Of a stretch of 64,000 bases of DNA, positions 1 through 64,000 are shown piece after piece. Below the pieces are notes generated by a model, which did no database searches, was not told the origin of the DNA, and saw only the letters and a list, made by a program, of their open reading frames with translations. Numbering within the stretch: position 1 is the stretch's first letter; each line of letters begins with the position of its first letter. The stretch is taken from positions 620,001 to 684,000 of the forward strand of contig NZ_JACHIR010000002.1 in assembly GCF_014203355.1 (NCBI RefSeq), in the 5' to 3' direction. Source of the stretch: Kutzneria kofuensis. Its GTDB lineage: Bacteria > Actinomycetota > Actinomycetes > Mycobacteriales > Pseudonocardiaceae. A program made the position numbers and the translations under genes.

Positions 1-480
1 GCCCGCATCCAGGCCGAATGGCACCGCGAACGCCCCGACCTGGACGTGTCGCCGCAGGGCGTGATCGGCCGCCTGCACCGCGTCGGCGCGCTGCTGACCG
101 ACCAGCTCAACACCGTCTACCAGCGGTTCGGCCTGTCCGAGGGCGAGTTCGACGTGCTGGCCGCCCTCCGCCGCGCCGGCGAGCCCTTCGAACGCGCCCC
201 CGGCGAGCTGGCCGCCTTCACCATGGTCACCACCGGCGCCATGACCAAGCGCCTGGACCGGCTCGAGGCCGCCGGCCTCCTCACCCGCCGCCCCAGCCAG
301 TCCGACGGCCGCGCCCGCGTGGTGGCCCTCACGCCCGCCGGCCGCGCCCTCATCGACGAGGCCTTCACCGCCCACATGCGCAACGAACGGCGGCTGTTGG
401 CGGACCTGTCCCCCGCCGAGGCGGAACAGTTGGAGGAACTGCTGACGACGTGGCTGGCCCGCCTGGAACCGCCGCGCTAG
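1..480 (+). CDS. MarR-family transcriptional regulator (5' partial)
   Basis: Winged-helix DNA-binding repressor of the MarR family. The reading frame is open from base 1, and the residues before the first in-frame GTG (46) continue the family pattern (…ERPDLDVSPQGVIGRLHR), so the true start lies outside the window. Visible parts are the dimerisation helix, the recognition helix region (MVTTGAMTKRLDRLEAAGLLTRR) and the wing with the conserved D-G-R (SDGRARVVALTPAG), followed by the C-terminal dimer helix. It ends 4 bases inside the convergent GNAT gene. Its target is not visible; it probably lies upstream. Family assignment is secure, ligand unknown. Confidence 0.9.
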   Translation, partial: ARIQAEWHRERPDLDVSPQGVIGRLHRVGALLTDQLNTVYQRFGLSEGEFDVLAALRRAGEPFERAPGELAAFTMVTTGAMTKRLDRLEAAGLLTRRPSQSDGRARVVALTPAGRALIDEAFTAHMRNERRLLADLSPAEAEQLEELLTTWLARLEPPR

Positions 481-1175
481 ACCCTTGCCAGGCTCCCGAC
501 CCTCGTCACCACGAACACCGGCCGCCGGTGCACCCGGAAGCCCAGCGACTCGTACAGGCGGATCGCGCCCGTGTTGGTCTGGGTGGCGTGCAGGAAGGGG
601 ATCTCGCCGCGGGACTGGATGCCGGCGGCGACGGCGAGGACGAGGCGGGCGGCGAGTCCCTGGCCGCGGTGGTCGGGGTCGGTGCAGACGGCGCTGATCT
701 CGGTGCAGCCGGGCGGGCGCATGCGCTCGCCGGCCATGGCGACGAGGGCTCCGCCGCGGCGAATGCCCAGGTAGGAGCCGAGTTCGATGGTGCGCGGGAG
801 GAACGGGCCCGGGCGGGTCCGCTCGACGAGGTCGATCATCTCGGGCACGTCGGCGGGGCCGAGCGGGACGGCCTCGGCATCCTCGACGCCCGCGACACCG
901 TCGTCGACCAGCTGCACGGCCGGGAACTCGGCGACGACCTCCCAGTCCGCCGGCGGCGTGACGACACCCGCGGTGATGGTGACTTCGGCGCCGGGACCGG
1001 CGAACTCGGCCAGGTCACGCCACGCGGCCTCGTCGGGCTGGTCCGGCAGCGCCAGGAACGGCGCCACGTCGGCGGGGTAGCGCACGACCCGGCCGTGCCG
1101 CTCGGTGAAGCGGGCATGCGGCCCGCTCAACGACGTCAGGACCGGGTTGTCGAGCACCGAGAGGGAGTCGGTCAT
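477..1175 (-). CDS. GNAT-family N-acetyltransferase (FR47-like)
   Basis: Acetyl-CoA-dependent N-acetyltransferase. The C-terminal half carries the acetyl-CoA pyrophosphate loop (DPDHRGQGLAARLV, about residues 155-168) and the typical end (ATQTNTGAIRLYESLGFRVHRRPVFVV). The N-terminal 90 residues resemble the FR47/GCN5-like two-lobed group. The ATG at 1175 (MTDSLS) is preferred over in-frame ATGs 12 and 18 bases upstream because a GGGGA lies about 11 bases before it. It overlaps the convergent MarR gene by 4 bases. Substrate unknown. Confidence 0.85.
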   Translation of the reverse strand: MTDSLSVLDNPVLTSLSGPHARFTERHGRVVRYPADVAPFLALPDQPDEAAWRDLAEFAGPGAEVTITAGVVTPPADWEVVAEFPAVQLVDDGVAGVEDAEAVPLGPADVPEMIDLVERTRPGPFLPRTIELGSYLGIRRGGALVAMAGERMRPPGCTEISAVCTDPDHRGQGLAARLVLAVAAGIQSRGEIPFLHATQTNTGAIRLYESLGFRVHRRPVFVVTRVGSLARV

Positions 1176-1274
1176 ACATACGATCATCCCCAACCGGCGT
1201 CGGTGAGTTCTCGGCCGTCCACGGAGTGGACATCCCGGGCGTCGAGGTGGGTCCGCCGCCTGGCCGAGGCGATC

Positions 1275-2180
1275 TCACGGTGAGGTCCGCCGGTGGGCCC
1301 GCACGGCAATCCGCAGCAGGTCCTCGGCCGCGCCGACCAAGCGACGTCCCTTGGGCCACACCGCCCGCAGCCTGCGGTGCAGGTCCACGCCGGCCACCGG
1401 GATCTCCACCATGCGCCCCTCGGCGAGGTCGTCCCGCACGGTCACGGCGCTGAGCACCGCCGGTCCGGCGCCGGCGACGACCGCGCTGCGCATGGCGGCG
1501 TTGGCGTCCAACACCATCAGCGGCTTCGCCGGTTCGAGGCCGTCCAGCAGCCGGTCGACGGTCTCCCGTGTCCCCGATCCCGGTTCGCGCACGATCAACC
1601 GCGTTCGGGCCAGCTCGGCGAGGTCCACCGGCTGCCGCCGGCGGGCCCAGGGATGGTGCGGGGCAACGACTACGGCCAGCCGGTCGGCGGCGACCTGGCG
1701 TGAGCTCAGGCTGCGCGGCACCGTCGGCGCCTCGATGAATCCCAACCCGATCCGGCCGCCGGCGGCCAGCGCCGCCACCTGCTCGGAGTTGGTGACCTTG
1801 AGGCTGACGTAGACCTCGGGCGATTGCCGTTGCAGGGCGCCGATCCACCGCGGCACGAAGTGCTCGGCCAACGTCATGCTCGACGCGAGGGTCAGGTCGT
1901 TGGCCTGCTCCGCGCGCAGGGCGGCGACGCCGACCATCAGGGCGTCGACCTCGGCCAGCACCCGGCCCGCCCACTGGCAGACCGCCTTGCCCTCCACGGT
2001 GAGCGCGGAACCGCGGCTGCCGCGGTCCACCAGCGGCAACCCCAGTCGCCGCTCCAGCATCGCCAGCCGCTTGCTCGCCGCCGGCTGGCTGACGCCCATC
2101 CGCTCGGCGGCGCGGCCGAGGCTGCCCAGCTCGGCCACCAACGTCAGCAGCCGCAGGCTCTCCAGGTCGGGCTCGGTCAT
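1275..2180 (-). CDS. LysR-family transcriptional regulator
   Basis: LysR-type activator/repressor of 301 residues. The N-terminal winged HTH (about residues 5-65) contains GRAAERMGVSQPAASKRLAML; the remainder is a periplasmic-binding-protein-like effector domain with the NSEQVAALAAG hinge and GLGFIEAP segment. It is divergent from the DUF4331 gene starting at 2278, with 97 bases between the starts, the usual arrangement for a LysR regulator and its target. Regulation of DUF4331 is inferred from that arrangement alone. Confidence 0.9.
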   Translation of the reverse strand: MTEPDLESLRLLTLVAELGSLGRAAERMGVSQPAASKRLAMLERRLGLPLVDRGSRGSALTVEGKAVCQWAGRVLAEVDALMVGVAALRAEQANDLTLASSMTLAEHFVPRWIGALQRQSPEVYVSLKVTNSEQVAALAAGGRIGLGFIEAPTVPRSLSSRQVAADRLAVVVAPHHPWARRRQPVDLAELARTRLIVREPGSGTRETVDRLLDGLEPAKPLMVLDANAAMRSAVVAGAGPAVLSAVTVRDDLAEGRMVEIPVAGVDLHRRLRAVWPKGRRLVGAAEDLLRIAVRAHRRTSP

Positions 2181-2277
2181 AACCGCAGTTTATGACCGGT
2201 TGCCGAATCGACGGGTACCGGCCGGCCGCCGGCGCGGCCACGATCGGCGCAGGCCGAACCACCCGAGGAGTCACCCC

Positions 2278-3279
2278 ATGTCGCACCACCTGGATTCGCC
2301 GATCGCCCGCCAGGACGTCCGGTTGGACATCTCCGACGTCTACCTGTTCCGCGGCGAGCGGGGCACCGTGTTCGTGATGAACGTCGGCCATTCCCTGGCG
2401 GGTCAGGACGTGCGGGGCTTCCACCCGGAGGCGATGTACGAGTTGAAGATCGACGGCGACGGCGACGCCGTGGAGGACGTGACCTATCGCGTCACCTTCG
2501 ACTCCGACCAGCGCCTTCAACTACGTCGCATCACCGGCGCCGCCGCACCCGACCCACACGCCGCCGGCACCCTGCTCGCCGAAGGCGCCATCGAGTCCAC
2601 AGTAGACGCCGACGAAGGCGTGCGACTGTGGACCGGGAAGGCCGGCGACCCGTTCTGGATCGAGCCGGACGTCCTGCACGCCGTCGGCCACGCCTTCCAG
2701 GACGGCACCCGCATCGACCTGTCCGGCTGGGATCCCGCCAACGCCACCAATCTCTTCGCCGGGCACACCGTGTACTCCATCGTCCTGGAGCTTCCCGACC
2801 CCGTCCTGCTGCCGGTCGGCTCCCGCATCGGCTTCTGGGGCCTCACCAGCCTCGCCACCGACGCCGGCGGCTGGCGCCGGATCAACCGCGCCGGGCTGCC
2901 GATGATGCATCCGCTGTTCACCCAGTTCAACGAGGATCTGGGCAACCGCCTCAACGACGGCCGCCCCGCCGACGACCCGCAGACGTACGGCAAGGCCCTC
3001 GTGGACATGGTCGCCGGCGTCGTCGCCGCCAACGGCACCGCCCAGGATCCCCGCGCCTACGCCGAAACCGTGGTCTCGCGGCTGCTGCCCAACCTGCTCC
3101 CGTACACCGTCGGCACCCCCGCCACGTTCGGCTTCGCCGGCTGGAACGGCCGCTCCCTCACCGACAACGCCCCGGACGTGATGTTCTCCCTCGCCAGCAA
3201 CTCCCCGGTGAGCCTGGGCATCGGCCGGGAGTCCGTCACCGCCGAGCCCTCGGACATCTGGCCCTACGTGCCGCGCTAG
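2278..3279 (+). CDS. DUF4331-family protein
   Basis: 333-residue protein of the DUF4331 family (function undescribed). Family hallmarks are the N-terminal SHHLDSP…DVYLFRG…FVMNV stretch, EMYELKIDGDGDAVEDVTYRV, and the C-terminal NDGRPADDPQTYGKALVDMV region. The ATG at 2278 was chosen because GAGGAG lies 8 bases upstream and the HHLDSP motif begins immediately after it. No signal peptide is seen, although many DUF4331 proteins are exported. Divergent from LysR and overlapping the next convergent gene by 4 bases. Confidence 0.85.
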   Translation: MSHHLDSPIARQDVRLDISDVYLFRGERGTVFVMNVGHSLAGQDVRGFHPEAMYELKIDGDGDAVEDVTYRVTFDSDQRLQLRRITGAAAPDPHAAGTLLAEGAIESTVDADEGVRLWTGKAGDPFWIEPDVLHAVGHAFQDGTRIDLSGWDPANATNLFAGHTVYSIVLELPDPVLLPVGSRIGFWGLTSLATDAGGWRRINRAGLPMMHPLFTQFNEDLGNRLNDGRPADDPQTYGKALVDMVAGVVAANGTAQDPRAYAETVVSRLLPNLLPYTVGTPATFGFAGWNGRSLTDNAPDVMFSLASNSPVSLGIGRESVTAEPSDIWPYVPR

Positions 3280-3656
3280 CGGGTGAAGCCGCCGAGGTGC
3301 TCGGGCAGGACCGTGATCGGCACGTCCGGGCCCACGGATTCCCTCAGCGTGTCGAGGATCCACTGCGTCGGCTGGCCGTAGATGCGGATGTCGGTGGTGC
3401 CCTCCAGGGTTTCCCGGTACGACCGGTCCGATTTCTCGGCCAGCACGCGCAGGTGGTTCTCGAAGGAGTCGACATCGGGGTGGACCTGGACGTACTCCAC
3501 CTCGGTGCCGTCGGCACCGCGGTACTCGTGGAAGGCGAGCAGGCGGGGCTCGTTGTCCCGAATGAACTGGACCCAGCCGGGCACGCGGCGGCGCTCGTCG
3601 TCGAGCTTGCCGTCACGCACCTTGTTGCCGGCGATGAAGATTAACGGTCCGGACAT
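3276..3656 (-). CDS. Small protein, probable dimeric alpha/beta-barrel (ABM-like)
   Basis: 126-residue soluble protein, not assigned to a characterised family. The pattern of a beta strand at the start (PLIFIAGNKV), a helix (VPGWVQFIRDNEP), strands (LLAFHEYRG, EVEYVQVHPD) and a second helix (SFENHLRVLAEKS) suggests a ferredoxin-like ABM/dimeric barrel fold; this is inferred by eye. The ATG is preceded by AGGAAGG. Two perfect dyads lie 19-63 bases upstream (3675-3719), so expression is likely under a dimeric repressor. It converges on and overlaps DUF4331 by 4 bases. Confidence 0.65.
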   Translation of the reverse strand: MSGPLIFIAGNKVRDGKLDDERRRVPGWVQFIRDNEPRLLAFHEYRGADGTEVEYVQVHPDVDSFENHLRVLAEKSDRSYRETLEGTTDIRIYGQPTQWILDTLRESVGPDVPITVLPEHLGGFTR

Positions 3657-3674
3657 GTCGACCTTCCTGGTTAT

Positions 3675-3719
3675 GGGTCCACTGGACCCTTACCGAGCCA
3701 CGATAGCAGTCCAGTGGAC
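3675..3719. promoter_or_regulatory. Paired palindromic operators
   Basis: Two perfect dyads with the same core: GGGTCCACTGGACCC at 3675-3689 and GTCCAGTGGAC at 3709-3719, centres about 32 bases apart. They sit directly upstream of the leftward gene starting at 3656. The geometry suggests binding of a TetR/MarR-type dimer at two sites overlapping the promoter. The regulator is not identifiable here; no TetR gene is adjacent. Confidence 0.65.
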
Positions 3720-3777
3720 ACGTAACAAGGCGTCCCCCGATCGGTTGACGACGTGTCCGTCCTACTCGGACACCGCA

Positions 3778-3805
3778 GCCGCCGTCGCCGGCGGGCGACG
3801 GCGGC
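3778..3805. other. GC-rich hairpin in the 3657-3952 intergenic region
   Basis: A 12-bp perfect stem (GCCGCCGTCGCC / GGCGACGGCGGC) with a 4-base loop, in the space between the divergent genes starting at 3656 and 3953. No T-run follows. It could be a 5'-leader structure of the monooxygenase operon or a terminator. Apart from this and the dyads at 3675-3719, nothing else is seen in the gap. Confidence 0.45.
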
Positions 3806-3952
3806 GGCGAGGTTGCCGCACCGGCAGGTCGGTGTCGCCAGGGACCTACGACTCTGGCCGGAAGTGCCCTGGACCGCCCGGGGCCGGGGGTGGTAACGCC
3901 GCGATCCGTCGCAGCGACTTCACGCGCAACTCTTATCCACAGTGGAGGTTGC

Positions 3953-5170
3953 GTGACATCCGTTGCCGTCATCGGAGCCGGGCCGTACGGGTTGTCGATC
4001 GCCGCGTACCTGCGCGACTACGGTGTGAACACACGTGTTTTCGGTATCCCGTTGGACACGTGGCGTAGCCACATGCCCGCCGGGATGCTGCTCAAGTCCG
4101 ACGGGTTCGCCTCGAACGTGTACGGCCCCAAGGCGGTCGGCACGCTCGCGGACTACTGCCATGAGCGCGGAATCCCTTACCACGACACGGACATCCCGGT
4201 TCCGCTCCAGGTGTTCAGCGACTACGCCATCGACTTCCAGCGTCGGTTCGTGCCCGATCTCGAGGAAGTTCTGGTCACCGGCCTGACACGCAACGGAGCC
4301 GGTTTCCGGCTGAAGTTGACGGACGGTCAAGAGGTGCTCGCGGACCGTGTGGTGTGCGCGGTCGGCATCAGCCACTTCGCCGCCCTGCCGGCGAAACTCG
4401 CATGCCTGCCACCGGAACTGGTCAGCCACAGTTTCGACCACCACGACCTGACCAGGTTCGCCGGACGCCACGTCACGGTGGTCGGTGCGGGCTCGTCGGC
4501 GGTGGACACCGCGGTGCTGCTCAGCGATTCCGGCGCCACGGTGTCGCTCGTGGCCCGCAGCAACGCCGTGAAGTTCGGCGGAAAGCCCGAACCTCGCGGC
4601 ACATGGGAGATGCTGCGCAGCCCATCGTCCGGGGTCGGCCCCGGGCTGCGGAACTGGCTGTGCGAGGCGATGCCGTCACTGTTCCGCTTCCTGCCCGGGG
4701 ACCTGCGGCTGCGGCTGATCCGCACCCACCTCGGCCCGAAGTCCCCGTGGCACATGAAGGCCCGCTTCGACGCCAACGTCAGCACCCACCTCGGCCGGGA
4801 CATCGTCGGCGCGCGCGAAGTCGACGGCCGGGTGGAGCTGGACCTCGGCGGGCAGACCCTGACGACCGACCACGTCGTGGCAGCGACCGGTTACTACCCG
4901 GACCTGTCACGGCTGGAGTTCCTCGACGACGGCCTGCGGCGTGCGGTCCGCACCCACGCACGAATGCCGATGGTGTCCCGGTGGTTCGAGAGTTCGGTGG
5001 CCGGCCTGTACTTCGTCGGCCCGGCCGCGGTCGACACGTTCGGCCCGCTGATGCGATTCATGGTGGGCGCGGAGTACGTGGCGCCGCGGATCGCCCACCA
5101 CCTGGCCCAGCGGACCGGCTCCCAGGCCGCCTTCACCCGAGCGCGGCGCAGACGGTGGTTGGTCCGTTGA
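3953..5170 (+). CDS. FAD-dependent, NAD(P)H-binding monooxygenase (FMO-like)
   Basis: 405-residue flavoprotein oxidoreductase. FAD-binding Rossmann motif GAGPYG at about residues 7-12, second dinucleotide motif (VTVVGAGSSAVDTAVLL) near residue 170, and a late ATGYYPDLS segment typical of flavin monooxygenases and ornithine/lysine-hydroxylase-like enzymes. GTG 3953 was chosen: it has AGTGGAGG upstream, and the Rossmann strand starts immediately after it. The 3' end overlaps the next gene, so the two are translationally coupled, suggesting that the flavoenzyme acts on a substrate or product of the thioesterase/ATP-grasp protein. Substrate unknown. Confidence 0.88.
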   Translation: MTSVAVIGAGPYGLSIAAYLRDYGVNTRVFGIPLDTWRSHMPAGMLLKSDGFASNVYGPKAVGTLADYCHERGIPYHDTDIPVPLQVFSDYAIDFQRRFVPDLEEVLVTGLTRNGAGFRLKLTDGQEVLADRVVCAVGISHFAALPAKLACLPPELVSHSFDHHDLTRFAGRHVTVVGAGSSAVDTAVLLSDSGATVSLVARSNAVKFGGKPEPRGTWEMLRSPSSGVGPGLRNWLCEAMPSLFRFLPGDLRLRLIRTHLGPKSPWHMKARFDANVSTHLGRDIVGAREVDGRVELDLGGQTLTTDHVVAATGYYPDLSRLEFLDDGLRRAVRTHARMPMVSRWFESSVAGLYFVGPAAVDTFGPLMRFMVGAEYVAPRIAHHLAQRTGSQAAFTRARRRRWLVR

Positions 5171-7098
5171 TCGTCTACAAGGCGGGTGGGGTGCGGATCG
5201 ACCTCGTGCGCGCGGGCTCGGCGGGCACGCTCGTGCTCGTGCCGGGCCTGGAGGGCGATCCCGACGAGCTGGCCGGCGTGATCGCCGGCTACACCGGTCC
5301 GGAGTCCGTCTACTGCGCCGCGCCGATGCTGGTCGACGACGACGGCGAGGCCATCGAGACGGTCGAGCGGATGGCCGAGCTGATGGTCGCCGCCCTCGAC
5401 GAGGTGCTGGGCGGCTCCTACGATCTCGGCGGCTACTCGTTCGGTGGGCTGATCGCATGGGAGATGGCCCAGCGGCTCAAGGCCGATGGCCGAGCCCCGG
5501 CCCACGTGTTCCTGATCGAGGCGATCTACGACGAGCGGTTCTGGAGCCGCCGGCTGTGGCTGACCGCGATGCGGCGGCGGGGATTGAACCAGCTGGCGCG
5601 GATCTCGCAGTTGCCGCCGCGGCAGGCCGCCGCCGAGTTCGGCCGGCGCGGGCAGCGGCTGTTGCGGCGTTTCGCGCGGCGGTCCTCCGGCGGCGACGCG
5701 ACCTCCGTGTCCTCCGGTGAAACGGACGCCGGCCGCCGCGCATATCGGGCGATGCCCCGGTACCGGCCCGCGTACTACGACGGCGCGGTGACAGTCCTCG
5801 CCGCGACCGACAACCGGCATTTCGGTTGTGACACCGCCGAATGCTGGCAGGGCCTGGCCCGTGAGACGCGCGTGCGGCGGGTGGTCGGCGATCACCTCAC
5901 GATCGTCGGCGAACCGGACGCGGCGGCCGCGGTCGCCGACGGCATCGGGCGCGACCTGAACAGGGCCTCCGGTGTGCGGCCTTCGCCGGGCTACGAGCGG
6001 GTGCTGATCGTGTCGACCATGCGGTGGTTCTCGGCCGCGCGGCTGGCCGACGCGATGATCGAGTCCGGGTTCACGGTGTCCGTCTGCCATCCCTCCGGGC
6101 ATCCGCTCGAAGTTGTCGACGGACTGGCCGGCGATCATCAGCTGCACAAGTGGATGCCGCTGCGCTCGATCGCGCGGGCGATGCGGGCGGCGAAACCGGA
6201 CCTCGTCATGTGCGACGACGAACGGTCGCTGGTTCTGTTGCGGCGCTTGCACACTCGGCAGCCCCACGACGAAGTGCTGGCCCGGTCGCTCGGTGAGTGG
6301 ACGCGGATGATCTCCCGTGCGGGCGTCGCGGAGATCGCCCGCGACGCCGGAGTCGACGTGCCGGAAACCGCCGTGGTCACCGATCCGTCGGCGCTGCGGA
6401 GTTGGACGCCGCCCGTGGTGCTCAAGACCGACGGCAGTTCCGGTGGTCGTGGAGTCGCGGTCGTGGCCGAGCCGGCGTCGCTGGAGCGGGCCTGGCGCGA
6501 CATCTCCCGACCGCCGGCGCCGCATGTGGCCGTGAAACGGGCGCTGGTGAACCGGGAGCTGCATTCCCTCACCGCGACCGTGTTGCGCCGCCGCCCCACA
6601 GTGAACGTGCAGCAGTTCCGCGCCGGCACCGACGCCATCGCCACCGTCGCGTGCCGTGACGGCGAGGTGATTGCGTTGGTGTGCCTGGAGGTTGTTCTCG
6701 CGGAAGAGGTGCGCGGGCCGTCGGCCGTGGTGCGGGTCATCGATCACGCCGGCATGGCCGAGGCCGCCCGGCGGATCGTGCGGCGGTTCCGGCTCAGCGG
6801 CTTCTGCGGCCTCGACTTCGTCGTCGACGCGGCCGGCACCGCCTGGTTCGTCGAGCTCAACGCCCGTGTCACCCCCACCTGTCACCTGCTGTTCGACGCA
6901 CCGCGCCCGCTCGGCCAGGTCCTCGCCCTGTTCCCGTACGAGCACGGTTCGCCGGCCTACGCCGACTGCGTCGACGTTCCGGTCCGTGCCCCACGACTGG
7001 CCGAGCGTGGCCAGAAACTCCTGGCCCGGCAACAACATCCCATCCTCAGGCGGGTTCGCGGGTGGACCAGCCGCCCCCGACCCGAACTGCCCGCCTAG
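5155..7098 (+). CDS. Fusion: NRPS/PKS-type thioesterase domain + ATP-grasp ligase domain
   Basis: About 647-residue two-domain protein. Residues 1-265 form a thioesterase-like alpha/beta hydrolase with nucleophile motif GYSFGG (Ser about 95), a lid region rich in Arg, and a candidate catalytic His in GDHLTIV (about 247). Residues about 280-647 form an ATP-grasp domain: an N-terminal Rossmann-like lobe (ERVLIVSTMRWFSAARLADA), the nucleotide-binding loop VLKTDGSSGGRGVAVV (about 420) and the Mg-binding segment WFVELNARVTPTCHLL (Glu about 567, Asn about 569). ATP-grasp enzymes activate a carboxylate as acyl phosphate and join it to a nucleophile. The start is uncertain: GTG 5155 or TTG 5167; both overlap the upstream stop codon. 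Roles of the two halves in one pathway are inferred. Confidence 0.82.
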   Translation: MVGPLIVYKAGGVRIDLVRAGSAGTLVLVPGLEGDPDELAGVIAGYTGPESVYCAAPMLVDDDGEAIETVERMAELMVAALDEVLGGSYDLGGYSFGGLIAWEMAQRLKADGRAPAHVFLIEAIYDERFWSRRLWLTAMRRRGLNQLARISQLPPRQAAAEFGRRGQRLLRRFARRSSGGDATSVSSGETDAGRRAYRAMPRYRPAYYDGAVTVLAATDNRHFGCDTAECWQGLARETRVRRVVGDHLTIVGEPDAAAAVADGIGRDLNRASGVRPSPGYERVLIVSTMRWFSAARLADAMIESGFTVSVCHPSGHPLEVVDGLAGDHQLHKWMPLRSIARAMRAAKPDLVMCDDERSLVLLRRLHTRQPHDEVLARSLGEWTRMISRAGVAEIARDAGVDVPETAVVTDPSALRSWTPPVVLKTDGSSGGRGVAVVAEPASLERAWRDISRPPAPHVAVKRALVNRELHSLTATVLRRRPTVNVQQFRAGTDAIATVACRDGEVIALVCLEVVLAEEVRGPSAVVRVIDHAGMAEAARRIVRRFRLSGFCGLDFVVDAAGTAWFVELNARVTPTCHLLFDAPRPLGQVLALFPYEHGSPAYADCVDVPVRAPRLAERGQKLLARQQHPILRRVRGWTSRPRPELPA

Positions 7099-7111
7099 AA
7101 CCTCTGTCCCA

Positions 7112-7729
7112 TCACTCCGGATCGTGCAGGCCGACGGTGACGCCGGCGGCCAGCACCCCGGCGTTGGGCAGCAACAGGGTGCCGTTCTCGGCCGCCAGCG
7201 TCACGTAGGTCAGCCCCAGGGCCCGCACCCGGCCGGTGAACGGCCCGTTCAGCGCGCCGGAGCGCACCTCGATGGTGTCGCCGACCCGAAAGGGTCGCAC
7301 CATCAGGATCATCAGGCCGGCGAACACGTTGCCGAGGGTCTGCTGGGCGGCGATACCGACGACGACACCGGTCAACGCGCCGCCGACCACCAACTGCTGC
7401 AGCGGAATCGCCAGCACGCTCAGCGCGGTCAGCACGACGACGCAGTAGCCGGCGGCCGAGATCACCACGGCCAGGATCGACCCCGCGGAGCCCAGGCCCC
7501 GACGGCGGAACCGGGCATCGACGACACCGGCGATCCGCCTGGTGGCGAGCACGCCGGTGATCACGAACAGCAGCGCGCCGACGAGCGAGATCGCCTTCTG
7601 CACGGCGCGGTCGTGGATCGGGATCAACCCCGCGTCGGGGGCGTTCACCACGATCAGGCAGACAACGGAAAGCACCACCCAGAGCAGTGGCCGGCGCAGT
7701 CGGACAGCTTTCTCCTCCGTTCCGGTCAT
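7112..7729 (-). CDS. MscS-family small-conductance mechanosensitive channel
   Basis: 205-residue membrane protein. Three to four hydrophobic helices (about residues 12-32, 43-62, 82-110 and the pore helix 115-135) precede the MscS hallmark: Gly/Ala-rich pore helix GVVVGIAAQQTLGNVFAGLMI, then the beta domain PFRVGDTIEVRSG…GRVRALGLTYVTL…LPNAGV. The C-terminal alpha/beta vestibule is short compared with E. coli MscS. It follows Ku by 38 bases and is the last gene of the leftward operon starting at 10088; it ends 13 bases from the convergent ATP-grasp gene. Confidence 0.88.
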   Translation of the reverse strand: MTGTEEKAVRLRRPLLWVVLSVVCLIVVNAPDAGLIPIHDRAVQKAISLVGALLFVITGVLATRRIAGVVDARFRRRGLGSAGSILAVVISAAGYCVVVLTALSVLAIPLQQLVVGGALTGVVVGIAAQQTLGNVFAGLMILMVRPFRVGDTIEVRSGALNGPFTGRVRALGLTYVTLAAENGTLLLPNAGVLAAGVTVGLHDPE

Positions 7730-7767
7730 GATGTTCGCCTACCCGGGTGACCCCGGGGCGCAAACAC

Positions 7768-8730
7768 TCAGGACGCCTTGCGACTCGCCCGCTTCACCGC
7801 CGACGCCAGCTCGTCGCGCTTCATCTTGGACCGCCCCTTGATGCCGAGCTCCCGGGCGGCCTGGTCCAGCTCGGACTTGCTGGCCCCGGAAACGTCCACT
7901 CGGGACGGTTTCGACGGGCCCTTGCCCCGTCGCCCGCTGTTCGCCCCGCGCCGCCCGCTGTTCTCCACGCTGCGACGCAGCGCCTCCAGCAGGTCCGTGG
8001 TCTCGGTCGGCTCCGGCGGCTCGGCCTCGACGACGATCTCCCGGCCCTTGCGTTTGTCCTCGATGAGCTTGTGCACCTTGCGGGTGTAGGTGTCACGGAA
8101 GTCACGCGGCCGCCACGGCATCGCCATGGATTCGATCAACTGCGTCGCCATCTTGAGCTCGTTGGCGTGCGGACGGTTGCCGCTGGGCAGCGTGTCGAGC
8201 ATCTTGTGCGGGTCACGGATCTCGTCGGCGTAGTACAGCGTGTCCAGCGCCAGCACGCCGTCGTCGGCGCGGATGTCGGTGAGATATTGCTTACCCCGCA
8301 TGACGAACGAGGCGATGCCGACCCGGTTGGTCTTGTCCAGCGCCTCGGTCAGCAGCGCGTACGGCCGGCCGTACTCCTCCTTGGCCGGCGCGAGCCAGTA
8401 CGTCTTCTGGAAGTGGATCGGGTCGATCTCGTCCAGGTCGACGAAGCCGGTGATCTCGATGGACTTGGACCGGCCCGGCGCGATCGCCGCCAGCTCGTCC
8501 GGCTCGACCAGCACGTACTCGCCGTCGCCGACCTCGTGCCCGCGCACGATGTCGGCGTACTCGACCTCCTTGCCGGTCCGCTCGTTGACGCGCTGGTAGC
8601 GGATCCGGTCGGAGGTGCCGCGCTCGAACTGGTTGAAGTGGACGGTGTGGTCCTCGGTGGCGCTGAACAGGGCGACCGGGATCGTCACCAGCCCGAAGCT
8701 GATGGAGCCGCTCCAGATCGACCGGGCCAT
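7768..8730 (-). CDS. ku: Ku protein, non-homologous end joining
   Basis: 320-residue bacterial Ku, the DNA-end-binding homodimer that recruits ligase LigD. The signature start MARSIWSGSISFGLVTIPV, the RYQRVNERTGKEV and FVDLDEIDPIHFQKTYWL segments and HANELKMATQLIESM are all present. The last 45 residues (basic linker, then a SAP/Rho-N-like motif SKSELDQAARELGIKG…RDELASAVKRASRKA) form the C-terminal DNA-binding extension seen in longer actinobacterial Ku proteins. Start ATG 8730 overlaps the upstream stop codon (TGATG). No ligD is in the window. Confidence 0.96.
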   Translation of the reverse strand: MARSIWSGSISFGLVTIPVALFSATEDHTVHFNQFERGTSDRIRYQRVNERTGKEVEYADIVRGHEVGDGEYVLVEPDELAAIAPGRSKSIEITGFVDLDEIDPIHFQKTYWLAPAKEEYGRPYALLTEALDKTNRVGIASFVMRGKQYLTDIRADDGVLALDTLYYADEIRDPHKMLDTLPSGNRPHANELKMATQLIESMAMPWRPRDFRDTYTRKVHKLIEDKRKGREIVVEAEPPEPTETTDLLEALRRSVENSGRRGANSGRRGKGPSKPSRVDVSGASKSELDQAARELGIKGRSKMKRDELASAVKRASRKAS

Positions 8731-9299
8731 CACGCGCCTCCGCTGCGGGCCCGTCGCATCGCGTCCTCCACGCTGGCCCGGATCCGCTGCCAGTCGTCGG
8801 CGATCTCGCCGTGCTGGGGCTCCAGCGACAGCAGCGTCTCCACCAGCCGGCCGACCACGTCGGGGTGACCGAGCGGCACCGGCTTCGGAACCCGCACGGC
8901 CGGGTCGTCCTCGTTGCTGACGAACGTCCGCACGATCACGCGCTGTTCGGCCAGCTCACGCCGCAGCCCCTCGACCTCCGGCGGCGGATCCACCAGAACC
9001 ACCGACTGCACCTGCCCCGGGTGTCGCGCGGCCAGGCGCAGCACCGCTTCCGCGGCCGGGCCACTGGTCACGAGGTGCACCGCGCCCTCATTGGGCAGCC
9101 GGCGCTCGACGTCGTCGACATCGGCCAGCCGCTGCCAGCCGATGCGCAGGTGGTCGGCGAGCGGCCGCCAGGTCGCCGGCAGCCCGCCGTGCTTGGCCTC
9201 GCCACCCGGGTCGAGCACCAGCAGCGTGGGCGCGTCCGGCGGACCGTGCCAGACCAGCGCCGGGCCGTCCGTCCGCACATCGCCGTTGATGTCCCGCAC
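8730..9299 (-). CDS. Alpha/beta-hydrolase-fold protein, probably degenerate
   Basis: 189-residue protein with alpha/beta-hydrolase-like features: strand TLLVLDPGG, the segment EGAVHLVTSGPAAEAVLRLAARHPGQVQSVVLVDPP in the position of the nucleophile elbow and following strand, and a C-terminal helix. The nucleophile motif is T-S-G-P-A rather than G-x-S-x-G, and no obvious catalytic His follows, so it may be non-catalytic. It overlaps ku by one codon and starts 12 bases after the DJ-1-like gene, so the three are co-transcribed. Confidence 0.6.
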   Translation of the reverse strand: MRDINGDVRTDGPALVWHGPPDAPTLLVLDPGGEAKHGGLPATWRPLADHLRIGWQRLADVDDVERRLPNEGAVHLVTSGPAAEAVLRLAARHPGQVQSVVLVDPPPEVEGLRRELAEQRVIVRTFVSNEDDPAVRVPKPVPLGHPDVVGRLVETLLSLEPQHGEIADDWQRIRASVEDAMRRARSGGA

Positions 9300-9311
9300 G
9301 ATCCCTCCTCC

Positions 9312-10088
9312 TCACATCTGGGCCGACGCGAATTCCCGCACCAGTGCCTCGCAGAACGCCGGCAGGTCGTCCGGGTTGCGGCTGGTGACCAGGCCGCCGT
9401 CGATGACGACCTCCTTGTCCACCACCGTGCCGCCGGCGTTGCGGATGTCCGTGCGCACGCTCGGGTACGAGGTCAGCGTCCGGCCGCGCACCACGTCGGC
9501 CTCCACCAGCAGCCACGGGCCGTGGCAGATCGCCGCGACCGGCTTGCCCGCCTCGAAGAAGTCCTGCACCAGGGACACCGCCCGGTCGTTCTGCCGCAGC
9601 TTGTCCGGGTTGGTGGTGCCGCCGGGCAGGATCAGCGCGTCGAAGTCGTCCACAGTGGCCGAGTCCACGGTCAGGTCGACCGCGAACGTGTCGGCCTCGT
9701 TGACGTCCGCGTTCATCGCCTGGATCTCGCCGTCCTTGATCGACACCAGCTTGGTGGTGCCGCCCGCGGCCTTCACCGCGGCGATCGGCTCGGTCAGTTC
9801 CACCTGCTCGACGCCGTCGGTGGCGAGAACAGCGACCGTGCGGCCGCGCAACTGCTCGGACATCACTGCCTCTCTCGTGTTGCCGTACAGATCGGGCTCC
9901 TCCTCGGCGAGCCGCTCGTCCAGCGTCTCCCCCTCGCGCTCCTCGCGCGGCGTGACGCCGTGCCGGTTCACGCCCGCCCAGCCCTCGGGCGGCTCGATAC
10001 CGTCCTCCAGCGGGTCGGTGCCCAGCTCGTCCTCGTCGAGCTGCTCGCTGGTGGTCAGGTCGGGATCAGGTGGGCTCGTCATGACCAT
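9312..10088 (-). CDS. DUF5709-like N-terminus fused to DJ-1/PfpI domain
   Basis: 258-residue protein. Residues 1-75 are acidic and match the DUF5709 pattern (PPDPDLTTSEQLDEDELG, GETLDERLAEEEPD). From about residue 76 (an internal ATG, MSEQLRG) a DJ-1/PfpI class I glutamine amidotransferase-like domain follows: ILPGGTTNPDKLR, nucleophile elbow AICHGPWLL with Cys, RTLTSYPSVRTDIRNAGG and VTSRNPDDLPAFC. Relatives act as glyoxalase/deglycase or protease. First gene of the leftward operon with Ku. The internal ATG leaves open a second, DJ-1-only product. Confidence 0.85.
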   Translation of the reverse strand: MVMTSPPDPDLTTSEQLDEDELGTDPLEDGIEPPEGWAGVNRHGVTPREEREGETLDERLAEEEPDLYGNTREAVMSEQLRGRTVAVLATDGVEQVELTEPIAAVKAAGGTTKLVSIKDGEIQAMNADVNEADTFAVDLTVDSATVDDFDALILPGGTTNPDKLRQNDRAVSLVQDFFEAGKPVAAICHGPWLLVEADVVRGRTLTSYPSVRTDIRNAGGTVVDKEVVIDGGLVTSRNPDDLPAFCEALVREFASAQM

Positions 10089-10166
10089 CGGGTACCCCGT
10101 CAGCGGTGCTCAAACTCGCGCGCGATCCGACGTTGAGCGCGGCCGCGCGCGGGTAGCCCCCTTCAT

Positions 10167-10574
10167 ATGAGCGAGACGAGAGTGCGCCGGCGGGTCGACG
10201 TGGGTCGGGCGATCCTCGTCGCCGAGGGGATCCTGCTGCTCCTGCTCGGCCTCGCGGCCCTGATGACCGGCAACGGCACGGTGGTGGGGTTCCAGGTGAA
10301 CCAGCCCCACGGCATCGCGCTGGCCGTGACCGGTTTCGTCGCGCTGGTCGTGGCGGCGACGCGCCGGCTGGTGCTGCCGTTCGCCGTGCTGCAGTTCCTG
10401 GTCTACGGCGCCGCGTACCTGTACGGATCGAACATCCAGGGGCAGCACACCGGCGACATGTGGCAGTTCAACCAGGCGGACTCCTGGCTGCACCTCGGGT
10501 TGGCCGTCGTCGCGCTGGTCATCGGGTTCGCGGTGGCCGCGGCGCGCGGGGCCCGCCAGCGCCACGCCAAGTGA
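10167..10574 (+). CDS. DUF4383 membrane protein
   Basis: 135-residue integral membrane protein with four hydrophobic helices (about residues 15-36, 50-65, 70-90 and 108-128). The conserved FQVNQPHGIALAVTGFV and FNQADSWLHLGLAVVALVIGF segments identify the actinobacterial DUF4383 family, function unknown. Divergent from the DJ-1/Ku operon (79 bases between starts) and followed 19 bases later by transketolase. Confidence 0.82.
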   Translation: MSETRVRRRVDVGRAILVAEGILLLLLGLAALMTGNGTVVGFQVNQPHGIALAVTGFVALVVAATRRLVLPFAVLQFLVYGAAYLYGSNIQGQHTGDMWQFNQADSWLHLGLAVVALVIGFAVAAARGARQRHAK

Positions 10575-10593
10575 CGAGATGAGGACTTCTTCC

Positions 10594-12447
10594 ATGGTTG
10601 ACAACAACTTCCGGCGCGAGCTGGGCCAGCAGCTGCGGGTCGACTCCGTGCGCGCGGCCTGGCACGCCGGGTCCGGGCACCCGACGTCGTCGATGTCGGC
10701 CGCCGACCTGATGGCCGTGCTGCTTGACGGGCACCTGCGGCTGGACTACGACAACCCGCACGCGCCGCACAACGACCACCTGATCTTCTCCAAGGGGCAC
10801 GCGTCGCCGCTGTACTACAGCATGCTCAAGGCGGCGGGTGCGATCGACGACGCGGAATTCGCCACGTACCGGCAGTTCGGCAGCCGTCTCGAGGGCCACC
10901 CGACGCCGCGGATCCCGCCGACCGACGTCGCCACCGGCTCCCTCGGGCAGGGCCTGCCGGTCGGCGTCGGCATCGCCCTGGCCGGGAAACGGCTGGATCG
11001 GCTGCCGTACCGGGTGTGGGTGCTGTGCGGCGACTCGGAGATGGCCGAGGGATCCATGTGGGAGGCGTTCGAGCACGCCGCCCACTACGGATTGGACAAC
11101 CTGACCGCGATCGTCGACGTGAACCGGCTCGGGCAGACCACCGAGACCATGCTGGGCTGGGACGTCGAGACGTACGCCGCGCGGGCGCGGGCCTTCGGCT
11201 GGCACGCCATCACCCTGGACGGGCACGACGTCGACGCCATCGACGCCGCCTACGCCGCGGCCGAGTCGACCACCGACCGGCCGACGGTGCTGTTCGCGAA
11301 GACCAAGAAGGGCAAGGGCGTCAAGGCCGTCGAGGACCTTCCCGGCAAGCACGGCAAGCCGTTGGACGACCCCGAGGCCGCCATCGCCGAGCTCGGCGGG
11401 GTTCGCGACCTCAGCGTTTCCGTGGCCAAGCCGGACACTTCGCCTTCCGTGCACGAGTTCTCCGTCGACGGCGGCTCGCTTCCCGTGTGGGAGACCGGGG
11501 ATCACGTCGCCACCCGGCTCGCCTACGGCCAGGCGCTGGCCGCCCTCGGCTCGATGCGCGGCGACGTGGTCGCCTTGGACGGCGAGGTGTCGAATTCCAC
11601 GCACAGCGAGGAGTTCGCTCACGCCCATCCCGACCGCTACCTGGAGATGTACATCGCCGAGCAGCAGATGATCGCCGCCGCGGTCGGCGTGCAGGCCCGC
11701 GGCTGGGTTCCCTTCGCCTCCACCTTCGCGGCGTTCTTCTCCCGGGCCTACGACTTCATCCGCATGGCCGCGATTTCCTCCGCCGACCTGCGGCTGTCCG
11801 GTTCCCACGCCGGCGTCTCCATCGGCGCCGACGGCCCGTCCCAGATGGCGTTGGAGGACATGGCGTCGCTGCGGGCCGTCCACGGCAGCGCCGTGCTGCA
11901 TCCTTCCGACGCCAACCAGACCGCGAAGCTGGTCGGTGAGATGGCTTCCCGCAAGGGCATCACCTACCTGCGTACCCTGCGCGGCAAGACCCTCGTCCGC
12001 ACCACTCCCGACGAGGACGTCCACATCGGCGGTAGCCGTACTGTACGGTCCAGTTCAGACGATCGGGTGACCCTGGTCGGCTGCGGCGTCACCGTGGACG
12101 AAGCCGACAAGGCCGCCGAACTCCTGGCCGCCGAGGGCATCCAGGCCCGGGTGATCGACTGCTACTCCGTGAAGCCCATCGACGCCAGCGTGTTGACTAC
12201 CGCCGCCGGCGACACGCACGCCCTGGTCGTCGCCGAGGACCACTGGCCCGAGGGCGGTCTGGGTGATGCTGTGCTGGAGGCGTTGGCCGGCTTCGAGGAG
12301 CCCGTCGTCGTGCGGAAGCTCGCTGTGCGGGACATGCCCACGTCGGGAACGCCGGAGGAGCTGCTCCGGGCCGCCGGCATCGACGCCGAGGGCATCGCCG
12401 CAGCAGCCCGCGAGATGCTGGCTTCGCGACGGGCCGCTGTGGGTTAG
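10594..12447 (+). CDS. tkt: Transketolase
   Basis: 617-residue thiamine-diphosphate enzyme transferring two-carbon ketol units in the pentose phosphate pathway. Seen: substrate/TPP site AGSGHPTSSMSAADLM, FSKGHASPLYYSML, the TPP-Mg motif CGDSEMAEGSMWEAFEHA…VDVNRLGQ, the pyrimidine-domain Glu in YIAEQQMIAAAVGVQARGW, and a C-terminal transketolase domain (DCYSVKPID, VVAEDHWPEGGLGDA). It is of the shorter animal/actinobacterial-like type rather than the 660-residue E. coli form. ATG 10594 was preferred to the ATG at 10579 because GATGAGGA sits before it. No pentose-phosphate genes flank it, so it is probably a second, non-cbb transketolase. Confidence 0.93.
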   Translation: MVDNNFRRELGQQLRVDSVRAAWHAGSGHPTSSMSAADLMAVLLDGHLRLDYDNPHAPHNDHLIFSKGHASPLYYSMLKAAGAIDDAEFATYRQFGSRLEGHPTPRIPPTDVATGSLGQGLPVGVGIALAGKRLDRLPYRVWVLCGDSEMAEGSMWEAFEHAAHYGLDNLTAIVDVNRLGQTTETMLGWDVETYAARARAFGWHAITLDGHDVDAIDAAYAAAESTTDRPTVLFAKTKKGKGVKAVEDLPGKHGKPLDDPEAAIAELGGVRDLSVSVAKPDTSPSVHEFSVDGGSLPVWETGDHVATRLAYGQALAALGSMRGDVVALDGEVSNSTHSEEFAHAHPDRYLEMYIAEQQMIAAAVGVQARGWVPFASTFAAFFSRAYDFIRMAAISSADLRLSGSHAGVSIGADGPSQMALEDMASLRAVHGSAVLHPSDANQTAKLVGEMASRKGITYLRTLRGKTLVRTTPDEDVHIGGSRTVRSSSDDRVTLVGCGVTVDEADKAAELLAAEGIQARVIDCYSVKPIDASVLTTAAGDTHALVVAEDHWPEGGLGDAVLEALAGFEEPVVVRKLAVRDMPTSGTPEELLRAAGIDAEGIAAAAREMLASRRAAVG

Positions 12448-12511
12448 CAGCGATCGGTCAAGACCGCCCGGCATCCGTTTTTCGTGGGGGTGTTTCCTGA
12501 TACGTCAGGAC

Positions 12512-12631
12512 GCGTGGATTTTGTGTGGAGCCTCTGGACGATGGCCTACGAGGGGCAATTCCGGGGCAGGCTCCGCCTGCCCCTCGCGCGGAGAGCTTAG
12601 GCCATCGTCCACCTCCACACAAAATCCACGC
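12512..12631. repeat. 120-bp nested palindromic element, copy 1
   Basis: Three nested stems. The outer 19-bp perfect arms are GCGTGGATTTTGTGTGGAG (12512-12530) and its complement (12613-12631). The middle 12-bp arms are GGACGATGGCCT (12536-12547) and its complement (12599-12610). The apical stem is GGGGCAGG/CCTGCCCC (about 12563-12583). A 5-base bulge (CCTCT) on the left faces a 2-base bulge on the right. A second copy of equal length, in reverse orientation, lies at 14001-15550. Confidence 0.9.
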
Positions 12632-12670
12632 TTGGGTGTTCGGTGTCGATGGCGGGGTGGCGGCCGGCGC

Positions 12671-12740
12671 GATTATGCATGAAACCCTACGGTGCGCCGA
12701 CTATGCATAAAAGCCCAGGGTGCGCCGATTATCCATGAAA
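12671..12740. repeat. Three iterons, 28-bp period, upstream of HNH gene
   Basis: GATTATGCATGAAA (12671), GACTATGCATAAAA (12699) and GATTATCCATGAAA (12727) recur at exactly 28-base spacing; the first two units also share the GGTGCGCC tail. The last unit ends 53 bases before the HNH start. AT-rich cores in a GC-rich genome suggest regulator-binding iterons. There is no spacer sequence, so this is not a CRISPR array. Confidence 0.8.
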
Positions 12741-12793
12741 CAATCACCCGTTAGTGATTCGAGTTCGATCATGCGTGCGAGTATTCTGGAGAC

Positions 12794-13936
12794 ATGGAAG
12801 AACTCACCCGTAAAATGGAGAACAGGCCACCCAGCGGGGACCTGTTCGACCTGATCATGGGTGTGGACTGGGCCAGAATGGACACCGACCAGTTGGTGAC
12901 GGTGTCCATTCTCGCCCGCAAACTGAAGTCCGCCTGCGAATGGGTCGAACTGGCCGCGCTGCGCCGGACCGAGGACCCCACCGAGCTCGCCATGGCCCTC
13001 ACCGAACCGGAGCAAACCGTGGCCCGGCGCAAGGAAGCCAGCGAAGTCCTGGAGACGCTACCCCGGCTGGCCGAGCAGTTGCGGCGCGGCGAGTTGGACT
13101 TCCGCCGGCTCGACGCGGTGCGGGAGCGGGTCCGGCACCTGTCCCCCGACCTGGTGGCCGAGGTTGAGGATGCACTGGTCGAGGTCGCTGCTGGGTTGAA
13201 CCGGACCCAGCTGTGCCGCAAGACCACCGCCCTGGTCGCCCAGGCCGACCCCGACGGCTACGAGCAGCGCTGCCACAAAGCCACCAAAGACCGCCGAGTC
13301 GAGTTCTCCCCCTTGCCCGACGGCATGGCCAAACTGACCTGGATCCTGCCCGCCACCGACGCCCACCTCGTGTTCCAACAACTCTGCAAAGACGCCCGAT
13401 CCCTCCCCACCGACGACCGCACCACCGACCAGAAACGCTCCGACGCCCTGCTGGACCGCCTCCGGGGGACCAAGCGCGACTGGAACGTCCGGACCTTCGT
13501 CACCGTCTCCATGGAAACGTTGCTGGGCCTGACCAACAACCCCGGCCACCTCGCCGGCTACGGCCCCATCGCAGCCGACACCGCCCGGGAGTTGGCCATG
13601 CACGGCCCCTGGCGCGGCATCCTCCTCGACGAGTACCGCCACGCCACCGCCATCACCACCGACACCTACCGCCCCACCACGTTGATGAAGGAATTCGCCC
13701 ACGTGTCCGCCGGCGGCACCTGCACCGCCCCCGGTTGCGCCAGCCCCATCCAGGAATACGACCACATCACCCCCTGGCCGAACGGCAACACCGAACCCAC
13801 CAACCTCCAAGGCCTCTGCCGGTGGCACCACCACCGCAAACACGACAACTACACCGTCACCCGCGACCCCGACGGCACCTCACACTGGACCACCCCCACC
13901 GGCCGCCACTACACCACCCGCCCCTTCGAATACTGA
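12794..13936 (+). CDS. DUF222 / HNH endonuclease (13E12-repeat-family protein)
   Basis: 380-residue protein. Residues about 15-270 form the helical DUF222 domain (KLKSACEWVELAALRRTEDPT, RRKEASEVLETLPRLAEQLRRGEL, LVAQADPDGYEQRCHKATKDRRVEF). Residues about 305-355 form an HNH nuclease: zinc-type pair CTAPGC, catalytic DHI (EYDHITPW), NLQGLCRWHHHRKH. The C-terminal signature is GRHYTTRPFEY. The family is multicopy in actinobacteria; in M. tuberculosis it defines the REP13E12 repeats. The gene sits between two inverted palindromes with iterons upstream, suggesting a mobile or selfish unit. Full length, no visible defects. Confidence 0.93.
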   Translation: MEELTRKMENRPPSGDLFDLIMGVDWARMDTDQLVTVSILARKLKSACEWVELAALRRTEDPTELAMALTEPEQTVARRKEASEVLETLPRLAEQLRRGELDFRRLDAVRERVRHLSPDLVAEVEDALVEVAAGLNRTQLCRKTTALVAQADPDGYEQRCHKATKDRRVEFSPLPDGMAKLTWILPATDAHLVFQQLCKDARSLPTDDRTTDQKRSDALLDRLRGTKRDWNVRTFVTVSMETLLGLTNNPGHLAGYGPIAADTARELAMHGPWRGILLDEYRHATAITTDTYRPTTLMKEFAHVSAGGTCTAPGCASPIQEYDHITPWPNGNTEPTNLQGLCRWHHHRKHDNYTVTRDPDGTSHWTTPTGRHYTTRPFEY

Positions 13937-14074
13937 CCCCGGTTCTTTGACAACTCCACAGCGACCGACTACCGCCAACCCATCACCGCCACAATGCACT
14001 TGGGCCGATTTTGTGTGGAGGGGGACGACGGCATACAATTGATCCGGCTCAGGGCAGGCCCTGCCTGCCCCTAA

Positions 14075-15500
14075 TACTACAGCCGCAGGCTGTGATGTTT
14101 GCGGTGTTGCCGCTGGTAGTGGCATCGCCGGGCGTGGGTCTGATGAAGTCGCCGCCAGTCCGACCATCGATCAGTGTGCGCTCGGGGGTGCGTCGGTCGC
14201 GTCAGGATGGCCCACAAACGTCTGATCTCGTTGCACGACAACGGGATCAAACACTCGTGGCCGGCTGTGACGCCCCCTTTGCGTCGCGGTCGCGTTCAGC
14301 GGACGCGGTCACGGCCAGGAACGCGGCGGCCAGCATCGACAGCGTGACATGTCGGTACCACGCCTGATACTTGCGGACCTGGTAGTGGTCCAAGCCGGTC
14401 TCGTTCTTGGCGAACTGGAAGGTTTCCTCGACACCCCAACGACTGCCGGCGACCCGGACAAGTTCTGCCAACGGCACGGGACGGCGGGTGTGGCAGATGT
14501 AGTACGCCAACTCGTCCGGCTTGCTGATCGACCGGCGCACCACGAGAAGGTGCTCGTCCGCGCCCGGGTCCAGCAGCAGCCAGTCATACAGCCGGCGCCC
14601 CTTGCTGCCCTCACCGGCCGACAGGCGTTGCCAGCCCTTGCGCGGTGCGCTGCGAGCCAACGCATCCGCCCGCACAGCGCCTTTCGGGGTGGTGAAGCGC
14701 TGATCGCAGGAAACGGCCATGACGTAGTCGATGTCGTTGTCTTCTAGCCAGGTTCGCAGGCCGGGATTGTCGCCGTATGCCTCGTCCGCGGTGAACCAGT
14801 CGATGTCCCTTCCCGCCTCCAGCAGGCGAGCCAGCATGTGTTGGGCCAGCACGGGCTTGGTCGCGAACTCCACATCCTCGTCGATCCCGGCCTCCGCGCA
14901 GCGCTCGCGGTCGTCGGTCCAGGACGCGGGCAGGTAGAGCTCGCGGTCGATCAACGCCCGCCCCCGGGCCGACACGTAGGTCAAGAACACGCCGAGTTGG
15001 CAGTTCTCGATCCGACCGGCGGTGCCGGAGTACTGCCGTTGGACACCGGCGGATTTGGTGCCTTTCTTGAGGAATCCGGTCTCGTCGGCGACCACGACCC
15101 CGGTGGGATCAGTGATCTGGTCCAGCACGTAGTCCCGCAGGTCGTCTCGGACCGCGTCGGCGTCCCAGCGGTAGAAGTTCAGCAGGCGCTGCATGCCGTC
15201 AGGGGCCAGGTCACCGGCCTGCTCGGCGATCGTCCAGGAGTTCTTGCGCTCGGCGCCCGACAGCAAGCCCAGCAGGTACATCCTGGCCCGGTGGCGTGAG
15301 TCTGCCTGTGCGAACCGGCCTGCGACCAGCGCGAACATGTCCTCGAACCCTGCCCGCCACCGCGCCAGGCGATCGTCCGCGTTCGTCTCCGGTAGGGCCG
15401 TGAGGTCCTGCTCCATGTCCGGCACACCCAAGTCGATCACGCATCGGCGGTCTCCGTGAACACGACACGCCGACAAGTATCACACCGTGCGGCTGTAGTA
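14075..15500 (-). mobile_element. IS701-family insertion sequence, complete, 1,426 bp
   Basis: Imperfect terminal inverted repeats of about 27 bases begin TACTACAGCCGCAGGCTGTG on the left and TACTACAGCCGCACGGTGTG on the right (complement). Both ends are flanked by CTAA (14071-14074 and 15501-15504), a 4-bp target duplication fitting the YTAR preference of IS701 elements. One full-length transposase is carried on the minus strand. The insertion point is at the tip of the 120-bp palindrome. Confidence 0.93.
14247..15476 (-). CDS. IS701-family DDE transposase
   Basis: 409-residue transposase with the DDE_5/IS701 layout. First Asp in GVVVADETGFLKKGTKSAGVQRQYSGTAGR, second Asp in WFTADEAYGDNPGLR, final Glu in RWGVEETFQFAKNETGLDHYQVRKYQAWYRH. 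N-terminal segment FAQADSRHRARMYLLGLLSGAERKNSWTIAEQAG is family-typical. Length matches intact members, and no frameshift is seen, so the element may be active. The start may be the in-frame ATG at 15416 (MEQDLT) instead of 15476. Confidence 0.95.
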   Translation of the reverse strand: MSACRVHGDRRCVIDLGVPDMEQDLTALPETNADDRLARWRAGFEDMFALVAGRFAQADSRHRARMYLLGLLSGAERKNSWTIAEQAGDLAPDGMQRLLNFYRWDADAVRDDLRDYVLDQITDPTGVVVADETGFLKKGTKSAGVQRQYSGTAGRIENCQLGVFLTYVSARGRALIDRELYLPASWTDDRERCAEAGIDEDVEFATKPVLAQHMLARLLEAGRDIDWFTADEAYGDNPGLRTWLEDNDIDYVMAVSCDQRFTTPKGAVRADALARSAPRKGWQRLSAGEGSKGRRLYDWLLLDPGADEHLLVVRRSISKPDELAYYICHTRRPVPLAELVRVAGSRWGVEETFQFAKNETGLDHYQVRKYQAWYRHVTLSMLAAAFLAVTASAERDRDAKGASQPATSV

Positions 15501-15587
15501 CTAACCGCCCTGAGCGCCGTCGTCCAGAGGCTCCACACAAAATCGGCCCACCCAACACACCAAACCCCTACCCCCACAGCGTCCGAC

Positions 15588-16700
15588 TCACTTGTGCTTG
15601 CCAGGCGGCTTGCCCTTCGCCGAGTGCTTGCCGTTGTCCTTCTCCCCCGGGTCCGGCGCCGGGTCCTTCGATGACGTCGTCGGCCTCGACGCGGTCGCCA
15701 GATCGGCCGTTGTGGTCGGGGTCGTCGAAGCGGCCGGCGTCGACGTCACCGGTGGCGGCACGGCCGCCCGGACCGGGCCCGAATCCGAGTCCGGCGCTGG
15801 ACCGGTGACCGGGCCTTCCTGCAGCACGACCCCCAGCCCGAGCCCGATCGTCAGCACGCCCGCGACTCCGGCCAGCGCCGCCCGTCCCCACGATCTTCGC
15901 GGTGCGGGCACCTCGATCCCGAGTTCCTCCCAACGCCGAGCACACTCCTCGGCAGTGGGCCGCCGCCAGGGATCGAAACTGGTCATCTCCGCCAGCAACT
16001 CGGCCACCCCGGGCGGCAACCCGTCCGGGATCACCGGGTCACGCGTCAACCGCGCCAGCGCCGACTCGGTCTGCGTGCCGGGAAACTCCTGCCGGCCGGT
16101 GAAGCACTGCAGGAAAACCAGCCCCAGCGCATACACGTCCACCGCCGTGGTGGCCGTCTCGCCCCGCACCTGCTCCGGCGCCAGGAACGCCGCCGTCCCC
16201 ACGATCTCGCCCGACCGGGTCAGCCCGGCGGCGTCGATCAGCTTGGCCAGTCCGAAATCGGCGAGAAACGCCTCGCCGTCGAGGTCGACGAGGATGTTGG
16301 ACGGCTTCACGTCCCGATGGACCACGTTCCGGCTGTGCACGTACGCCAAGGTCGGCAGCAGGTGGCGGCCCAGTGCCAGCACTTCGTCGACGGTCGGCAT
16401 CTGCCGCTCCAGCGCCGCGTGCAGGCTCGGGCCGTTGACCAGCTGCATCACCAGGTAGCGGACTCCGTCGTCCTCGCCGGCCTCGTACACGGTGACCAGG
16501 CCGGGATGCCGGAGCCCGGCCAGCAGCCGCGCCTCCTCCTCGAACCGTCGCCCCTCCACGGAGCCGCCGGCGGTGAACCGCTTGATCGCCACCGGCCGTT
16601 CGAGCCGCATGTCGTACGCGCGATACACCTCCGCCATCGCGCCGCGCCCGACCAGCGCTCCCAACCGGTAACGACCGGCAAGCAACCGATCACCGCCCAT
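15588..16700 (-). CDS. Membrane-anchored serine/threonine protein kinase (PknB-like)
   Basis: 370-residue Hanks-type kinase. Gly loop GRGAMAEVY, ATP-anchoring Lys in VAIKRF, catalytic loop HRDVKPSNILVD, DFGLAK, activation segment with VGTAAFLAPEQV and DVYALGLVFLQCFTGRQEF complete the domain by about residue 262. A single transmembrane helix (about 272-292, ALAGVAGVLTIGLGLGVVL) is followed by a Pro/Thr/Ser-rich tail ending in Lys/His/Gly repeats. There are no PASTA repeats, so the extracellular part is not a muropeptide sensor of the PknB type. No phosphatase or FHA gene is adjacent. Confidence 0.93.
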   Translation of the reverse strand: MGGDRLLAGRYRLGALVGRGAMAEVYRAYDMRLERPVAIKRFTAGGSVEGRRFEEEARLLAGLRHPGLVTVYEAGEDDGVRYLVMQLVNGPSLHAALERQMPTVDEVLALGRHLLPTLAYVHSRNVVHRDVKPSNILVDLDGEAFLADFGLAKLIDAAGLTRSGEIVGTAAFLAPEQVRGETATTAVDVYALGLVFLQCFTGRQEFPGTQTESALARLTRDPVIPDGLPPGVAELLAEMTSFDPWRRPTAEECARRWEELGIEVPAPRRSWGRAALAGVAGVLTIGLGLGVVLQEGPVTGPAPDSDSGPVRAAVPPPVTSTPAASTTPTTTADLATASRPTTSSKDPAPDPGEKDNGKHSAKGKPPGKHK

Positions 16701-16940
16701 GGGCTCACCTCCCCGCCGACAACATCAGCGGCGGGTACCCCGACGCAAGGCCGGGAAACCACGCCGCCGGGACCGTCACGGACGACGCCTCCGGCGACCG
16801 GCGGTGATCAGGGATGATCACATACGTGAATCACCGGGCCGGCGGCCGCTGCTCCGCAAGGCTCAAGGGGTGACTCTTTCGGCACCGGTTTCGGGCAGCT
16901 CCAGGCCGTCAAGCGGCAATCGGCGGCATCGATGTGACCC

Positions 16941-16970
16941 TTGACACTAAATAGGAAACTTTCCTAACTT
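16941..16970 (+). promoter_or_regulatory. Promoter with embedded palindromic operator
   Basis: Near-consensus -35 TTGACA (16941-16946) and -10-like TAACTT (16965-16970), 18 bases apart. The spacer contains the perfect dyad AGGAAACTTTCCT (16953-16965; extended TAGGAAACTTTCCTA). Transcription would begin at about 16977, next to the ATG at 16979, implying a leaderless mRNA. A repressor or phosphate/sugar-responsive regulator is inferred to bind the dyad. Confidence 0.65.
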
Positions 16971-16978
16971 TTCCGTTC

Positions 16979-18538
16979 ATGCGGGAGACAACTGGACGAC
17001 GGCTCACATTGGCCGAGCAACATGAGCAGTACACGGCTCGGTACTCGCGGCGCGCGCTGTTCCGCGCCGGCGCGGTCGGCGGCGCGGCGCTGGCGGTGGG
17101 CGGCGTGCTGCCCGCGACCAGCTCGGCCGCCCCGACCGTCACGGTCAAGGACAAGGTCGCCGGCTCGGCGCTGCGCCCGTTCGGCCGCCACATCGCCTTC
17201 GGCGCCGACCCGTCGCAGCAGGTGGTCGTGTCCTGGCAGGTGCCGGCCGCCGTGACCGCGCCGTTCATCCGGATCGGCACCAGCCCGACCGAACTCGGCT
17301 CGGCGATCGCCGCCGAGGTGCGGACGCTGACCAGCCAGTTGTCCTGGCAGAAACCCGTCGAGGACGAGCCGCTGGTCAAGCCGAAGACCGTGGTGCAGTA
17401 CTACCTGCACGCCCGGCTGGACCACCTCGTGCCGGACACCACCTACTACTACGTGGTGGGCCACCAGGGTTACGACCCGGCCGGCAAGCTCGACGGCGTC
17501 GCCACCTTCCGCACGGCGCCGGCCGTCGGCCGGGGCGCCGGCTTCGGTTTCACCGCGTTCGGCGACCAGGGCGTCGGCTACAACGCCACGGCGACCACCA
17601 CCCTGATCGCCGGCCTCACTCCCGCGTTCCACCTGCACATGGGTGATCTCAGCTACGCCAACTCCAGCGGCGGCGGGGACACCACCGACGAGTACGACGC
17701 CCGCATCTGGGACTCGTTCTTCCAGCAGAACGAGGCGGCCGCCGCGCAGATCCCGTGGATGATGGCGATCGGCAACCACGAGATGGAGCCGTGGTACGCC
17801 GCCGACGGCTACGGCGGCGTCCGGGCCCGGTTCACCATGCCGGACAACGCCTGGAGCGGGTCGACCGGCATCTACTCGTGGCGGTACCAGAACGTCGGCC
17901 TGATCAGCCTGGACGGCAACGACGTCTGCTACAACACGCCGGCGAACCTGGACTACACCAAGGGAAAGCAGCTCAGCTGGCTGAAGGCCACGCTGAAGGC
18001 GATGCGGGCCGACGCCACCATCGACTTCATCGTGGTGTACTTCCACCAGTGCGCCTACTCGACGTGCCAGGACAACGGCGCCGAGCTCGGCGCGCAGCAG
18101 AAGTGGACGCCGCTGTTCGACCAGTACAAGGTGGACCTGGTTCTCAACGGGCACAACCACATCTACGAGCGCACCGACCCGATCCGCGCCGGCAAGGCCA
18201 CCCGGAAGCTGGCCTCCGGGGACACCGTCACGCCGGCCAAGGACGGCACGACCTACGTGGTGGCGGGCGGCGGGGGCGGCGGGCTGTACAAGTTCCCGGG
18301 CTCCGACACGTACATGGGGCACGAGACGAGCAACGACAGCCCGCAGCCGATGAAGGTGTCCGATGAGGACGGTCACGACAAGACCGTCAAGGTGACGTGG
18401 TCCCGCGTGCGCTACACCGGCTACTGCCTGGTCGCCGTCGACGTCGTCCCGGCGACGGCGACCACGCCGGCCCGCATGACGGTCAGGTCGCTGACCGAGG
18501 ACGGCACCGCCGTCGACCAGTTCACCGTGCAGCGCTAG
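16979..18538 (+). CDS. Tat-exported purple acid phosphatase / metallophosphoesterase
   Basis: 519-residue phosphoesterase. A twin-arginine signal (SRRALFRAGAVGGAALAVGG, residues 23-42) predicts folded export. An N-terminal fibronectin-like domain (about 60-180) has QQVVVSWQVP and TTYYYVVG. The metallophosphatase domain has FTAFGDQG, HMGDLSYAN, AIGNHEMEPW, VYFHQCAYS and GHNHIYERT, giving the Asp/Asn/His metal ligands of purple acid phosphatases. It releases phosphate from organic esters outside the cell. No ribosome site precedes the ATG, which fits the leaderless promoter. Confidence 0.93.
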   Translation: MRETTGRRLTLAEQHEQYTARYSRRALFRAGAVGGAALAVGGVLPATSSAAPTVTVKDKVAGSALRPFGRHIAFGADPSQQVVVSWQVPAAVTAPFIRIGTSPTELGSAIAAEVRTLTSQLSWQKPVEDEPLVKPKTVVQYYLHARLDHLVPDTTYYYVVGHQGYDPAGKLDGVATFRTAPAVGRGAGFGFTAFGDQGVGYNATATTTLIAGLTPAFHLHMGDLSYANSSGGGDTTDEYDARIWDSFFQQNEAAAAQIPWMMAIGNHEMEPWYAADGYGGVRARFTMPDNAWSGSTGIYSWRYQNVGLISLDGNDVCYNTPANLDYTKGKQLSWLKATLKAMRADATIDFIVVYFHQCAYSTCQDNGAELGAQQKWTPLFDQYKVDLVLNGHNHIYERTDPIRAGKATRKLASGDTVTPAKDGTTYVVAGGGGGGLYKFPGSDTYMGHETSNDSPQPMKVSDEDGHDKTVKVTWSRVRYTGYCLVAVDVVPATATTPARMTVRSLTEDGTAVDQFTVQR

Positions 18539-18556
18539 CCGATCACCCTGGTGAGC

Positions 18557-18593
18557 TCCGGCAGGCCCTCGGCTCCGGCCACGGCCTGCCGGA
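18557..18593. terminator. Hairpin between convergent genes
   Basis: An 11-bp perfect stem TCCGGCAGGCC (18557-18567) / GGCCTGCCGGA (18583-18593) lies between the phosphatase stop (18538) and the aldo/keto reductase stop (18631). No T-run follows. It probably serves as a bidirectional terminator. Confidence 0.5.
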
Positions 18594-18630
18594 CAACGGC
18601 CTCGCCTTGTCCCCCAACGACGTCGTCACG

Positions 18631-19491
18631 TCACGCCCCGATCGCGTCGAGCTCGGCGACGACGTCCTTGGCCAGCCGCAGGTCGCCGGCCGCGATGTTC
18701 TCCCGCAGGTGCGCCACCGAAGACGTGCCCGGGATGACCGCGATCGCCGGGGACCGCTGCAGCAGCCAGGCCAGCGCCACCTGCTGCCGCGAGGCCCCCA
18801 GCCGCTTGGCGACCGCCGTCAGGGCGTCCGACTGCAGCGGCGAGAAGCCGCCCAGCGGGAAGAACGGCACGAAGGCGATGTTCTCCTGCTCGCACTGGTT
18901 CAGCAGCTCCTCGTGGCGGCGGTCGACGATGTTGTAGAGGTTCTGCACCGTGACCACCGGCGCTATCGACTGTGCCTCCTTGAGCTGCCTGGCGTTCACG
19001 CCGCTCAGCCCCAGGTGCCGGATCAGGCCCTGCTCCCGCAGCTCCGCCAGCGCCCCGAACTGGTCCGTGATCGGGTCGTCGTCCGACTCGTCGTGGCCGG
19101 CCACCCGCAGGTTCACCACGTCCAGCGCGTCCAGGCCGAGGTTGCGGAGGTTGTCGTGCACCTGCGCCTTCAGGTCCGCCGGGTGCAGCGACGGCAGCCA
19201 ACTCCCGTCCGCCCCTCGCCTGGCCCCCACCTTCGTCACGATGTGCAGGCCGTGCGCGTACGGGTGCAGGGCCTCCTTGATCAGCTCGTTCGTCACCGCC
19301 GGGCCGTAGAAGTCCGCCGTGTCGATGTGGGTGATGCCCGCCGCCACCACCGCTCGCAGCACCTCCAGCGCCACGTCCCGGTCCCTCGGTGGCCCGAACA
19401 CGTGCGGCCCCGCCAGCTGCATCGCGCCGTACCCCATGCGGGTCAGCGTCAGTCCCGCCGCCGGCGTGATCGTCCCGCCCCCAAGGCTCAT
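18631..19491 (-). CDS. Aldo/keto reductase
   Basis: 286-residue NADPH-dependent oxidoreductase. MGYGAMQLAGP at the start, catalytic Asp/Tyr in GITHIDTADFYGP, Lys in HIVTKVG, GLSGVNARQLKEAQSIAPVVTVQNLYN, and the NADP-binding tail VIPGTSSVAHLRENIAA are all in place. ATG 19491 (MSLGGG) follows GAGGGAACG; in-frame sequence upstream is not family-like. It lies downstream of the nSTAND gene by 115 bases, same strand. Substrate unknown. Confidence 0.92.
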   Translation of the reverse strand: MSLGGGTITPAAGLTLTRMGYGAMQLAGPHVFGPPRDRDVALEVLRAVVAAGITHIDTADFYGPAVTNELIKEALHPYAHGLHIVTKVGARRGADGSWLPSLHPADLKAQVHDNLRNLGLDALDVVNLRVAGHDESDDDPITDQFGALAELREQGLIRHLGLSGVNARQLKEAQSIAPVVTVQNLYNIVDRRHEELLNQCEQENIAFVPFFPLGGFSPLQSDALTAVAKRLGASRQQVALAWLLQRSPAIAVIPGTSSVAHLRENIAAGDLRLAKDVVAELDAIGA

Positions 19492-19606
19492 CTTTCGTTC
19501 CCTCTCTCCGTGCCGGCCGCACCCCGCGGCCATCTGACCACCAGCCTGCGGCGACGGGAGCGGCGATGGATGCACCCCGCCTTTCCTGGGAGTGGGAGGG
19601 CTAGCC

Positions 19607-22600
19607 TCAGTGCGAACAGGGCTCCGGCACATCCATCGACGGGAAGAAGCTCCCCCACGGCGCCCACTTGTCGCGCGGAAGGGCCGACTTGCTCACGGCG
19701 GCGCAGATCTGGGTGGTGGCGGCGTCCGGATCCAGGCCGCGGGTCTCCACACCGGATCCGCCGACCACGGTGAGCCGCCCGTCCGAGGTGAAGGACACCA
19801 GCCGCGCCGACCTGTCGCTCAGGCCGGGAATCGACGCGAACTCGCTGGGCGCGGCGGGGTTGCCGACGTCCCAGACGATGGCAGTGTCGTCGCCCTGCCG
19901 GGCCGCGAGACGTTTGCCGTCAGGGCTGAACGCCACCGGCCCCGAGGTGATCACGTCACTGGTCACCTCGCCGATCTTGGTCAGCGCACCGCTCGGCCCC
20001 TTCCGGAACAACGACAAGGTGCTGGCGCCGTCGGTGTGGCGCAAGCCGGCGAACAGGCGGCCGTCCGGAGACACCCCGATGTCGTCGAGCTCGGGGACCG
20101 CCTTCGTTTCGAGCGGCTGCACCGCCTGGCCGGACCGGGCCGCCTTGAGATCCCAGATCTTCCACGGATCGTCCGGCACGGACGTGAAGTCGTCCTTGCC
20201 GGTCCTCATCGACTCGGAGACCGGGATCGTGATCAACGTGCTGCCGTCCGCGGAGAACTGCCGGGCCCGGACGGCCTCCGGCAGCACGGCCATCGGCTGG
20301 CTCGCGGTCGGGTCGGTGACGTCCCACAGCCAGGTGCGCAGGTCGATCTTGCTGGTGATGGTCTTGCCGGTCGTGTCGGTGCCGCTGCCGTGCTCCCCCG
20401 CGCTGCTGATCGCGAGCACCCGGCTGTCCGGGGTGAAGGCCACCACGACCCCGGTGTCGGTCGGGTAGCTCCGGACCACCTTCGGGTTGCGAACGTCGCT
20501 GATGTCCCACAGTTCGACTACGTTGGCGTAGTTGTCGCCCTGTCGGACCACAGCCAGGTGACTGCCGTCGCCGGACAGCGCGAAGTCGTCCCGCACCAGG
20601 TAGCGCGAAAGATCATCCGCCGGCGGCTCGGGCAGCACCACCTCCGGGTCGCCGGTTCGGGACGAGGCCACACGGATCGTGCGTCCCAGCTGGTAGGCAT
20701 ACAGGGTCGAGGTCGAGTTCAGTGCCGGTGACAAGATCGGCTCCGTTTCGCCGATCCCGAACGCGATCCGGTCGGCCGCGGTGCTCGCGGCGAGCAGCAG
20801 CCCGCGCGTTCGGGGCGTGGGGTCGAGCCGGTACACCGCCACGGCCAACTCCGCCGCGAGCTCGCGATTTCCCAGCGCGACGGTGGGAATCCGATCGATC
20901 ACGTTCTGGACAGTGGCGTCATCGCGTTGCTGGGCCACGGTCTGCTGGGTGATCAGGGAGTACGCCGTGGTGCCGGACAAGGCCACCAACAGCACCACCA
21001 GCAGGGCGATGAACCGGCGCTGGCGCCGCGCCTGACGCTTGGCGGCCAGCAGCTCCTGCTGGCACACGTCCACGCTGCGGTCGAAGAAGGCACGCTCGCG
21101 GTGTGACAGCGAAGGCGTGCGGGACTTGACCCAGTCACGGGCCAACTCCAGGCGGGCGCCGCGGTAGAGGGCGCCGTCGTCACGGTTGAGGGAATCCCAG
21201 ATCTCGGCGGCCTCGGTGAGCTGACGGTGGGCGCGGAGGCCGTCGCGGTCCTCGGTGAGCCACTCGCGCAGCCGGGGCCAGTGGCTGATCAGGGCCTCGT
21301 GGGCGATGTCGACGCTGTCCCGGTCGACGGTGACCAGCCGGGCGTCGACGAGGGCGGTGAGCACCTCGTCGAGGCCGTCGACGTGGTCGAGTTCGGCGCG
21401 GTCGACGCGGCGGCGGGTGTCCTCGGTGCCGTCGCCGAGGGCGGTGAGACGAAGGAACACCTGGCGGGCAACGGCTTGCTGCTCGGCACTCAGCCCGATG
21501 TAGACGGACTCGGCGGTGCGGCTGAGAGCGTGGCTGATGCCTCCGGCCGCGTCGTAGCCGGCGGCGGTGAGGGTGATGCCCTGCCGGCGTCGCCACGTCT
21601 CGAGCAGGGCATGGGACATCAGGGGCAGCACACCGGGCTGGTTGGTGGCCTCGGAGACGAGCCGCGTGACCAGCGCGGTCTCGACGGTGTAGCCGAGGTC
21701 GGCGGCGGGCTTGGTGATCGCCACCCGCAGCTCGTCGGCGGTCATCGCGCCGACCAGGACCGGGCCCTCGCCGAGGACCCCGCGCAGCTGCGGATACTGC
21801 AGGCAGTGACCGAAGAAGTCGGCACGGACCCCCAGCACCAGCCGGGCGCTGCTGGTCGGCGCGGAGGCGACGTGCAGCAGGGCGGTGATGAACGCCAGGC
21901 GCTCGTCCTCGTCGGCGCAGAGGGTGAAGACCTCCTCGAACTGGTCGACGATGATCAGCGCGTCCCGGCTGGCCGGCTGGTCGGCGAGCACCTGCCGGAG
22001 CCGCAGGTGCAGCGCGGTCGGGTCGGCCCGCAGCTCCGTCCGCATCTCGGTGACCGAGGCGGCAGTCAGGCGGGACAGTCCTAGGGCGCACTCGTCGAAC
22101 GGGTGCGGGCCGGGCGTGAAGACGACGGTCGGCTGCGGGCCGAGGCCGTCGATGCCGTCACGCAGACCGGCCGCGGCGAGGCCGGCACGCAGCAGCGAGG
22201 ACTTACCCGCGCCCGAAGCGCCGAACACCACGACCAGCCGCCGGTCGAGGATCTGATTCGACAAATGCGCCAGCAACGCGCCGCGGCCGTGGAATCGGGC
22301 GGCGTCCTCGATCTGGAACGCCGACAATCCCGGATAAGGCGCCTGGCCGTTGTCCGCGTCGGCGGGAGCCTCTTGCACATCCGCCACCGCGCGCCACTTC
22401 TGCTCCCATTCCGCCAAGTCACCGCCGCACGCGTCGACATACGCGAGTGTCACGGCAAGCGAGGGAAGCTTGCGGCCGCCGGCCGCTTCCGACAACACGG
22501 CCACGGAATAGTGCGCTTTGACGCTGAGCTGCCGATAGACCGGGCTGCCGGCCGATTCCCGCAGTTTGCGCAGATCGGCGGCGAACCGCAACAGCGGCGT

Positions 22601-22636
22601 GTCGCCCGGGTCGAGCGGCCGCTCGCTTCGTGGCAT
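19607..22636 (-). CDS. HTH-nSTAND NTPase with WD40-like C-terminus
   Basis: 1,009-residue signal-transduction ATPase. Residues 1-85: XRE-like HTH (VAVLSEAAGGRKLPSLAVTLAYVDACGGD). Residues about 100-450: nSTAND1 NTPase, Walker A GASGAGKS (139-146), Walker B IIVDQFEEVF, sensor region GVRADFFGHC and the winged-helix EAL…SHWPRLREWL. One transmembrane helix near residue 555 (RRFIALLVVLLVALSGTTAYSL). The remainder is a beta-propeller-like repeat region (FTPDSRVLAISSAG, FSADGSTLITIP, VSPDGRLFAGL, FSPDGKRLAARQGDDTAIVWDV). ATG 22636 has AAGGGGGG upstream. Role unknown; relatives are implicated in signalling and immunity. Confidence 0.9.
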   Translation of the reverse strand: MPRSERPLDPGDTPLLRFAADLRKLRESAGSPVYRQLSVKAHYSVAVLSEAAGGRKLPSLAVTLAYVDACGGDLAEWEQKWRAVADVQEAPADADNGQAPYPGLSAFQIEDAARFHGRGALLAHLSNQILDRRLVVVFGASGAGKSSLLRAGLAAAGLRDGIDGLGPQPTVVFTPGPHPFDECALGLSRLTAASVTEMRTELRADPTALHLRLRQVLADQPASRDALIIVDQFEEVFTLCADEDERLAFITALLHVASAPTSSARLVLGVRADFFGHCLQYPQLRGVLGEGPVLVGAMTADELRVAITKPAADLGYTVETALVTRLVSEATNQPGVLPLMSHALLETWRRRQGITLTAAGYDAAGGISHALSRTAESVYIGLSAEQQAVARQVFLRLTALGDGTEDTRRRVDRAELDHVDGLDEVLTALVDARLVTVDRDSVDIAHEALISHWPRLREWLTEDRDGLRAHRQLTEAAEIWDSLNRDDGALYRGARLELARDWVKSRTPSLSHRERAFFDRSVDVCQQELLAAKRQARRQRRFIALLVVLLVALSGTTAYSLITQQTVAQQRDDATVQNVIDRIPTVALGNRELAAELAVAVYRLDPTPRTRGLLLAASTAADRIAFGIGETEPILSPALNSTSTLYAYQLGRTIRVASSRTGDPEVVLPEPPADDLSRYLVRDDFALSGDGSHLAVVRQGDNYANVVELWDISDVRNPKVVRSYPTDTGVVVAFTPDSRVLAISSAGEHGSGTDTTGKTITSKIDLRTWLWDVTDPTASQPMAVLPEAVRARQFSADGSTLITIPVSESMRTGKDDFTSVPDDPWKIWDLKAARSGQAVQPLETKAVPELDDIGVSPDGRLFAGLRHTDGASTLSLFRKGPSGALTKIGEVTSDVITSGPVAFSPDGKRLAARQGDDTAIVWDVGNPAAPSEFASIPGLSDRSARLVSFTSDGRLTVVGGSGVETRGLDPDAATTQICAAVSKSALPRDKWAPWGSFFPSMDVPEPCSH

Positions 22637-22709
22637 GGCCAAGCACCCCCCTTGTTCGTCGCCCTCGATCGTTGAACAGGAGGCGTTTGTCTGGCAAATC
22701 ACCCGCGAA

Positions 22710-22737
22710 GCCGAACAAACTCGGGGAGCCGAACAAA
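22710..22737. repeat. Direct repeat in TetR promoter region
   Basis: GCCGAACAAA occurs at 22710-22719 and 22728-22737, 18 bases start to start, between the divergent nSTAND and TetR genes. Spacing near two helical turns suggests a regulator-binding site; the regulator is unknown. Confidence 0.4.
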
Positions 22738-22755
22738 GCCGATAGACTCGGTCCC

Positions 22756-23331
22756 GTGCCGAAGATCAGCGCGCCGACCGTCGCCGAACACCGGGCGCAG
22801 CGGCTGCGCGCGCTGCTCGAAGCCGCCCGGGAGCTCGTCGCCGCGCAGGGGGCCGAGGCGCTGACGCTGTCCGCCCTCGCCGCCCAGGTCGGCCTGTCCC
22901 GGCCCAGCCTCTACGAGTACTTCCGCTCCCGTGACGACCTCGTCGCCGCCATGGTCGAGGACGAACTCCCCCGCTGGATAACCGAGCTGGAGGCCGAGAT
23001 CCACCGGCACGCCGACCCGGCCGACCGGATCACCGCCTTCGTCCGCACCCAGCTGCGCATGCTCGCCGACGGCCGGCACTCCGCTCTTGTCGTGCTCGCC
23101 GGCCACGCCCTCGGCCCCGCCGCCCAGGAGCGGATCATGGCCGAGCACTCCCGCCTGTTCGCGCCGCTGGTCACCGCCCTTACCAACCTCGGCGTGGACC
23201 AGCCCGAGCTGCGGGCCCGTCTGATCCAGGGCATCGTCACCGCCGCCAGTCCCCTGCTCGGCGCCGACGAACTCGCCAACCGCCGCGTCATCGACGCCGC
23301 CACCCGGCAGGTTCTGCACGGCCTGGCCTGA
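22756..23331 (+). CDS. TetR-family transcriptional regulator
   Basis: 191-residue repressor. HTH at about residues 15-60 (ALLEAARELVAAQGAEALTLSALAAQVGLSR, then PSLYEYFRSRDDLVAAMV); C-terminal all-helical ligand domain of the TetR_C-33-like kind (FVRTQLRMLADGRHSALVVLAGHAL). GTG 22756 is chosen, as the residues before it do not resemble the family. Divergent from nSTAND; converges with the secreted GNAT-like gene 6 bases later. Target not evident. Confidence 0.88.
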   Translation: MPKISAPTVAEHRAQRLRALLEAARELVAAQGAEALTLSALAAQVGLSRPSLYEYFRSRDDLVAAMVEDELPRWITELEAEIHRHADPADRITAFVRTQLRMLADGRHSALVVLAGHALGPAAQERIMAEHSRLFAPLVTALTNLGVDQPELRARLIQGIVTAASPLLGADELANRRVIDAATRQVLHGLA

Positions 23332-23336
23332 CGACG

Positions 23337-24170
23337 TCAGGAGAACGTGGTCCAGGTGTCGACGGTGCGGAAGTGCAGGGCGTCGAGGATGGGCCGGGTG
23401 CTGGGGTCGGCCGGAGCGACGGCCAGGTCGGCGCCGTGGGTGAAGGCGTCGCGGAGGGCGGCGGAGGTGGCGAGGACGTCGTAGCCGTGACCGGCGTATT
23501 CGGGCCGCGTGAACAGATAGACGGGGAGGACGGTGTCGCCGCTGCGGACGCCGAGGGCGGAAGCCACCTGCTTGCCGTCGACGTACACCAGGTACGGGCT
23601 GGCGGTCGGCGAGTCGAAGACTTCGGGGATGAACTGGTTGCGCACGCTGTCCGTGGGAACGCCAGTGGCGGCGACCGCGATGTCGAGGAACGTGGCGGCG
23701 GCGGAGCCGTCGACGCGGCGAATGATGACGCCGGCCGGCGAGCCGATCAGGGGCCGGTAGTCCGAGGCCGGCAGCGCGGTGAGGTCGCGGTGGTCCACTG
23801 TGTTCAGCCCGTGCCGGGCGGCGACGTCGTCGGCGGAGACGGTCCCGCGCACGCGAATGACCCACGGTCGGTGGAAGGACGGCATTTCGGCGGCGAATTT
23901 CGCCATTCGGTCACGGTCGGGGTGACTGGAGACCGCGAACACGCCGTTGGCCCGCGCCTGAGCGAATCCGCTGACCATCAAAGCGCTGCCGCCCGAGCTC
24001 TTCACGACCGCCTGCGGTTGGACGGAAATCAATTCCGCGGTGGCCCGGAACCAGCCGGCGTTGGCCCGGTCGGCGAGATCGGAACCGGACGCGGCGAACG
24101 CCGTCTGCGCGGTCGACAACAGGGCAAATCCGGCGGCCAGGCCGGCCTTGACCACAGCTCTGCGCTTCAT
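23337..24170 (-). CDS. Exported GNAT-fold protein
   Basis: 277-residue protein with a clear N-terminal export signal (basic start KRRAVVKAG, hydrophobic core LAAGFALLSTAQTAF, cleavage near A-F-A-A-S). The C-terminal half resembles a GNAT acetyltransferase: TASPYLVYVDGKQVASALGV strands, YLFTRPEYAGHGYDVLATSAALRDAF in the acetyl-CoA-binding position, and ILDALHFRTVDTWTTF as final strand. Acetyl-CoA is not normally found outside the cell, so an exported GNAT is odd; it may bind another ligand. Export is read from sequence, fold by pattern. Confidence 0.65.
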   Translation of the reverse strand: MKRRAVVKAGLAAGFALLSTAQTAFAASGSDLADRANAGWFRATAELISVQPQAVVKSSGGSALMVSGFAQARANGVFAVSSHPDRDRMAKFAAEMPSFHRPWVIRVRGTVSADDVAARHGLNTVDHRDLTALPASDYRPLIGSPAGVIIRRVDGSAAATFLDIAVAATGVPTDSVRNQFIPEVFDSPTASPYLVYVDGKQVASALGVRSGDTVLPVYLFTRPEYAGHGYDVLATSAALRDAFTHGADLAVAPADPSTRPILDALHFRTVDTWTTFS

Positions 24171-24377
24171 GGCACGACTCCTTCGAGGGAAACTCCGAGC
24201 CCGACGCTAACGGGAGCGGTCACGGCCGGCCAGGAGATGGGACGCGTGAGGTTGTCTCAGCTACCCCTTTGGCCGGGCCGGTGACACCCGTTACCGGAAG
24301 TCCGGCCACGGCGGGCCGGATCACCCCGGCGAGTCCGCCACGGCGGGCCGCGACGCCGGGCGTATGCTCCCGCCCCG

Positions 24378-24902
24378 ATGGACCCGTTAGATCCCGAGCC
24401 CCCTGGCGGCGACCCGCACCGGCACGACCGGCTGCTGGTCTGGGCGGCGACCGCCGGCGCACTGGCCTGCTCGGCGCTGATCTTCCTGACGACCAACTCG
24501 TTCGAGCCCGAGCCGGTCGCCGAGCCGGCGCCCGCGACGAACACGGCGTTCCCGCTCGCGGCGTCGTCGACGATCACCACCACGACGACCACTACCACTA
24601 CCACCACCACGGCGCCGTCGACGACAACGACGCCCCCACCGCCGGTGACGACGACCACGCGGCGCACCACGACCACCCGCGTCACGACAACAACGACGTC
24701 GACGCGCCGGACGACAACGACCACACCCGCGCCGACAACGACCCGCCGGTGCCCAGTGTCCACGTGGCGGCGCGACACCGCCTACGACGGCGGCTCGGTC
24801 GTCGCCTACGGCGGCCATCTCTGGGTGGCGAAGTGGTGGAACTACAACGCCATCCCCGGTGCCAACGCCGAAGGCGTGTGGGAGTTCGCGCGGGACTGCT
24901 AG
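24378..24902 (+). CDS. Membrane-tethered chitin-binding (ChtBD3/CBM5-12-like) protein
   Basis: 174-residue cell-surface protein. Short cytosolic head (residues 1-18), one transmembrane helix (about 19-38, LLVWAATAGALACSALIFL), a stalk of about 75 residues that is almost entirely Thr with Pro, Ser and Arg, and a C-terminal module with C…STWRRDTAYDGGSVVAYGGHLWVAKWWN…PG…GVWEFARDC. The exposed Trp/Tyr pattern and bracketing Cys pair match type 3 chitin-binding or carbohydrate-binding modules. No catalytic domain is attached, so it likely acts as an anchor or lectin. It overlaps the convergent gene by 4 bases. Confidence 0.8.
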   Translation: MDPLDPEPPGGDPHRHDRLLVWAATAGALACSALIFLTTNSFEPEPVAEPAPATNTAFPLAASSTITTTTTTTTTTTTAPSTTTTPPPPVTTTTRRTTTTRVTTTTTSTRRTTTTTPAPTTTRRCPVSTWRRDTAYDGGSVVAYGGHLWVAKWWNYNAIPGANAEGVWEFARDC

Positions 24903-25504
24903 GGGCGCAGGCGGTCCATGGCCGTGGTCCGGCCGGTGAGCAGGAGCAGCAACGCGTCGATCGGGCCGCGGATCTCGTCCGGTCCGTCGCCGACGCTCCA
25001 CGTCACGTCCGTGGCGACCAGGCGCGTGCCGGCGAACCGCCGGGCGGCCCAGAACGGCCAGCCCGTCTGCCACACCCGGTTCGCGCCGTCCACGGCGGCG
25101 TCGGCCGGCATGGAATGCTGACGGCCCAACGGGATCGCGATGTCCTGCACGTGCACCAGGACGTCGAAGAGGATGTTGCGGTACGTCGTGACGACGGGCA
25201 GTCGGCGCGACGCCGCATGCTCGCGCAGCTCGGCGACCAGGTCGGCGCCGGGCCGCGACGCGTGCCGCACGGCCATGTCGTGGTTGAGCTTGTTGAACCG
25301 GCCGAGGGCCCGCACCGCCCCGACCAGCATCCGGCCGGGCCCCGGGTGCTGCGGCGCGAGCACCACGTGCGCGGCGACGTCCCGGATGCGCCAGCCGGCG
25401 CACAGCGAGGGGCGGTCCCAGTCCGGTTCGGCGATCGACTCCAGCAGGTCGGCCAGATACCGCCGCTCCTGCTCCACGACCTGCCAGCTGCGCTCGCGGT
25501 CCAC
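24899..25504 (-). CDS. Mycothiol-dependent maleylpyruvate isomerase-family (DinB-fold) protein
   Basis: 201-residue protein of the TIGR03083/MDMPI-N family. The DinB-like four-helix bundle carries WRIRDVAAHVVLAP and HVQDIAIPLGR, whose His residues are candidate metal ligands, with PSLCAGW preceding. Members include mycothiol S-transferases, but many are uncharacterised. GTG 25504 has GGGGAGG upstream. It is divergent from a MarR gene with a 29-bp operator between, so it is probably the MarR target. Confidence 0.82.
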   Translation of the reverse strand: MDRERSWQVVEQERRYLADLLESIAEPDWDRPSLCAGWRIRDVAAHVVLAPQHPGPGRMLVGAVRALGRFNKLNHDMAVRHASRPGADLVAELREHAASRRLPVVTTYRNILFDVLVHVQDIAIPLGRQHSMPADAAVDGANRVWQTGWPFWAARRFAGTRLVATDVTWSVGDGPDEIRGPIDALLLLLTGRTTAMDRLRP

Positions 25505-25530
25505 CCCGGGCCTCCCCGTATCATTGGTAC

Positions 25531-25559
25531 GAGACTCTGACCAAATTAGTCAGCGTCTC
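25531..25559. promoter_or_regulatory. 29-bp palindromic operator in the MarR intergenic region
   Basis: GAGAC and CTGAC are mirrored by GTCAG and GTCTC around an AT-rich centre (CAAATTA). The dyad is perfect except for one position. It lies between the divergent mycothiol-enzyme-like gene (start 25504) and MarR gene (start 25581), overlapping both promoters. Autoregulation by the MarR protein is inferred. Confidence 0.75.
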
Positions 25560-25580
25560 TGACCATGTCAAGGAGGCTCC

Positions 25581-26018
25581 GTGGCGGACGACGGGCTCAA
25601 CACCGGCCTGTTGCTGTACATCCCCTACCGATGGCTGGAGAACCGGGTGATCGAGGCGCTCGACCGCGCCGGCTACGGCGACATCACCGCCGCGCAGATG
25701 AAGATCGTGCAGCGGATCGGCCCCGACGGCACGCGGCTGACCGAGCTGGCCGAGCAGGCCCAGGTGACCAAGCAGACCGCCGGCTTCCTGGTCGACCAGC
25801 TGGTGAAGGCCGGCTGGGTGGAGCGCGTGCCCGACCCCACCGACAAGCGGGCCCGGCTGGTCCGCATCTCCGCCCGCGGCCAGGAGGCGCTGCCGATCGC
25901 CGCCGCCGCGGTGGCCGAGGTCGAGGCCGAGTGGGAGGCACACCTGGGCAAGCGGCAGATGGCGCAGCTACGGCAGGTCCTCAGCCGGCTGCGGGAGATC
26001 ACCGACCCGTACGCCTAG
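25581..26018 (+). CDS. MarR-family transcriptional regulator
   Basis: 145-residue winged-helix repressor. Recognition region LTELAEQAQVTKQTAGFLVDQLVKAGWVERV, wing PDPTDKRARLVRISARG, and terminal dimerisation helices flanking. GTG 25581 is preceded by a perfect AGGAGG. It probably represses the divergent mycothiol-dependent-type enzyme gene through the dyad at 25531-25559. Effector unknown. Confidence 0.93.
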   Translation: MADDGLNTGLLLYIPYRWLENRVIEALDRAGYGDITAAQMKIVQRIGPDGTRLTELAEQAQVTKQTAGFLVDQLVKAGWVERVPDPTDKRARLVRISARGQEALPIAAAAVAEVEAEWEAHLGKRQMAQLRQVLSRLREITDPYA

Positions 26019-26030
26019 ACCCACACCATC

Positions 26031-26083
26031 GCTCGGAACGGACCATTCCTCAACTCGGAGTTGAGGAATGGTCCGTTCCGAGC
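26031..26083. terminator. 53-bp perfect palindrome between convergent genes
   Basis: Two 26-base arms, beginning GCTCGGAACGGACCATTCCT and ending in its complement, meet around a single central base at 26057. It lies between the stops of MarR (26018) and TetR (26101). Such a long arm without a loop suggests a bidirectional terminator or a cruciform/REP-like element; there is no T-run. Confidence 0.8.
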
Positions 26084-26100
26084 ACCCCGTGGCGGCTTCG

Positions 26101-26673
26101 TCAGGCCAGTGCGGCGTCGAGCAGCGTCTCGGCGGCGGCCCGGGCGATGGGCGTGCTGGCCGGGCTGCGGTCGTTGCGGCTGGCTGTGCCGTTGCCGTCG
26201 AAGACCATCTGCAGTTGCGTGGCCAGCAGCGTCGGATCGGCGACGCCGGCCTGCTCGGCCAGCTCGGTGAACAGGGCCCGCACCCAGGCCCGGTAGTCCC
26301 GGGTGGCCAGGTCGATGCGGTCACCCGGGCGCGATTCCGCGCTGGCCCGGTGGAAGGCGCAGCCCTGGTAACCGCTCTCGGCGTACACCGCGATCTGGCC
26401 GTCGAACACGGCGAGCAGCTTCTCCCGCGGCGTCTCGGCGGCGTCGACGGCCACCATGATGCGCTCGGCGATGCGGTCCTGCCGGGCCTTCAGGTACGCG
26501 TGGATCAGCTCGTCCTTGCTGCCGAACGTGTTGTACAGCGAGGCCTTCGCGACGCCGGCCTGCTCGATGACCCGGTCGATGCCGACCGTGTGCACGCCCT
26601 CGTTGTAGAACAGCTCGTCAGCGGCCGCCAGCAGACGCTCACGCGCGGACAGCCGGCCCGTGGTCGTCGCCAT
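26101..26673 (-). CDS. TetR-family regulator of the adjacent MFS exporter
   Basis: 190-residue repressor with HTH GIDRVIEQAGVAKASLYNTFGSKDELI and a TetR_C domain (GYQGCAFHRASAESRP). ATG 26673 (MATTTG) is favoured: GAGGGAG lies 9 bases before it. It is the second gene after the MFS transporter. The operator sequence AGACAG-n-CTGTTCA occurs both in front of this gene and, twice, upstream of the transporter, indicating autoregulated control of export in response to an unknown drug. Confidence 0.93.
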   Translation of the reverse strand: MATTTGRLSARERLLAAADELFYNEGVHTVGIDRVIEQAGVAKASLYNTFGSKDELIHAYLKARQDRIAERIMVAVDAAETPREKLLAVFDGQIAVYAESGYQGCAFHRASAESRPGDRIDLATRDYRAWVRALFTELAEQAGVADPTLLATQLQMVFDGNGTASRNDRSPASTPIARAAAETLLDAALA

Positions 26674-26694
26674 TGACATCCACTCCCTCATACC

Positions 26695-26709
26695 AGACAG
26701 ATCTGTTCA
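26695..26709. promoter_or_regulatory. TetR operator (site 3)
   Basis: AGACAGATCTGTTCA, with a perfect 10-bp core ACAGATCTGT, in the 38-base gap between the MFS stop and the TetR start. It matches the two sites upstream of the MFS gene. Confidence 0.75.
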
Positions 26710-26711
26710 GT

Positions 26712-27965
26712 TTACGCCACGCTGGTGCGGCGTGCCCGGACCAGGGCGGCCAGCGCCAGCAGGGCGAGCACCATCACGGCCACGCCGTAGATCTCGGCCG
26801 CGCCGAACAGGCCCGGGCCGTGCACGGTCAGCACGCCGGCGACCACCGCGGGCACCCCGAAGCCGAGATAGGACACCACGTACAGCAGCGACAGAGTGCC
26901 GGCCCGCTCGTGCGGCGCGACCTGCGGGACGACGATCCGGATGCCGCCCTGGAAGCCGCCACCGAAGCCGGCGCCCGCGATCACGGTGCCGACGAAGAAC
27001 AGCGCCACCGAGCCGATGCCGAGCGCGGCCAGGGTGACGGCGACGCCCACGAACAGCGCGATCGAACCGGTCAGCATGACGGCCGTCGGACTGACGGAGC
27101 GGAACACCAGCACCATGGCGCTGGCGATGCCGGCGAACGCGAGCAGCAGCACACCGGCCAGAATGGTGTTGTTGCCGCCGATGAGCTTGCCGAGCAGCGC
27201 CGGCCCGAGCGCGCCGTACAGGCCGGCCAGCGCCCACGCCGCGAACAGCACCGGGGCGGCGGCCATCAGGTGCGAGCGGACCGTGCGCGGCAGGGCGATC
27301 TCCGGCTTGAGGCTGGCCAGAGCTCCGGGAGCGCGCGTGACCGTCTCACGGATGAAGACGACGCCCAGCGCCTGCAGCAGGAAGAGCGCAAACAGCACGT
27401 AGTAGACGAGGTGCGTGGGCGCCGGCAGGAAGCTCACCAGAAGCGCCGACAGCACCGCGCCCGTTGCCGTGCCGATGCCCGGCGTGAGGGCGTTGGCGAG
27501 CTGGCCGCGCTTGGCGTCGATGTCGAGCATCATCGCCCCGATCGCGCCGACCGCGGCCCCGGTCGCCAGGCCCTGGATGACGCGGCCGACCAGCAGCCCC
27601 GGCACGCCGCCCGCGGTGGCCAGCACGATCATCGTCGCCGCCTCGACCAGCAGTGTCACCAGCAGCACGGGCTTGCGGCCGACGTGGTCGGACAGCTTGC
27701 CCACGGTGAGCAGCGCCGCCAGCACCGACACCGCGTAGCTGCCGAACACGATGGTCGTGGTGATCGGCGAGAAGCCCCATTCCGCCTGGTAGATGGCATA
27801 GATCGGGGTCGGCGCGCTGGACGCGGCGAGCAGCGACACCACCACCGAGGCGAGTAGGAGCATGGCCGTGCCGGACCGACCTCTGGCCTCCGATGGCGCG
27901 ACCGCCCCAGGGCGGGTGTCGTGGCGGCCGCGGTCGGCGCGGGTCCGCGTGATGGCCTGGGTCAT
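26712..27965 (-). CDS. MFS transporter (drug-efflux type)
   Basis: About 417-residue, 12-helix major facilitator. Helix pairs are visible throughout (AMLLLASVVVSLLAAS, VFGSYAVSVLAALLTVG, PVLLVTLLVEAATMIVLA and onward). The loop 2-3 motif is GKLSDHVGRKPVLL, the canonical MFS motif A. ATG 27965 (MTQAITR) is preferred over the ATG three codons upstream. It forms an operon with the TetR gene, and paired operators (27987-28035) lie directly upstream. Exported substrate unknown. Confidence 0.92.
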   Translation of the reverse strand: MTQAITRTRADRGRHDTRPGAVAPSEARGRSGTAMLLLASVVVSLLAASSAPTPIYAIYQAEWGFSPITTTIVFGSYAVSVLAALLTVGKLSDHVGRKPVLLVTLLVEAATMIVLATAGGVPGLLVGRVIQGLATGAAVGAIGAMMLDIDAKRGQLANALTPGIGTATGAVLSALLVSFLPAPTHLVYYVLFALFLLQALGVVFIRETVTRAPGALASLKPEIALPRTVRSHLMAAAPVLFAAWALAGLYGALGPALLGKLIGGNNTILAGVLLLAFAGIASAMVLVFRSVSPTAVMLTGSIALFVGVAVTLAALGIGSVALFFVGTVIAGAGFGGGFQGGIRIVVPQVAPHERAGTLSLLYVVSYLGFGVPAVVAGVLTVHGPGLFGAAEIYGVAVMVLALLALAALVRARRTSVA

Positions 27966-27986
27966 GGCACACACTCCGAGATGAGT

Positions 27987-28035
27987 AGACAGGTCTGTTC
28001 AATCGACTGGGACCGACAGTAGACAGACCTGTCCA
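27987..28035. promoter_or_regulatory. Paired TetR operators upstream of MFS gene
   Basis: AGACAGGTCTGTTCA (27987-28001) and AGACAGACCTGTCCA (28021-28035), 34 bases start to start. They share the sequence of the site preceding the tetR gene, 22 and 56 bases upstream of the MFS start. Confidence 0.8.
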
Positions 28036-28136
28036 CTCAGTCAAGTGACCTGCGCCGCAGCCCGCTGGCACGTTCCGTCAGCAGCGGTGGCACGTTCGGC
28101 GACCCCACTGGGCCGGCGGAATTCGAGGATGGGCGC

Positions 28137-28688
28137 ATGACCTTCGGTGGCAACCTGCTCATCGGCGCCAGCGGCTCCGGCGCCGTCGCGTTCCTGCCCA
28201 TGTTCCTGTCCGCGCTGCGGACGGAGTTCTCCGGCAGCGTCACGGTGCTCATGACGCACAGCGCGACGACCTTCCTGCCCGCGTCCACCATGGGCCTGTT
28301 CGCGGACCGGGTCGTCACCGGCGGCGATCCCACGACGTGGGCGCGCTCCAACCACGTCACCCTGGCCGAGGAGCACGACCTGTTCGTGGTGCTGCCCGCG
28401 ACGGCGAACACCCTCGCCGCGGCGGCCATCGGCGGCGCGCCGAACCTGCTGACGACCACCGTGCTGGAGTTCCCGACGCCGGTGGTGTTCTTCCCGGTCA
28501 TGTCGGCCCAGATGTGGGCCAAGCCCTCCGTGCAACGCAACGCCGCCCTGCTTCGCGAGGACGGGCACGAGATCGTCAACCCTGCCGTCGGGCCGCGTTA
28601 CGACGTCGCGCTCGGGCGGTTCGTCACAGGGCCGACGCCGCCGACGCCACCTCAGTTCGTGTCGAAGGTCGCCGAGCGCCTGCGGTGA
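28137..28688 (+). CDS. HFCD-type flavoprotein (PPC decarboxylase / LanD-like)
   Basis: 183-residue flavoprotein of the homo-oligomeric FMN-containing Cys decarboxylase fold. NLLIGASGSGAVAFLPMFLSAL is the FMN-binding start; the substrate-clamp region is LPATANTLAAAAIGGAPNLLTTTVLEF, and PVVFFPVMSAQMWAKPSVQRNAALLREDGHEIVNP matches the family's P-x-M-N-x-x-M-W signature, here with Ser-Ala instead of Asn. Relatives decarboxylate peptidyl or phosphopantothenoyl cysteine. No peptide precursor or CoA gene is adjacent. The 3' end overlaps the convergent AraC gene by 37 bases. Confidence 0.85.
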   Translation: MTFGGNLLIGASGSGAVAFLPMFLSALRTEFSGSVTVLMTHSATTFLPASTMGLFADRVVTGGDPTTWARSNHVTLAEEHDLFVVLPATANTLAAAAIGGAPNLLTTTVLEFPTPVVFFPVMSAQMWAKPSVQRNAALLREDGHEIVNPAVGPRYDVALGRFVTGPTPPTPPQFVSKVAERLR

Positions 28689-29602
28689 TCGCCCGGCGTG
28701 CCGCCCGTCACCCGCTGGAACGCCCGGTGCAGTTGCGCGGCGCCGGCGAACCCGCACTGCTGCGCCACCGCCGCCAGCGGCAACCGCGGGTTGGAGCGCA
28801 GCGTCTGCTGCGCCCGCTCCACCCGGAGTCGGCGCATCAGCGACGTGAACGGCTCGTCGTCGGCCAGCGCCCGGAACAGGGTCCGCTTCGAGATGCGGCA
28901 CCCGGCCGCCACCGATGCGGCGTCCAGGTCCGGATCGCACGCGTTTTCCCGTACGAACCGGTGCACGCGCTCCCGGGTGATCGCGAGTTGGGACCGCTCC
29001 CCCGCCGTGCGCCGGGCTGCCCAGCCCAGCGCCGTGTCGAGCAAGCCGAGCGTGTGCGGGACGAACTCTGACACCACCGCTGGATCCACATCGTCCAATC
29101 CCAGCAGGAAGTCCGTGACCAGCCGGGCCGGGCCGTCCAGCGGCACCGAGGTGGCGTCGGCCAGTGTCCGGCGCGGCAGCATCGACACCGGGACCCGGAT
29201 CACCAGCTGCGCGAACTCCCCGTCGAACTGCATCGTGTACGGCCGGGCACTGTCCACAAACACCAGTGCGCCGGGCGCCAGCACCGCACTACGACCGTCC
29301 TGCGCCAAGAACCCCTGCCCGCGCAGTTGGATATTCGCCAGCAAATGATGTTCAGAGCTGCGGGCGACCAGCCCCCACGTGCGGTCCACCTGCTGCGCCT
29401 GCGACGCCAGCCGCGCAAACCCGATGCCCGCTACCTCCCGGTGCCTGACCACTCCGGCAAAGCCGTCGTGAGCGGCCGGCCGGACCGCCACCTCGACGAA
29501 CCTCGCGCAGACCAGGTCACGCCAGTACGCCGCCGCATCCCGTCCGTCGACGTCCGAAGTGGACACCGTGACGGCGAGGGCGGGTCGAGGAGGCGCATCC
29601 AT
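28652..29602 (-). CDS. AraC-family transcriptional regulator
   Basis: 316-residue regulator. Residues 1-200 form an AraC-binding-like cupin sensor (YWRDLVCARFVEVAVRP, HHLLANIQLRGQGFLAQDGR, LAPGALVFVDSARPYTMQF). The last 100 residues hold two HTHs (DLDAASVAAGCRISKRTLFRALAD; LAAVAQQCGFAGAAQLHRAFQRVTGGTPGD). Its stop lies 37 bases inside the 3' end of the flavoprotein gene, giving antisense overlap. Similar proteins regulate oxidoreductases or catabolism; no target is apparent nearby. Confidence 0.92.
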   Translation of the reverse strand: MDAPPRPALAVTVSTSDVDGRDAAAYWRDLVCARFVEVAVRPAAHDGFAGVVRHREVAGIGFARLASQAQQVDRTWGLVARSSEHHLLANIQLRGQGFLAQDGRSAVLAPGALVFVDSARPYTMQFDGEFAQLVIRVPVSMLPRRTLADATSVPLDGPARLVTDFLLGLDDVDPAVVSEFVPHTLGLLDTALGWAARRTAGERSQLAITRERVHRFVRENACDPDLDAASVAAGCRISKRTLFRALADDEPFTSLMRRLRVERAQQTLRSNPRLPLAAVAQQCGFAGAAQLHRAFQRVTGGTPGDHRRRSATFDTN

Positions 29603-30809
<1,207 letters not shown>

Positions 30810-30852
30810 CGAAAAGGCGGGCCGAGCGTTTCACGCTCGGCCCGCCTTTTCG
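30810..30852 (+). terminator. Intrinsic-type terminator after rpf
   Basis: 19-bp perfect stem CGAAAAGGCGGGCCGAGCG (30810-30828) with loop TTTCA and the complementary arm 30834-30852 ending in CCTTTTCG. It begins one base after the rpf stop codon, and its symmetric A/T flanks let it work for the convergent DivIVA-like gene ending at 30858. Confidence 0.9.
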
Positions 30853-30857
30853 TGTGT

Positions 30858-31523
30858 TCAGACGTCGACGGGCTGCTCGAACTCCGAGGAGACGTCCTGC
30901 CGGGGCGCCGGCACCAGATCGGGCGCCGCCCCCTCGAACGAGGAATAGGTGGCGTCGAACGCCGCCTGGCGTTCCTGGATCTCCTTGAGCAGCAGCTGCG
31001 ACTGCTCCACCGCCTGCTGCACGATGTGGCTGGCCTGCTCGGCCGCCTTGGCCAGGCAGCGCTGCGTCTCCTGCTCGGTCTGCTCGACCAGTTCGACCCG
31101 CTGTCGCAGCAGCTCCTCGGCCCGCTCCCGCAGCTGCTCGGACTGCTCGATCGCCGCCCGCCGGATGAGGTTGGCCTCCTGCTCGGCGTTCTCGATCATC
31201 CGCTGCATGTGCTGCGCGGCCGGCGTCTGGGCCAGCCGCTTGTCCGGGTCGGGGCGCAACTGGTCCAGCTCGGCCTGCATCTTCTCGGCACGCTGGGCCA
31301 GCTCCTGGTACTGCCGCAGGACCGCGTCGCGGTCGGAGCGGGTCTGCTCCAGCGTCTCGGTCAGGTGGTCGCACCGGCGGGTGGTCGCCTCCAGATCCGC
31401 CCGCGTCGCGCGCAGTTCCTCGTCCACCGCGGTCATCTCGTCATCAACCTGCTCCCGCGCGTAGCCCCGGAACCGGACTCGGAACATTCGCGGTTGCCGC
31501 TTTGAGACCTCGTCGATCAGCAT
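30858..31523 (-). CDS. DivIVA/Wag31-like coiled-coil protein
   Basis: 221-residue, nearly all coiled coil. The N-terminal MFRVRFRGYAREQVDDEMTAVDEELRAT matches the DivIVA lipid-binding segment (F-x-x-x-x-R-G-Y…VD). The rest is heptad-rich (RCDHLTETLEQTRSDRDAVL, QHMQRMIENAEQEANLIRRAA, ELVEQTEQETQRCLAKAAEQ) ending in an acidic tail. DivIVA relatives mark curved membrane and organise polar growth. It sits 67 bases downstream of the penicillin-binding protein gene on the same strand, supporting a cell-wall role. It is probably a paralogue rather than Wag31 itself. Confidence 0.8.
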   Translation of the reverse strand: MLIDEVSKRQPRMFRVRFRGYAREQVDDEMTAVDEELRATRADLEATTRRCDHLTETLEQTRSDRDAVLRQYQELAQRAEKMQAELDQLRPDPDKRLAQTPAAQHMQRMIENAEQEANLIRRAAIEQSEQLRERAEELLRQRVELVEQTEQETQRCLAKAAEQASHIVQQAVEQSQLLLKEIQERQAAFDATYSSFEGAAPDLVPAPRQDVSSEFEQPVDV

Positions 31524-31590
31524 CTTGGGCTCCTTCGTCCACCAGGAGGTTTCCCCGCTAAACCGATTCGCACGCCACCCGTGTGGGTGG

Positions 31591-33927
31591 TCAACGGGGC
31601 ACGTCGTGGCCGGCGCTGACGATCAGCGTGATCGCCGTGTCCGTCGGGAACGCCCCGGCGTGCGACTGCCCGAGCACCGTCCCCTTCGGACTGTCCGACT
31701 CCTGCGGCGAGACGTCCACCCGCGCGTAACCGGCCTGTCGCAAGGTGTCCTGCGCATGTTGCACAGCGGTGCCGACCACCCACGGCGCGGTAGGCCCGTG
31801 CGGCCGCGCGTCGAGGTAGCCGGGATCCGCGGCCGGCAGCCCCGAGTCGGGCGAGTTGCCGAGCAGCTTGCCGAAGGCGGCGAAGAACGGCGGCGAGGCC
31901 AGCGAGCCGCCGAAGGCGCCGGCGCATCCGCTGTCGTCGGAATCGAGGCGCGGCGGCTTCGACGCGCAGATCGGCGCCGGCGCCGACCCGTCCGCGAACA
32001 CCAGTGAGGACACCGCGTAGTGCCGCAGGCCGGCGACGAAGCCGACGGACTCGTTGTACTCGGTGGTGCCGGTCTTGCCGGCGAGCTGCCGGGTCCAGTG
32101 CGCCTTCAGCGCCGAGGTCGCCGACGTGCCCTCGGTGGTGTCCTTGGCCAGGCCCCGGATCACGGTGTCGGCCAGCGCCGGCGCGACGACCTGCTCGCAC
32201 TCCTGGTGGGGCAGCGCCACCGGCCGCCCGTCGTGGTCCAGCACCTGGCGCACGGGCGTGGGCGGGCACCACTTGCCGCTGTCGTCGAGCGTGGCCATCA
32301 CGTTGGCCAGCTCCAGCGGGCTCACCGCGCTCACGCCCAGCGTGAAGGACGGGTTGTTGCGGAAGTAGTCCCGCTGAGGTGAGTTGTACTCGGCTTTCTG
32401 GGACCGCTCGTCGGCCGGGTCGGTCGTCGGCGGGCTGCCCGCCTCGGACGCGGCCAGCGTCCGGCGCAGTCCCAGCCGGTACGCCATGGTCAGCACCGAC
32501 GGCAGGCCGGCCCGCAGCTCCAGGTCCGTGAACGCCACGTTCGGCGACGTGGCGAGCGCGTTCTCCAGCGTGATCGGATTCGGGTAGCCGACGTAGTCGT
32601 TCTGCACGGTGTGGCAGACGGTGTACTCGTCGACGATCGGCGGCATGAAGCACTGGCTGTTCGGGTTGGGCAGCGGGGTGTTCAACCCGACCTTGCCCTG
32701 CTCCATGGCCGCCGCGGTGGTGAAGAGCTTGAAGATGGAGCCGGCGCCGAAGGGGTCGCTGACCTCGACCGGCAGGTTGGTCATCGACTGGCCGGCGGCG
32801 GCGTCGACCCCGTACTCGCGGTTGGCGACCATCGCGGCGACCTCGTGCGAGTCGGAGCCGGGCCGGATCACGACCATGGTGTTGGCGATGCCCGGCGTCC
32901 GCGGCGGCACGTTCGCGTCGACGGCCCCCTTGGTCAGGCCGGTCAGCTTGGCGTCCACAGTGGTCCGAATCCGGTAGCCGCCGGTCCGCAGCTGGTCCGT
33001 CGTGAACCCGGCGCTGCGGAGGTAATCCCGTACGTAGGCGCAGAAGAAGCCGAAGCCCGGTTTCACGCCGACGCAGTCGCTGGCCGGGACCCGTGGGTCG
33101 GCGACGACGCCGAGCGGCTGCTTCTTGGCCTGGTCGGCGATCTGCGGGTCGAGCTTGCCGATCGACACCTCCGCGTCGAGCACGGCGTTGCGGCGCTGCA
33201 GAGCCGCCTGCGGGTGGTTCCACGGGTTGTACGCGACGGGGTTGTTGACCACACCGGCCAGCAGCGCCGCCTGCGTGACGGTCAACTTGTCCGGCGTGGT
33301 CTCGAAGAAGACCTGGGCGGCCGCGGCCACGCCGTCGGTGTTTCCGGTGAACGTCACCAGGTTCAGGTACCTGGTCAGGATCTCGTCCTTGCTCAGCTGG
33401 CTGTCCAGCTCGACGGCCACCCGCGCCTCGCGCAGCTTGCGCACCGCGGTCAGGGCCCGCGCCTGCTCCTGCGCCTTCTTGTTGTTCCGCGCGGTGACGA
33501 GGATCTGGTAGTTCTTCACGTACTGCTGGGTCAGCGTGGACGCGCCCTGCGACGTCTCGCCGCTGGCCTCGTTGCTGATCAGCGCCCGCATCGTGCCGGC
33601 GGGGTCGATCCCGTGGTGGCTGTAGAAGCGCTTGTCCTCGATCGCCACCATGGCGACCTTCATGTTCGGCGATATCCGGTCGGACGGCGTGTCCAGCCGG
33701 TACTGGTCGTACAGGTAGGCGATCGGTGTGCCGTCGGTCGCCTCCAGCACGGAGGCGTACGGCGGCTTGCCCCGTTCCAGCGCCAACGCCAGCGAATGCA
33801 CCGCATCCCCGGTCGCGTTGGACAGCAGCCCGAGGCCGCCGGCGGCCGGAAGCGCCATGCCGGCAAGGCACGACCCCGCCACCACGCACGCCAGGATCAG
33901 CTTCGTCACCAACCACAGTCGCCGCAC
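31591..33927 (-). CDS. Class A penicillin-binding protein with PASTA domain
   Basis: 778-residue bifunctional peptidoglycan synthase. Transmembrane helix near the start (LVTKLILACVVAGSCLAGMAL). GT51 glycosyltransferase: EDKRFYSHHGIDP (about 96), QGASTLTQQYVKNYQ, RKLREARVAVELDSQLSKDEILTRYLN. Transpeptidase: nucleophile SxxK in GSIFKLF (Ser about 397), SxN in TSPNVAF, KTG in GKTGTTEYN (about 617). The last 70 residues are one PASTA domain (PWVVGTAVQHAQDTLRQAGY). GTG 33927 is chosen because AAAGGGGG precedes it; no family-like sequence lies upstream. Likely co-transcribed with the DivIVA-like gene. Confidence 0.95.
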   Translation of the reverse strand: MRRLWLVTKLILACVVAGSCLAGMALPAAGGLGLLSNATGDAVHSLALALERGKPPYASVLEATDGTPIAYLYDQYRLDTPSDRISPNMKVAMVAIEDKRFYSHHGIDPAGTMRALISNEASGETSQGASTLTQQYVKNYQILVTARNNKKAQEQARALTAVRKLREARVAVELDSQLSKDEILTRYLNLVTFTGNTDGVAAAAQVFFETTPDKLTVTQAALLAGVVNNPVAYNPWNHPQAALQRRNAVLDAEVSIGKLDPQIADQAKKQPLGVVADPRVPASDCVGVKPGFGFFCAYVRDYLRSAGFTTDQLRTGGYRIRTTVDAKLTGLTKGAVDANVPPRTPGIANTMVVIRPGSDSHEVAAMVANREYGVDAAAGQSMTNLPVEVSDPFGAGSIFKLFTTAAAMEQGKVGLNTPLPNPNSQCFMPPIVDEYTVCHTVQNDYVGYPNPITLENALATSPNVAFTDLELRAGLPSVLTMAYRLGLRRTLAASEAGSPPTTDPADERSQKAEYNSPQRDYFRNNPSFTLGVSAVSPLELANVMATLDDSGKWCPPTPVRQVLDHDGRPVALPHQECEQVVAPALADTVIRGLAKDTTEGTSATSALKAHWTRQLAGKTGTTEYNESVGFVAGLRHYAVSSLVFADGSAPAPICASKPPRLDSDDSGCAGAFGGSLASPPFFAAFGKLLGNSPDSGLPAADPGYLDARPHGPTAPWVVGTAVQHAQDTLRQAGYARVDVSPQESDSPKGTVLGQSHAGAFPTDTAITLIVSAGHDVPR

Positions 33928-34052
33928 GGCAGCCCCCTTTCGTTCCCTTGAGAAGTTCCCGGCGGTTGCATGCGAAAACAACTGAGCACTCCTCGATCGG
34001 GTGGTTTGTCGTTCGCGCGGAGTAGTCGCCGCCGGTCTGGGCACGCTGCAGC

Positions 34053-34376
34053 ATGTCCGTCAGCGAGGCGTTCGAGGGGGCCGTCCCCGGCCGCATGCCG
34101 GCACGGCGAGTGTGGGAGCTGCGCCAACAGGTGCGGGCGCTGGAGGCCGAGCGCGAGGAGCTCGTCGAGGAGCTGGCCGAGCTGCGCAGCCAGCTGATCG
34201 GGGCGTACCAGCGGCTCGCCGCGGGCGCGGCCGGACCGGACGTGCCGAACCGGCTGCTGCGGCTGGTGTGCGACGAGGCCAACCGGATCCGACTGGAAGC
34301 CCTTCGCTACGCCCAAAAAGTAGAATACGAGGCCCGCTCGCAGTCATGGCGAGCGGGCCCCGTCAGCGAGGGCTGA
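34053..34376 (+). CDS. Small coiled-coil protein, unknown function
   Basis: 107-residue protein, unrecognised. Residues about 17-55 are a strong coiled coil (WELRQQVRALEAEREELVEELAELRSQL). The region VPNRLLRLVCDEANRIRLEALRYAQKVEYEAR resembles the membrane-proximal helices of DivIVA/SepIVA-type proteins (x-L-V-C-D-E-A-N-x-I-R-x-E). It is divergent from the penicillin-binding protein gene and inside the cell-wall block, which suggests a division or envelope role. The last 15 codons coincide with the terminator stem for the lysozyme gene, so the true end could be affected. Confidence 0.6.
   Translation: MSVSEAFEGAVPGRMPARRVWELRQQVRALEAEREELVEELAELRSQLIGAYQRLAAGAAGPDVPNRLLRLVCDEANRIRLEALRYAQKVEYEARSQSWRAGPVSEG
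34331..34359 (-). terminator. Intrinsic terminator of the GH25 gene
   Basis: 10-bp perfect stem GGCCCGCTCG/CGAGCGGGCC around a 9-base loop. On the minus strand it follows the lysozyme stop codon by 17 bases and is trailed by a T-rich tract (TCGTATTCTACTTTTT). Confidence 0.75.
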
Positions 34377-35174
34377 TCAGCCGTTGGCGAGCGCCTTCAA
34401 CCGGTCGTAGGCGCCGTTGAAGCGGTCCTGGTCACCGGGGAAGGTGCCCTTGTCCGCGAACTGCCAGATGGTCAGGAAACCCCAGCCGGCCGGCAGCGCG
34501 CCGACGGAACTGCCGTAGAACGGGATCCACAGCGGATTGTTCGCGCCGAAGCCGGGATTGTTGCCGGTGCACTGGGTCCACCACTTGGTGCTGGTGAAGA
34601 TGGTCGGGAACCGCTTGGTCCGGGCCAGCACCCGGTCGCTGAACGCCTTCACCCACGCCACCATCGCGGCCTGGCTCAGGCCGTAACACGTGGCGCCGTA
34701 CGGGTTGTACTCGATGTCCAGCGCGGGCGGCAGGGTCATGCCGTCACGGGACCAGGCGCCGCCGTGGTCGACGAAGTAGTCGGCCTGCGCCTGCCCGCCG
34801 GACTGGTTGGGCACGGCGAAGTGGTACGCCCCGTGCATCAGGCCGGCCCCGATCGAGCCGGTGTACTGCTGGTTGAAGAACGGGTTCGTGTACGTCGTCG
34901 CCTCGGTCGCCTTGACGTAGACGAACTTGCCGCCCTTGCCCGCCACCGCCTTCCAGTCGATGTTGCCCTGGTGGCTGCTGACGTCCATGCCGGGCGTCTG
35001 CGCGACCTGCGCGGTCAACGGTTGGGATGCCGGCATCGTCCGGCCCTCGACGAGGGCGATCTGCGAGCCCATCTCGTGGTCGTCGTCGCCGGGCGCCGCG
35101 CTCGCGGCGGCCATACCGGTCGCCGCCAGCAACAGTGCCGCGAGCAGGACGGCCAGCCGACCAGGGTAGGACAT
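34377..35174 (-). CDS. Secreted GH25 lysozyme (muramidase)
   Basis: 265-residue secreted muramidase that cleaves the MurNAc-GlcNAc bond. Signal peptide (residues 1-26, LAVLLAALLLAATGMAAASA). GH25 domain from about residue 60: GMDVSSHQGNIDW, KFVYVKATEATTYTNPFF, AGLMHGAYHFAVPN, catalytic ALDIEYNPYG (Asp/Glu), FPTIFTSTKWWTQC, WIPFYG, FLTIWQFADKG. ATG 35174 is preceded by GGAGG. No binding module is attached. Confidence 0.95.
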   Translation of the reverse strand: MSYPGRLAVLLAALLLAATGMAAASAAPGDDDHEMGSQIALVEGRTMPASQPLTAQVAQTPGMDVSSHQGNIDWKAVAGKGGKFVYVKATEATTYTNPFFNQQYTGSIGAGLMHGAYHFAVPNQSGGQAQADYFVDHGGAWSRDGMTLPPALDIEYNPYGATCYGLSQAAMVAWVKAFSDRVLARTKRFPTIFTSTKWWTQCTGNNPGFGANNPLWIPFYGSSVGALPAGWGFLTIWQFADKGTFPGDQDRFNGAYDRLKALANG

Positions 35175-35303
35175 GGTGACCTCCAGGAAGCTAGAGCCTC
35201 TGTTGTTCACCGAGGCCTACCCCGATCGGTTCGAACTGCACATATCGCCGGTGAGGTTAAGCCTTTCGTGTGCACTGTGGACGCTGGGTGATCGCCTTCC
35301 TCT

Positions 35304-36293
35304 TTAGACGGAAAGCAGGACGCGACCGAACGGCCCACCCTCGATCAGGTGCCGCTGCGCTTCGGCGGCCTCCGCCAGCGGGAACACCCGGTCGACGATC
35401 GGGTTGATCTCCTTCTGCGCCAGCAATTCCAGCAACCTTGAGTTACCGGCGTTGACCTGCTCCGGGGTGAACAGGGCGAACCGGAAGCCGTGAATGTGAG
35501 CGTTCTTCCAGATCAGGTCGGTGACGTTGATCGTGCTCGTCATGCCGGCCGCGTAGCCGATGCTGACGAGCGACCCGTCGACCGCGAGCGCGCCGAGCGC
35601 CTCGCCGGTGATCGCGCCACCGACACCGTCCAGCACGACATCGACGCCCTTGCCGTCGGTGAGCCTTGCCACGCCGTCGCGCAGCGACTCCCGGGACAGG
35701 TCGATGACCTCGAAGCCGGCCTCGCGGCCGAGCGCGGCCTTGGCGCTGGAGGTGGCGGTGGTGAAGGCACGGGACGCGCCGAGCACCCGGGCGACCTCGA
35801 CGCCGCCCTGCCCGACCGCTCCCCCGACACCGGGCGCGAGCACGGTCTGGCCGGCACGGAAGCCGACCACGTCGGTGAGGGCGAGCAGCGCGGTCAGCTG
35901 GCCGGAGCCGGTGGTCAGGGCGGCGGCCGCGATGTCGTCGACGGCGTCCGGGATCGGCACGAGGTGCGCCGGGTCGACGGCGACCAACTCGGCCCAGACT
36001 CCGTCGACGGCGAGGCCGTACCGGCCGTTGCCCAGCGCCACTCTGGCGCCGACCGACAGGCCCGAGCTACCGGGCTCGACCAGCACGCCGACGCCGCTGG
36101 CGCCGGGGATCACCGGGAACGGCTTGACCGCGCCGTCGGGGAGTTTGCCCAGCCTGGCGGTGTTGTCGAGGGGGCTGACGCCGGCCACGGTGATGCGGAC
36201 GACCGCCCACCCGTCGCGGGCCGCGGGCTCGGGCACGGTGGCGAGGTCGAGGACGTCGTAGTCGCCGAAGCGGTGGTACTGGATGGCACGCAT
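35304..36293 (-). CDS. Zinc-independent quinone oxidoreductase / medium-chain reductase
   Basis: 329-residue NADPH-dependent MDR-superfamily enzyme. GroES-like N-terminus (VRITVAGVSPLDNTARLG…VIPGASGVGVLVE), dinucleotide motif GVGGAVGQGGVEVARVLGA, and the tail LAEAAEAQRHLIEGGPFGRVLLSV. Catalytic-zinc Cys/His residues are absent, so it is of the QOR type. The start region is AT-rich, suggesting its own promoter at about 36310-36350. Substrate unknown. Confidence 0.9.
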   Translation of the reverse strand: MRAIQYHRFGDYDVLDLATVPEPAARDGWAVVRITVAGVSPLDNTARLGKLPDGAVKPFPVIPGASGVGVLVEPGSSGLSVGARVALGNGRYGLAVDGVWAELVAVDPAHLVPIPDAVDDIAAAALTTGSGQLTALLALTDVVGFRAGQTVLAPGVGGAVGQGGVEVARVLGASRAFTTATSSAKAALGREAGFEVIDLSRESLRDGVARLTDGKGVDVVLDGVGGAITGEALGALAVDGSLVSIGYAAGMTSTINVTDLIWKNAHIHGFRFALFTPEQVNAGNSRLLELLAQKEINPIVDRVFPLAEAAEAQRHLIEGGPFGRVLLSV

Positions 36294-36396
36294 GTCGGGC
36301 TCCTCGGTCGTGGATGAAATAACCGTATCACTTTTACCTCTTTCACTCGTCCGGTCAGACGTTGTCGGCCGCCGTCGACTGAGGGACGTTGGTCAC

Positions 36397-36540
36397 ATGA
36401 CCGACGAGACCGACGTGCTGATCGTCGGCGGCGGCCCCGTCGGGCTCACCGCCCGTGCGCTGCTGGCCCGCTGGGGCGTGCGGACCCTGCTGGACTCCGA
36501 CTGCGCGCCGGGGTTCCCCACGGTCGCCGTCGAAGAAGCT
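36397..36540 (+). pseudogene. Truncated FAD-binding aromatic monooxygenase (N-terminal fragment)
   Basis: Begins MTDETDVLIVGGGPVGLTARALLARWGVRTLLDSD, the FAD Rossmann start (GxGPxGL) of PheA/TfdB-type hydroxylases, then loses similarity after about 45 residues and runs into the 3' end of the convergent HEAT-repeat gene. The other 350-500 residues expected for the family are missing. It looks like the residue of a deletion or rearrangement at about 36530. The ATG and FAD motif are clear. Confidence 0.7.
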
Positions 36541-38486
36541 CACCGTCGACTTGTCGGCCCGGGATCGATCGCGTTGAGCGCGTCCAGGGCCGCAGCAGAG
36601 ATCTGGTCGTCGAGCACGATCGAGCGCAGGCCGGTCGGCTTGGTGAGCCGCTCGTCCCGTTCCAGCAGCGCCAACACCCGGGGCCGCAGGCCTTTCGCCG
36701 GCGGCCCCAGCTCCGCGACCGCCCGGAGGGCCTCCAAGATCACGGGCTCGTACTCGGGGGCGTCCAGGGCGTGCGCCAGCACGGCCAGGGTGAGTTCGGT
36801 GTCGCCGCACGCCACGACGATCTCCGGCACGCCGAACATGCCCCACCGATCCCTGTTGTCACGCACCCACTTCTCGGCCCGCGCCAGCACCGGAGCTCGC
36901 TCGGCCGGATCGAGCAGCGCGGCCGAGCGCACAAACGCGTGCGCGAAGCGCCAGTCATCCGGTGCCCCAAGGCCGTCGAGCACCTCGCGCAGCACTGCCT
37001 TGTCGCCGGTGACCAGGCAGTGCACCCGCGCGGCCCACAGCGCCAGCCACTCGTCGTCGACGACCCGGACCAGCGCCTCGATCCACGGTCCCAGGTGCGC
37101 GGCCGCCGAACCCACGCCCTCGAAGACCATCAGCGCCGGTTCGGGCCGCTTCGACGCCAGCATCAGCGTCAGCGCGTCCTCCGCGCCGTAACCGGCCGGG
37201 CCGCACGCGGCGAGGGCTCGCCAGAGCTGATACTGCACCGAAGTCGGTTCAGGGCCACACTTTTCGAGTACGGCGTGCAGCACCGGCACCACGCGTTCCG
37301 GGTAGCGCGGCGCACATTCCTTCGCCATGTCACCGAGATCCGGTTCGAAGCCGGACGCGTGGTAGTAGCCGAACTTGTCGCCGTTCTCCTTGACGGCACG
37401 GAGAACCGACGGCACGGCACGCTCGTCGCCCTGGCGTACCAACGCCCAGGTCGCGGCCTCCTCGACGGCCTGGTCCCCGTCCCCGAGCAGATGGGCGAGC
37501 CGGTCCGCATAGGGAATGCCCGCCTCGCCGACGGCCGCGAGCAGGTCGGCGGCCAGCGTCCGGACCTGCGTATCGTCGTTGTACAGCAACTGTCCGAGCA
37601 GCGGCAGCAACGACCTCGTGGCCGAGCGTGACTTCGCCATCACGTCGCCGGCCGCTTCGAGCGCACCGGCCAACACGCCACCGGTGCCCTGCACGAGCAG
37701 CGGCCGGATGATCTCCATTCGCGCGGTGACGTCGTCGTCCGGGCAGAGCGCCTGGACCAGCCGACGCCCGTTGCCGCTCCACGCCGCATAGGCCCCGCGG
37801 GGTAGGTTCGACGCGAGGGCGGCGTCCACCAATTCCTGTGCTGGCACCGATTCACGGTCCAACATGCGGCGTGCCATCAGGTTCGCCAGTCGCAGCGGCT
37901 CGTCCGACACCGCGGCGAGTCGCAGCACGGCGGTCCGGCCGGCCAGGGCGCCCTCCAGCCGCGACTTGACCCGGATCGTCAGCTCCTTCTCCCGCGCGTC
38001 CCGTGCCACCAACGCTTTCTCGACTTCCTCGGCACGGGGCGACAACGCGGCGTACTGCCACAGCAGCGTGAGGGCTTCCCTGCGCACGTTGGCATTGCGC
38101 TCCTTCGCCAGCGCGATCACCTTGTCGTGCAGGGAAAGCAGCGCCTCCCGGCAGGCGATAGCATCCGGGTCCGACCGCCACCTCCGGTCGTTCAGCCTCA
38201 TCACGAGCCGGCCGAGCATCTCCACGACGTCGGCCCGAATCCGGATCTTCGGCGTCCCGACGAGCTCGATGAGGTACGGCACCGTCGGCGCGCTCGCCGA
38301 GCAGATTCCCCCGTCCAGCGGGAAAAGCGCGCCCTCGATGCCGTCCAGCTGCTCGCGCATGTTCCAGTTGCTGGCCAGGGCCCGCAGCCGGCGCGGGATG
38401 TCGGACGCCTTGCCGTAGGCGTGCCGGAGCTGCGCCCACGGGATGTCGTCGAGCCCGTCCAGGGGCGTGTACTGCTCGCTCGCCAC
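36540..38486 (-). CDS. HEAT/ARM-repeat protein, unknown function
   Basis: About 648-residue soluble alpha-solenoid. Repeating helix pairs are evident (TVPYLIELVGTPKIRIRADVVEMLGRL; TQVRTLAADLLAAVGEAGIPYADRLAHLL; QAVEEAATWALVRQGDERAVPSVLRAV; ERVVPVLHAVLEKC). No catalytic motif is seen. Solenoids of this type are scaffolds or protein-interaction platforms. GTG 38486 starts 2 bases after the DUF3048 stop, so the two genes are translationally linked. Its 3' end abuts a truncated monooxygenase. Confidence 0.75.
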   Translation of the reverse strand: MASEQYTPLDGLDDIPWAQLRHAYGKASDIPRRLRALASNWNMREQLDGIEGALFPLDGGICSASAPTVPYLIELVGTPKIRIRADVVEMLGRLVMRLNDRRWRSDPDAIACREALLSLHDKVIALAKERNANVRREALTLLWQYAALSPRAEEVEKALVARDAREKELTIRVKSRLEGALAGRTAVLRLAAVSDEPLRLANLMARRMLDRESVPAQELVDAALASNLPRGAYAAWSGNGRRLVQALCPDDDVTARMEIIRPLLVQGTGGVLAGALEAAGDVMAKSRSATRSLLPLLGQLLYNDDTQVRTLAADLLAAVGEAGIPYADRLAHLLGDGDQAVEEAATWALVRQGDERAVPSVLRAVKENGDKFGYYHASGFEPDLGDMAKECAPRYPERVVPVLHAVLEKCGPEPTSVQYQLWRALAACGPAGYGAEDALTLMLASKRPEPALMVFEGVGSAAAHLGPWIEALVRVVDDEWLALWAARVHCLVTGDKAVLREVLDGLGAPDDWRFAHAFVRSAALLDPAERAPVLARAEKWVRDNRDRWGMFGVPEIVVACGDTELTLAVLAHALDAPEYEPVILEALRAVAELGPPAKGLRPRVLALLERDERLTKPTGLRSIVLDDQISAAALDALNAIDPGPTSRR

Positions 38487-38488
38487 CG

Positions 38489-39394
38489 TCAGGACACCGG
38501 CGCGAGCAGGATCCACAGTGGACCATCGGCCACCGGCACGGCGTTGCCGGCGGCGTCGGCGAAGATCGTCGCGTCGGTGCGGCTGGGCCGGGACCAGGTG
38601 GCCTGGAACGACTTCCCGTCCCGGAACACGGTCGCGGGTCCGCTGCCGACGGTGACCCCGACCGGCGACGGATTGCCCGCCGCGTCACCGGGAACCGTGC
38701 CGGCGCGGGTTGTGACCTTCTCCACCACCACGGTCGCCGCGCCGACCCGGCCGCCGTCGGTCGTGGTCAGCGGGCTGCCGTCCATGGAGATCAGCCACTT
38801 CTGGTCCGACCACTCGAAGTCGAAGCCGACCGACGCCACCTGCTCGTGCTGCTTGGTCACCGGCGTGCCGCCGGCCGGCGCGGGCCCGGTCTGCTCCGGC
38901 GTGACGGTGCCGGCGCCCTTGGGCAGCTTGTCCGGGTGCACGAACAGGTCGTGCGGCGACTGCCGGCTGCTGTCCCGGAAGTACGCGGTGGGCACGGCGC
39001 TCTGGCAGCCGGTCTCCATGCCGGCGTTGCGCAGCAACGGCGCCAGCTGCGGGGCCGAGCCGGAGCACGCCAGCGTCGGCCGGCCGTACTGGCCGAGCAG
39101 GTCGATGTCCGTCTCACGGGCGCTGCGCACCGGGCCGATCACCGGGGGCAGCTTGCCCAGGTACACCGCCGCGATCCGGGTCAGGCCGCCCTCGACCGGC
39201 TCCACGTAGACCACATCCGCCATGGTCAGGCCGGTCTGCGGCCGGGCCGCCGCGACGTTGTCGATCTTCACGACCAGGGCGGATCCCGCTGGCACCGCCG
39301 TCGTGGTCGTCGGTTCGGGCGCGGCGGACCGGCCCGAGCAGGACGAGACCAGCAGCAGCACCGCCGCGGCGGGCACCAGCCAGATTCGCGCCAT
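38489..39394 (-). CDS. DUF3048 lipoprotein (YerB-like)
   Basis: About 301-residue exported lipoprotein. Signal with lipobox LLLVSSC at about residues 12-18, short Pro/Thr linker, then the DUF3048 domain: VVKIDNVAAARPQTGLTMADVVYVEPVEGGLTRIAAVYLGK, VGPVRSARETDIDLLGQY, and PHDLFVHPDKL, DFEWSDQKWLISMDG in the C-terminal half. Function is unknown; B. subtilis YerB is the reference. It is followed by the HEAT gene 2 bases later. The start could be the ATG at 39412. Confidence 0.88.
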   Translation of the reverse strand: MARIWLVPAAAVLLLVSSCSGRSAAPEPTTTTAVPAGSALVVKIDNVAAARPQTGLTMADVVYVEPVEGGLTRIAAVYLGKLPPVIGPVRSARETDIDLLGQYGRPTLACSGSAPQLAPLLRNAGMETGCQSAVPTAYFRDSSRQSPHDLFVHPDKLPKGAGTVTPEQTGPAPAGGTPVTKQHEQVASVGFDFEWSDQKWLISMDGSPLTTTDGGRVGAATVVVEKVTTRAGTVPGDAAGNPSPVGVTVGSGPATVFRDGKSFQATWSRPSRTDATIFADAAGNAVPVADGPLWILLAPVS

Positions 39395-39449
39395 GCCCCC
39401 ATCTAACGCCATCCGGGCCCGCCACGGCCGTGCCGATCACACGATCAGG

Positions 39450-39716
39450 TCACCCGTGGTGGCCGCCGCCACCGCCGTCGAAACCGCCGCCGAAGCCCCC
39501 GCCGTCGTGGTGCCCGCCGAAGCCGCCGCCGTCGTGGTGGTGTCCGGTGTGGCCGCCGAAGACGCCGTGGTGGTGATGGTGGCCGGTGGTGTTCTCAACG
39601 CCGGGCACGAAGTAGCTGTCGTTGATGTTCGGCCGGCGCCGGCCACCACGGGCCGCCGCCGCGATGCCGGCGATGAGAAGGGTGATGCCGACCAGGATGA
39701 GCAGGCTGAACGCCAT
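39450..39716 (-). CDS. Small Gly/His-rich single-pass membrane protein
   Basis: 88-residue protein. One transmembrane helix at residues 3-21 (FSLLILVGITLLIAGIAAAA) is followed by a basic patch (RGGRRRP) and a tail of Gly, His, Phe and Asp with runs of five and three His residues. His-rich tails can bind metals, but the composition may simply be low-complexity. No family recognised. A ribosome site is weak, so existence is moderately supported by the clear membrane helix. Confidence 0.55.
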   Translation of the reverse strand: MAFSLLILVGITLLIAGIAAAARGGRRRPNINDSYFVPGVENTTGHHHHHGVFGGHTGHHHDGGGFGGHHDGGGFGGGFDGGGGGHHG

Positions 39717-39985
39717 GACGTCACCTCCTGCGGTCGCGTCGGCGGTGTCCCCCTGACCCCGGGTCCGCGACCTGTGACATCGGAGTGTTCTCCCTGTCGT
39801 GGCCCGGAATCCACGGACTTGAGCAAGGTTTGATCCGGCGATTTGATTTCAATTGTCACTGAAGTTGTAGTGCTAGAATCCCAGATGGAGGCGCCAGGAT
39901 CGTGAACCGCGGGCCGCCCCGCCGCGTATCGAACCGTGTCAGTGCACAACAGTGCGATCATGCAACGATCCATTGTGGAGCGTGG

Positions 39986-40588
39986 ATGATGACGGTACGG
40001 ACGATTCTGGGCGTGTGCGGTGTGGTCGCCGTGCTGTCGACGGCGGCCTGCGGCAGCACGCAGGTGGGCATGACCGCCGCGCCGGCGACCACGGCGCCGG
40101 CGTTGACCGACACCCGGTACGGGCCGCTCAGCGCGGCCGACATGAAGCTGATGACGCTGGTCCAGGAGACCAGCATCCGCGAGATCACGCTGTCCCAGTG
40201 GGCCCTGCAGCGGTCGACGAACCCGCAGGTCAGGGCGGCGGCGCAGATGATCGTCACGCAGCACGTGCAGCTGCAGAAGGAGGACCTGGCCGCCGCCGCC
40301 AAGCTGGGCGTCACGCTGCCCGACCGGCCCAGCGCCGACATGCAGGTCGGCATCGACCGGATGTCGCAGGAGAGCGGCAAGACCTTCGACACCGACTACG
40401 CCAACTCGCTGCGGCAGGCCCACGGCGAGGCGTTCATCCTGATCGCGCAGGTGCGCGCCGACACCCGCAACTCCGTGGTCCGGCCGCTGGCCGACTCCGC
40501 CAACGACTTCATCAAGATGCACATCCAGGTGCTGGAGAAGACCGGCGACGTGGACTACTCGCAGCTGCCCGTCCCCGACGCGTCCTAA
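39986..40588 (+). CDS. DUF4142 lipoprotein
   Basis: 200-residue exported lipoprotein, lipobox VLSTAAC at about residues 14-20. DUF4142 domain (ferritin-like four-helix bundle): LSAADMKLMTLVQETSIREITLSQWALQRSTNPQVRAAAQMIVTQHVQLQKEDL…GKTFDTDYANSLRQAHGEAFILIAQVRADTRNSVVRPLADSANDFIKMHI. Function unknown. ATG 39986 follows GGAG. A possible promoter (TTGTCA at 39853, TAGAAT at 39874, with short 15-base spacing) lies upstream. It overlaps the convergent ClC gene by 4 bases. Confidence 0.88.
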   Translation: MMTVRTILGVCGVVAVLSTAACGSTQVGMTAAPATTAPALTDTRYGPLSAADMKLMTLVQETSIREITLSQWALQRSTNPQVRAAAQMIVTQHVQLQKEDLAAAAKLGVTLPDRPSADMQVGIDRMSQESGKTFDTDYANSLRQAHGEAFILIAQVRADTRNSVVRPLADSANDFIKMHIQVLEKTGDVDYSQLPVPDAS

Positions 40589-42168
40589 GGCAGCAGTCGC
40601 TCCCGGTGGTGTTCCTCGTGCAGGTCACGACGGCGCGCGTGCAGCAGCTGCGCCAGCGTGATCACGCCGAGGTGGTTCGCCGGGTCGTCGCGGTCGACGA
40701 CCGGGGCGCTGGTCACGTAGGCCTCGGCCAGCTTGTTGGCCACCTCGCGCAGCGTCTCGTCCGGATGCACGACCACGCGGACCGGCGCCGGCATCTCCGC
40801 CTGGGGCTCCGGCGTCATCACCTCGTGCGCGAAGAACGTCTCGAGTGGATCGGTCGTGTACTCGCGGGTCAGGTGCAGCCGGCGGCGGGCGATCTTCTCC
40901 GTGAGCACGGATCGCTTGAGCAGCAACACCGACAGCGCGTACGCCGACACCGACGCCACCACCAGCGGCAGCAGGTAGCTCCACGCGTGCGTCAGCTCCA
41001 GCGTGAAGACGATGCCCGTCAGCGGGGAGCGCATCACGCCGCCCACGACCGCCGCCAGGCCGCAGGTCGCCCAGAAGCCGGGCGTGAAGTGCGGCAGCAG
41101 GCCGCTTTCCGCCGCGCCGAGCGAGGCGCCGATCATGAACACCGGCGCGAGCACGCCGCCCGAGGTGCCCGAGCCCAGCGACAGCGACCAGATCGCCGTC
41201 TTCACCACCAGGATGCCGACGATCAGCGCCTGCGTGGCGTGGCCGGTCAGCAGCTGGTCGATCACGTCGTAACCGACGCCCAGGGCCCTCGGCTCGATCA
41301 GGCCGCCGACGCCGATGACCAGGCCGCCCAGCGCCGGCCACCACATCCAGTGCACCGGCAGGCGGGCGAACAGGTCCTCGGCGAAGTAGACCAGCGCCGT
41401 CGCGCCGATCGCCAGCAGGCCGCCGGTCAGGCCCGGGACCAGCGCCAACGCGTCGAACGCCGGTCCCGGTGCGGACGCCGGCGCCGGCACTGCGAACACC
41501 GGGTCCGTGCCTAGCATGACACCTCGCAGGACGGTGCTCACCACCACCGCCGCCCCGACCGGGATCAGGCTGCGCGGCCGCCACTCGAACAGCAGCAGCT
41601 CCACCGCCAGCAGGACCGAGGCCAACGGCGCGTTGAACGTCGCCGCCATGCCGCCCGCCGCACCCGCCACCAGCAGCGTCTTGCGTTCGTCGGCCGACAG
41701 TTTGAGCGTCTGGGCCAGGATCGAGCCCACCGCCCCGCCGGTCATGATGATCGGGCCCTCCGCGCCGAACGGGCCGCCCGTGCCGATGCTGATCGCCGCC
41801 GACACCGGCTTGAGCACCGCCACCCTCGGCGCCACCCGGCTGCCACCGGTCAGGATCGCCTCGATCGCCTCCGGCATGCCGTGGCCGCGGATCTTCTCCG
41901 AGCCGTAGCGGGCCATCAGGCCGATCACCAGTCCGCCCGCCGCCGGCGCCGCCAGCACCAGCCACCACGGGTGGTGCACCGCGCCCGGCGCCACCAGGTC
42001 CGTCGCCAGCCGCTGGTAGAACACCGCGTTGGTGATCAGGCCGATCAGCCGGAGCAGCAGGAAGGCCGCCACCGCCGCCGCCCCGCCCACCGCGAGCGCG
42101 ATCCCGGTGATCACCAACACCCGGGGCCGAACCTGGAAGTCACCGAGCCTGGCGGCTGACTGTTGCAT
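40585..42168 (-). CDS. ClC-family chloride channel/transporter with CBS domains
   Basis: About 527-residue membrane protein with the ClC fold and C-terminal CBS pair. Selectivity signatures: GTGGPFGAEGPIIMTGGAVGS (GxFGxEGP with gating Glu), GSGTSGGVLAPVFMIGASLG (GxFxP-like) and GIVFTLELTHAW. Two CBS motifs follow (EVMTPEPQAEMPAPVRVVVHPDETLREVANKLAEA; SAPVVDRDDPANHLGVITLAQLL). ATG 42168 was chosen; an in-frame TTG at 42204 is unlikely. An 8-bp inverted repeat CTGTTGCA/TGCAACAG (42160-42167 and 42187-42194) surrounds the start, suggesting control. Confidence 0.93.
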   Translation of the reverse strand: MQQSAARLGDFQVRPRVLVITGIALAVGGAAAVAAFLLLRLIGLITNAVFYQRLATDLVAPGAVHHPWWLVLAAPAAGGLVIGLMARYGSEKIRGHGMPEAIEAILTGGSRVAPRVAVLKPVSAAISIGTGGPFGAEGPIIMTGGAVGSILAQTLKLSADERKTLLVAGAAGGMAATFNAPLASVLLAVELLLFEWRPRSLIPVGAAVVVSTVLRGVMLGTDPVFAVPAPASAPGPAFDALALVPGLTGGLLAIGATALVYFAEDLFARLPVHWMWWPALGGLVIGVGGLIEPRALGVGYDVIDQLLTGHATQALIVGILVVKTAIWSLSLGSGTSGGVLAPVFMIGASLGAAESGLLPHFTPGFWATCGLAAVVGGVMRSPLTGIVFTLELTHAWSYLLPLVVASVSAYALSVLLLKRSVLTEKIARRRLHLTREYTTDPLETFFAHEVMTPEPQAEMPAPVRVVVHPDETLREVANKLAEAYVTSAPVVDRDDPANHLGVITLAQLLHARRRDLHEEHHRERLLP

Positions 42169-42232
42169 ACAGTAACCATTGCTTAGTGCAACAGATCGCG
42201 TCAAATCACGGTGGCCGAGCTCACGGTCGGGG

Positions 42233-42724
42233 TCATTCCGGGTCCAGCATCGGGAACAGGCGGGCGACCACCGCCACCGGCGCCGCGTCCGCCGGACGCG
42301 CGGCCGGCAGCGTTTCGCGGTGACGGAACAGGGCGATCACCGAGCGGATCGCGTCGCCCATCGCCGCCATCTCCTCCGGCGTCAGGTAGACGACCTCACT
42401 GAACGCCTCGTCGTCGCGCCACTCCACCGGGGCCTGCCCGCGGTTGTCGCGCCAGCGCTGGTAACTCTCGTCCTCCAGCCGCCGGTTCAGCTCTCCCAGC
42501 TCCGGGTCCGGCTTCGGCTTCGGGCCTTGGGCGAGCCGCCAGGGCCGGGCCCGTCCCGTCGTCCCCGGCACGTCCTCGACCAGGCCCTGCTCCGCCAGCT
42601 TGCGCAGGTGGAACGAATACAGCCCGGTGTTGCCGCCGAGCTCTCGCGCCGCGTCCGTGGACGTCAGCTCGTCACGGGTGCGCAGCAGCTCCAGCAACGC
42701 CTCCCGCACCGGGTGGTTCTCCAT
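42233..42724 (-). CDS. ArsR/HTH_20-type transcriptional regulator
   Basis: 163-residue winged-helix regulator. Starts MENHPVREALLELLRTRDELTSTDAARELGGNTGLYSFHLRKLAEQGLVEDVP, with a wing GRARPWRLAQ. The C-terminal half has WRDDEAFSEVVYLTPEEMAAMGDAIRSVIALF, a dimerisation or effector region found in the actinobacterial helix-turn-helix family related to YjdC/ArsR. ATG 42724 is 58 bases from the divergent def gene, with paired TTTGCAAACTC repeats between. It likely autoregulates and controls def. Confidence 0.85.
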   Translation of the reverse strand: MENHPVREALLELLRTRDELTSTDAARELGGNTGLYSFHLRKLAEQGLVEDVPGTTGRARPWRLAQGPKPKPDPELGELNRRLEDESYQRWRDNRGQAPVEWRDDEAFSEVVYLTPEEMAAMGDAIRSVIALFRHRETLPAARPADAAPVAVVARLFPMLDPE

Positions 42725-42725
42725 A

Positions 42726-42754
42726 TTTGCAAACTCTAGCTTGTTTGCAAACTC
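42726..42754. promoter_or_regulatory. Tandem TTTGCAAACTC operator repeats
   Basis: TTTGCAAACTC at 42726-42736 and 42744-42754, 18 bases start to start, each containing the dyad TTTGCAAA. They lie between the ArsR-like gene start (42724) and the deformylase start (42782). Confidence 0.7.
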
Positions 42755-42781
42755 GCTGCCAACCGCCCTACCCTGCTCGCC

Positions 42782-43327
42782 ATGACCGTGCTGCCCGTAC
42801 GCCTGTTCGGCGACCCCGTGCTCACCCAGCCCGCCGCCCCCGTCACCGACTTCGACCGCGAGCTGCACAAGCTCGTCAAGGATCTGCACGACACCCTCGA
42901 GTCCCAGCGCGGCGCCGGCCTTGCCGCTCCCCAGCTGGGCATCAGCCGCCGGGTCTTCGTCTTCGACATGGGCGACACCCGTGGCCACCTCGTCAATCCC
43001 ACCCTGCGCTTCCCCGACGAGGAGGAGCAGGACGGACCCGAGGGCTGCCTGTCCATGCCCGGCCTCTACTTCGACACCAAGCGCCGTCTCAACGTCGTCG
43101 CCAAGGGCTACACCATGCACGGCGACCCTTTGCAAATCGTCGGCGCCGGCGAGCTGGCCCGCTGCCTCCAGCACGAGACCGACCACCTCGACGGCGTGCT
43201 GTTCATCGACCGCATGGACTCCCGACGCCGCCGCGCCGCCCTCCGCGAGATCCTCGCCGCCGACTGGAACTCCCCGCCGACCGTCAAGGTCTCCCCGCAC
43301 TCCGGAGCCTTCTGGGGTCAGCGGTAG
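42782..43327 (+). CDS. def: Peptide deformylase
   Basis: 181-residue metalloenzyme removing the N-formyl group from new proteins. All three motifs are present: GAGLAAPQLG (about 43-52), EGCLSMPG (Cys metal ligand, about 98) and QHETDHLDGVLF (about 140, two His ligands and catalytic Glu). Length is normal for a type I enzyme. It stands alone, without fmt, next to an ArsR-like regulator, which suggests an additional regulated deformylase rather than the housekeeping copy. Such copies can contribute to tolerance of actinonin-like inhibitors; that is inference. Confidence 0.95.
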   Translation: MTVLPVRLFGDPVLTQPAAPVTDFDRELHKLVKDLHDTLESQRGAGLAAPQLGISRRVFVFDMGDTRGHLVNPTLRFPDEEEQDGPEGCLSMPGLYFDTKRRLNVVAKGYTMHGDPLQIVGAGELARCLQHETDHLDGVLFIDRMDSRRRRAALREILAADWNSPPTVKVSPHSGAFWGQR

Positions 43328-43341
43328 AGCCGCCGACGCGA

Positions 43342-43839
43342 TCAGAACAGGCGGCCGAGGTCCTCGGCGGGCGGCTCCTCCAGCGAGAGCAGGAACCGCT
43401 TGCGGGAAAGGCCGCCGGCGTAGCCGGTGAGACGGCCGTCGGCGCCGACGACTCGGTGGCACGGCACGATGATGCTGATGGGGTTCCAGCCGTTGGCGTT
43501 GCCGACGGCCTGAGCGCCGCCGGGGTCGCCGAGGGCGACGGCGAGTTGACGGTATGTCCGCGTCTCGCCGTAGGGGATCTTGAGCAGCTGCTCCCAGACG
43601 GCCAGTTCGAACGCGGAGCCACGAGGGGCCAGTTCGAGCGAGAAGCGGGTCCGTGTGCCGGCGAAGTACTCGCCGAGCTGGGTGATGGCGTCGTCGAAGC
43701 CGGAGTCGTCGCGTGGCCCGACGGGCACCCGAGGAGGCCGGCTGTGCCCGTCGAAATACAGCCCGATCAACGCGGCGCCGTCGGCGACCAGCGTCAGGGA
43801 GCCGACGGGCGAGTCCGTGACCGTGTGCCGAACGCCCAT
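43342..43839 (-). CDS. ogt: Methylated-DNA–protein-cysteine methyltransferase
   Basis: 165-residue suicide DNA-repair protein reversing O6-alkylguanine. The active-site motif IIVPCHRVVGADG with acceptor Cys, the HTH segment YGETRTYRQLAVALGDPGGAQAVGNANGWNPIS and the N-terminal Ogt domain are present. The start (43839) lies 46 bases inside the 3' end of the EamA gene on the same strand, so they are co-transcribed. The annotation as Ogt rather than Ada rests on absence of an Ada N-domain. Confidence 0.95.
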   Translation of the reverse strand: MGVRHTVTDSPVGSLTLVADGAALIGLYFDGHSRPPRVPVGPRDDSGFDDAITQLGEYFAGTRTRFSLELAPRGSAFELAVWEQLLKIPYGETRTYRQLAVALGDPGGAQAVGNANGWNPISIIVPCHRVVGADGRLTGYAGGLSRKRFLLSLEEPPAEDLGRLF

Positions 43840-44666
43840 GGCCCCACACTAGCGACCACCATCGCGACGGCGATCGCGCCGATGGCCAGCCAGTCGACCC
43901 ACGCGAGCCGCTGCCCGAGCACGACAAACCCGACCAAGGCGGCCAGCACCGGGTTGACGCTCATGAACAGCCCGAAGAACTGGGCCGGCACGCGCCGCAG
44001 CGCGAACACATCGACCAGGAACGGGATGGCCGACGACAGGACGCCAGCGGTCAGCGCCTCGCCGAGCGAGTACGCGGTCGGCGGATGCAGAACCAGCACG
44101 ATGAGTCCGATCGGCACGTACACGAGCGCCGAAACCAGTGCGGCGGCAGCGGATCCCTGGGCACCGGGGAGCCGCTGCCCGACAGTCCGGTTGAGCAGGA
44201 TGTAGCACGCCCAGCAGGCGGCGGCGAGCAGCGCCAGGCCGATGCCGAGGTAGTCGGTGCTGGGCTGCGGACGAGCGAGCACCATGGCGGCGGGGGCCGC
44301 AACCAAGGCGCACCCCACGTCGGCCAAGCGCCGCGAACCGGCCACCGCCACGGCGACGGGTCCGAGGAACTCCAACGTCACGGCGAGACCGAGTCCGATG
44401 CGGTCGATCGCCGTGTACAGCGACAGGTTCATCGTCGCGAACACCAATGCCAGCGCCAGCACGGGCCGCCACTCGTACCCGGTGAACGACCGTAATCGCG
44501 GGCGGCCCGCCGCGAGCAGCACCGCGCCGGCCACCCACTGCCGCACCGCGACCACCCCGGCCGGCCCGATCACGGGAAATGCCAGCGCCGCCGTGGCCGC
44601 GCCGACCTGGCTGGACAGCGCGCCGCCCAGCATCATCGCCATTCCCCCGACGCGATCCGTCGTCAT
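43794..44666 (-). CDS. EamA/RhtA-family transporter
   Basis: About 290-residue drug/metabolite transporter with ten predicted helices in two EamA repeats (GAATAALAFPVIGPAGVVAVRQWVAGAVLL; LGIGLALLAAACWACYILLNRTVGQRLPG). The second repeat contains FFGLFMSVNPVLAALVGFVVLGQRL. Close relatives export homoserine/threonine or other amino acids. ATG 44666 (MTTDRVG) is favoured over 44714. Divergent from a LysR gene, which may control it; shared transcript with ogt. Confidence 0.88.
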   Translation of the reverse strand: MTTDRVGGMAMMLGGALSSQVGAATAALAFPVIGPAGVVAVRQWVAGAVLLAAGRPRLRSFTGYEWRPVLALALVFATMNLSLYTAIDRIGLGLAVTLEFLGPVAVAVAGSRRLADVGCALVAAPAAMVLARPQPSTDYLGIGLALLAAACWACYILLNRTVGQRLPGAQGSAAAALVSALVYVPIGLIVLVLHPPTAYSLGEALTAGVLSSAIPFLVDVFALRRVPAQFFGLFMSVNPVLAALVGFVVLGQRLAWVDWLAIGAIAVAMVVASVGPWAFGTRSRTRPSAP

Positions 44667-44734
44667 GCCGGCAGCCTGCGCCGCGCCGACGCATACGCAA
44701 AATGCATGCGACACGCCATCTATACGCTGGAGTC

Positions 44735-45607
44735 ATGGATCTCGAACTGCGTCAGCTCCGCTGCCTGGTCGCGATCGTGGACACGGGCACGTTCACCGAC
44801 GCCGCCATCGAGTTGGGCGTTTCGCAGGCGGCGGTGTCGCGCACGCTGTCCGCCCTCGAACGCGTGCTCGGCGTCCGCCTGCTGCACCGCACCAGCCGTT
44901 CCGTCACGCCGACGACCGCCGGCGTGCAGGTCCTGGCCCGCGCCCGGCAACTGCTGGCCGAGGCCGACAACCTGGTCCGCGAGGCCACGACCGGCCACAC
45001 CCGGCTCCGCATCGGGCACGCCTGGTCGGCGGTGGGCCGGCACACCGGCGAGTTCCAGCGCCGCTGGGCGGCCCGCCATCCCGGCGTCGAGCTGATGTTC
45101 ATCCGCACGAACACGCCGACCGGCGGCCTCGCCGAGGGCCTGTGCGACCTCGCGATCGTCCGCACGGCGATCGACCGCGAGCGCTATTCGCACGCGACCG
45201 TCGGCAGCGAACCCCGCTACTGCGTGATGGCCGCCGACGATCCGTGGGCCAAGCGAAGATCCATCACGCTGGCCGAGATCGGCGACCGCGTGCTGATGGT
45301 CGACCGCCGGACCGGCACGACCACCGCCGACCTGTGGCCGGCGGACAAGCGGCCCCGGCTCGAACCCACGAACGATGTCGACGACTGGCTCGCCGCCATC
45401 GCCGCCGGGCGCTGCGTCGGGATCACGCCGCAGGCGACGGTCACCCAGTACCGCCGCGACGGCATCGTCTACCGCCGGGTCCGCGACGCGCCGCCGGTGC
45501 CAGTGCACCTGATCTGGCGCCGGCACGACCCGCATCCCGCCACGCACGCGGCGATCGCTCTGCTCACCGAGCTGTACCAGGACTCACCAGGAACCGCACA
45601 CCGATGA
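44735..45607 (+). CDS. LysR-family transcriptional regulator
   Basis: 290-residue LysR regulator beginning MDLELRQLRCLVAIVDTGTFTDAAIELGVSQAAVSRTLSALERVLGVRLLHRTSRSVTPT, followed by the effector-binding domain (LRIGHAWSAVGRHTGEFQRRW, CDLAIVRTAIDRERYSHATVG). Divergent from the EamA exporter (69 bases between starts), so regulation of the exporter is likely. Its 3' end overlaps a convergent small gene by 24 bases. Confidence 0.92.
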   Translation: MDLELRQLRCLVAIVDTGTFTDAAIELGVSQAAVSRTLSALERVLGVRLLHRTSRSVTPTTAGVQVLARARQLLAEADNLVREATTGHTRLRIGHAWSAVGRHTGEFQRRWAARHPGVELMFIRTNTPTGGLAEGLCDLAIVRTAIDRERYSHATVGSEPRYCVMAADDPWAKRRSITLAEIGDRVLMVDRRTGTTTADLWPADKRPRLEPTNDVDDWLAAIAAGRCVGITPQATVTQYRRDGIVYRRVRDAPPVPVHLIWRRHDPHPATHAAIALLTELYQDSPGTAHR

Positions 45608-45994
45608 CGCCGACCGCGCGGCGGACACGACAGCGGTCCACGGCGGCAGGCACTCGCCGAACACGGGCCGCTGCAACCAGCGCCGCTCCCCCGCGCCGCC
45701 CGCGTCGGGCAACGGGATCACGGTGCCGACGGGCAGCCAGCCCACCTGGATCCGCACCAGGTCGGCCCAGGTCGCCGGGCGCAGCTGGGTCCGCGCCTGG
45801 GTTATGAAGATCCACTCGCGGTGCCGGCCGACCGACAGGATGATCGGCGCGCGCAGCAGGCAGCGGGTCAGGATGCCGTTCACCTCGGCCGCGAAGCCGG
45901 CGCGCATGATCAGCGCGTCCGCGGTGTCGCCGACGACGATGTGGTCGCCGGCGAACAGTTGGACCTCGGAACGGGTGTTGGCGACAGCGGTCAT
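45584..45994 (-). CDS. Hypothetical protein
   Basis: 136-residue protein, not recognised. It begins MTAVANTRSEVQLFAGDHIVVGDTADALIMRAG, has a mixed alpha/beta composition with HREWIFITQARTQLRPATWADLVRIQVGWLPVGTVIPLPDAG, and no membrane segment or motif. WIFITQ…ATWADLV and G-x-V-I-P-L-P resemble short regions of actinobacterial proteins related to bifunctional DNA primase/polymerase N-termini, but the match is too weak to assign. ATG 45994 follows GGGAGAGGCACC on the minus strand, supporting translation. Confidence 0.6.
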   Translation of the reverse strand: MTAVANTRSEVQLFAGDHIVVGDTADALIMRAGFAAEVNGILTRCLLRAPIILSVGRHREWIFITQARTQLRPATWADLVRIQVGWLPVGTVIPLPDAGGAGERRWLQRPVFGECLPPWTAVVSAARSASSVCGSW

Positions 45995-46229
45995 GGTGCC
46001 TCTCCCAACGACCAGGGTTGGCTACCGCGTTGGTCGAGGATGCGCGCGAAGCAGGACCGCGTGATCACCGAACGCCGCGCGGAAGCGCGACCGGGGACTT
46101 CACTTGAGCACTCCACGGGTGCAGGGCTTGTCGGACCGGCAGAATCTAGGCCCGCGGCGGCGATGAAGTCGAGGCGAGCACACCACTACTCGGGGAATCC
46201 CTGGAAACACCGCTCCCCGGCGGCAGTGA

Positions 46230-46270
46230 TCGGGTAGACCTGTGTCGTGGGGAGCATTCGGGTAGACCTG
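46230..46270. repeat. 13-bp direct repeat across the PKS start
   Basis: TCGGGTAGACCTG at 46230-46242 and 46258-46270, 28 bases apart, on either side of the chosen GTG start (46247). Possibly a regulator site or a relic of slippage. Confidence 0.5.
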
Positions 46271-49200
46271 CTCAGGCCGTTGCTGACGTCCGTGGGCCAC
46301 CACGACGCCGACCGCCCGGCGGTCAGCGACGGCCGCCGCACTCTGACCTACGGCGAACTGCGTGGCACCGGGTGCCTCGACGTCGAACGCGGCGACCGGG
46401 TGCTGATCCACATCGGGAACCGCGTCGAATTCGTCGAATACCTGCTGGCGGCGCTGCGGTCGGCGGCGATCGCGGTGCCGGTGAGCGTGCGGGCGACGGT
46501 GGCGGAACTCGCGCACATCGCCCGGGATTCCGGCGCCACCCTGATCGTCACCGAGGCCAGGAACGCGGATCTGGTGCGGCGCCTGAACTTGCGGACGGTG
46601 ATCGTCGAGGACGGGCCGGCATGGCGTGAGCCGCGCGACGAGCTCGGTGTGGACGAACCTTGCTGGCTGCTCTACACATCCGGCACGACCGGCCGCCCGA
46701 AGGGCGTGCTGACCACGCAGCGCGCGATGCTGTGGTCGACGGCCGCGTGTTACGCGCCGACGTTCGGTCTGTCCGAACAGGACACGATCGTCTGGCCGCT
46801 ACCGTTGCACCACGCGTACGCGCTGTCGCTCGCGATCGTCGGTTCGATCACGGCCGGCGCGCACACCAGGATCGTGGACAGCGACCTGGGCCTCGCCATC
46901 GCGCAGCACCCCGGCTGTGTGCTGACCGGCGTGCCGACGACGTATCTCCAACTGCGCCGGGACATCGCGGTCACGCCGCCCAGGCTGTGCCTGTCGTCCG
47001 GGGCGCCCTGCACGCCGGCCGCGCGATCCGCCGTGCGAGAGACGTTCGGCGTGCCACTGCTGGACGGTTACGGGAGCACGGAGGCCGGCGGCAAGATCGC
47101 GGTGCAGCGGCCGGGCGAGGACGGGCTGACTCCGTTGCCCGGAGTGGACGTCCGGATCGTGGACGACGAGATCCAGGTGCGCAGTCCCGGCCTGATGCTC
47201 TGCTACCACGGCCAGCCGACAGCCTCCATCGTGGACGGCTGGTACCACACCGGCGACGTCGGCCGGCTGACTGACGGCAAGCTGGTCATCGAGGGCCGGA
47301 TCGACGATGTGATCATCTGCGGCGGGCAGAACGTGCACCCGCTGGAGATCGAGTCGGTGCTGCTGGAATCGCCGTCGGTGCGGGACGTGCTCGTGGCCGG
47401 CCGGCCGGACGACATGGTCGGCCAGGTGCCGGTCGCGCACATCGTGCCGGCGGACGACGGCTTCGATCCCGAGGCACTGCGTCAACTCTGCCTGCGGCGG
47501 TTGTCCCTGCACAAGGTGCCGGTGGCGTTCGAGATCGCCGACATGATTCCCCGCACCGCGTCCGGGAAGCCGCTGCGCCGGCAGTTCGTGGCCAAGCCTG
47601 GCCTCGTGGATGTGGTGCGCACCGAGATCGTGGCGCTGTGCGGTCACGACGGCGGCGACCGGTGGCGCGAGCGGCCGTTCACCGATCTCGGGCTGACATC
47701 GATGGCTGGCGTCCAATTGCGACATCGGATCGCCGCGCTGACCGGGGTCACGCTGCCGCATTCGCTGGTCTACGACTTTCCCACGCCCGGTGAGGTGATC
47801 GCCGAGGTCGAGCGAATCCTGGCCGGCGAGGCGGCGCCGGAACCCCAGGCTCCGCAGCAGGTCGACGACGAGCCGATCGCGATCGTGGCGATGGCCTGCC
47901 GGTATCCGGGTGGCGTCCGGTCGCCGGCGGACCTGTGGCGCCTGGTGGCCGACGGCATCGACGCGACCGGCGACTTCCCCACCGACCGCGGCTGGGATCT
48001 CGACGGCCTCTACGACCCGGATCCGGACCGCATCGGCGGTTCCACCACGCGGCGCGGCGGTTTCCTCTACGACGCCGCCGATTTCGACGCGGGGATGTTC
48101 CGGATCTCGCCGCGGGAGGCGCTGGCGACCGATCCGCAGCAGCGGCTGCTGTTGGAGACGTCGTGGGAGCTGTTCGAGCGCGCCGGTATCGACATGGCCT
48201 CGCTTCGGGGCAGCGACACCGGGGTGTTCGTCGGTGTGATGAACGAGGACTACGCGAGCCGGTTCGAGTCGCACGAACTGGAGGCGCGCCTGGGCATCGG
48301 CTCCTCGCACGCGGTGGCATCCGGCCGGATCTCCTACACCTTCGGGCTGAACGGGCCGGCGGTCACGGTCGACACCGCCTGCTCGTCGTCGCTGGTGGCA
48401 TTGCATTGGGCGGCCAGGGCTCTGCGGTCCGGCGAATGCTCGCTCGCGGTTGCCGGCGGGGCGACGGTGATGGCGACGCCCCGCACGTTCCTGGCGTTCA
48501 GCCGCCAGCGTGGCCTGTCCCCGGACGGCCGGTGCCGGTCGTACGCGGCGGGCGCCGACGGCACCGCTTGGTCGGAAGGCGTCGGAATCCTGCTGCTGGA
48601 ACGGCTGTCCGACGCTCGCCGCAACGGTCACCCGGTCCTGGCTCTGCTGCGCGGCTCCGCCGTGAACTCCGACGGGGCGTCGAACGGCCTGACCGCGCCG
48701 AGCGGACGGGCCCAGCGAGCCGTGATCCACTCGGCGCTGGCCGATGCCGGTTTGTCCACTGTGGATGTGGATGCGGTGGACGGTCACGGCACCGCGACTC
48801 CGCTGGGAGACCCGATCGAGGCGGAGGCGTTGATCGCCACGTACGGCCAGCACCGCGATCGGCCGCTGTGGCTGGGCTCCGTGAAGTCCAACATCGGCCA
48901 CACCCAGGCCGCCGCCGGTGTCGCCGGCGTGATCAAGATGGTGGAGGCGCTGCGGCACGAGCTCCTGCCGCCCTCCCTGTTCGCCGGTGATCCCAGCCCA
49001 CGCGTCGACTGGTCCGCCGGGCGGGTGTCCCTGCTCGCCGAGCCACAATCATGGCCGCAATGCGACCGCATCCGCCGCGCCGGCGTGTCCTCGTTCGGCA
49101 TCGGCGGCACCAACGCCCATGTGATCATCGAGGAAGCACCGGCGACCGATGCCCCGCCACGCAACGAGTTCCCGCCGGCTCCGTGGCTGATCAGCGCCGC

Positions 49201-52200
49201 TGACGCCAGCGCGTTGCCGGCGGTGGCAGCCGGCCTGCTGGCCGCCGGGGATCAGCTGGATGTGGCCTACACCCTCGCCACTCGCACCGCGCTGGAGCAT
49301 CGGGCGATGGTACCGGCCGGCGACCTTGCGTCGTTGCAAGCGATTGCGGCGGGCGAGACCGGCGGGCAGAGAGTTCGCGCCGGCGCGAAGGTGGCCTACA
49401 TGTTCAGCGGCCAGGGTGCCCAGCGGGCGGGCATGGGCAGGGAACTTTCCCGGCTGTTCCCGGTGTTTGCCGAGGCTTTCGACAACGCTTGCGCGGCGAT
49501 CGGCGGCCCGGTGCGCGAGGTGGCCTTCAGCGGGGAGCTGCTCGATCGGACCGATCACGCACAGGGAGCCCTGTTCGCGTTCGAGGTGGCGGTGTGCCGG
49601 CTGCTGGAATCCTGGGGTGCAAGGCCGGACTTCCTGGTCGGGCACTCGATCGGCGAGATCGCCGCGGCGCACGTCGCCGGCGTCCTGGAACTCGACGACG
49701 CGGCGGCGTTGGTGGCGGCACGGGGACGATTGATGGCGGCGCTGCCACCCGGTGGAGTGATGATCGCGGTCGATGCGACGGAGGCGGAGATCGAGCCGTT
49801 GCTGAGCGATGGAGTCTCCATCGCGGCGATCAACGGGCCGAGATCGCTGGTGCTGTCGGGCAAGGAGGAGGCGGTCGAGGCAATCGCCCAGAGGTGCCGT
49901 CGCGGTACGCGGCTCAAGGTCAGCCACGCCTTCCACTCGCCGCTGATCGAGCCGATGCTCGACGAATTCCGGGCCGTGGCGGAGAAGCTCACCTACCACC
50001 GGCCGGAGATTCCGCTGATCTCCACGCTCACGGGGCGCGCCGCCGACACCATCGACGCCGACTACTGGGTGCGGCACGCCCGCGAGACCGTCCGGTTCGG
50101 CGATGCGCTGACGACGCTGACTCCGGACACCGCGATCTTCCTCGAAGTGGGCCCGGACGCCGTGCTCAGCCGCGCCACGGCGCCGGCGGTCTCGACCACG
50201 CACTCCGGGGCGGGCCTGCTCAACGCCCTCGGCGCGCTGAACACCGCCGGCATCGCGATCGACTGGCGGGCCGTGTTCAGCGGCAGCGGCGCCCGGCTCA
50301 CGGACCTGCCGACGTACCCGTTCCAGCGCACCCGCTACTGGCTCGACCCGAAGCCAACGGCCACAACAGCCGGCCTGCTCGGGCCGGCGTTGAAGGCCCC
50401 GGACTCGCCGAGGATCGTGCACGGCGGCTCGATCGGCCTCCGCAGCCACCCCTGGCTCGCCGATCACGTCGTCGGCGGCGAGGCCGTCGTGCCGGCAACG
50501 GTGTTCGTCGAGATCGCGCTGCAGGCCGGACAAGCCGTCGAGGAACTGACCATCGAGCGGCCCTTGCGCGTGCGCGACGAGATCCAGCTCCAGGTCGTGA
50601 TCGACGACCGGCGGATCGACATCTACGCCTTGGCCGGCAACGAGTGGATCCGGCACTCCTCGGGACGTGTCAAGGACCCGGCTCCGGCCCCGAGCCGCGG
50701 AGAATGGCCGCCGGTCGACGCCACCGAGCTGGACATCGCCTACGACCTGTTCGGCTACGGCCCCGCATTCCGTGCGGTGACCGCCCTGTGGCGGCGCGGC
50801 GACGAGATCTTCGCGGAGGTCGAGGCCGACGCCTTCCCCGTGCTCCTTGACGCCGCCGTGCACGCGACAGCTCTCGCTGAAGGGCCAGCCGCGGCAAGGG
50901 TTCCGTTCCTCTGGACCGGTGTGGACCGCTACCGGGCCGGTGCCCGCCGGGCCCGGGTGCGCCTGCTGAAGACGGGCCCGGACACCATCCGGGCCGAGCT
51001 TCACGACGACGCCGGCGAACCGATCGCGGTGGTGGAGTCGATGCTCACGCGCCCGTTGCCGGCGTGTCAGACCATGCTCTACCGTCCACACTGGATCGAG
51101 GTGCCCCAGACGCCCGCGGACAGCAAGCTCGTCGAGATCACCGGCGACGACTTGAGGGCAATGACCACCAAGGCGCTGGAGGAACTACACGACTGGCAGC
51201 AGACCAACGAAAGGCTGCTGCTCGTGACGAGAAACGCCACCGGCCCCGATCCCGACCTCGCCGCCGCGGCCGTGTGGGGACTGGGCCTGTCCGCCGCGGC
51301 CGAACACCCCGAGCGGATCACGCTCGTCGACCTCGATGCGACCTTCCCGCTCGACCGCGTCCCCAGCCTGGTCGGCGGCAGCCGCGAACCCCAACTCGCC
51401 ATCCGGAACGGCGTCCCGCGCGCCCTCCGCGTCACTCGAGCCGTTCCGTCGACGAAACGCCCCATCGATCCCGCCGGCACCGTGCTGATCACCGGCGGCA
51501 CCGGCGCGATCGGCTCGCTGGTCGCCCGGCACCTCGTCGCCGAGCACGGCATCCGGCACCTCGTGCTGACCAGCCGAAATCCCGGCCCCATCGATGTCGA
51601 CGCCGACGTCAAGGCCGTCGCCGGTGACGTCGCCGACCGCGTCTTCGTCGACCGCCTGATAGAACAGTGCGATCCCCCGCTGACCGCGGTCATCCACTCC
51701 GCCGCCATACTCGACGACGGCGTCCTGGCTGCTCAGACACCGTCCCGAATGGACGCTGTCCTGCGGCCGAAGGCCGACGGCGCCTGGGTTCTGCACGAGG
51801 CGACCAAGGACCTGCCGCTGTCGGCGTTCGTGCTGTTCTCCTCCGTTGCCGGCGTCTTCGGCAAGGCCGGGCAGGCCAACTACGCCGCCGCCAACCGATA
51901 CCTCGACGCCCTCGCGTGCCACCGCCGCGCCCACGGCTTGCCGGCCGTCTCGATGGCTTGGGGCCTCTGGGATGCCGGCCTCGGCGACCAGATATCCGAC
52001 CTCGCCCGCCGGCGCATCACCGCCGCCGGCATCGCCGGCCTCATCCCCGAACAGGGACTCGCCCTGTTCGACGCCGCCCTCGGCTCGGACGAACCCGTGC
52101 TCATCCCGGTCCGATTCGACGGCGCCGCCACGGAACTTCCGGCCGTCGCCGGCCTCCGCCGTGCCACGAAACGCCGCTGGCCACAGCAACCGTCCACAAT

Positions 52201-52429
52201 GGATCTGAAAGCCCTGATCCGGGAGGAGCTTGCCGCCGTTCTCGGACACGACGATCCGACCGAACTCCCCGACGACAAGCCCTTCCCCGACCTCGGCTTC
52301 GACTCCCTGACGGTGGTGGAGATCCGGACCCGGCTGGCCGCGCTCACCGGCCTCGACCTGCCGGCCACGCTGCTGTTCGACCGGCCGACCGTCACGGATC
52401 TCGCCACCTACCTGGCACAGGCGCGTTAG
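46247..52429 (+). CDS. Single-module type I polyketide synthase with AMP-ligase loading domain
   Basis: 2,060-residue multienzyme. In order: acyl-AMP ligase (1-~450; [13 protein letters not shown] ~141, Lys in ASGKPLRR ~440); ACP1 (Ser485, DLGLTSM); KS (~540-970; Cys712 in DTACSSS, His847 in VDGHGTAT, His885 in NIGHTQA); AT (~1030-1320; GHSIG Ser1134; HAFHS 1227-1231, predicting malonyl-CoA); DH (~1390-1570; His1407, Asp1535); KR (~1740-1930; Rossmann GGTGAIG, LDD, Ser1866, Tyr1879, Asn1883, B-type); ACP2 (Ser2020). All catalytic residues are present. No ER, no thioesterase, no docking partner beside it. The GTG start has no clear ribosome site. It presumably loads a free carboxylic acid, extends it one or more times, and hands it on. 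Confidence 0.95.
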
Positions 52430-53166
52430 CGGGTGCGCTCCAGCAGCGCGAACAGGTTCTCCCAGTGCCGCTGCTCGGCGGCGGCGTTGTGGGCGGCGGT
52501 GTCGGACATGGTGAAGCCGTGCTCCGCGCCCTCGTACAGCTCGGAGCGGTAGGTGACGCCGGCCTCGTCCAGCGCGGCCTCCAGCGTCTTGATCTGCTCC
52601 GCGCTCATCGAGTGGTCGTTGTCGGCGTGTCCGAAGTAGACCTCGCCGGTGATGGACCCGACGGCCAGGTGCGGGCTGTCCGGCTGGTCGGTGGCCAGCC
52701 GGCCGCCATGGAAGGACGCGATGGCCTTCACCCGGTCCGGCAGCGCCTCGATCACGCGCAACGCGTTGGTGCCGCCCATGCAGTAGCCGGTGATCACGAC
52801 CGGCCCCGCCTCGACACCGTCCTGCGCGGCCAGGAAGTCGATGTACTTGGCGGCGTCCCGAACGATCGTCTCGGGCGTCAGGGCGGCGATCAGCGGCATG
52901 ATCTGCCCGAACAGCGCGCCGCGCTTGTCCGGATCGCCCAGGTCGGCCAGGTCGAACTGCGGTGCCCGACCGCCACGGTAGAGCAGGTTCGGCGCCAGCA
53001 CGGCGTAGCCGCGGGCGGCGATGCGCTCGGCCATCTCCTCGATCCGGGGCCGCAACCCGAAGGCGTCCATGAACAGAAGCACCCCGGGGCCACCGCCGTC
53101 CGGCACCACCAAGTAGGAATCGGCGACGCCGTCCTCGGTCGGCACGTCCACCATGCCCTTGCGCAT
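52426..53166 (-). CDS. Dienelactone hydrolase family protein
   Basis: 246-residue alpha/beta hydrolase of the carboxymethylenebutenolidase type. Nucleophile in [11 protein letters not shown] (Cys), with AEHGFT supplying the catalytic His and the acidic residue in GHADNDHSM. Start [32 protein letters not shown] is family-typical. Converges with the PKS gene, overlapping by 4 bases; it is on the opposite strand and so is not necessarily part of that pathway. Confidence 0.92.
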
Positions 53167-53214
53167 GTGCTGTCACTCCACTCGCGATTCGGCAACCACG
53201 CTGTGCCACCAAAC

Positions 53215-54198
53215 CTACCGTTGCGCGATCAGGACCTTGCCGACCGCGTCGCCGCTCTCCACGAGCCGGTGCGCGGCAGCGACCTCCGCCAGCGGGAACC
53301 GGGCGGCGATCGGATGCGTCAGCACACCGTCGGCGAGCAGCCGGTTCACGTGCTCGGTCCCGGCGCGCATCGCCGGCGCCGGCATGGTGAACACCTGCAC
53401 GGCGCGAATGGTGACATTTCGTCGCATCAACGGGTAGAACGGCAACGCTGGCTCCGTCACGGCGTCCGAGCCGTAGGCGACGATCGTCCCGTTCGTCGCG
53501 ATCACGGCCGACGTCAACGGAAGATTCGCCCCGAAAGCGACATCCACCACCCGCTGCACGCCGCCGCGGGACAACGCCAGGATCTCCGCCGCGGCGTCGT
53601 CCGAGCGGTAGTCGACGACGTGGTCGGCGCCGGCCGCCAGCGCGGCCTTCTGCTTCTCCGGTGTGCTGGCGGTCGCCAACACCGTTGCCCCGCCGTGCTT
53701 GGCCAGTTCGATGGCGTAGTGGGCGACCGCGCCCGCCCCGCCGGTGACGAGGACGGTCTTGCCGGCCACGGGGCCGTCGACGAAGACTGCCCGATGTGCC
53801 GTCAGAGCCGGCACGCCCAGACAGGCGCCCGCCTCGAAGGAGGTGCCGTCCGGCAAGGGAACCGCCCGTTCCGCCGGCACGACCACGTATTCGGCGGAAG
53901 TGCCGTACGGCCGGCCCTGGTTCGCGCAGTGCACCCAGACCCGGCTGCCGAGCCGGGAAGCCGGCACCCGCGGGCCGATCCGGTCGATCACGCCCGCGCC
54001 GTCGTCGCCGGGCACGACTCGTGGATCAATCATGGCTCGTCCGCCGGCACCGGCCCGCCGCTTCACGTCGGCCGGATTGACGCCGGTGGCGTGCAGCCGG
54101 ACCCGGACCTCGCCGATTCCCGGCTCGGGATCGGGAAGTTCCCCCACCACGAGCACGTCCTCGGCGGCGCCGACACGCTCGTACCAGGCGGCCCTCAT
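53215..54198 (-). CDS. Quinone oxidoreductase-like NADPH reductase
   Basis: 327-residue MDR-superfamily protein. GroES-like N-terminus (VRLHATGVNPADVKRRAG), nucleotide motif VLVTGGAGAVAHYAIELAKHGGATVLATAST, and the terminal AAAHRLVESGDAVGKVLIAQR. No zinc ligands are visible. Start ATG overlaps the upstream hydrolase stop by 4 bases, so the pair is translationally coupled. Substrate unknown. Confidence 0.92.
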   Translation of the reverse strand: MRAAWYERVGAAEDVLVVGELPDPEPGIGEVRVRLHATGVNPADVKRRAGAGGRAMIDPRVVPGDDGAGVIDRIGPRVPASRLGSRVWVHCANQGRPYGTSAEYVVVPAERAVPLPDGTSFEAGACLGVPALTAHRAVFVDGPVAGKTVLVTGGAGAVAHYAIELAKHGGATVLATASTPEKQKAALAAGADHVVDYRSDDAAAEILALSRGGVQRVVDVAFGANLPLTSAVIATNGTIVAYGSDAVTEPALPFYPLMRRNVTIRAVQVFTMPAPAMRAGTEHVNRLLADGVLTHPIAARFPLAEVAAAHRLVESGDAVGKVLIAQR

Positions 54199-55082
54199 CT
54201 CAGGAACTCCGCCAGCGCCGCCGCGACCAGGCCGGGTTGTTCCAGCGTCTGCATGTGCGGCGTGCCGGGCAGCACCCGGAACTGCGAACCCGGGATCCTC
54301 GCCGCGATACCACGCATGATCTCCGGTGTGGTGGAGACGTCGTGCTCGCCGGCGAGCACGAGGGTCGGCAGCCCCAGCCCGGCCAACCTTCCTCGCACGT
54401 CAAGGCCCTTGAACGCGCGCCAGGCGGCGGCCCAGTCGGTCGAGTTGCCGCCGAGCACGCGTTCCCGGGCGTACTGCACGCTCTCGCCGTTCACGGCGAG
54501 GGCGTTCGCGGTGAACCACCGCGTCAACGACGGGGCGACCTGCGCCGCCATGCCGTCGGTCTCCCCGGACGACGCCCGCCCCTCGAAGGCGTCGAACGGG
54601 ACGTCGGTGGTCGCCAACAGCGCCAGCGACGCGAACCGCTCGGGCGCGGCCACCGCCGCGGTCTGCGCGATGCCGCCGCCGAACGACAGTCCGACGACGT
54701 GCGCCCGTTCCACGCCGATCGCGTCCAGCACGCCGATCAGGTCGCGGGCGGTGTCGGCCATCGTGTACGGGCTCGGCGAACCGGCGGCCATGCCGTGGCC
54801 CCGCACGTCGTAGGCGAACACGCGGCGGCCGACGGCGAGGGAGTCCATCACCGGCTCCCACATCTGCCAGTCGAGGCCGAGGGCGTGCACGAGCAGCACC
54901 GCCGGTCCGCTGTCGCCGCGCTGCGCCACCACCGTGTCGTGGTCGGCGAGTCGTACCCGGTGCAGCTGGGGCTGGTCGTCGACCACCGTGGTGGTGTCGA
55001 GCTGGCGGGGAAAGCCGGTGTCGAGCGACATCCATGTGGCCAGGCCGCGCATCCGTGCGTCGGCCAGCGATGTGACGGTCAT
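54195..55082 (-). CDS. Alpha/beta hydrolase (3-oxoadipate enol-lactonase-like)
   Basis: 295-residue hydrolase. Oxyanion HAL motif (LLVHALGLDWQMWEPVMDSL), nucleophile elbow GLSFGGGIAQ (Ser), acid in LAGEHDVSTTP, and His in PGTPHMQTLEQPG. DVRGHGMAAGSPSPYTMADTARDL matches PcaD-type lactonases. Coupled to the downstream quinone oxidoreductase and 55 bases after a LysR gene on the same strand, so the three may form a regulated catabolic unit. Confidence 0.9.
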   Translation of the reverse strand: MTVTSLADARMRGLATWMSLDTGFPRQLDTTTVVDDQPQLHRVRLADHDTVVAQRGDSGPAVLLVHALGLDWQMWEPVMDSLAVGRRVFAYDVRGHGMAAGSPSPYTMADTARDLIGVLDAIGVERAHVVGLSFGGGIAQTAAVAAPERFASLALLATTDVPFDAFEGRASSGETDGMAAQVAPSLTRWFTANALAVNGESVQYARERVLGGNSTDWAAAWRAFKGLDVRGRLAGLGLPTLVLAGEHDVSTTPEIMRGIAARIPGSQFRVLPGTPHMQTLEQPGLVAAALAEFLR

Positions 55083-55110
55083 GTCTCAACCTTTGTCCCG
55101 CCGCCGTGAT

Positions 55111-55123
55111 ATGTCCAAGACAT
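55111..55123. promoter_or_regulatory. Short dyad between LysR and hydrolase genes
   Basis: ATGTCCAAGACAT (55111-55123), arms ATGTC/GACAT around CAA, in the 55-base gap between the LysR stop (55138) and hydrolase start (55082). Candidate regulator site. Confidence 0.4.
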
Positions 55124-55137
55124 GATGGAGCTGATGG

Positions 55138-56049
55138 TCAGTCGTCGGAGATATCACCATCGACGGCGAGGTCCGGGTGCCCGACCATGAAGTCGATCAA
55201 CGTCGCCAGCGCGGGGGCCGGTCGCCGGTTGGCCGACCAGGCCAGCGCCGGCGTCCACACGGGCTCCGGGGTCAGCCGGACCACCTGCACCGCCGGCCCC
55301 GGCGCCCGGGCCACCGACCTCGGCATGATCGCCGCCGCCAGGTCGACGTTCACCAGCGCCCGCGCCGTGCTGTAGTCGCGGGTCTCGAACCGCACCCGCG
55401 GCACCGCCCCCGCCGCGGCCAGCGCGCCGTCGATGATCTCCCCGACCGCCGACCCCGGCGGGTACTTGACCAGGTCGACGCCGTCGAGCTCGGCGACCTT
55501 CATCCGGTGCCGCGTGGCCAGCGCCGTGTTCAGGCCCGTCACCAGCACCAACGGCTCCGCGCCGAGCGGATGCGACACCAGGCTCCGGTCGCCCGCCGGC
55601 GGCGGGGCCGCCAGCGTCACCACGTCCAGCCGGCCGGCGTGCAGCCCGGCCAGCATCTCGTTGGTGTTCTGCTCCTGCAGCTCGATCTCCACCGCCGGGT
55701 AGGTGCTGGAGAACGCCGCGAACACCAGCGCCAACCGGGCCGTCAGCCCCCGCGCCGCCCCGAGCCTGATCCGGCCCCGCACGCCGCCGGCCCACCCGAG
55801 CATCTCCTGCTCGACCGCCACCAGATCGGACAGGATGCGCTCGGTGTGGGCCAGCAGGGCCGCTCCCGCCGGCGTCAGCGCCACCTTGTGGTTGTTGCGC
55901 TCGAACAGGTCGAGGCCGAGCTGCCGTTCCAGCTTGCGGATCTGCTGCGACAGCGCCGGCTGCGCGATCCGCAGCGCCTCGGCCGCCCGGGTGAAGTGCA
56001 GCTCCCGGGCCACCGCCTGGAAGTACTCCAGCTGACGCGAACTGATCAT
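55138..56049 (-). CDS. LysR-family transcriptional regulator
   Basis: 303-residue regulator: HTH MISSRQLEYFQAVARELHFTRAAEALRIAQPALSQQIRKLERQLGLDLFERNNHKVALTPAG, linker helix, then effector domain (GRIRLGAARGLTARLALVFAAF, YPAVEIELQEQNTNEMLAGLHAGRLDVVTLA). It precedes the hydrolase and oxidoreductase genes on the same strand; control of both is probable. Confidence 0.93.
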   Translation of the reverse strand: MISSRQLEYFQAVARELHFTRAAEALRIAQPALSQQIRKLERQLGLDLFERNNHKVALTPAGAALLAHTERILSDLVAVEQEMLGWAGGVRGRIRLGAARGLTARLALVFAAFSSTYPAVEIELQEQNTNEMLAGLHAGRLDVVTLAAPPPAGDRSLVSHPLGAEPLVLVTGLNTALATRHRMKVAELDGVDLVKYPPGSAVGEIIDGALAAAGAVPRVRFETRDYSTARALVNVDLAAAIMPRSVARAPGPAVQVVRLTPEPVWTPALAWSANRRPAPALATLIDFMVGHPDLAVDGDISDD

Positions 56050-56174
56050 AAGCCGAGTGTCTCACCACCACCGTTGGTGAGATGCGAGCGGCGGCGGCCC
56101 TTTGTTCAGGACCGCCGCCGGTTGTTCGGCAACGCTGTCACCGGTTGTTCGGGCAGGCCCTCGCCCGCCGCCGG

Positions 56175-57089
56175 TCAGACGAGCAGCACGAGCTTGCCGC
56201 GGACGTGGCCGGCCTCGCTCTCGTCCTGCGCGGTCGCGGCCTCGGCCAGCGGATACGTGGTCACGGGCAGTGTCAGCTTGCCCTCGGCCGCCAGCGCCAC
56301 GCCCTCGGCCAGGGCCCCGGGCACCTGCTCCTCCGCGCTGCCCGAGGTGAACCGGACGCCGAGTTCGCCGGCCTTGCCGTCGGCGATGGTGATCACCCGC
56401 TCGGTGCCGCCGGTCAGCTCGATCAGCGCCGGCAGACCGCCTCGCCCCGAGGCGTCCAGGGCGGCGTCGATCTGGCCGAGGGCGTCGACCCGGTCGATCA
56501 GGCCGTCCCCGTACAACACCGGGATGACGCCGAGCGACCGCAGGTACTCGTGGTTCCGCTCGCTGGCCGTGCCGATCACGGTCAGCCCCCGCGCGATCGC
56601 GACCTGGGCGGCGATGCTGCCGACGGTGCCGGCGGCGCCGTCGATGAGCAGGGTCTCCCCCGCGACCAGGTCCAGCAGCGCCAAGGCCCGATAGGCCGTG
56701 GTGACGCCGGTGTTCAGGGCGGCGGCGTCGGCCCAGGACAGCCCGGCGGGCTTGGCCACGAGGTTGTTCACCGAGGCCAGGGCCATTTCCGCGTACGAAC
56801 CGGAGGCAGCGCCGAGCACCTCGTCGCCGACGGTGAACTCGGTGACCTCGGGGCCGACGGCGTCGACCACACCGGCGACGTCCGAACCCGGCACGGCCGG
56901 GAACGTGCCCGGCATCGACGGCCCGAACAGTCCCCGGCGGACTTTCCAGTCGAACGGGTTAACGCCGGCGGCCTTCACAGCCAGCCGCACCTGCCCGCGG
57001 CCCGGCTCCGGCACCGCACGCTCCCCCAGCGTGAGCACCGAGGAGTCGCCGTGCTCGCGGTACTCGACGGCCCGATACGTGTTCGACAT
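56175..57089 (-). CDS. NADP-dependent quinone oxidoreductase
   Basis: 304-residue MDR-family enzyme: VKAAGVNPFDWKVRRG, VPGSDVAGVVDAVG, dinucleotide motif LLIDGAAGTVGSIAAQVAIARG and terminal LAEAATAQDESEAGHVRGKLVLLV. ATG 57089 (MSNTYRAVEY) was chosen because the residues before it are not family-like and a GGAAGGGA precedes it. Divergent from the SARP-type gene fragment (start 57251). Confidence 0.9.
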   Translation of the reverse strand: MSNTYRAVEYREHGDSSVLTLGERAVPEPGRGQVRLAVKAAGVNPFDWKVRRGLFGPSMPGTFPAVPGSDVAGVVDAVGPEVTEFTVGDEVLGAASGSYAEMALASVNNLVAKPAGLSWADAAALNTGVTTAYRALALLDLVAGETLLIDGAAGTVGSIAAQVAIARGLTVIGTASERNHEYLRSLGVIPVLYGDGLIDRVDALGQIDAALDASGRGGLPALIELTGGTERVITIADGKAGELGVRFTSGSAEEQVPGALAEGVALAAEGKLTLPVTTYPLAEAATAQDESEAGHVRGKLVLLV

Positions 57090-57250
57090 CGACTTGTCGT
57101 CCCTTCCGGCTGACTTGCCATGGCCAACCCTGCCGGTTCCGGGCTTGTTCCGCAGTGTTCGGGGTTTGTCGTTCGCCACATCGCGCCCGACACCGAACTT
57201 GCCGCCGCGACTACTGCTTCTTCCAGTCGGACCGAGGTGGGGAGCGGATC

Positions 57251-58147
57251 GTGGACGATGGGCAGTTCGGCAGATCGCTGCGCTTGCAGCGGCAGATCGC
57301 GGGGTTGACGCAGCGGGAGCTGGCGGTGCGCGCCGGTGTCAGCGTGCGGACGCTGCGCTACTGGGAGAACGGCAAGATCAACACGCCGCGGATGGCGTCG
57401 CGGCAGCAGATCCAGCGGGTCCTGGACGGCGTGCCGCCGAGCAGCGGCGACCAGGTGCGGATCGGCGTGCTCGGCGCGCTGACCGTGCAGGGCCGCAGCC
57501 GTGAGTTGGGCATGCTGCGCCCGAAGGCGGCGGCGCTGCTGGGGGTGGTGGCGCTCCAGCCGAACGAGGAGGTCAGCCGGGACGAGGTGATCGACGTGCT
57601 GTGGGGCGACACGCCGCCGACCTCGTACCCACGGCTGCTGCGCGGGCACGCCGACGCCGTCCGCCGGATGCTGGGCCAGACGCCGTGGCTGGCGTCCGTC
57701 GGCAAGAGCGGCGGCTTCCTGCTCAGGGCCGAGCGCGGCCAGCTCGACCTGCTGGAATTCCGGGCCCTCGCCGGCCGGGCGGCGGCCGCCCGCAGCATGG
57801 GCGACCTGGTGCGGGCGTACGAGCTGTACGCGGCGGGCTTCGACTGCTGGCGCGGCGCCCCGCTCGTCGGCTTCGACACCCGGCTGCGCCACCACCCGGC
57901 CGCCGTCGCGCTGACGAATCAGCGCGCGGCGGTCGCCATGGAGTACGCCGACCTCGGCCGCCGGATCGGGCGGCACGCCGAGGTCGACGCCCGGCTGCGG
58001 CGGTGGGCCCCCTTCACCGCCCCCAAGGCCGCCACTACACCAATCACCCCTTCGAATACTGAGCAGAGAAGAGGAAGGGACGGGACCGAGGGAGCGATGG
58101 AGCAGGAAACGGGTAAGGGAGGCAGCGGAAGGGCCGGGGGCGAATAA
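57251..58147 (+). pseudogene. Truncated SARP-type (HTH-BTAD) regulator fused to a foreign 3' end
   Basis: The frame starts at GTG 57251 (GGGGAG upstream) with an XRE helix-turn-helix (SLRLQRQIAGLTQRELAVRAGVSVRTLRYWENGKI, about residues 8-42), then a winged DNA-binding domain of the SARP/AfsR kind (IGVLGALTVQGRSRELGMLRPKAAALLGVVALQP…EVIDVLWGDTPPTSYPRLLRGHADAVRRML) and the first part of BTAD (LLEFRALAGRAAAARSMGDLVRAYELYAAGFDCWRG). Family similarity stops at about DARLRRWAP (nt ~58010). The remaining codons read through the relic of a DUF222/HNH gene in another frame, then low-complexity sequence. The regulator therefore lacks most of its activation domain. Confidence 0.8.
58025..58062 (+). pseudogene. 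Relic of a DUF222/HNH gene, 3' terminal 12 codons
   Basis: In a different frame from the regulator, the DNA reads GRHYTNHPFEY and stop, nearly identical to the C-terminus of the intact HNH protein (GRHYTTRPFEY, ending at 13936). DNA agreement is about 33 of 37 bases. Upstream sequence no longer matches, so only the 3' scar of a former copy is left. Confidence 0.85.
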
Positions 58148-58265
58148 AGGCGATACCGGAGGCCGCCCCCTCTCAGAGAATCTCGCGCCCCCAGCCACCC
58201 GTATCGCCAACCCACAAACCGGCAACCCCCACGCCAAAACCAGCGACCACGCCTCGGCAACTCCC

Positions 58266-59810
58266 CTACCAGGCCACCTCAGGCGACCGGAAGTACTTCA
58301 CCCCCATGACGTCCCACCGCTCCCCCTGCGCCCCCAATCGAACCCGATACCCCTCCCACGAATGCGTGCTCCGCGCCGACCATCCGATCTCCGCGATCCC
58401 GGGCAGCCGGGGGAACGCCATGTACTGCACGTCGTCCCAGGTCGGGAACACGTCCGTCCACAACGGCGCTTCGACCCCGGCGACGTCGCCCGCCACGCCG
58501 GGAACGAACGTCGCCGGATCCCAGTCGTAGGAATCCTGGACACCGTTGTAGCCGGCCCAGTCCTGCCCGATGGGTGTCTGGGCGTCGTACTTCATGTCCA
58601 GGTACGTCTTGTCCGCCGGCGCCAGCACGAGCCGGTTTCCCCGCCCCTGCGCGACCTTCGCCAGTGCCTCGTCGTCGGTGGACCCGGCGGTGCCCCAGTA
58701 GTCCGCCACCGCCGACCCGGTGAGGTCCGCCGCCTCGACCTGGTGCCAGCCCATCAGCTTCTTCCCGTGCGCGGCAACGATTCCCTGCACTCGGTCCACA
58801 AAGTACCGATAGTCCGCCGCGCTCGTGGTCAGCGCCTCGTCGCCGCCGATGTCGATGTAGTCGCCGGGCGTCAGCTCCGCCAACTGCCCGATCACGTCGT
58901 CCAGCCACTGGTACGTGACCTCCAGCGGCACGCACAGCGAGCTCCAACCCGGGTTCAGCAGCGGCGGAGCCACGCCGTCGCAGTTCAGTTGCGCATACGA
59001 CGCCAGGGCCGCGGTGACGTGCCCGGGAGTGTCGATCTCCGGGATGATCGTCACGTGCCGGCTGGCCGCGTACCGCACGATCTCCCGGTAGTCGTCCTGC
59101 GTGTAGAACCCGCCCGGCCCGCGGCTCGCGTCGGTGCTGCCGCCGTACCGCGCCAGCCGCGGCCACCCGTTGATGTCGATGCGCCAGCCGTCGTTGTCGC
59201 TCAGGTGCAGGTGCAGCGTGTTCATCTTGTACATGGAGATCAGGTCGACGTACTGCTCCACCTGCGCCACGGGGAAGAAATGCCTGGCCACATCGAGCAT
59301 CGCGCCGCGCCAGGCGTAGCGGGGCGTGTCCTGCACGGTCACGCCACGAACCGTCCACGGTCCACTCTGGACGGTTCGAGCCTCCACCTTCGCCGGCAGC
59401 AGCTGACGCAGCGTCTGCACGCCGTAGTACAGCCCCGCCGACGCATGCGCGGCAATCTCAACGCCCAGCGCCGTCACCGTGAGGCGGTAGCCCTCGTCCC
59501 CCAAGCTCGACGGCCCGCCCAGATCCAGTCGGATATCCCCCGGCAGCCCAAAAGACGTCACCGGCAACCGGAATCCCGTCGACGGCCGCAGCAATCCCGC
59601 CAGGTACTGCCCCGTCTCCGCCGCACCCGCCGGCGCGACGATCCGCGTTGTCGGCCGCAGCGTGAACGTCTGCCCAGGCAGCGTGACGACCGAGGACGGC
59701 TCGGGCGCCACCCGAACCGGCGCCGCCGAATCGGGCGCGGCCGACGCGACCGGCGCGAACAGCAGCGCGGCCAGGCAGGACAGCGTCAGGCACAGGAGTT
59801 TTCGGGTCAT
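58266..59810 (-). CDS. Secreted GH20 beta-N-acetylhexosaminidase
   Basis: 514-residue secreted hydrolase releasing terminal GlcNAc/GalNAc, acting on chitin oligomers and peptidoglycan fragments. Signal peptide residues 1-25. GH20b-like N-domain (about 30-150; DEGYRLTVTALGVEIAAHASAGLYYGVQTLRQLL). Catalytic barrel: RGAMLDVARHFFPV, MNTLHLHLSDNDGWRIDI, IPEIDTPGHVTAALASY, catalytic IGGDEAL (Asp324-Glu325), and WHQVEAADLTGSAVADYWG. Complements the chitin-binding and muralytic genes elsewhere in the window. Confidence 0.95.
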   Translation of the reverse strand: MTRKLLCLTLSCLAALLFAPVASAAPDSAAPVRVAPEPSSVVTLPGQTFTLRPTTRIVAPAGAAETGQYLAGLLRPSTGFRLPVTSFGLPGDIRLDLGGPSSLGDEGYRLTVTALGVEIAAHASAGLYYGVQTLRQLLPAKVEARTVQSGPWTVRGVTVQDTPRYAWRGAMLDVARHFFPVAQVEQYVDLISMYKMNTLHLHLSDNDGWRIDINGWPRLARYGGSTDASRGPGGFYTQDDYREIVRYAASRHVTIIPEIDTPGHVTAALASYAQLNCDGVAPPLLNPGWSSLCVPLEVTYQWLDDVIGQLAELTPGDYIDIGGDEALTTSAADYRYFVDRVQGIVAAHGKKLMGWHQVEAADLTGSAVADYWGTAGSTDDEALAKVAQGRGNRLVLAPADKTYLDMKYDAQTPIGQDWAGYNGVQDSYDWDPATFVPGVAGDVAGVEAPLWTDVFPTWDDVQYMAFPRLPGIAEIGWSARSTHSWEGYRVRLGAQGERWDVMGVKYFRSPEVAW

Positions 59811-59940
59811 CTCCGACCGCCGATCTCACGAGGTTCGCCACTCGGTCGCAGGTTATCGGCGTGATCGATTCACCGGAACCCGCCGACCGATCGGTCTCGT
59901 GTTCACGTACAAGAACTTCGCCGTCCGTATCCTGGACGGC

Positions 59941-60834
59941 ATGACCTCCTCGCTGGCCCGCTGGGGTGGGACGAGCCGGTACGCCGACATCGGCGGCCAG
60001 GTCCACTACGTGGACTTCGGCGGGCCGGCGGACGGGCCGCCGATGGTGCTGGTGCACGGTCTCGGCGGCTCGCACCTGGACTGGAGCCTGCTCGCGCCCC
60101 GGCTGGCCACCAGGTTCCGGATCACCGCGCCCGATCTGCTCGGCTACGGCCTGACCACGCCGGATCACCGCGTATCGACGGTCGACGCCAACACCGACCT
60201 GATCGACCGGTTCATCCACCAGGTCACCGACAAGCCGGTTGTCCTCGTCGGCAACTCCATGGGCGGCCTGATCGCGGCCCGGCAGGCGGCGAAGCATCCC
60301 GAGACGGTGTCGAAGCTGGTCCTGATCGATCCGGCGCTGCCGCTGGTTCCCCGGTCCCGCCCGGACGTCGCGGCGACGATGATCCTGGGCCGGCTGGCGT
60401 TGCCGCTGCTGGGCCGAACCATTCTCGCATTGGGCCGGCGCGGACGCACGGCGCGGCAACAGGTCCGGGAGACGTTCGCCCGGTGCTGCGTCGACCCGTC
60501 ACGAGTGCCGGAGAATCTCGTCGCCGCGCTGGTGGAGCTCATCGAGCACCGCGCCGGCCTGCCCGGAGCCGACGAGGCGTTCCTGGCGTCGGCACGGACC
60601 TTGCTGGCGATCAACGGCGGCCGTCGCACCGCCTGGGCCGCCCTGAACGACATCGCCGCGCCGGTGCTGCTGGTCCACGGCGAGCAGGACCGGCTCGTCT
60701 CCGTCGGCTCGGCCCGGGAAGCCGCCCGTCGCCTTCCACAGTGGACGGTCGACGTTCTGCCCGGACTCGGTCACCTGCCGCAGATCGAGGCGCCCGACCG
60801 CGTTGCGTCACGCATGCTCAGCTGGCTCGGTTAG
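59941..60834 (+). CDS. Alpha/beta hydrolase
   Basis: 297-residue hydrolase with HGLGGSHLDWSLLAPRL (oxyanion), nucleophile VGNSMGGLIAARQA (Ser), acid HGEQDRLVSV and His PGLGHLPQIEAPDRV. ATG 59941 was chosen; family similarity begins immediately (YADIGGQVHYVDFGG). Similar to epoxide/haloalkane or ester hydrolases of actinobacteria. It overlaps the convergent DUF574 gene by 4 bases. Confidence 0.9.
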   Translation: MTSSLARWGGTSRYADIGGQVHYVDFGGPADGPPMVLVHGLGGSHLDWSLLAPRLATRFRITAPDLLGYGLTTPDHRVSTVDANTDLIDRFIHQVTDKPVVLVGNSMGGLIAARQAAKHPETVSKLVLIDPALPLVPRSRPDVAATMILGRLALPLLGRTILALGRRGRTARQQVRETFARCCVDPSRVPENLVAALVELIEHRAGLPGADEAFLASARTLLAINGGRRTAWAALNDIAAPVLLVHGEQDRLVSVGSAREAARRLPQWTVDVLPGLGHLPQIEAPDRVASRMLSWLG

Positions 60835-61646
60835 GGCAGCACGCCCAGCCCGGCGACCGCACGGCTGCTGATCGCCTCCTCGTCGGAGACGGGCTTGTCC
60901 GGCCGCCACACGGCCGTGAACACCACACCCGGATCCACCAGGTCGTAGCCGTCGAAGAACGCGGCGACCTGATCGGGGGTGCGCAGGTTCAACGGATGCG
61001 TGCTCTTCGTGTACATCTCGACGGCCTCGGCGACCGCGCCCGGCCAGTAGTCGAACGACAGGCTGTGCGCCACCGCGAGGTAACTGCCCGACACGCACAT
61101 GTCCCGGTAAGTCGCGACCACCCCGGCCGGGTCGTCGGTGTCCGGGATGAACGGCAGCACTTGCAGCATCAACACCGCCAGCGGCTGCGAGAAGTCCAGC
61201 AGGCGCCGGGTTTCCGGGTGGTTGAGCACCGTCTCGTGATCACGGATGTCGGCGTGCACCACCGCCGTGTACGGGTTGTCGGCCAGCAGCCGCTGCGACT
61301 GCGCCACCGCCACCGGCTCGTGGTCGACGTAGACGACCCGGTTGTCCGGGTGCACCGCCTGCACGACCTCGTGCACGTTGCCCGCTGTCGGAATGCCCGA
61401 GCCGAGGTCGAGGAACTGGGTGATGCCGGCCTCCACGGCCAGGAAACGCACCACGCGCTGCAGGAACTCCCGGTTGCGCATGGCGAACTCCCGGGTCTCC
61501 GGCAGGATCGCCAGCACCCGGTCGGCCGCCTCGCGGTCCACCGCGAAGTTGTGCGCGCCGCCCAGGTAGTAGTCGTACATGCGGGCCGGGTTGGGCCGGC
61601 TGATGTCCACGGGGTCCTGTTCGTCGTACTCGGGCATGGGCGACAT
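60831..61646 (-). CDS. DUF574 SAM-dependent methyltransferase-like protein
   Basis: 271-residue protein of the actinobacterial DUF574 group. Start DPVDISRPNPARMYDYYLGGAHNFAVDREAADRVL, then ITQFLDLGSGIPTAGNVHEVVQAV (SAM motif I, FLDLGSG), RVVYVDHEPVAV (acidic ribose-binding residue), AVLMLQVLPFIPD, and YLAVAHSLSFD. The family is large in Streptomyces relatives; substrates are mostly unknown. ATG 61646 or 61637 is possible. Confidence 0.9.
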   Translation of the reverse strand: MSPMPEYDEQDPVDISRPNPARMYDYYLGGAHNFAVDREAADRVLAILPETREFAMRNREFLQRVVRFLAVEAGITQFLDLGSGIPTAGNVHEVVQAVHPDNRVVYVDHEPVAVAQSQRLLADNPYTAVVHADIRDHETVLNHPETRRLLDFSQPLAVLMLQVLPFIPDTDDPAGVVATYRDMCVSGSYLAVAHSLSFDYWPGAVAEAVEMYTKSTHPLNLRTPDQVAAFFDGYDLVDPGVVFTAVWRPDKPVSDEEAISSRAVAGLGVLP

Positions 61647-61693
61647 TGTGGTTCACCGGCGCGCGCCCCGGCCAGGCGCGCGCCGGTGACCGT

Positions 61694-62692
61694 TCAGTTG
61701 GCGCTGGTCTTCTCGTGCAGCACCGTCGTCTGGCTCATGCCGTCCAGCGCCGCCCGCACGCCGCTGGCCACGGCGTCGGCCAGCTGGGCGGCGCTGAGCG
61801 AGCCGGTGCCGACCGGCATCGCCTTGGCCAGCCGGGCCGGCAGCCCCTCGATCGCCGCCGCCAGCCCCTCGATCGCCTTGCTCTTGTTCACCCGGTCGGT
61901 GAACTCCTCGTCGCTCAGGCCGATCTCGCAGCTCGCGCCCGGCCACGCCTTCAGCGTCGCCGCGCCGACCTCCTCGCGGACGCCGTTGACCAGCGGGCCG
62001 TCCTGGGTGGCGTACAGGCCAGGAACGTCCACGTTCTTCAGGAACACAGCCATGTCGTTTCCTCCCGGAGCTCCGGCGCCGTCCTGCTGGCCGAAGTCGC
62101 TCTTGCGTGCCTCGTTGACGTCACACTCCACGCCGTCCACCGTGATGGCCCCGACGCGCTGGAACAGGTGGATCCGCGGATCGACCTGCCCGCCCGACCA
62201 GGCGGCCGTCTGCCAGCCGTAGGTGGCCAGGCCGCTGTCCAGCGCGCGGGACACCGCGTAGAAACCGCCGTACACACCGGTTCTGCCGCGACCGAGCACG
62301 CTCATCGCGCCGGCGAGGTACTCCCCGCACGGGCCCAGCTTCGCCCTCGGGTCCGAGGAGCCCGGCGCGTAGTCGGGGATGTCGAAGTCGATCGCCATGT
62401 AGATCGGCCAGCCGGCGAGCCCACACGCGTCGGCCTGGGCGACCGCCGCCCGGGCGTCGGCGACGCCGGCGGCACGCCCCTCGGTGGCGCGGTCCGGCTG
62501 GTTCAGCAGCTTTCGCTCCCACACCAGCGCCACCGCGACACCGGCGGCCCGCAGGTCCGCCGCCTCGGCGGCGGTGAGGTTGGCCCGGCCGGACAGGCCG
62601 TTGTCCAGATACCGCACCACGAATCCGTACCCCGCCGCCCGTATCGCCGCGCCGCGGGGCCTACCGCCCGAATAGTCAAGTCCCAGCATCAC
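61694..62692 (-). CDS. DUF1906 glycoside-hydrolase-like protein
   Basis: 332-residue protein. Residues 1-215 match DUF1906 (Rv2525c-like, TIM-barrel): MMLGLDYSGGRPRGAAIRAAGYGFVVRYL, IYMAIDFDIPDYAP, GVYGGFYAVSRALDSGLATYGWQTAAWSGGQVDPRIHLFQR and DVNEARKSDFG. The remaining 110 residues are helical, with LSDEEFTDRVNKSKAIEGLAAAIEGLPARL. No signal peptide is visible although Rv2525c is exported; similar architectures occur in phage and tailed-particle lysins. Catalytic acid in AIDFD is present. Confidence 0.85.
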   Translation of the reverse strand: MMLGLDYSGGRPRGAAIRAAGYGFVVRYLDNGLSGRANLTAAEAADLRAAGVAVALVWERKLLNQPDRATEGRAAGVADARAAVAQADACGLAGWPIYMAIDFDIPDYAPGSSDPRAKLGPCGEYLAGAMSVLGRGRTGVYGGFYAVSRALDSGLATYGWQTAAWSGGQVDPRIHLFQRVGAITVDGVECDVNEARKSDFGQQDGAGAPGGNDMAVFLKNVDVPGLYATQDGPLVNGVREEVGAATLKAWPGASCEIGLSDEEFTDRVNKSKAIEGLAAAIEGLPARLAKAMPVGTGSLSAAQLADAVASGVRAALDGMSQTTVLHEKTSAN

Positions 62693-62861
62693 GCATCACC
62701 GACACACACGTCCACAGCAGCCCCCTTCAATTGCAGTGGCAGTGAGAAGTTTGGCCTACGTACGCTCCCCCAGGTGGCCGTTATCGACGGTACCGCCCAA
62801 AGAGGCAACCCGACCGACTTTTCGAATAATTCGCGTGCGCGGTGAACGAAGTTGCCGGCGG

Positions 62862-63167
62862 TCAATCCGCCAACCGGGGCCACGTCTTCCAGTGCAGGCC
62901 GGGCGGTTCCTCGTCGTCGGTATCGGGCCGGTCGACGACCGGCAATGGCGGCAGGCCGAGCAGCGGGGCGATCAGGTCATTGGCATCGGACAGCCATGTG
63001 GTAGCCCAAACGAGTTCGCACGACAGTGCGCACAATCGGGCGCCATGGGCGGGATCCAGCCGAGTGAGCAGCGGATCCGGGGAATCGGTGTGGTAGCTCG
63101 AATATGTCACACCGCCGAATGGAATCAGCGTTCCGTCGACGTCGAGAAAGAGCAGCGGGCGCGGCAC
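62862..63167 (-). CDS. HAD-domain protein, C-terminally short
   Basis: 101-residue protein with the HAD nucleophile motif LLFLDVDGTLIPFG and the segment LDPAHGARLCALSCELVWATTWLSDANDLIAPLLGLPPLPVV. Family members usually continue 50-60 residues past WKT with a second acidic motif; here it stops at HWKTWPRLAD, so it is either a short form or truncated. GTG 63167 directly follows the SDR stop codon, so translation is coupled. Confidence 0.65.
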   Translation of the reverse strand: MPRPLLFLDVDGTLIPFGGVTYSSYHTDSPDPLLTRLDPAHGARLCALSCELVWATTWLSDANDLIAPLLGLPPLPVVDRPDTDDEEPPGLHWKTWPRLAD

Positions 63168-63940
63168 CTACACATACTTGCCCATGCCGCCGGCCACGTC
63201 GATCACGGCGCCGGTGATGTAGCTGGCGCGGGAACCGGCGAGGAAGGCGACGAGGCCGGAGACCTCGTCGACGCGGCCGAAGCGGGCCAGCGGCACCTCG
63301 GCGGCGGCGAGGCCGTCGAGGAACTCGGCGCGGTCCTGGTCGGGGCGCGGCGGGCGTGGATGTTGCCCCACTGCGGGGTGTCGACGAAGCCGATGTTGAC
63401 GCTGTTGACCAGGATGCCGTCGGCGCCGAACTCCTGGGCGAGCACCTTGTTGAGGTTGAGGCACGCGGCGCGGACGACGGTGGTGGAGAAGAACGCCGGA
63501 TCGGGCTGCCGGGCGTAGACGGCGTTGACGTTGATCACGCGGGGCGAGTCGCTGGCGCGCAGGTGCGGGAGGGCGGCGCGGAAGCAGCGGATCTGCGAGA
63601 AGAGCTTGACGTCGAGGTCGGCCCGCCAGTCCTCGTCGGTGAGCGTCTCGAAGTTGCCGGGATGGGCCCGGCCGGCGTTGTTCACGAGGATGTCCACGCC
63701 GCCGAGGGCCTCGGCCGAGGCGTCCACAAAGGACTGCACGGAGGCAGGGTCGGTGACGTCGGCGACCTGGTGGAACACGGTGCCGCCCAACGACGAGGCG
63801 GCGGCGGCCAGCTCGGTGGCGTTGCGGGAGCAGATGGCGACGGACGCGCCCTCGGCGATCAACTCGGCGGCGACGGCCAGCCCGATACCCTTGGAGCCGC
63901 CGGTGACGATCGCCCGGCGGCCGGTGAGCCCAAGATCCAC
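63168..63940 (-). pseudogene. Short-chain dehydrogenase/reductase with a frameshift
   Basis: A complete SDR when two frames are joined: TGGSKGIGLAVAAELI (cofactor), NNAGRAHPGN, VINVNAVYARQPDPAF, and then, after a one-base shift at about 63350, RFGRVDEVSGLVAFLAGSRASYITGAVIDVAGGMGKYV. The second motif ends in the standard SDR tail. The usual catalytic Tyr-x-x-x-Lys is not clear (NVNAVYARQP…), so it may be a variant. The break lies in the C-rich run GCCCGCCGCGCCCC, so either a sequencing error or a real mutation is possible. Starts GTG 63940. Confidence 0.75.
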
Positions 63941-63941
63941 G

Positions 63942-64000
63942 TCAGTCCTCGACCCTCGAACCCTCGACCTGCGTGGCGGCGTAGTCGACCAGCGTCGACC
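63942..64000 (-). CDS. Partial gene running off the window edge
   Basis: The last 18 codons of an upstream leftward gene: LVDYAATQVEGSRVED and stop at 63942-63944, two bases before the SDR start codon. The frame is open to the window edge. Too short to identify, but tight spacing suggests a shared operon with the SDR. Confidence 0.55.
   Translation of the reverse strand, partial: STLVDYAATQVEGSRVED

Follow-up and report, generated by a model that had tools for sequence, protein, structure and literature searches.

A DUF222/HNH gene between two inverted hairpins

In the window (the whole 64-kb stretch of Kutzneria kofuensis DNA that was analyzed), a gene for a DUF222/HNH nuclease of 380 amino acids (positions 12794 to 13936, plus strand) lies between two palindromes. 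The left end hairpin (12512 to 12631, plus strand; 120 nt; outer arm GCGTGGATTTTGTGTGGAG) is followed, inside the element and ahead of the gene, by two 28-nt direct repeats that are 82% alike (12670 to 12725, plus strand). The right end hairpin, on the minus strand, is split into two parts (14001 to 14074 and 15501 to 15550) by a DDE_5 insertion sequence (IS) of 1,426 bp (14075 to 15500, minus strand), which is foreign to the element proper and whose transposase frame occupies 14247 to 15476 of the minus strand (E value of 2.9e-50). CTAA is present at both edges of the IS: the first part of the hairpin (outer arm TGGGCCG) ends in CTAA, which the IS duplicated, and the second part begins with the second CTAA and continues to CTCCACACAAAATCGGCCCA.

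The presence and opposite orientation of these 120-nt palindromes were as given in an earlier note on this DNA. Each outer arm pairs perfectly with its own partner (19 nt, GCGTGG..., on the left; 20 nt, TGGGCC..., on the right), and the middle stem has a T-A pair in the left copy and a C-G pair in the right one, also as described there. Without the IS, the unit measures about 1.61 kb (about 1.6 kb in the note). Extended by a few bases on its flanks to 146 nt, the left palindrome had a predicted DNA folding energy of -50.3 kcal/mol (z = -8.6), a value equaled by 0 of 200 shuffles. An Rfam search over positions 11500 to 16500 gave no match at an E value of 0.1.

Both neighboring genes point at the element. 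The third-position C frequency of the transketolase gene (10579 to 12447, plus strand) is 0.41 in its last 80 codons versus 0.53 to 0.61 earlier, and that of the protein kinase gene (15588 to 16700, minus strand) is 0.24 to 0.26 in its last 160 codons versus 0.38 to 0.41 earlier. An A/C-rich tract at the right edge (15533 to 15578, plus strand) is the sole place in the window with at least 90% G/T or A/C over 40 nt.

The element protein matched Pfam DUF222 (E value of 3.3e-19) and a PHROG HNH profile (residues 304 to 351; E value of 3.1e-8); its match to Pfam HNH (E value of 0.011) was below the cutoff of that profile. The domain search of the gene found DUF222 and HNH only, with neither a transposase nor an HUH (Y1) transposase. 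A search of solved structures with the protein returned nothing convincing, and its structure model was of low confidence (pLDDT of 57.8) and too poor for searching. Among gene copies, dN/dS values of 0.08 to 0.24 indicated purifying selection, and 4 of the 17 genes in the K. kofuensis genome were frameshifted, split, or off frame at the start (L014, L016, L017, and L019). An origin from a plasmid or phage was considered and rejected: the element had no match in a plasmid search at the DNA level, and the protein matched 7 plasmid and 7 phage records at 26 to 39% identity. Around three of the plasmid homologues, base skew was weak or lacked a consistent pattern.

Hairpins bound a dispersed unit

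A BLAST search of the K. kofuensis genome with one hairpin, in which 40 of 47 candidates were scored, revealed 17 hairpin loci, 16 of which were inverted pairs. Every one of the 17 has a DUF222/HNH gene or pieces thereof. Scattered single hairpins, or a generic terminator, do not account for this arrangement in the K. kofuensis genome, and the many hairpins remote from DUF222/HNH genes that the earlier note named as a refuting case were not seen among the scored candidates. Such palindromes also flank DUF222/HNH genes in relatives. At 56 other loci from five Kutzneria genomes, both hairpins were found at 45, one at 9, and none at 2. Sixteen of the 56 were from the K. kofuensis genome and had served as source sequences for the hairpin model; the remaining 40 had both hairpins in 30 cases, one in 8, and none in 2. 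Retrieval covered a part of the hits, with 10 of 11 G004 genes and 14 loci of a distant DUF222 family. The hairpin counts support the view that a dispersed DUF222/HNH unit is bounded by the hairpins; it is 1,553 to 1,790 bp long in the 14 copies with no insertion or lost end.

The difference between outer arms had been read as compensatory covariation. Instead, it proved to be specific to the end: all 17 left ends in the K. kofuensis genome have one type and all 14 insertion-free right ends the other, a few copies deviating by one mismatch. The right-hand alignment left out two hairpins with insertions (L014 and the locus in the window) and a lost one (L022). Because the type is constant at each end, the outer arm marks which end of the element it belongs to.

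Gene copies of genomes G005, G006, and G001 formed one clade each, and those of G000 formed two. About four sites look common to different species, yet the gene copies are alike within genomes; compared with the remaining cross pairs, gene pairs from shared sites were not more similar (ranks 90, 90, and 13 of 120). At least three sites (L021, L084, and L087) are empty in relatives. Filled sites carry about 24 to 190 nt of additional DNA next to the hairpins, which obscures any exact target or duplication. Apart from an IS, the flanks of the 17 loci have nothing in common beyond short matches of 15 to 68 nt, and the loci thus have no single insertion site. Of the earlier proposal of a mobile HNH element with hairpin ends, the dispersed, hairpin-bounded unit is supported; movement of the unit by the HNH protein, or strict homing, is conjectural.

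The neighbors of 15 insertions in the K. kofuensis genome, taken from a simple gene caller and leaving out L012 and L019 (where an IS lies beside the element), were convergent in eight cases (including L022, which lacks its right hairpin), tandem in six, and uncertain in one (L014), with none clearly divergent. In G005, L085 and L088 lie between divergent gene calls.

A halo of strand-specific cytosine mutations

The DNA beside several elements is marked by cytosine mutations, and this halo is a stronger result than the claims of the earlier note. We polarized changes on eight sides of four sites, taking as ancestral the state in which at least three species without the element agreed. Within 1 kb of the element, C>T plus C>G changes in the element-bearing lineage affected 12% of ancestral C (C>T, 116; C>G, 108; C>A, 15; of 1,850 C), compared with 2.3% in control lineages (C>T, 55; C>G, 95; of 6,442 C; p = 3.5e-58). 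Changes at G in the element lineage numbered 14 (G>A), 30 (G>C), and 5 (G>T) of 1,849 G. The hypermutation is strand specific and mirrored on the two sides of the element. It decays to background by 1.5 to 2 kb at three sites, and patches of raised C change occur beyond 2 kb at L087 right and L085 right. Four of the eight sides showed a significant excess singly; the other four (L013 right, L021 right, L085 left, and L085 right) did not. The bases next to the mutated cytosines were set aside as evidence, since codon degeneracy confounds them. Flank tables left out the right flanks of L012 and L019, which start with an IS.

G/T tracts within 300 nt of the element had the same orientation throughout (52 of the expected polarity and 0 of the opposite polarity, at 34 of 46 elements), although in G005 and G006 the tracts on the right are partly inside a wing of approximately 90 to 160 nt common to the copies, so that not all tracts are independent. 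Control loci (297 kb) had no such tracts once masked N was set aside; masked N made up 885 of 906 letters in one apparent background tract and 156 of 177 in a second.

Transcription is one possible source of the halo, albeit an unlikely one. The hairpins would act as strong two-way terminators or roadblocks, at which stalled RNA polymerase and R-loops expose the nontemplate strand of genes that run into the element and leave its cytosines open to mutation, and the nuclease would have no part in the halo. In keeping with this, third-position C within 250 nt of the element is reduced more in genes pointing at it (0.22 to 0.37 versus a base of 0.50 to 0.51) than in genes pointing away (0.29 to 0.35 versus 0.42 to 0.44). 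L021 right and L009 right, where genes point away, gave no signal. However, in three genomes the template strand of away-pointing genes is likewise depleted of C within 250 nt of the element; the element ends in G006 were approximated, and the effect in that genome stops at 250 nt. At L084 left, beside an away-pointing gene, C losses outnumber C gains by 100 to 21 relative to the single available empty-site genome. L085 is flanked by tracts though both its neighbors point away, and L013 right is quiet despite a gene pointing at the element.

Decidedly unlikely, in our judgment, is an ordinary dispersed repeat, old and transposon-like, that is moved by a transposase from elsewhere and homogenized by RecA gene conversion, with a halo arising from palindrome-provoked breaks (SbcCD-like nucleases cleaving the hairpins during replication). 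Long palindromes provoke breaks in bacteria and gene conversion is common among repeats, and the lack of a transposase in the element's own gene fits such a repeat. Purifying selection on the nuclease in successive copies does not. Moreover, cuts at the hairpins alone predict a C-rich top strand just inside the left hairpin, which was not observed in G000, G005, or G006 and was ambiguous in G001. The distant DUF222 family in the genus, in which model R1 found a hairpin at 0 of 14 loci examined, also has skewed flanks.

A target preference, with insertion into preexisting G/T-rich intergenic DNA at gene 3' ends, would suit the prevalence of convergent neighbors but is very improbable, given the divergent calls around L085 and L088, the tract-free empty sites in relatives (L021, L084, and L087), and changes that are derived in the filled lineage and extend into coding DNA.

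A proposed self-propagating nuclease element

The unit may well be a self-propagating nuclease element, a DUF222/HNH gene between end-specific hairpins, that recurrently breaks its own locus. The HNH nuclease would repeatedly cut this locus or an allele of it, with the hairpins as proposed recognition or processing ends. Resection in the 5'-to-3' direction would then expose two flanking strands with 3' ends facing the element; deamination of their cytosines, excision of uracil, and bypass of the lesion could yield C>T and C>G. Repair with a sister or ectopic element as the template would refresh the interior and homogenize the copies, and might sometimes seed new sites.

Observations inside the element do not fit one simple picture. 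Singletons showed no bias in the direction of the halo, with C>G outnumbered by C>T (61 versus 139 in five sets), and G006 singletons in the right half lean opposite to it. Codon composition would place the skew center inside the gene, which suggests a process centered there; the singletons do not support this. In the distant family, pooled flank skew has the opposite polarity, and on this ground a "3'-tail" rule meant to cover every DUF222 family was abandoned. The quiet sides, the reversed polarity, and the unbiased interior weigh against the proposed mechanism.

More broadly, and tentatively, such loci could be a bacterial form of kataegis, in which self-cutting, selfish DUF222/HNH units turn their neighborhood into a hotspot of strand-coordinated cytosine mutation and gene conversion in Kutzneria and possibly throughout the 13E12 elements of actinobacteria. 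The hairpins, whose outer arms distinguish left from right, would be read by the nuclease as ends, and in families with reversed polarity the break would be processed the other way round. If so, the ends of neighboring genes are rewritten over evolutionary time, and a selfish neighbor, instead of selection, can shape the codon usage and divergence of adjoining genes. The flanks would be a natural long-term record of exposed single-strand processing in actinobacteria.

Relation to known systems

REP/RAYT and IS200/IS605 elements have palindromic or hairpin ends that bracket a gene, with intergenic copies. The Kutzneria element shares the hairpin ends and intergenic location but lacks their HUH (Y1) transposase. 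Unlike an IS or DDE transposon, its gene encodes no transposase; DDE_5 belongs to the separate IS in one hairpin. Free-standing HNH homing endonuclease genes resemble it in a nuclease seemingly selected for its own spread, similarity within genomes, and filled and empty sites. They occupy one cognate allele, whereas the Kutzneria unit occupies many unrelated intergenic sites and has its own hairpin ends.

The element is related to the actinobacterial 13E12/REP13E12 repeats. REP13E12 units are about 1.4 to 1.6 kb long, and those of mycobacteria share with the present unit this size, a DUF222 and HNH protein, and many repeated locations. The paired end-specific hairpins and the halo are described here for the Kutzneria loci. 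In this genus, 13E12-type repeats appear as discrete units under selection, each with hairpins specific to its ends, and the DNA beside several of them bears the cytosine halo, which is the new observation. In the available portion of a preprint (PMC13061034), REP13E12 ranks among the loci of Mycobacterium tuberculosis with the most gene conversion (87 events) and is described as having no defined function. The element model suggests a reason why such repeats can be gene conversion hotspots, and it allows the function of 13E12 to be put to the test by asking whether the nuclease cleaves the locus that encodes it.

Break-associated kataegis in yeast with AID/APOBEC and in tumors, as described in the available portion of PMC3628087, likewise involves strand-coordinated C>T and C>G changes over kilobases, with a very similar C>T/C>G/C>A split. 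The Kutzneria halo differs in being bacterial, known from sequence, and established on an evolutionary timescale around a single type of element. Its C>T/C>G/C>A proportions were 49/45/6%, close to the 46/47/7% that the same portion gives for clusters of kataegis in yeast carrying an AID mutant.

A DUF222/HNH element bounded by inverted hairpins

In the window, a DUF222/HNH nuclease gene (380 aa, positions 12794 to 13936) lies between two long palindromes, the left at 12512 to 12631 and the right at 14001 to 15550, the latter interrupted by a DDE_5 insertion sequence (IS; 14075 to 15500) that duplicated CTAA. The left palindrome has a much more stable fold than its shuffled versions (z = -8.6). 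As the earlier note described, the two palindromes differ in their arms, lie in opposite orientation, and have T-A in one where the other has C-G. Two 28-nt direct repeats containing TATGCAT (12670 to 12725) lie in the interval that separates the gene from the left hairpin, a stretch whose length differs among element copies.

A BLAST search with the left hairpin against the own genome (10.4 Mb) gave at least 63 matches at at least 17 loci (40 of 47 candidates scored). Inverted hairpin pairs were found at 16 of the 17 loci, and all 17 units enclosed the nuclease gene or its pieces, the gene being frameshifted, split, or off-frame at its start at loci L014, L016, L017, and L019. The 14 units that retained both ends and carried no insertion were 1553 to 1790 bp long. 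These copies formed two subfamilies (84 to 95% and 88 to 94% identity within, 68 to 71% between). Two of the 17 right hairpins carried an insertion: that of the window and that of L014, interrupted by a distinct insertion that contains a 288-aa transposase-like frame (1725 to 5567 of the locus). The window's DDE_5 IS also lies just beyond the right hairpins of L012 and L019 (CTAATACTACAGCC junction); given its presence at three element copies, this IS may favor hairpin surroundings.

We aligned 31 own-genome hairpins (17 left and 14 right ends). The outer arm was GCGTGG at the left ends, with one exception (GCGCGG), and GGGCCG at the right ends, again with one exception (GGACCG); the arm type thus denotes the end of the element, not the copy. 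Most outer-arm pairs were perfect; a few copies had a single mismatch. A covariance model built from these hairpins was scored at 56 related loci, excluding the window, and detected the full pair at 45, a single hairpin at 9, and neither at 2. The 56 loci comprised 16 in the own genome, 14 in G006, 2 in G002, 16 in G005, and 8 in G001 (G numbers denote genomes of the genus). Excluding the own genome, the source of the model, the corresponding fractions were 30/40, 8/40, and 2/40. At L032, which has no model hairpin, a perfect 123-nt duplication with copy starts 112 nt apart (5295 to 5529) lies on the downstream side of the gene.

Distribution and evolution of the copies

DNA searches, in which no more than 14 candidates were scored in each genome, detected the hairpin in 5 of the 7 genomes of the genus and in none of 53 genomes outside it; the covariance model matched in 6 of the 7. 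Records named Kutzneria sp. 744 and Kutzneria sp. CA-103260 contain the nuclease gene. In G004, a family with 40% identity had one hairpin upstream of the gene at 6 of 10 fetched loci (L097, L098, L099, L102, L104, and L105), similar in architecture and different in sequence, and none of these entered the model. No hairpin was detected with the model at the 14 fetched loci of a DUF222 family with 30% identity.

Among copies within a genome, dN/dS was 0.08 to 0.24. Several sites appeared to be shared between species: L010 of the own genome with L090 of G005; L011 of the own genome with L091 of G005 and L031 of G002; L015 of the own genome with L086 of G005 (left flank only); and L084 of G005 with L127 of G002. 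Despite these shared sites, a tree of 54 proteins placed the copies of G005, G006, and G001 in one clade each and those of the own genome in two, and the three tested shared-site pairs were not closer than other cross pairs, a pattern that amounts to concerted evolution or repeated replacement of copies. The L021 site lacks the element in four relatives, as do the L084 and L087 sites in the own genome; the L013 site is occupied in relatives by other, unrelated DNA.

The DUF222/HNH protein family is already known, and PMC10589994 cites Gordon et al. 1999 for the 13E12/REP13E12 repeat. Among the papers that the literature searches listed, no title or abstract opening describes hairpins at the ends of REP13E12/DUF222-HNH repeats or a halo of mutations around them.

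Strand-specific cytosine changes around the element

DNA beside the elements contained tracts (at least 90% G/T or A/C over 40 nt) that were G/T-rich on the top strand at the left and on the bottom strand at the right. Within 300 nt of 46 two-ended elements, 52 tracts had this polarity and 0 the opposite, and 34 of the 46 elements had them. Over the whole 64 kb, the only tract place was the right edge of the window's element; 15 control loci (~20 kb each) had none, masked N set aside, and tracts were absent from empty sites. In G005 and G006, the first 90 to 160 nt beyond the right hairpin were common to many copies, so the right-hand tracts are in part element sequence and, to that extent, not independent. 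Flanks in the own genome had nothing in common except an IS and short matches.

We polarized changes at positions on which three or more species lacking the element agreed, counted those in the element-bearing lineage, and read the strand with its 3' end toward the element. Within 1 kb on eight sides of four sites, 1850 C had undergone 116 C>T, 108 C>G, and 15 C>A changes, and 1849 G had undergone 14 G>A, 30 G>C, and 5 G>T changes; A and T changed at 9/848 and 8/812. In the control lineages, for which the species lacking the element were taken one at a time, 6442 C had undergone 55 C>T and 95 C>G changes (Fisher P = 3.5e-58 versus controls; P = 2.9e-32 for C versus G). Three sites were traced out to 10 kb; there, C>T and C>G together affected 28% of ancestral C at 0 to 100 nt (10/36), 14% at 100 to 200 nt, 17% at 200 to 400 nt, 14% at 400 to 700 nt, 11% at 700 to 1000 nt, and 7% at 1000 to 1500 nt, reaching a background of ~3 to 4% farther out; G changes stayed close to background. 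Outside this halo, patches of raised C>T/C>G change lay 2 to 4.5 kb out on the right sides of L087 (3 to 4.5 kb, 35/400 C) and L085 (2 to 3 kb, 21/162 C).

Four of the eight polarized sides differed from their own far DNA (L087 left and right, L013 left, and L021 left) and four did not (L013 right, L021 right, and L085 left and right); individual copies may differ in age or activity. An unpolarized comparison of 15 sides added strong signals at L084 left and right and at L091 left, with weak or no signal at L011, L009, and the right side of the window's element. In the window, third-position C drops toward the element in both neighboring genes. At the shared site L011/L091, the signal was strong in G005 and weak in the own genome; the halo therefore seems to accumulate within lineages, not solely once at insertion.

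Possible causes of the halo

The halo split of 49% C>T, 45% C>G, and 6% C>A (239 changes, background not subtracted) is close to that of kataegic clusters in yeast carrying an AID mutant (46, 47, and 7, respectively), where C>G is linked to REV1 and uracil excision and clusters can be nucleated by a break (PMC3628087). The mirrored strand geometry is consistent with resection that starts from a break at the element. A precedent for chromosome-breaking HNH proteins is an HNH nuclease of M. smegmatis that cuts DNA and raises the break signal (PMC9416677, where neither DUF222 nor 13E12 is named in the main text). The REP13E12 loci of M. tuberculosis rank among those with the most gene conversion (PMC13061034).

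Transcription, as a rival source of the halo, would agree with the stronger signal in genes pointing at the element, but in three genomes (G006 ends approximated) C was also depleted within 250 nt where genes point away, and L084 left, beside such a gene, had 100 C losses versus 21 C gains (one genome compared).

Some observations do not fit, among them the four quiet polarized sides. The pooled flank skew of the 30%-identical DUF222 family was opposite, whatever the gene direction, and absent at some loci. Inside the element, C at third positions increases and G decreases along the gene in the own genome, G001, G005, and G006 (least clearly in G001), a gradient that does not match recent changes: singletons among copies had no bias in the direction of the halo, with C>G fewer than C>T (61 versus 139) and, in G006, an opposite lean in the right half. 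Recopying of the interior by repair would make recent interior changes look ordinary, and the gradient would then need another cause. In a second, distant DUF222/HNH family of the genus (L107 to L115 and L093 to L096), pooled flanks were A/C-rich at the left and G/T-rich at the right, the reverse polarity.
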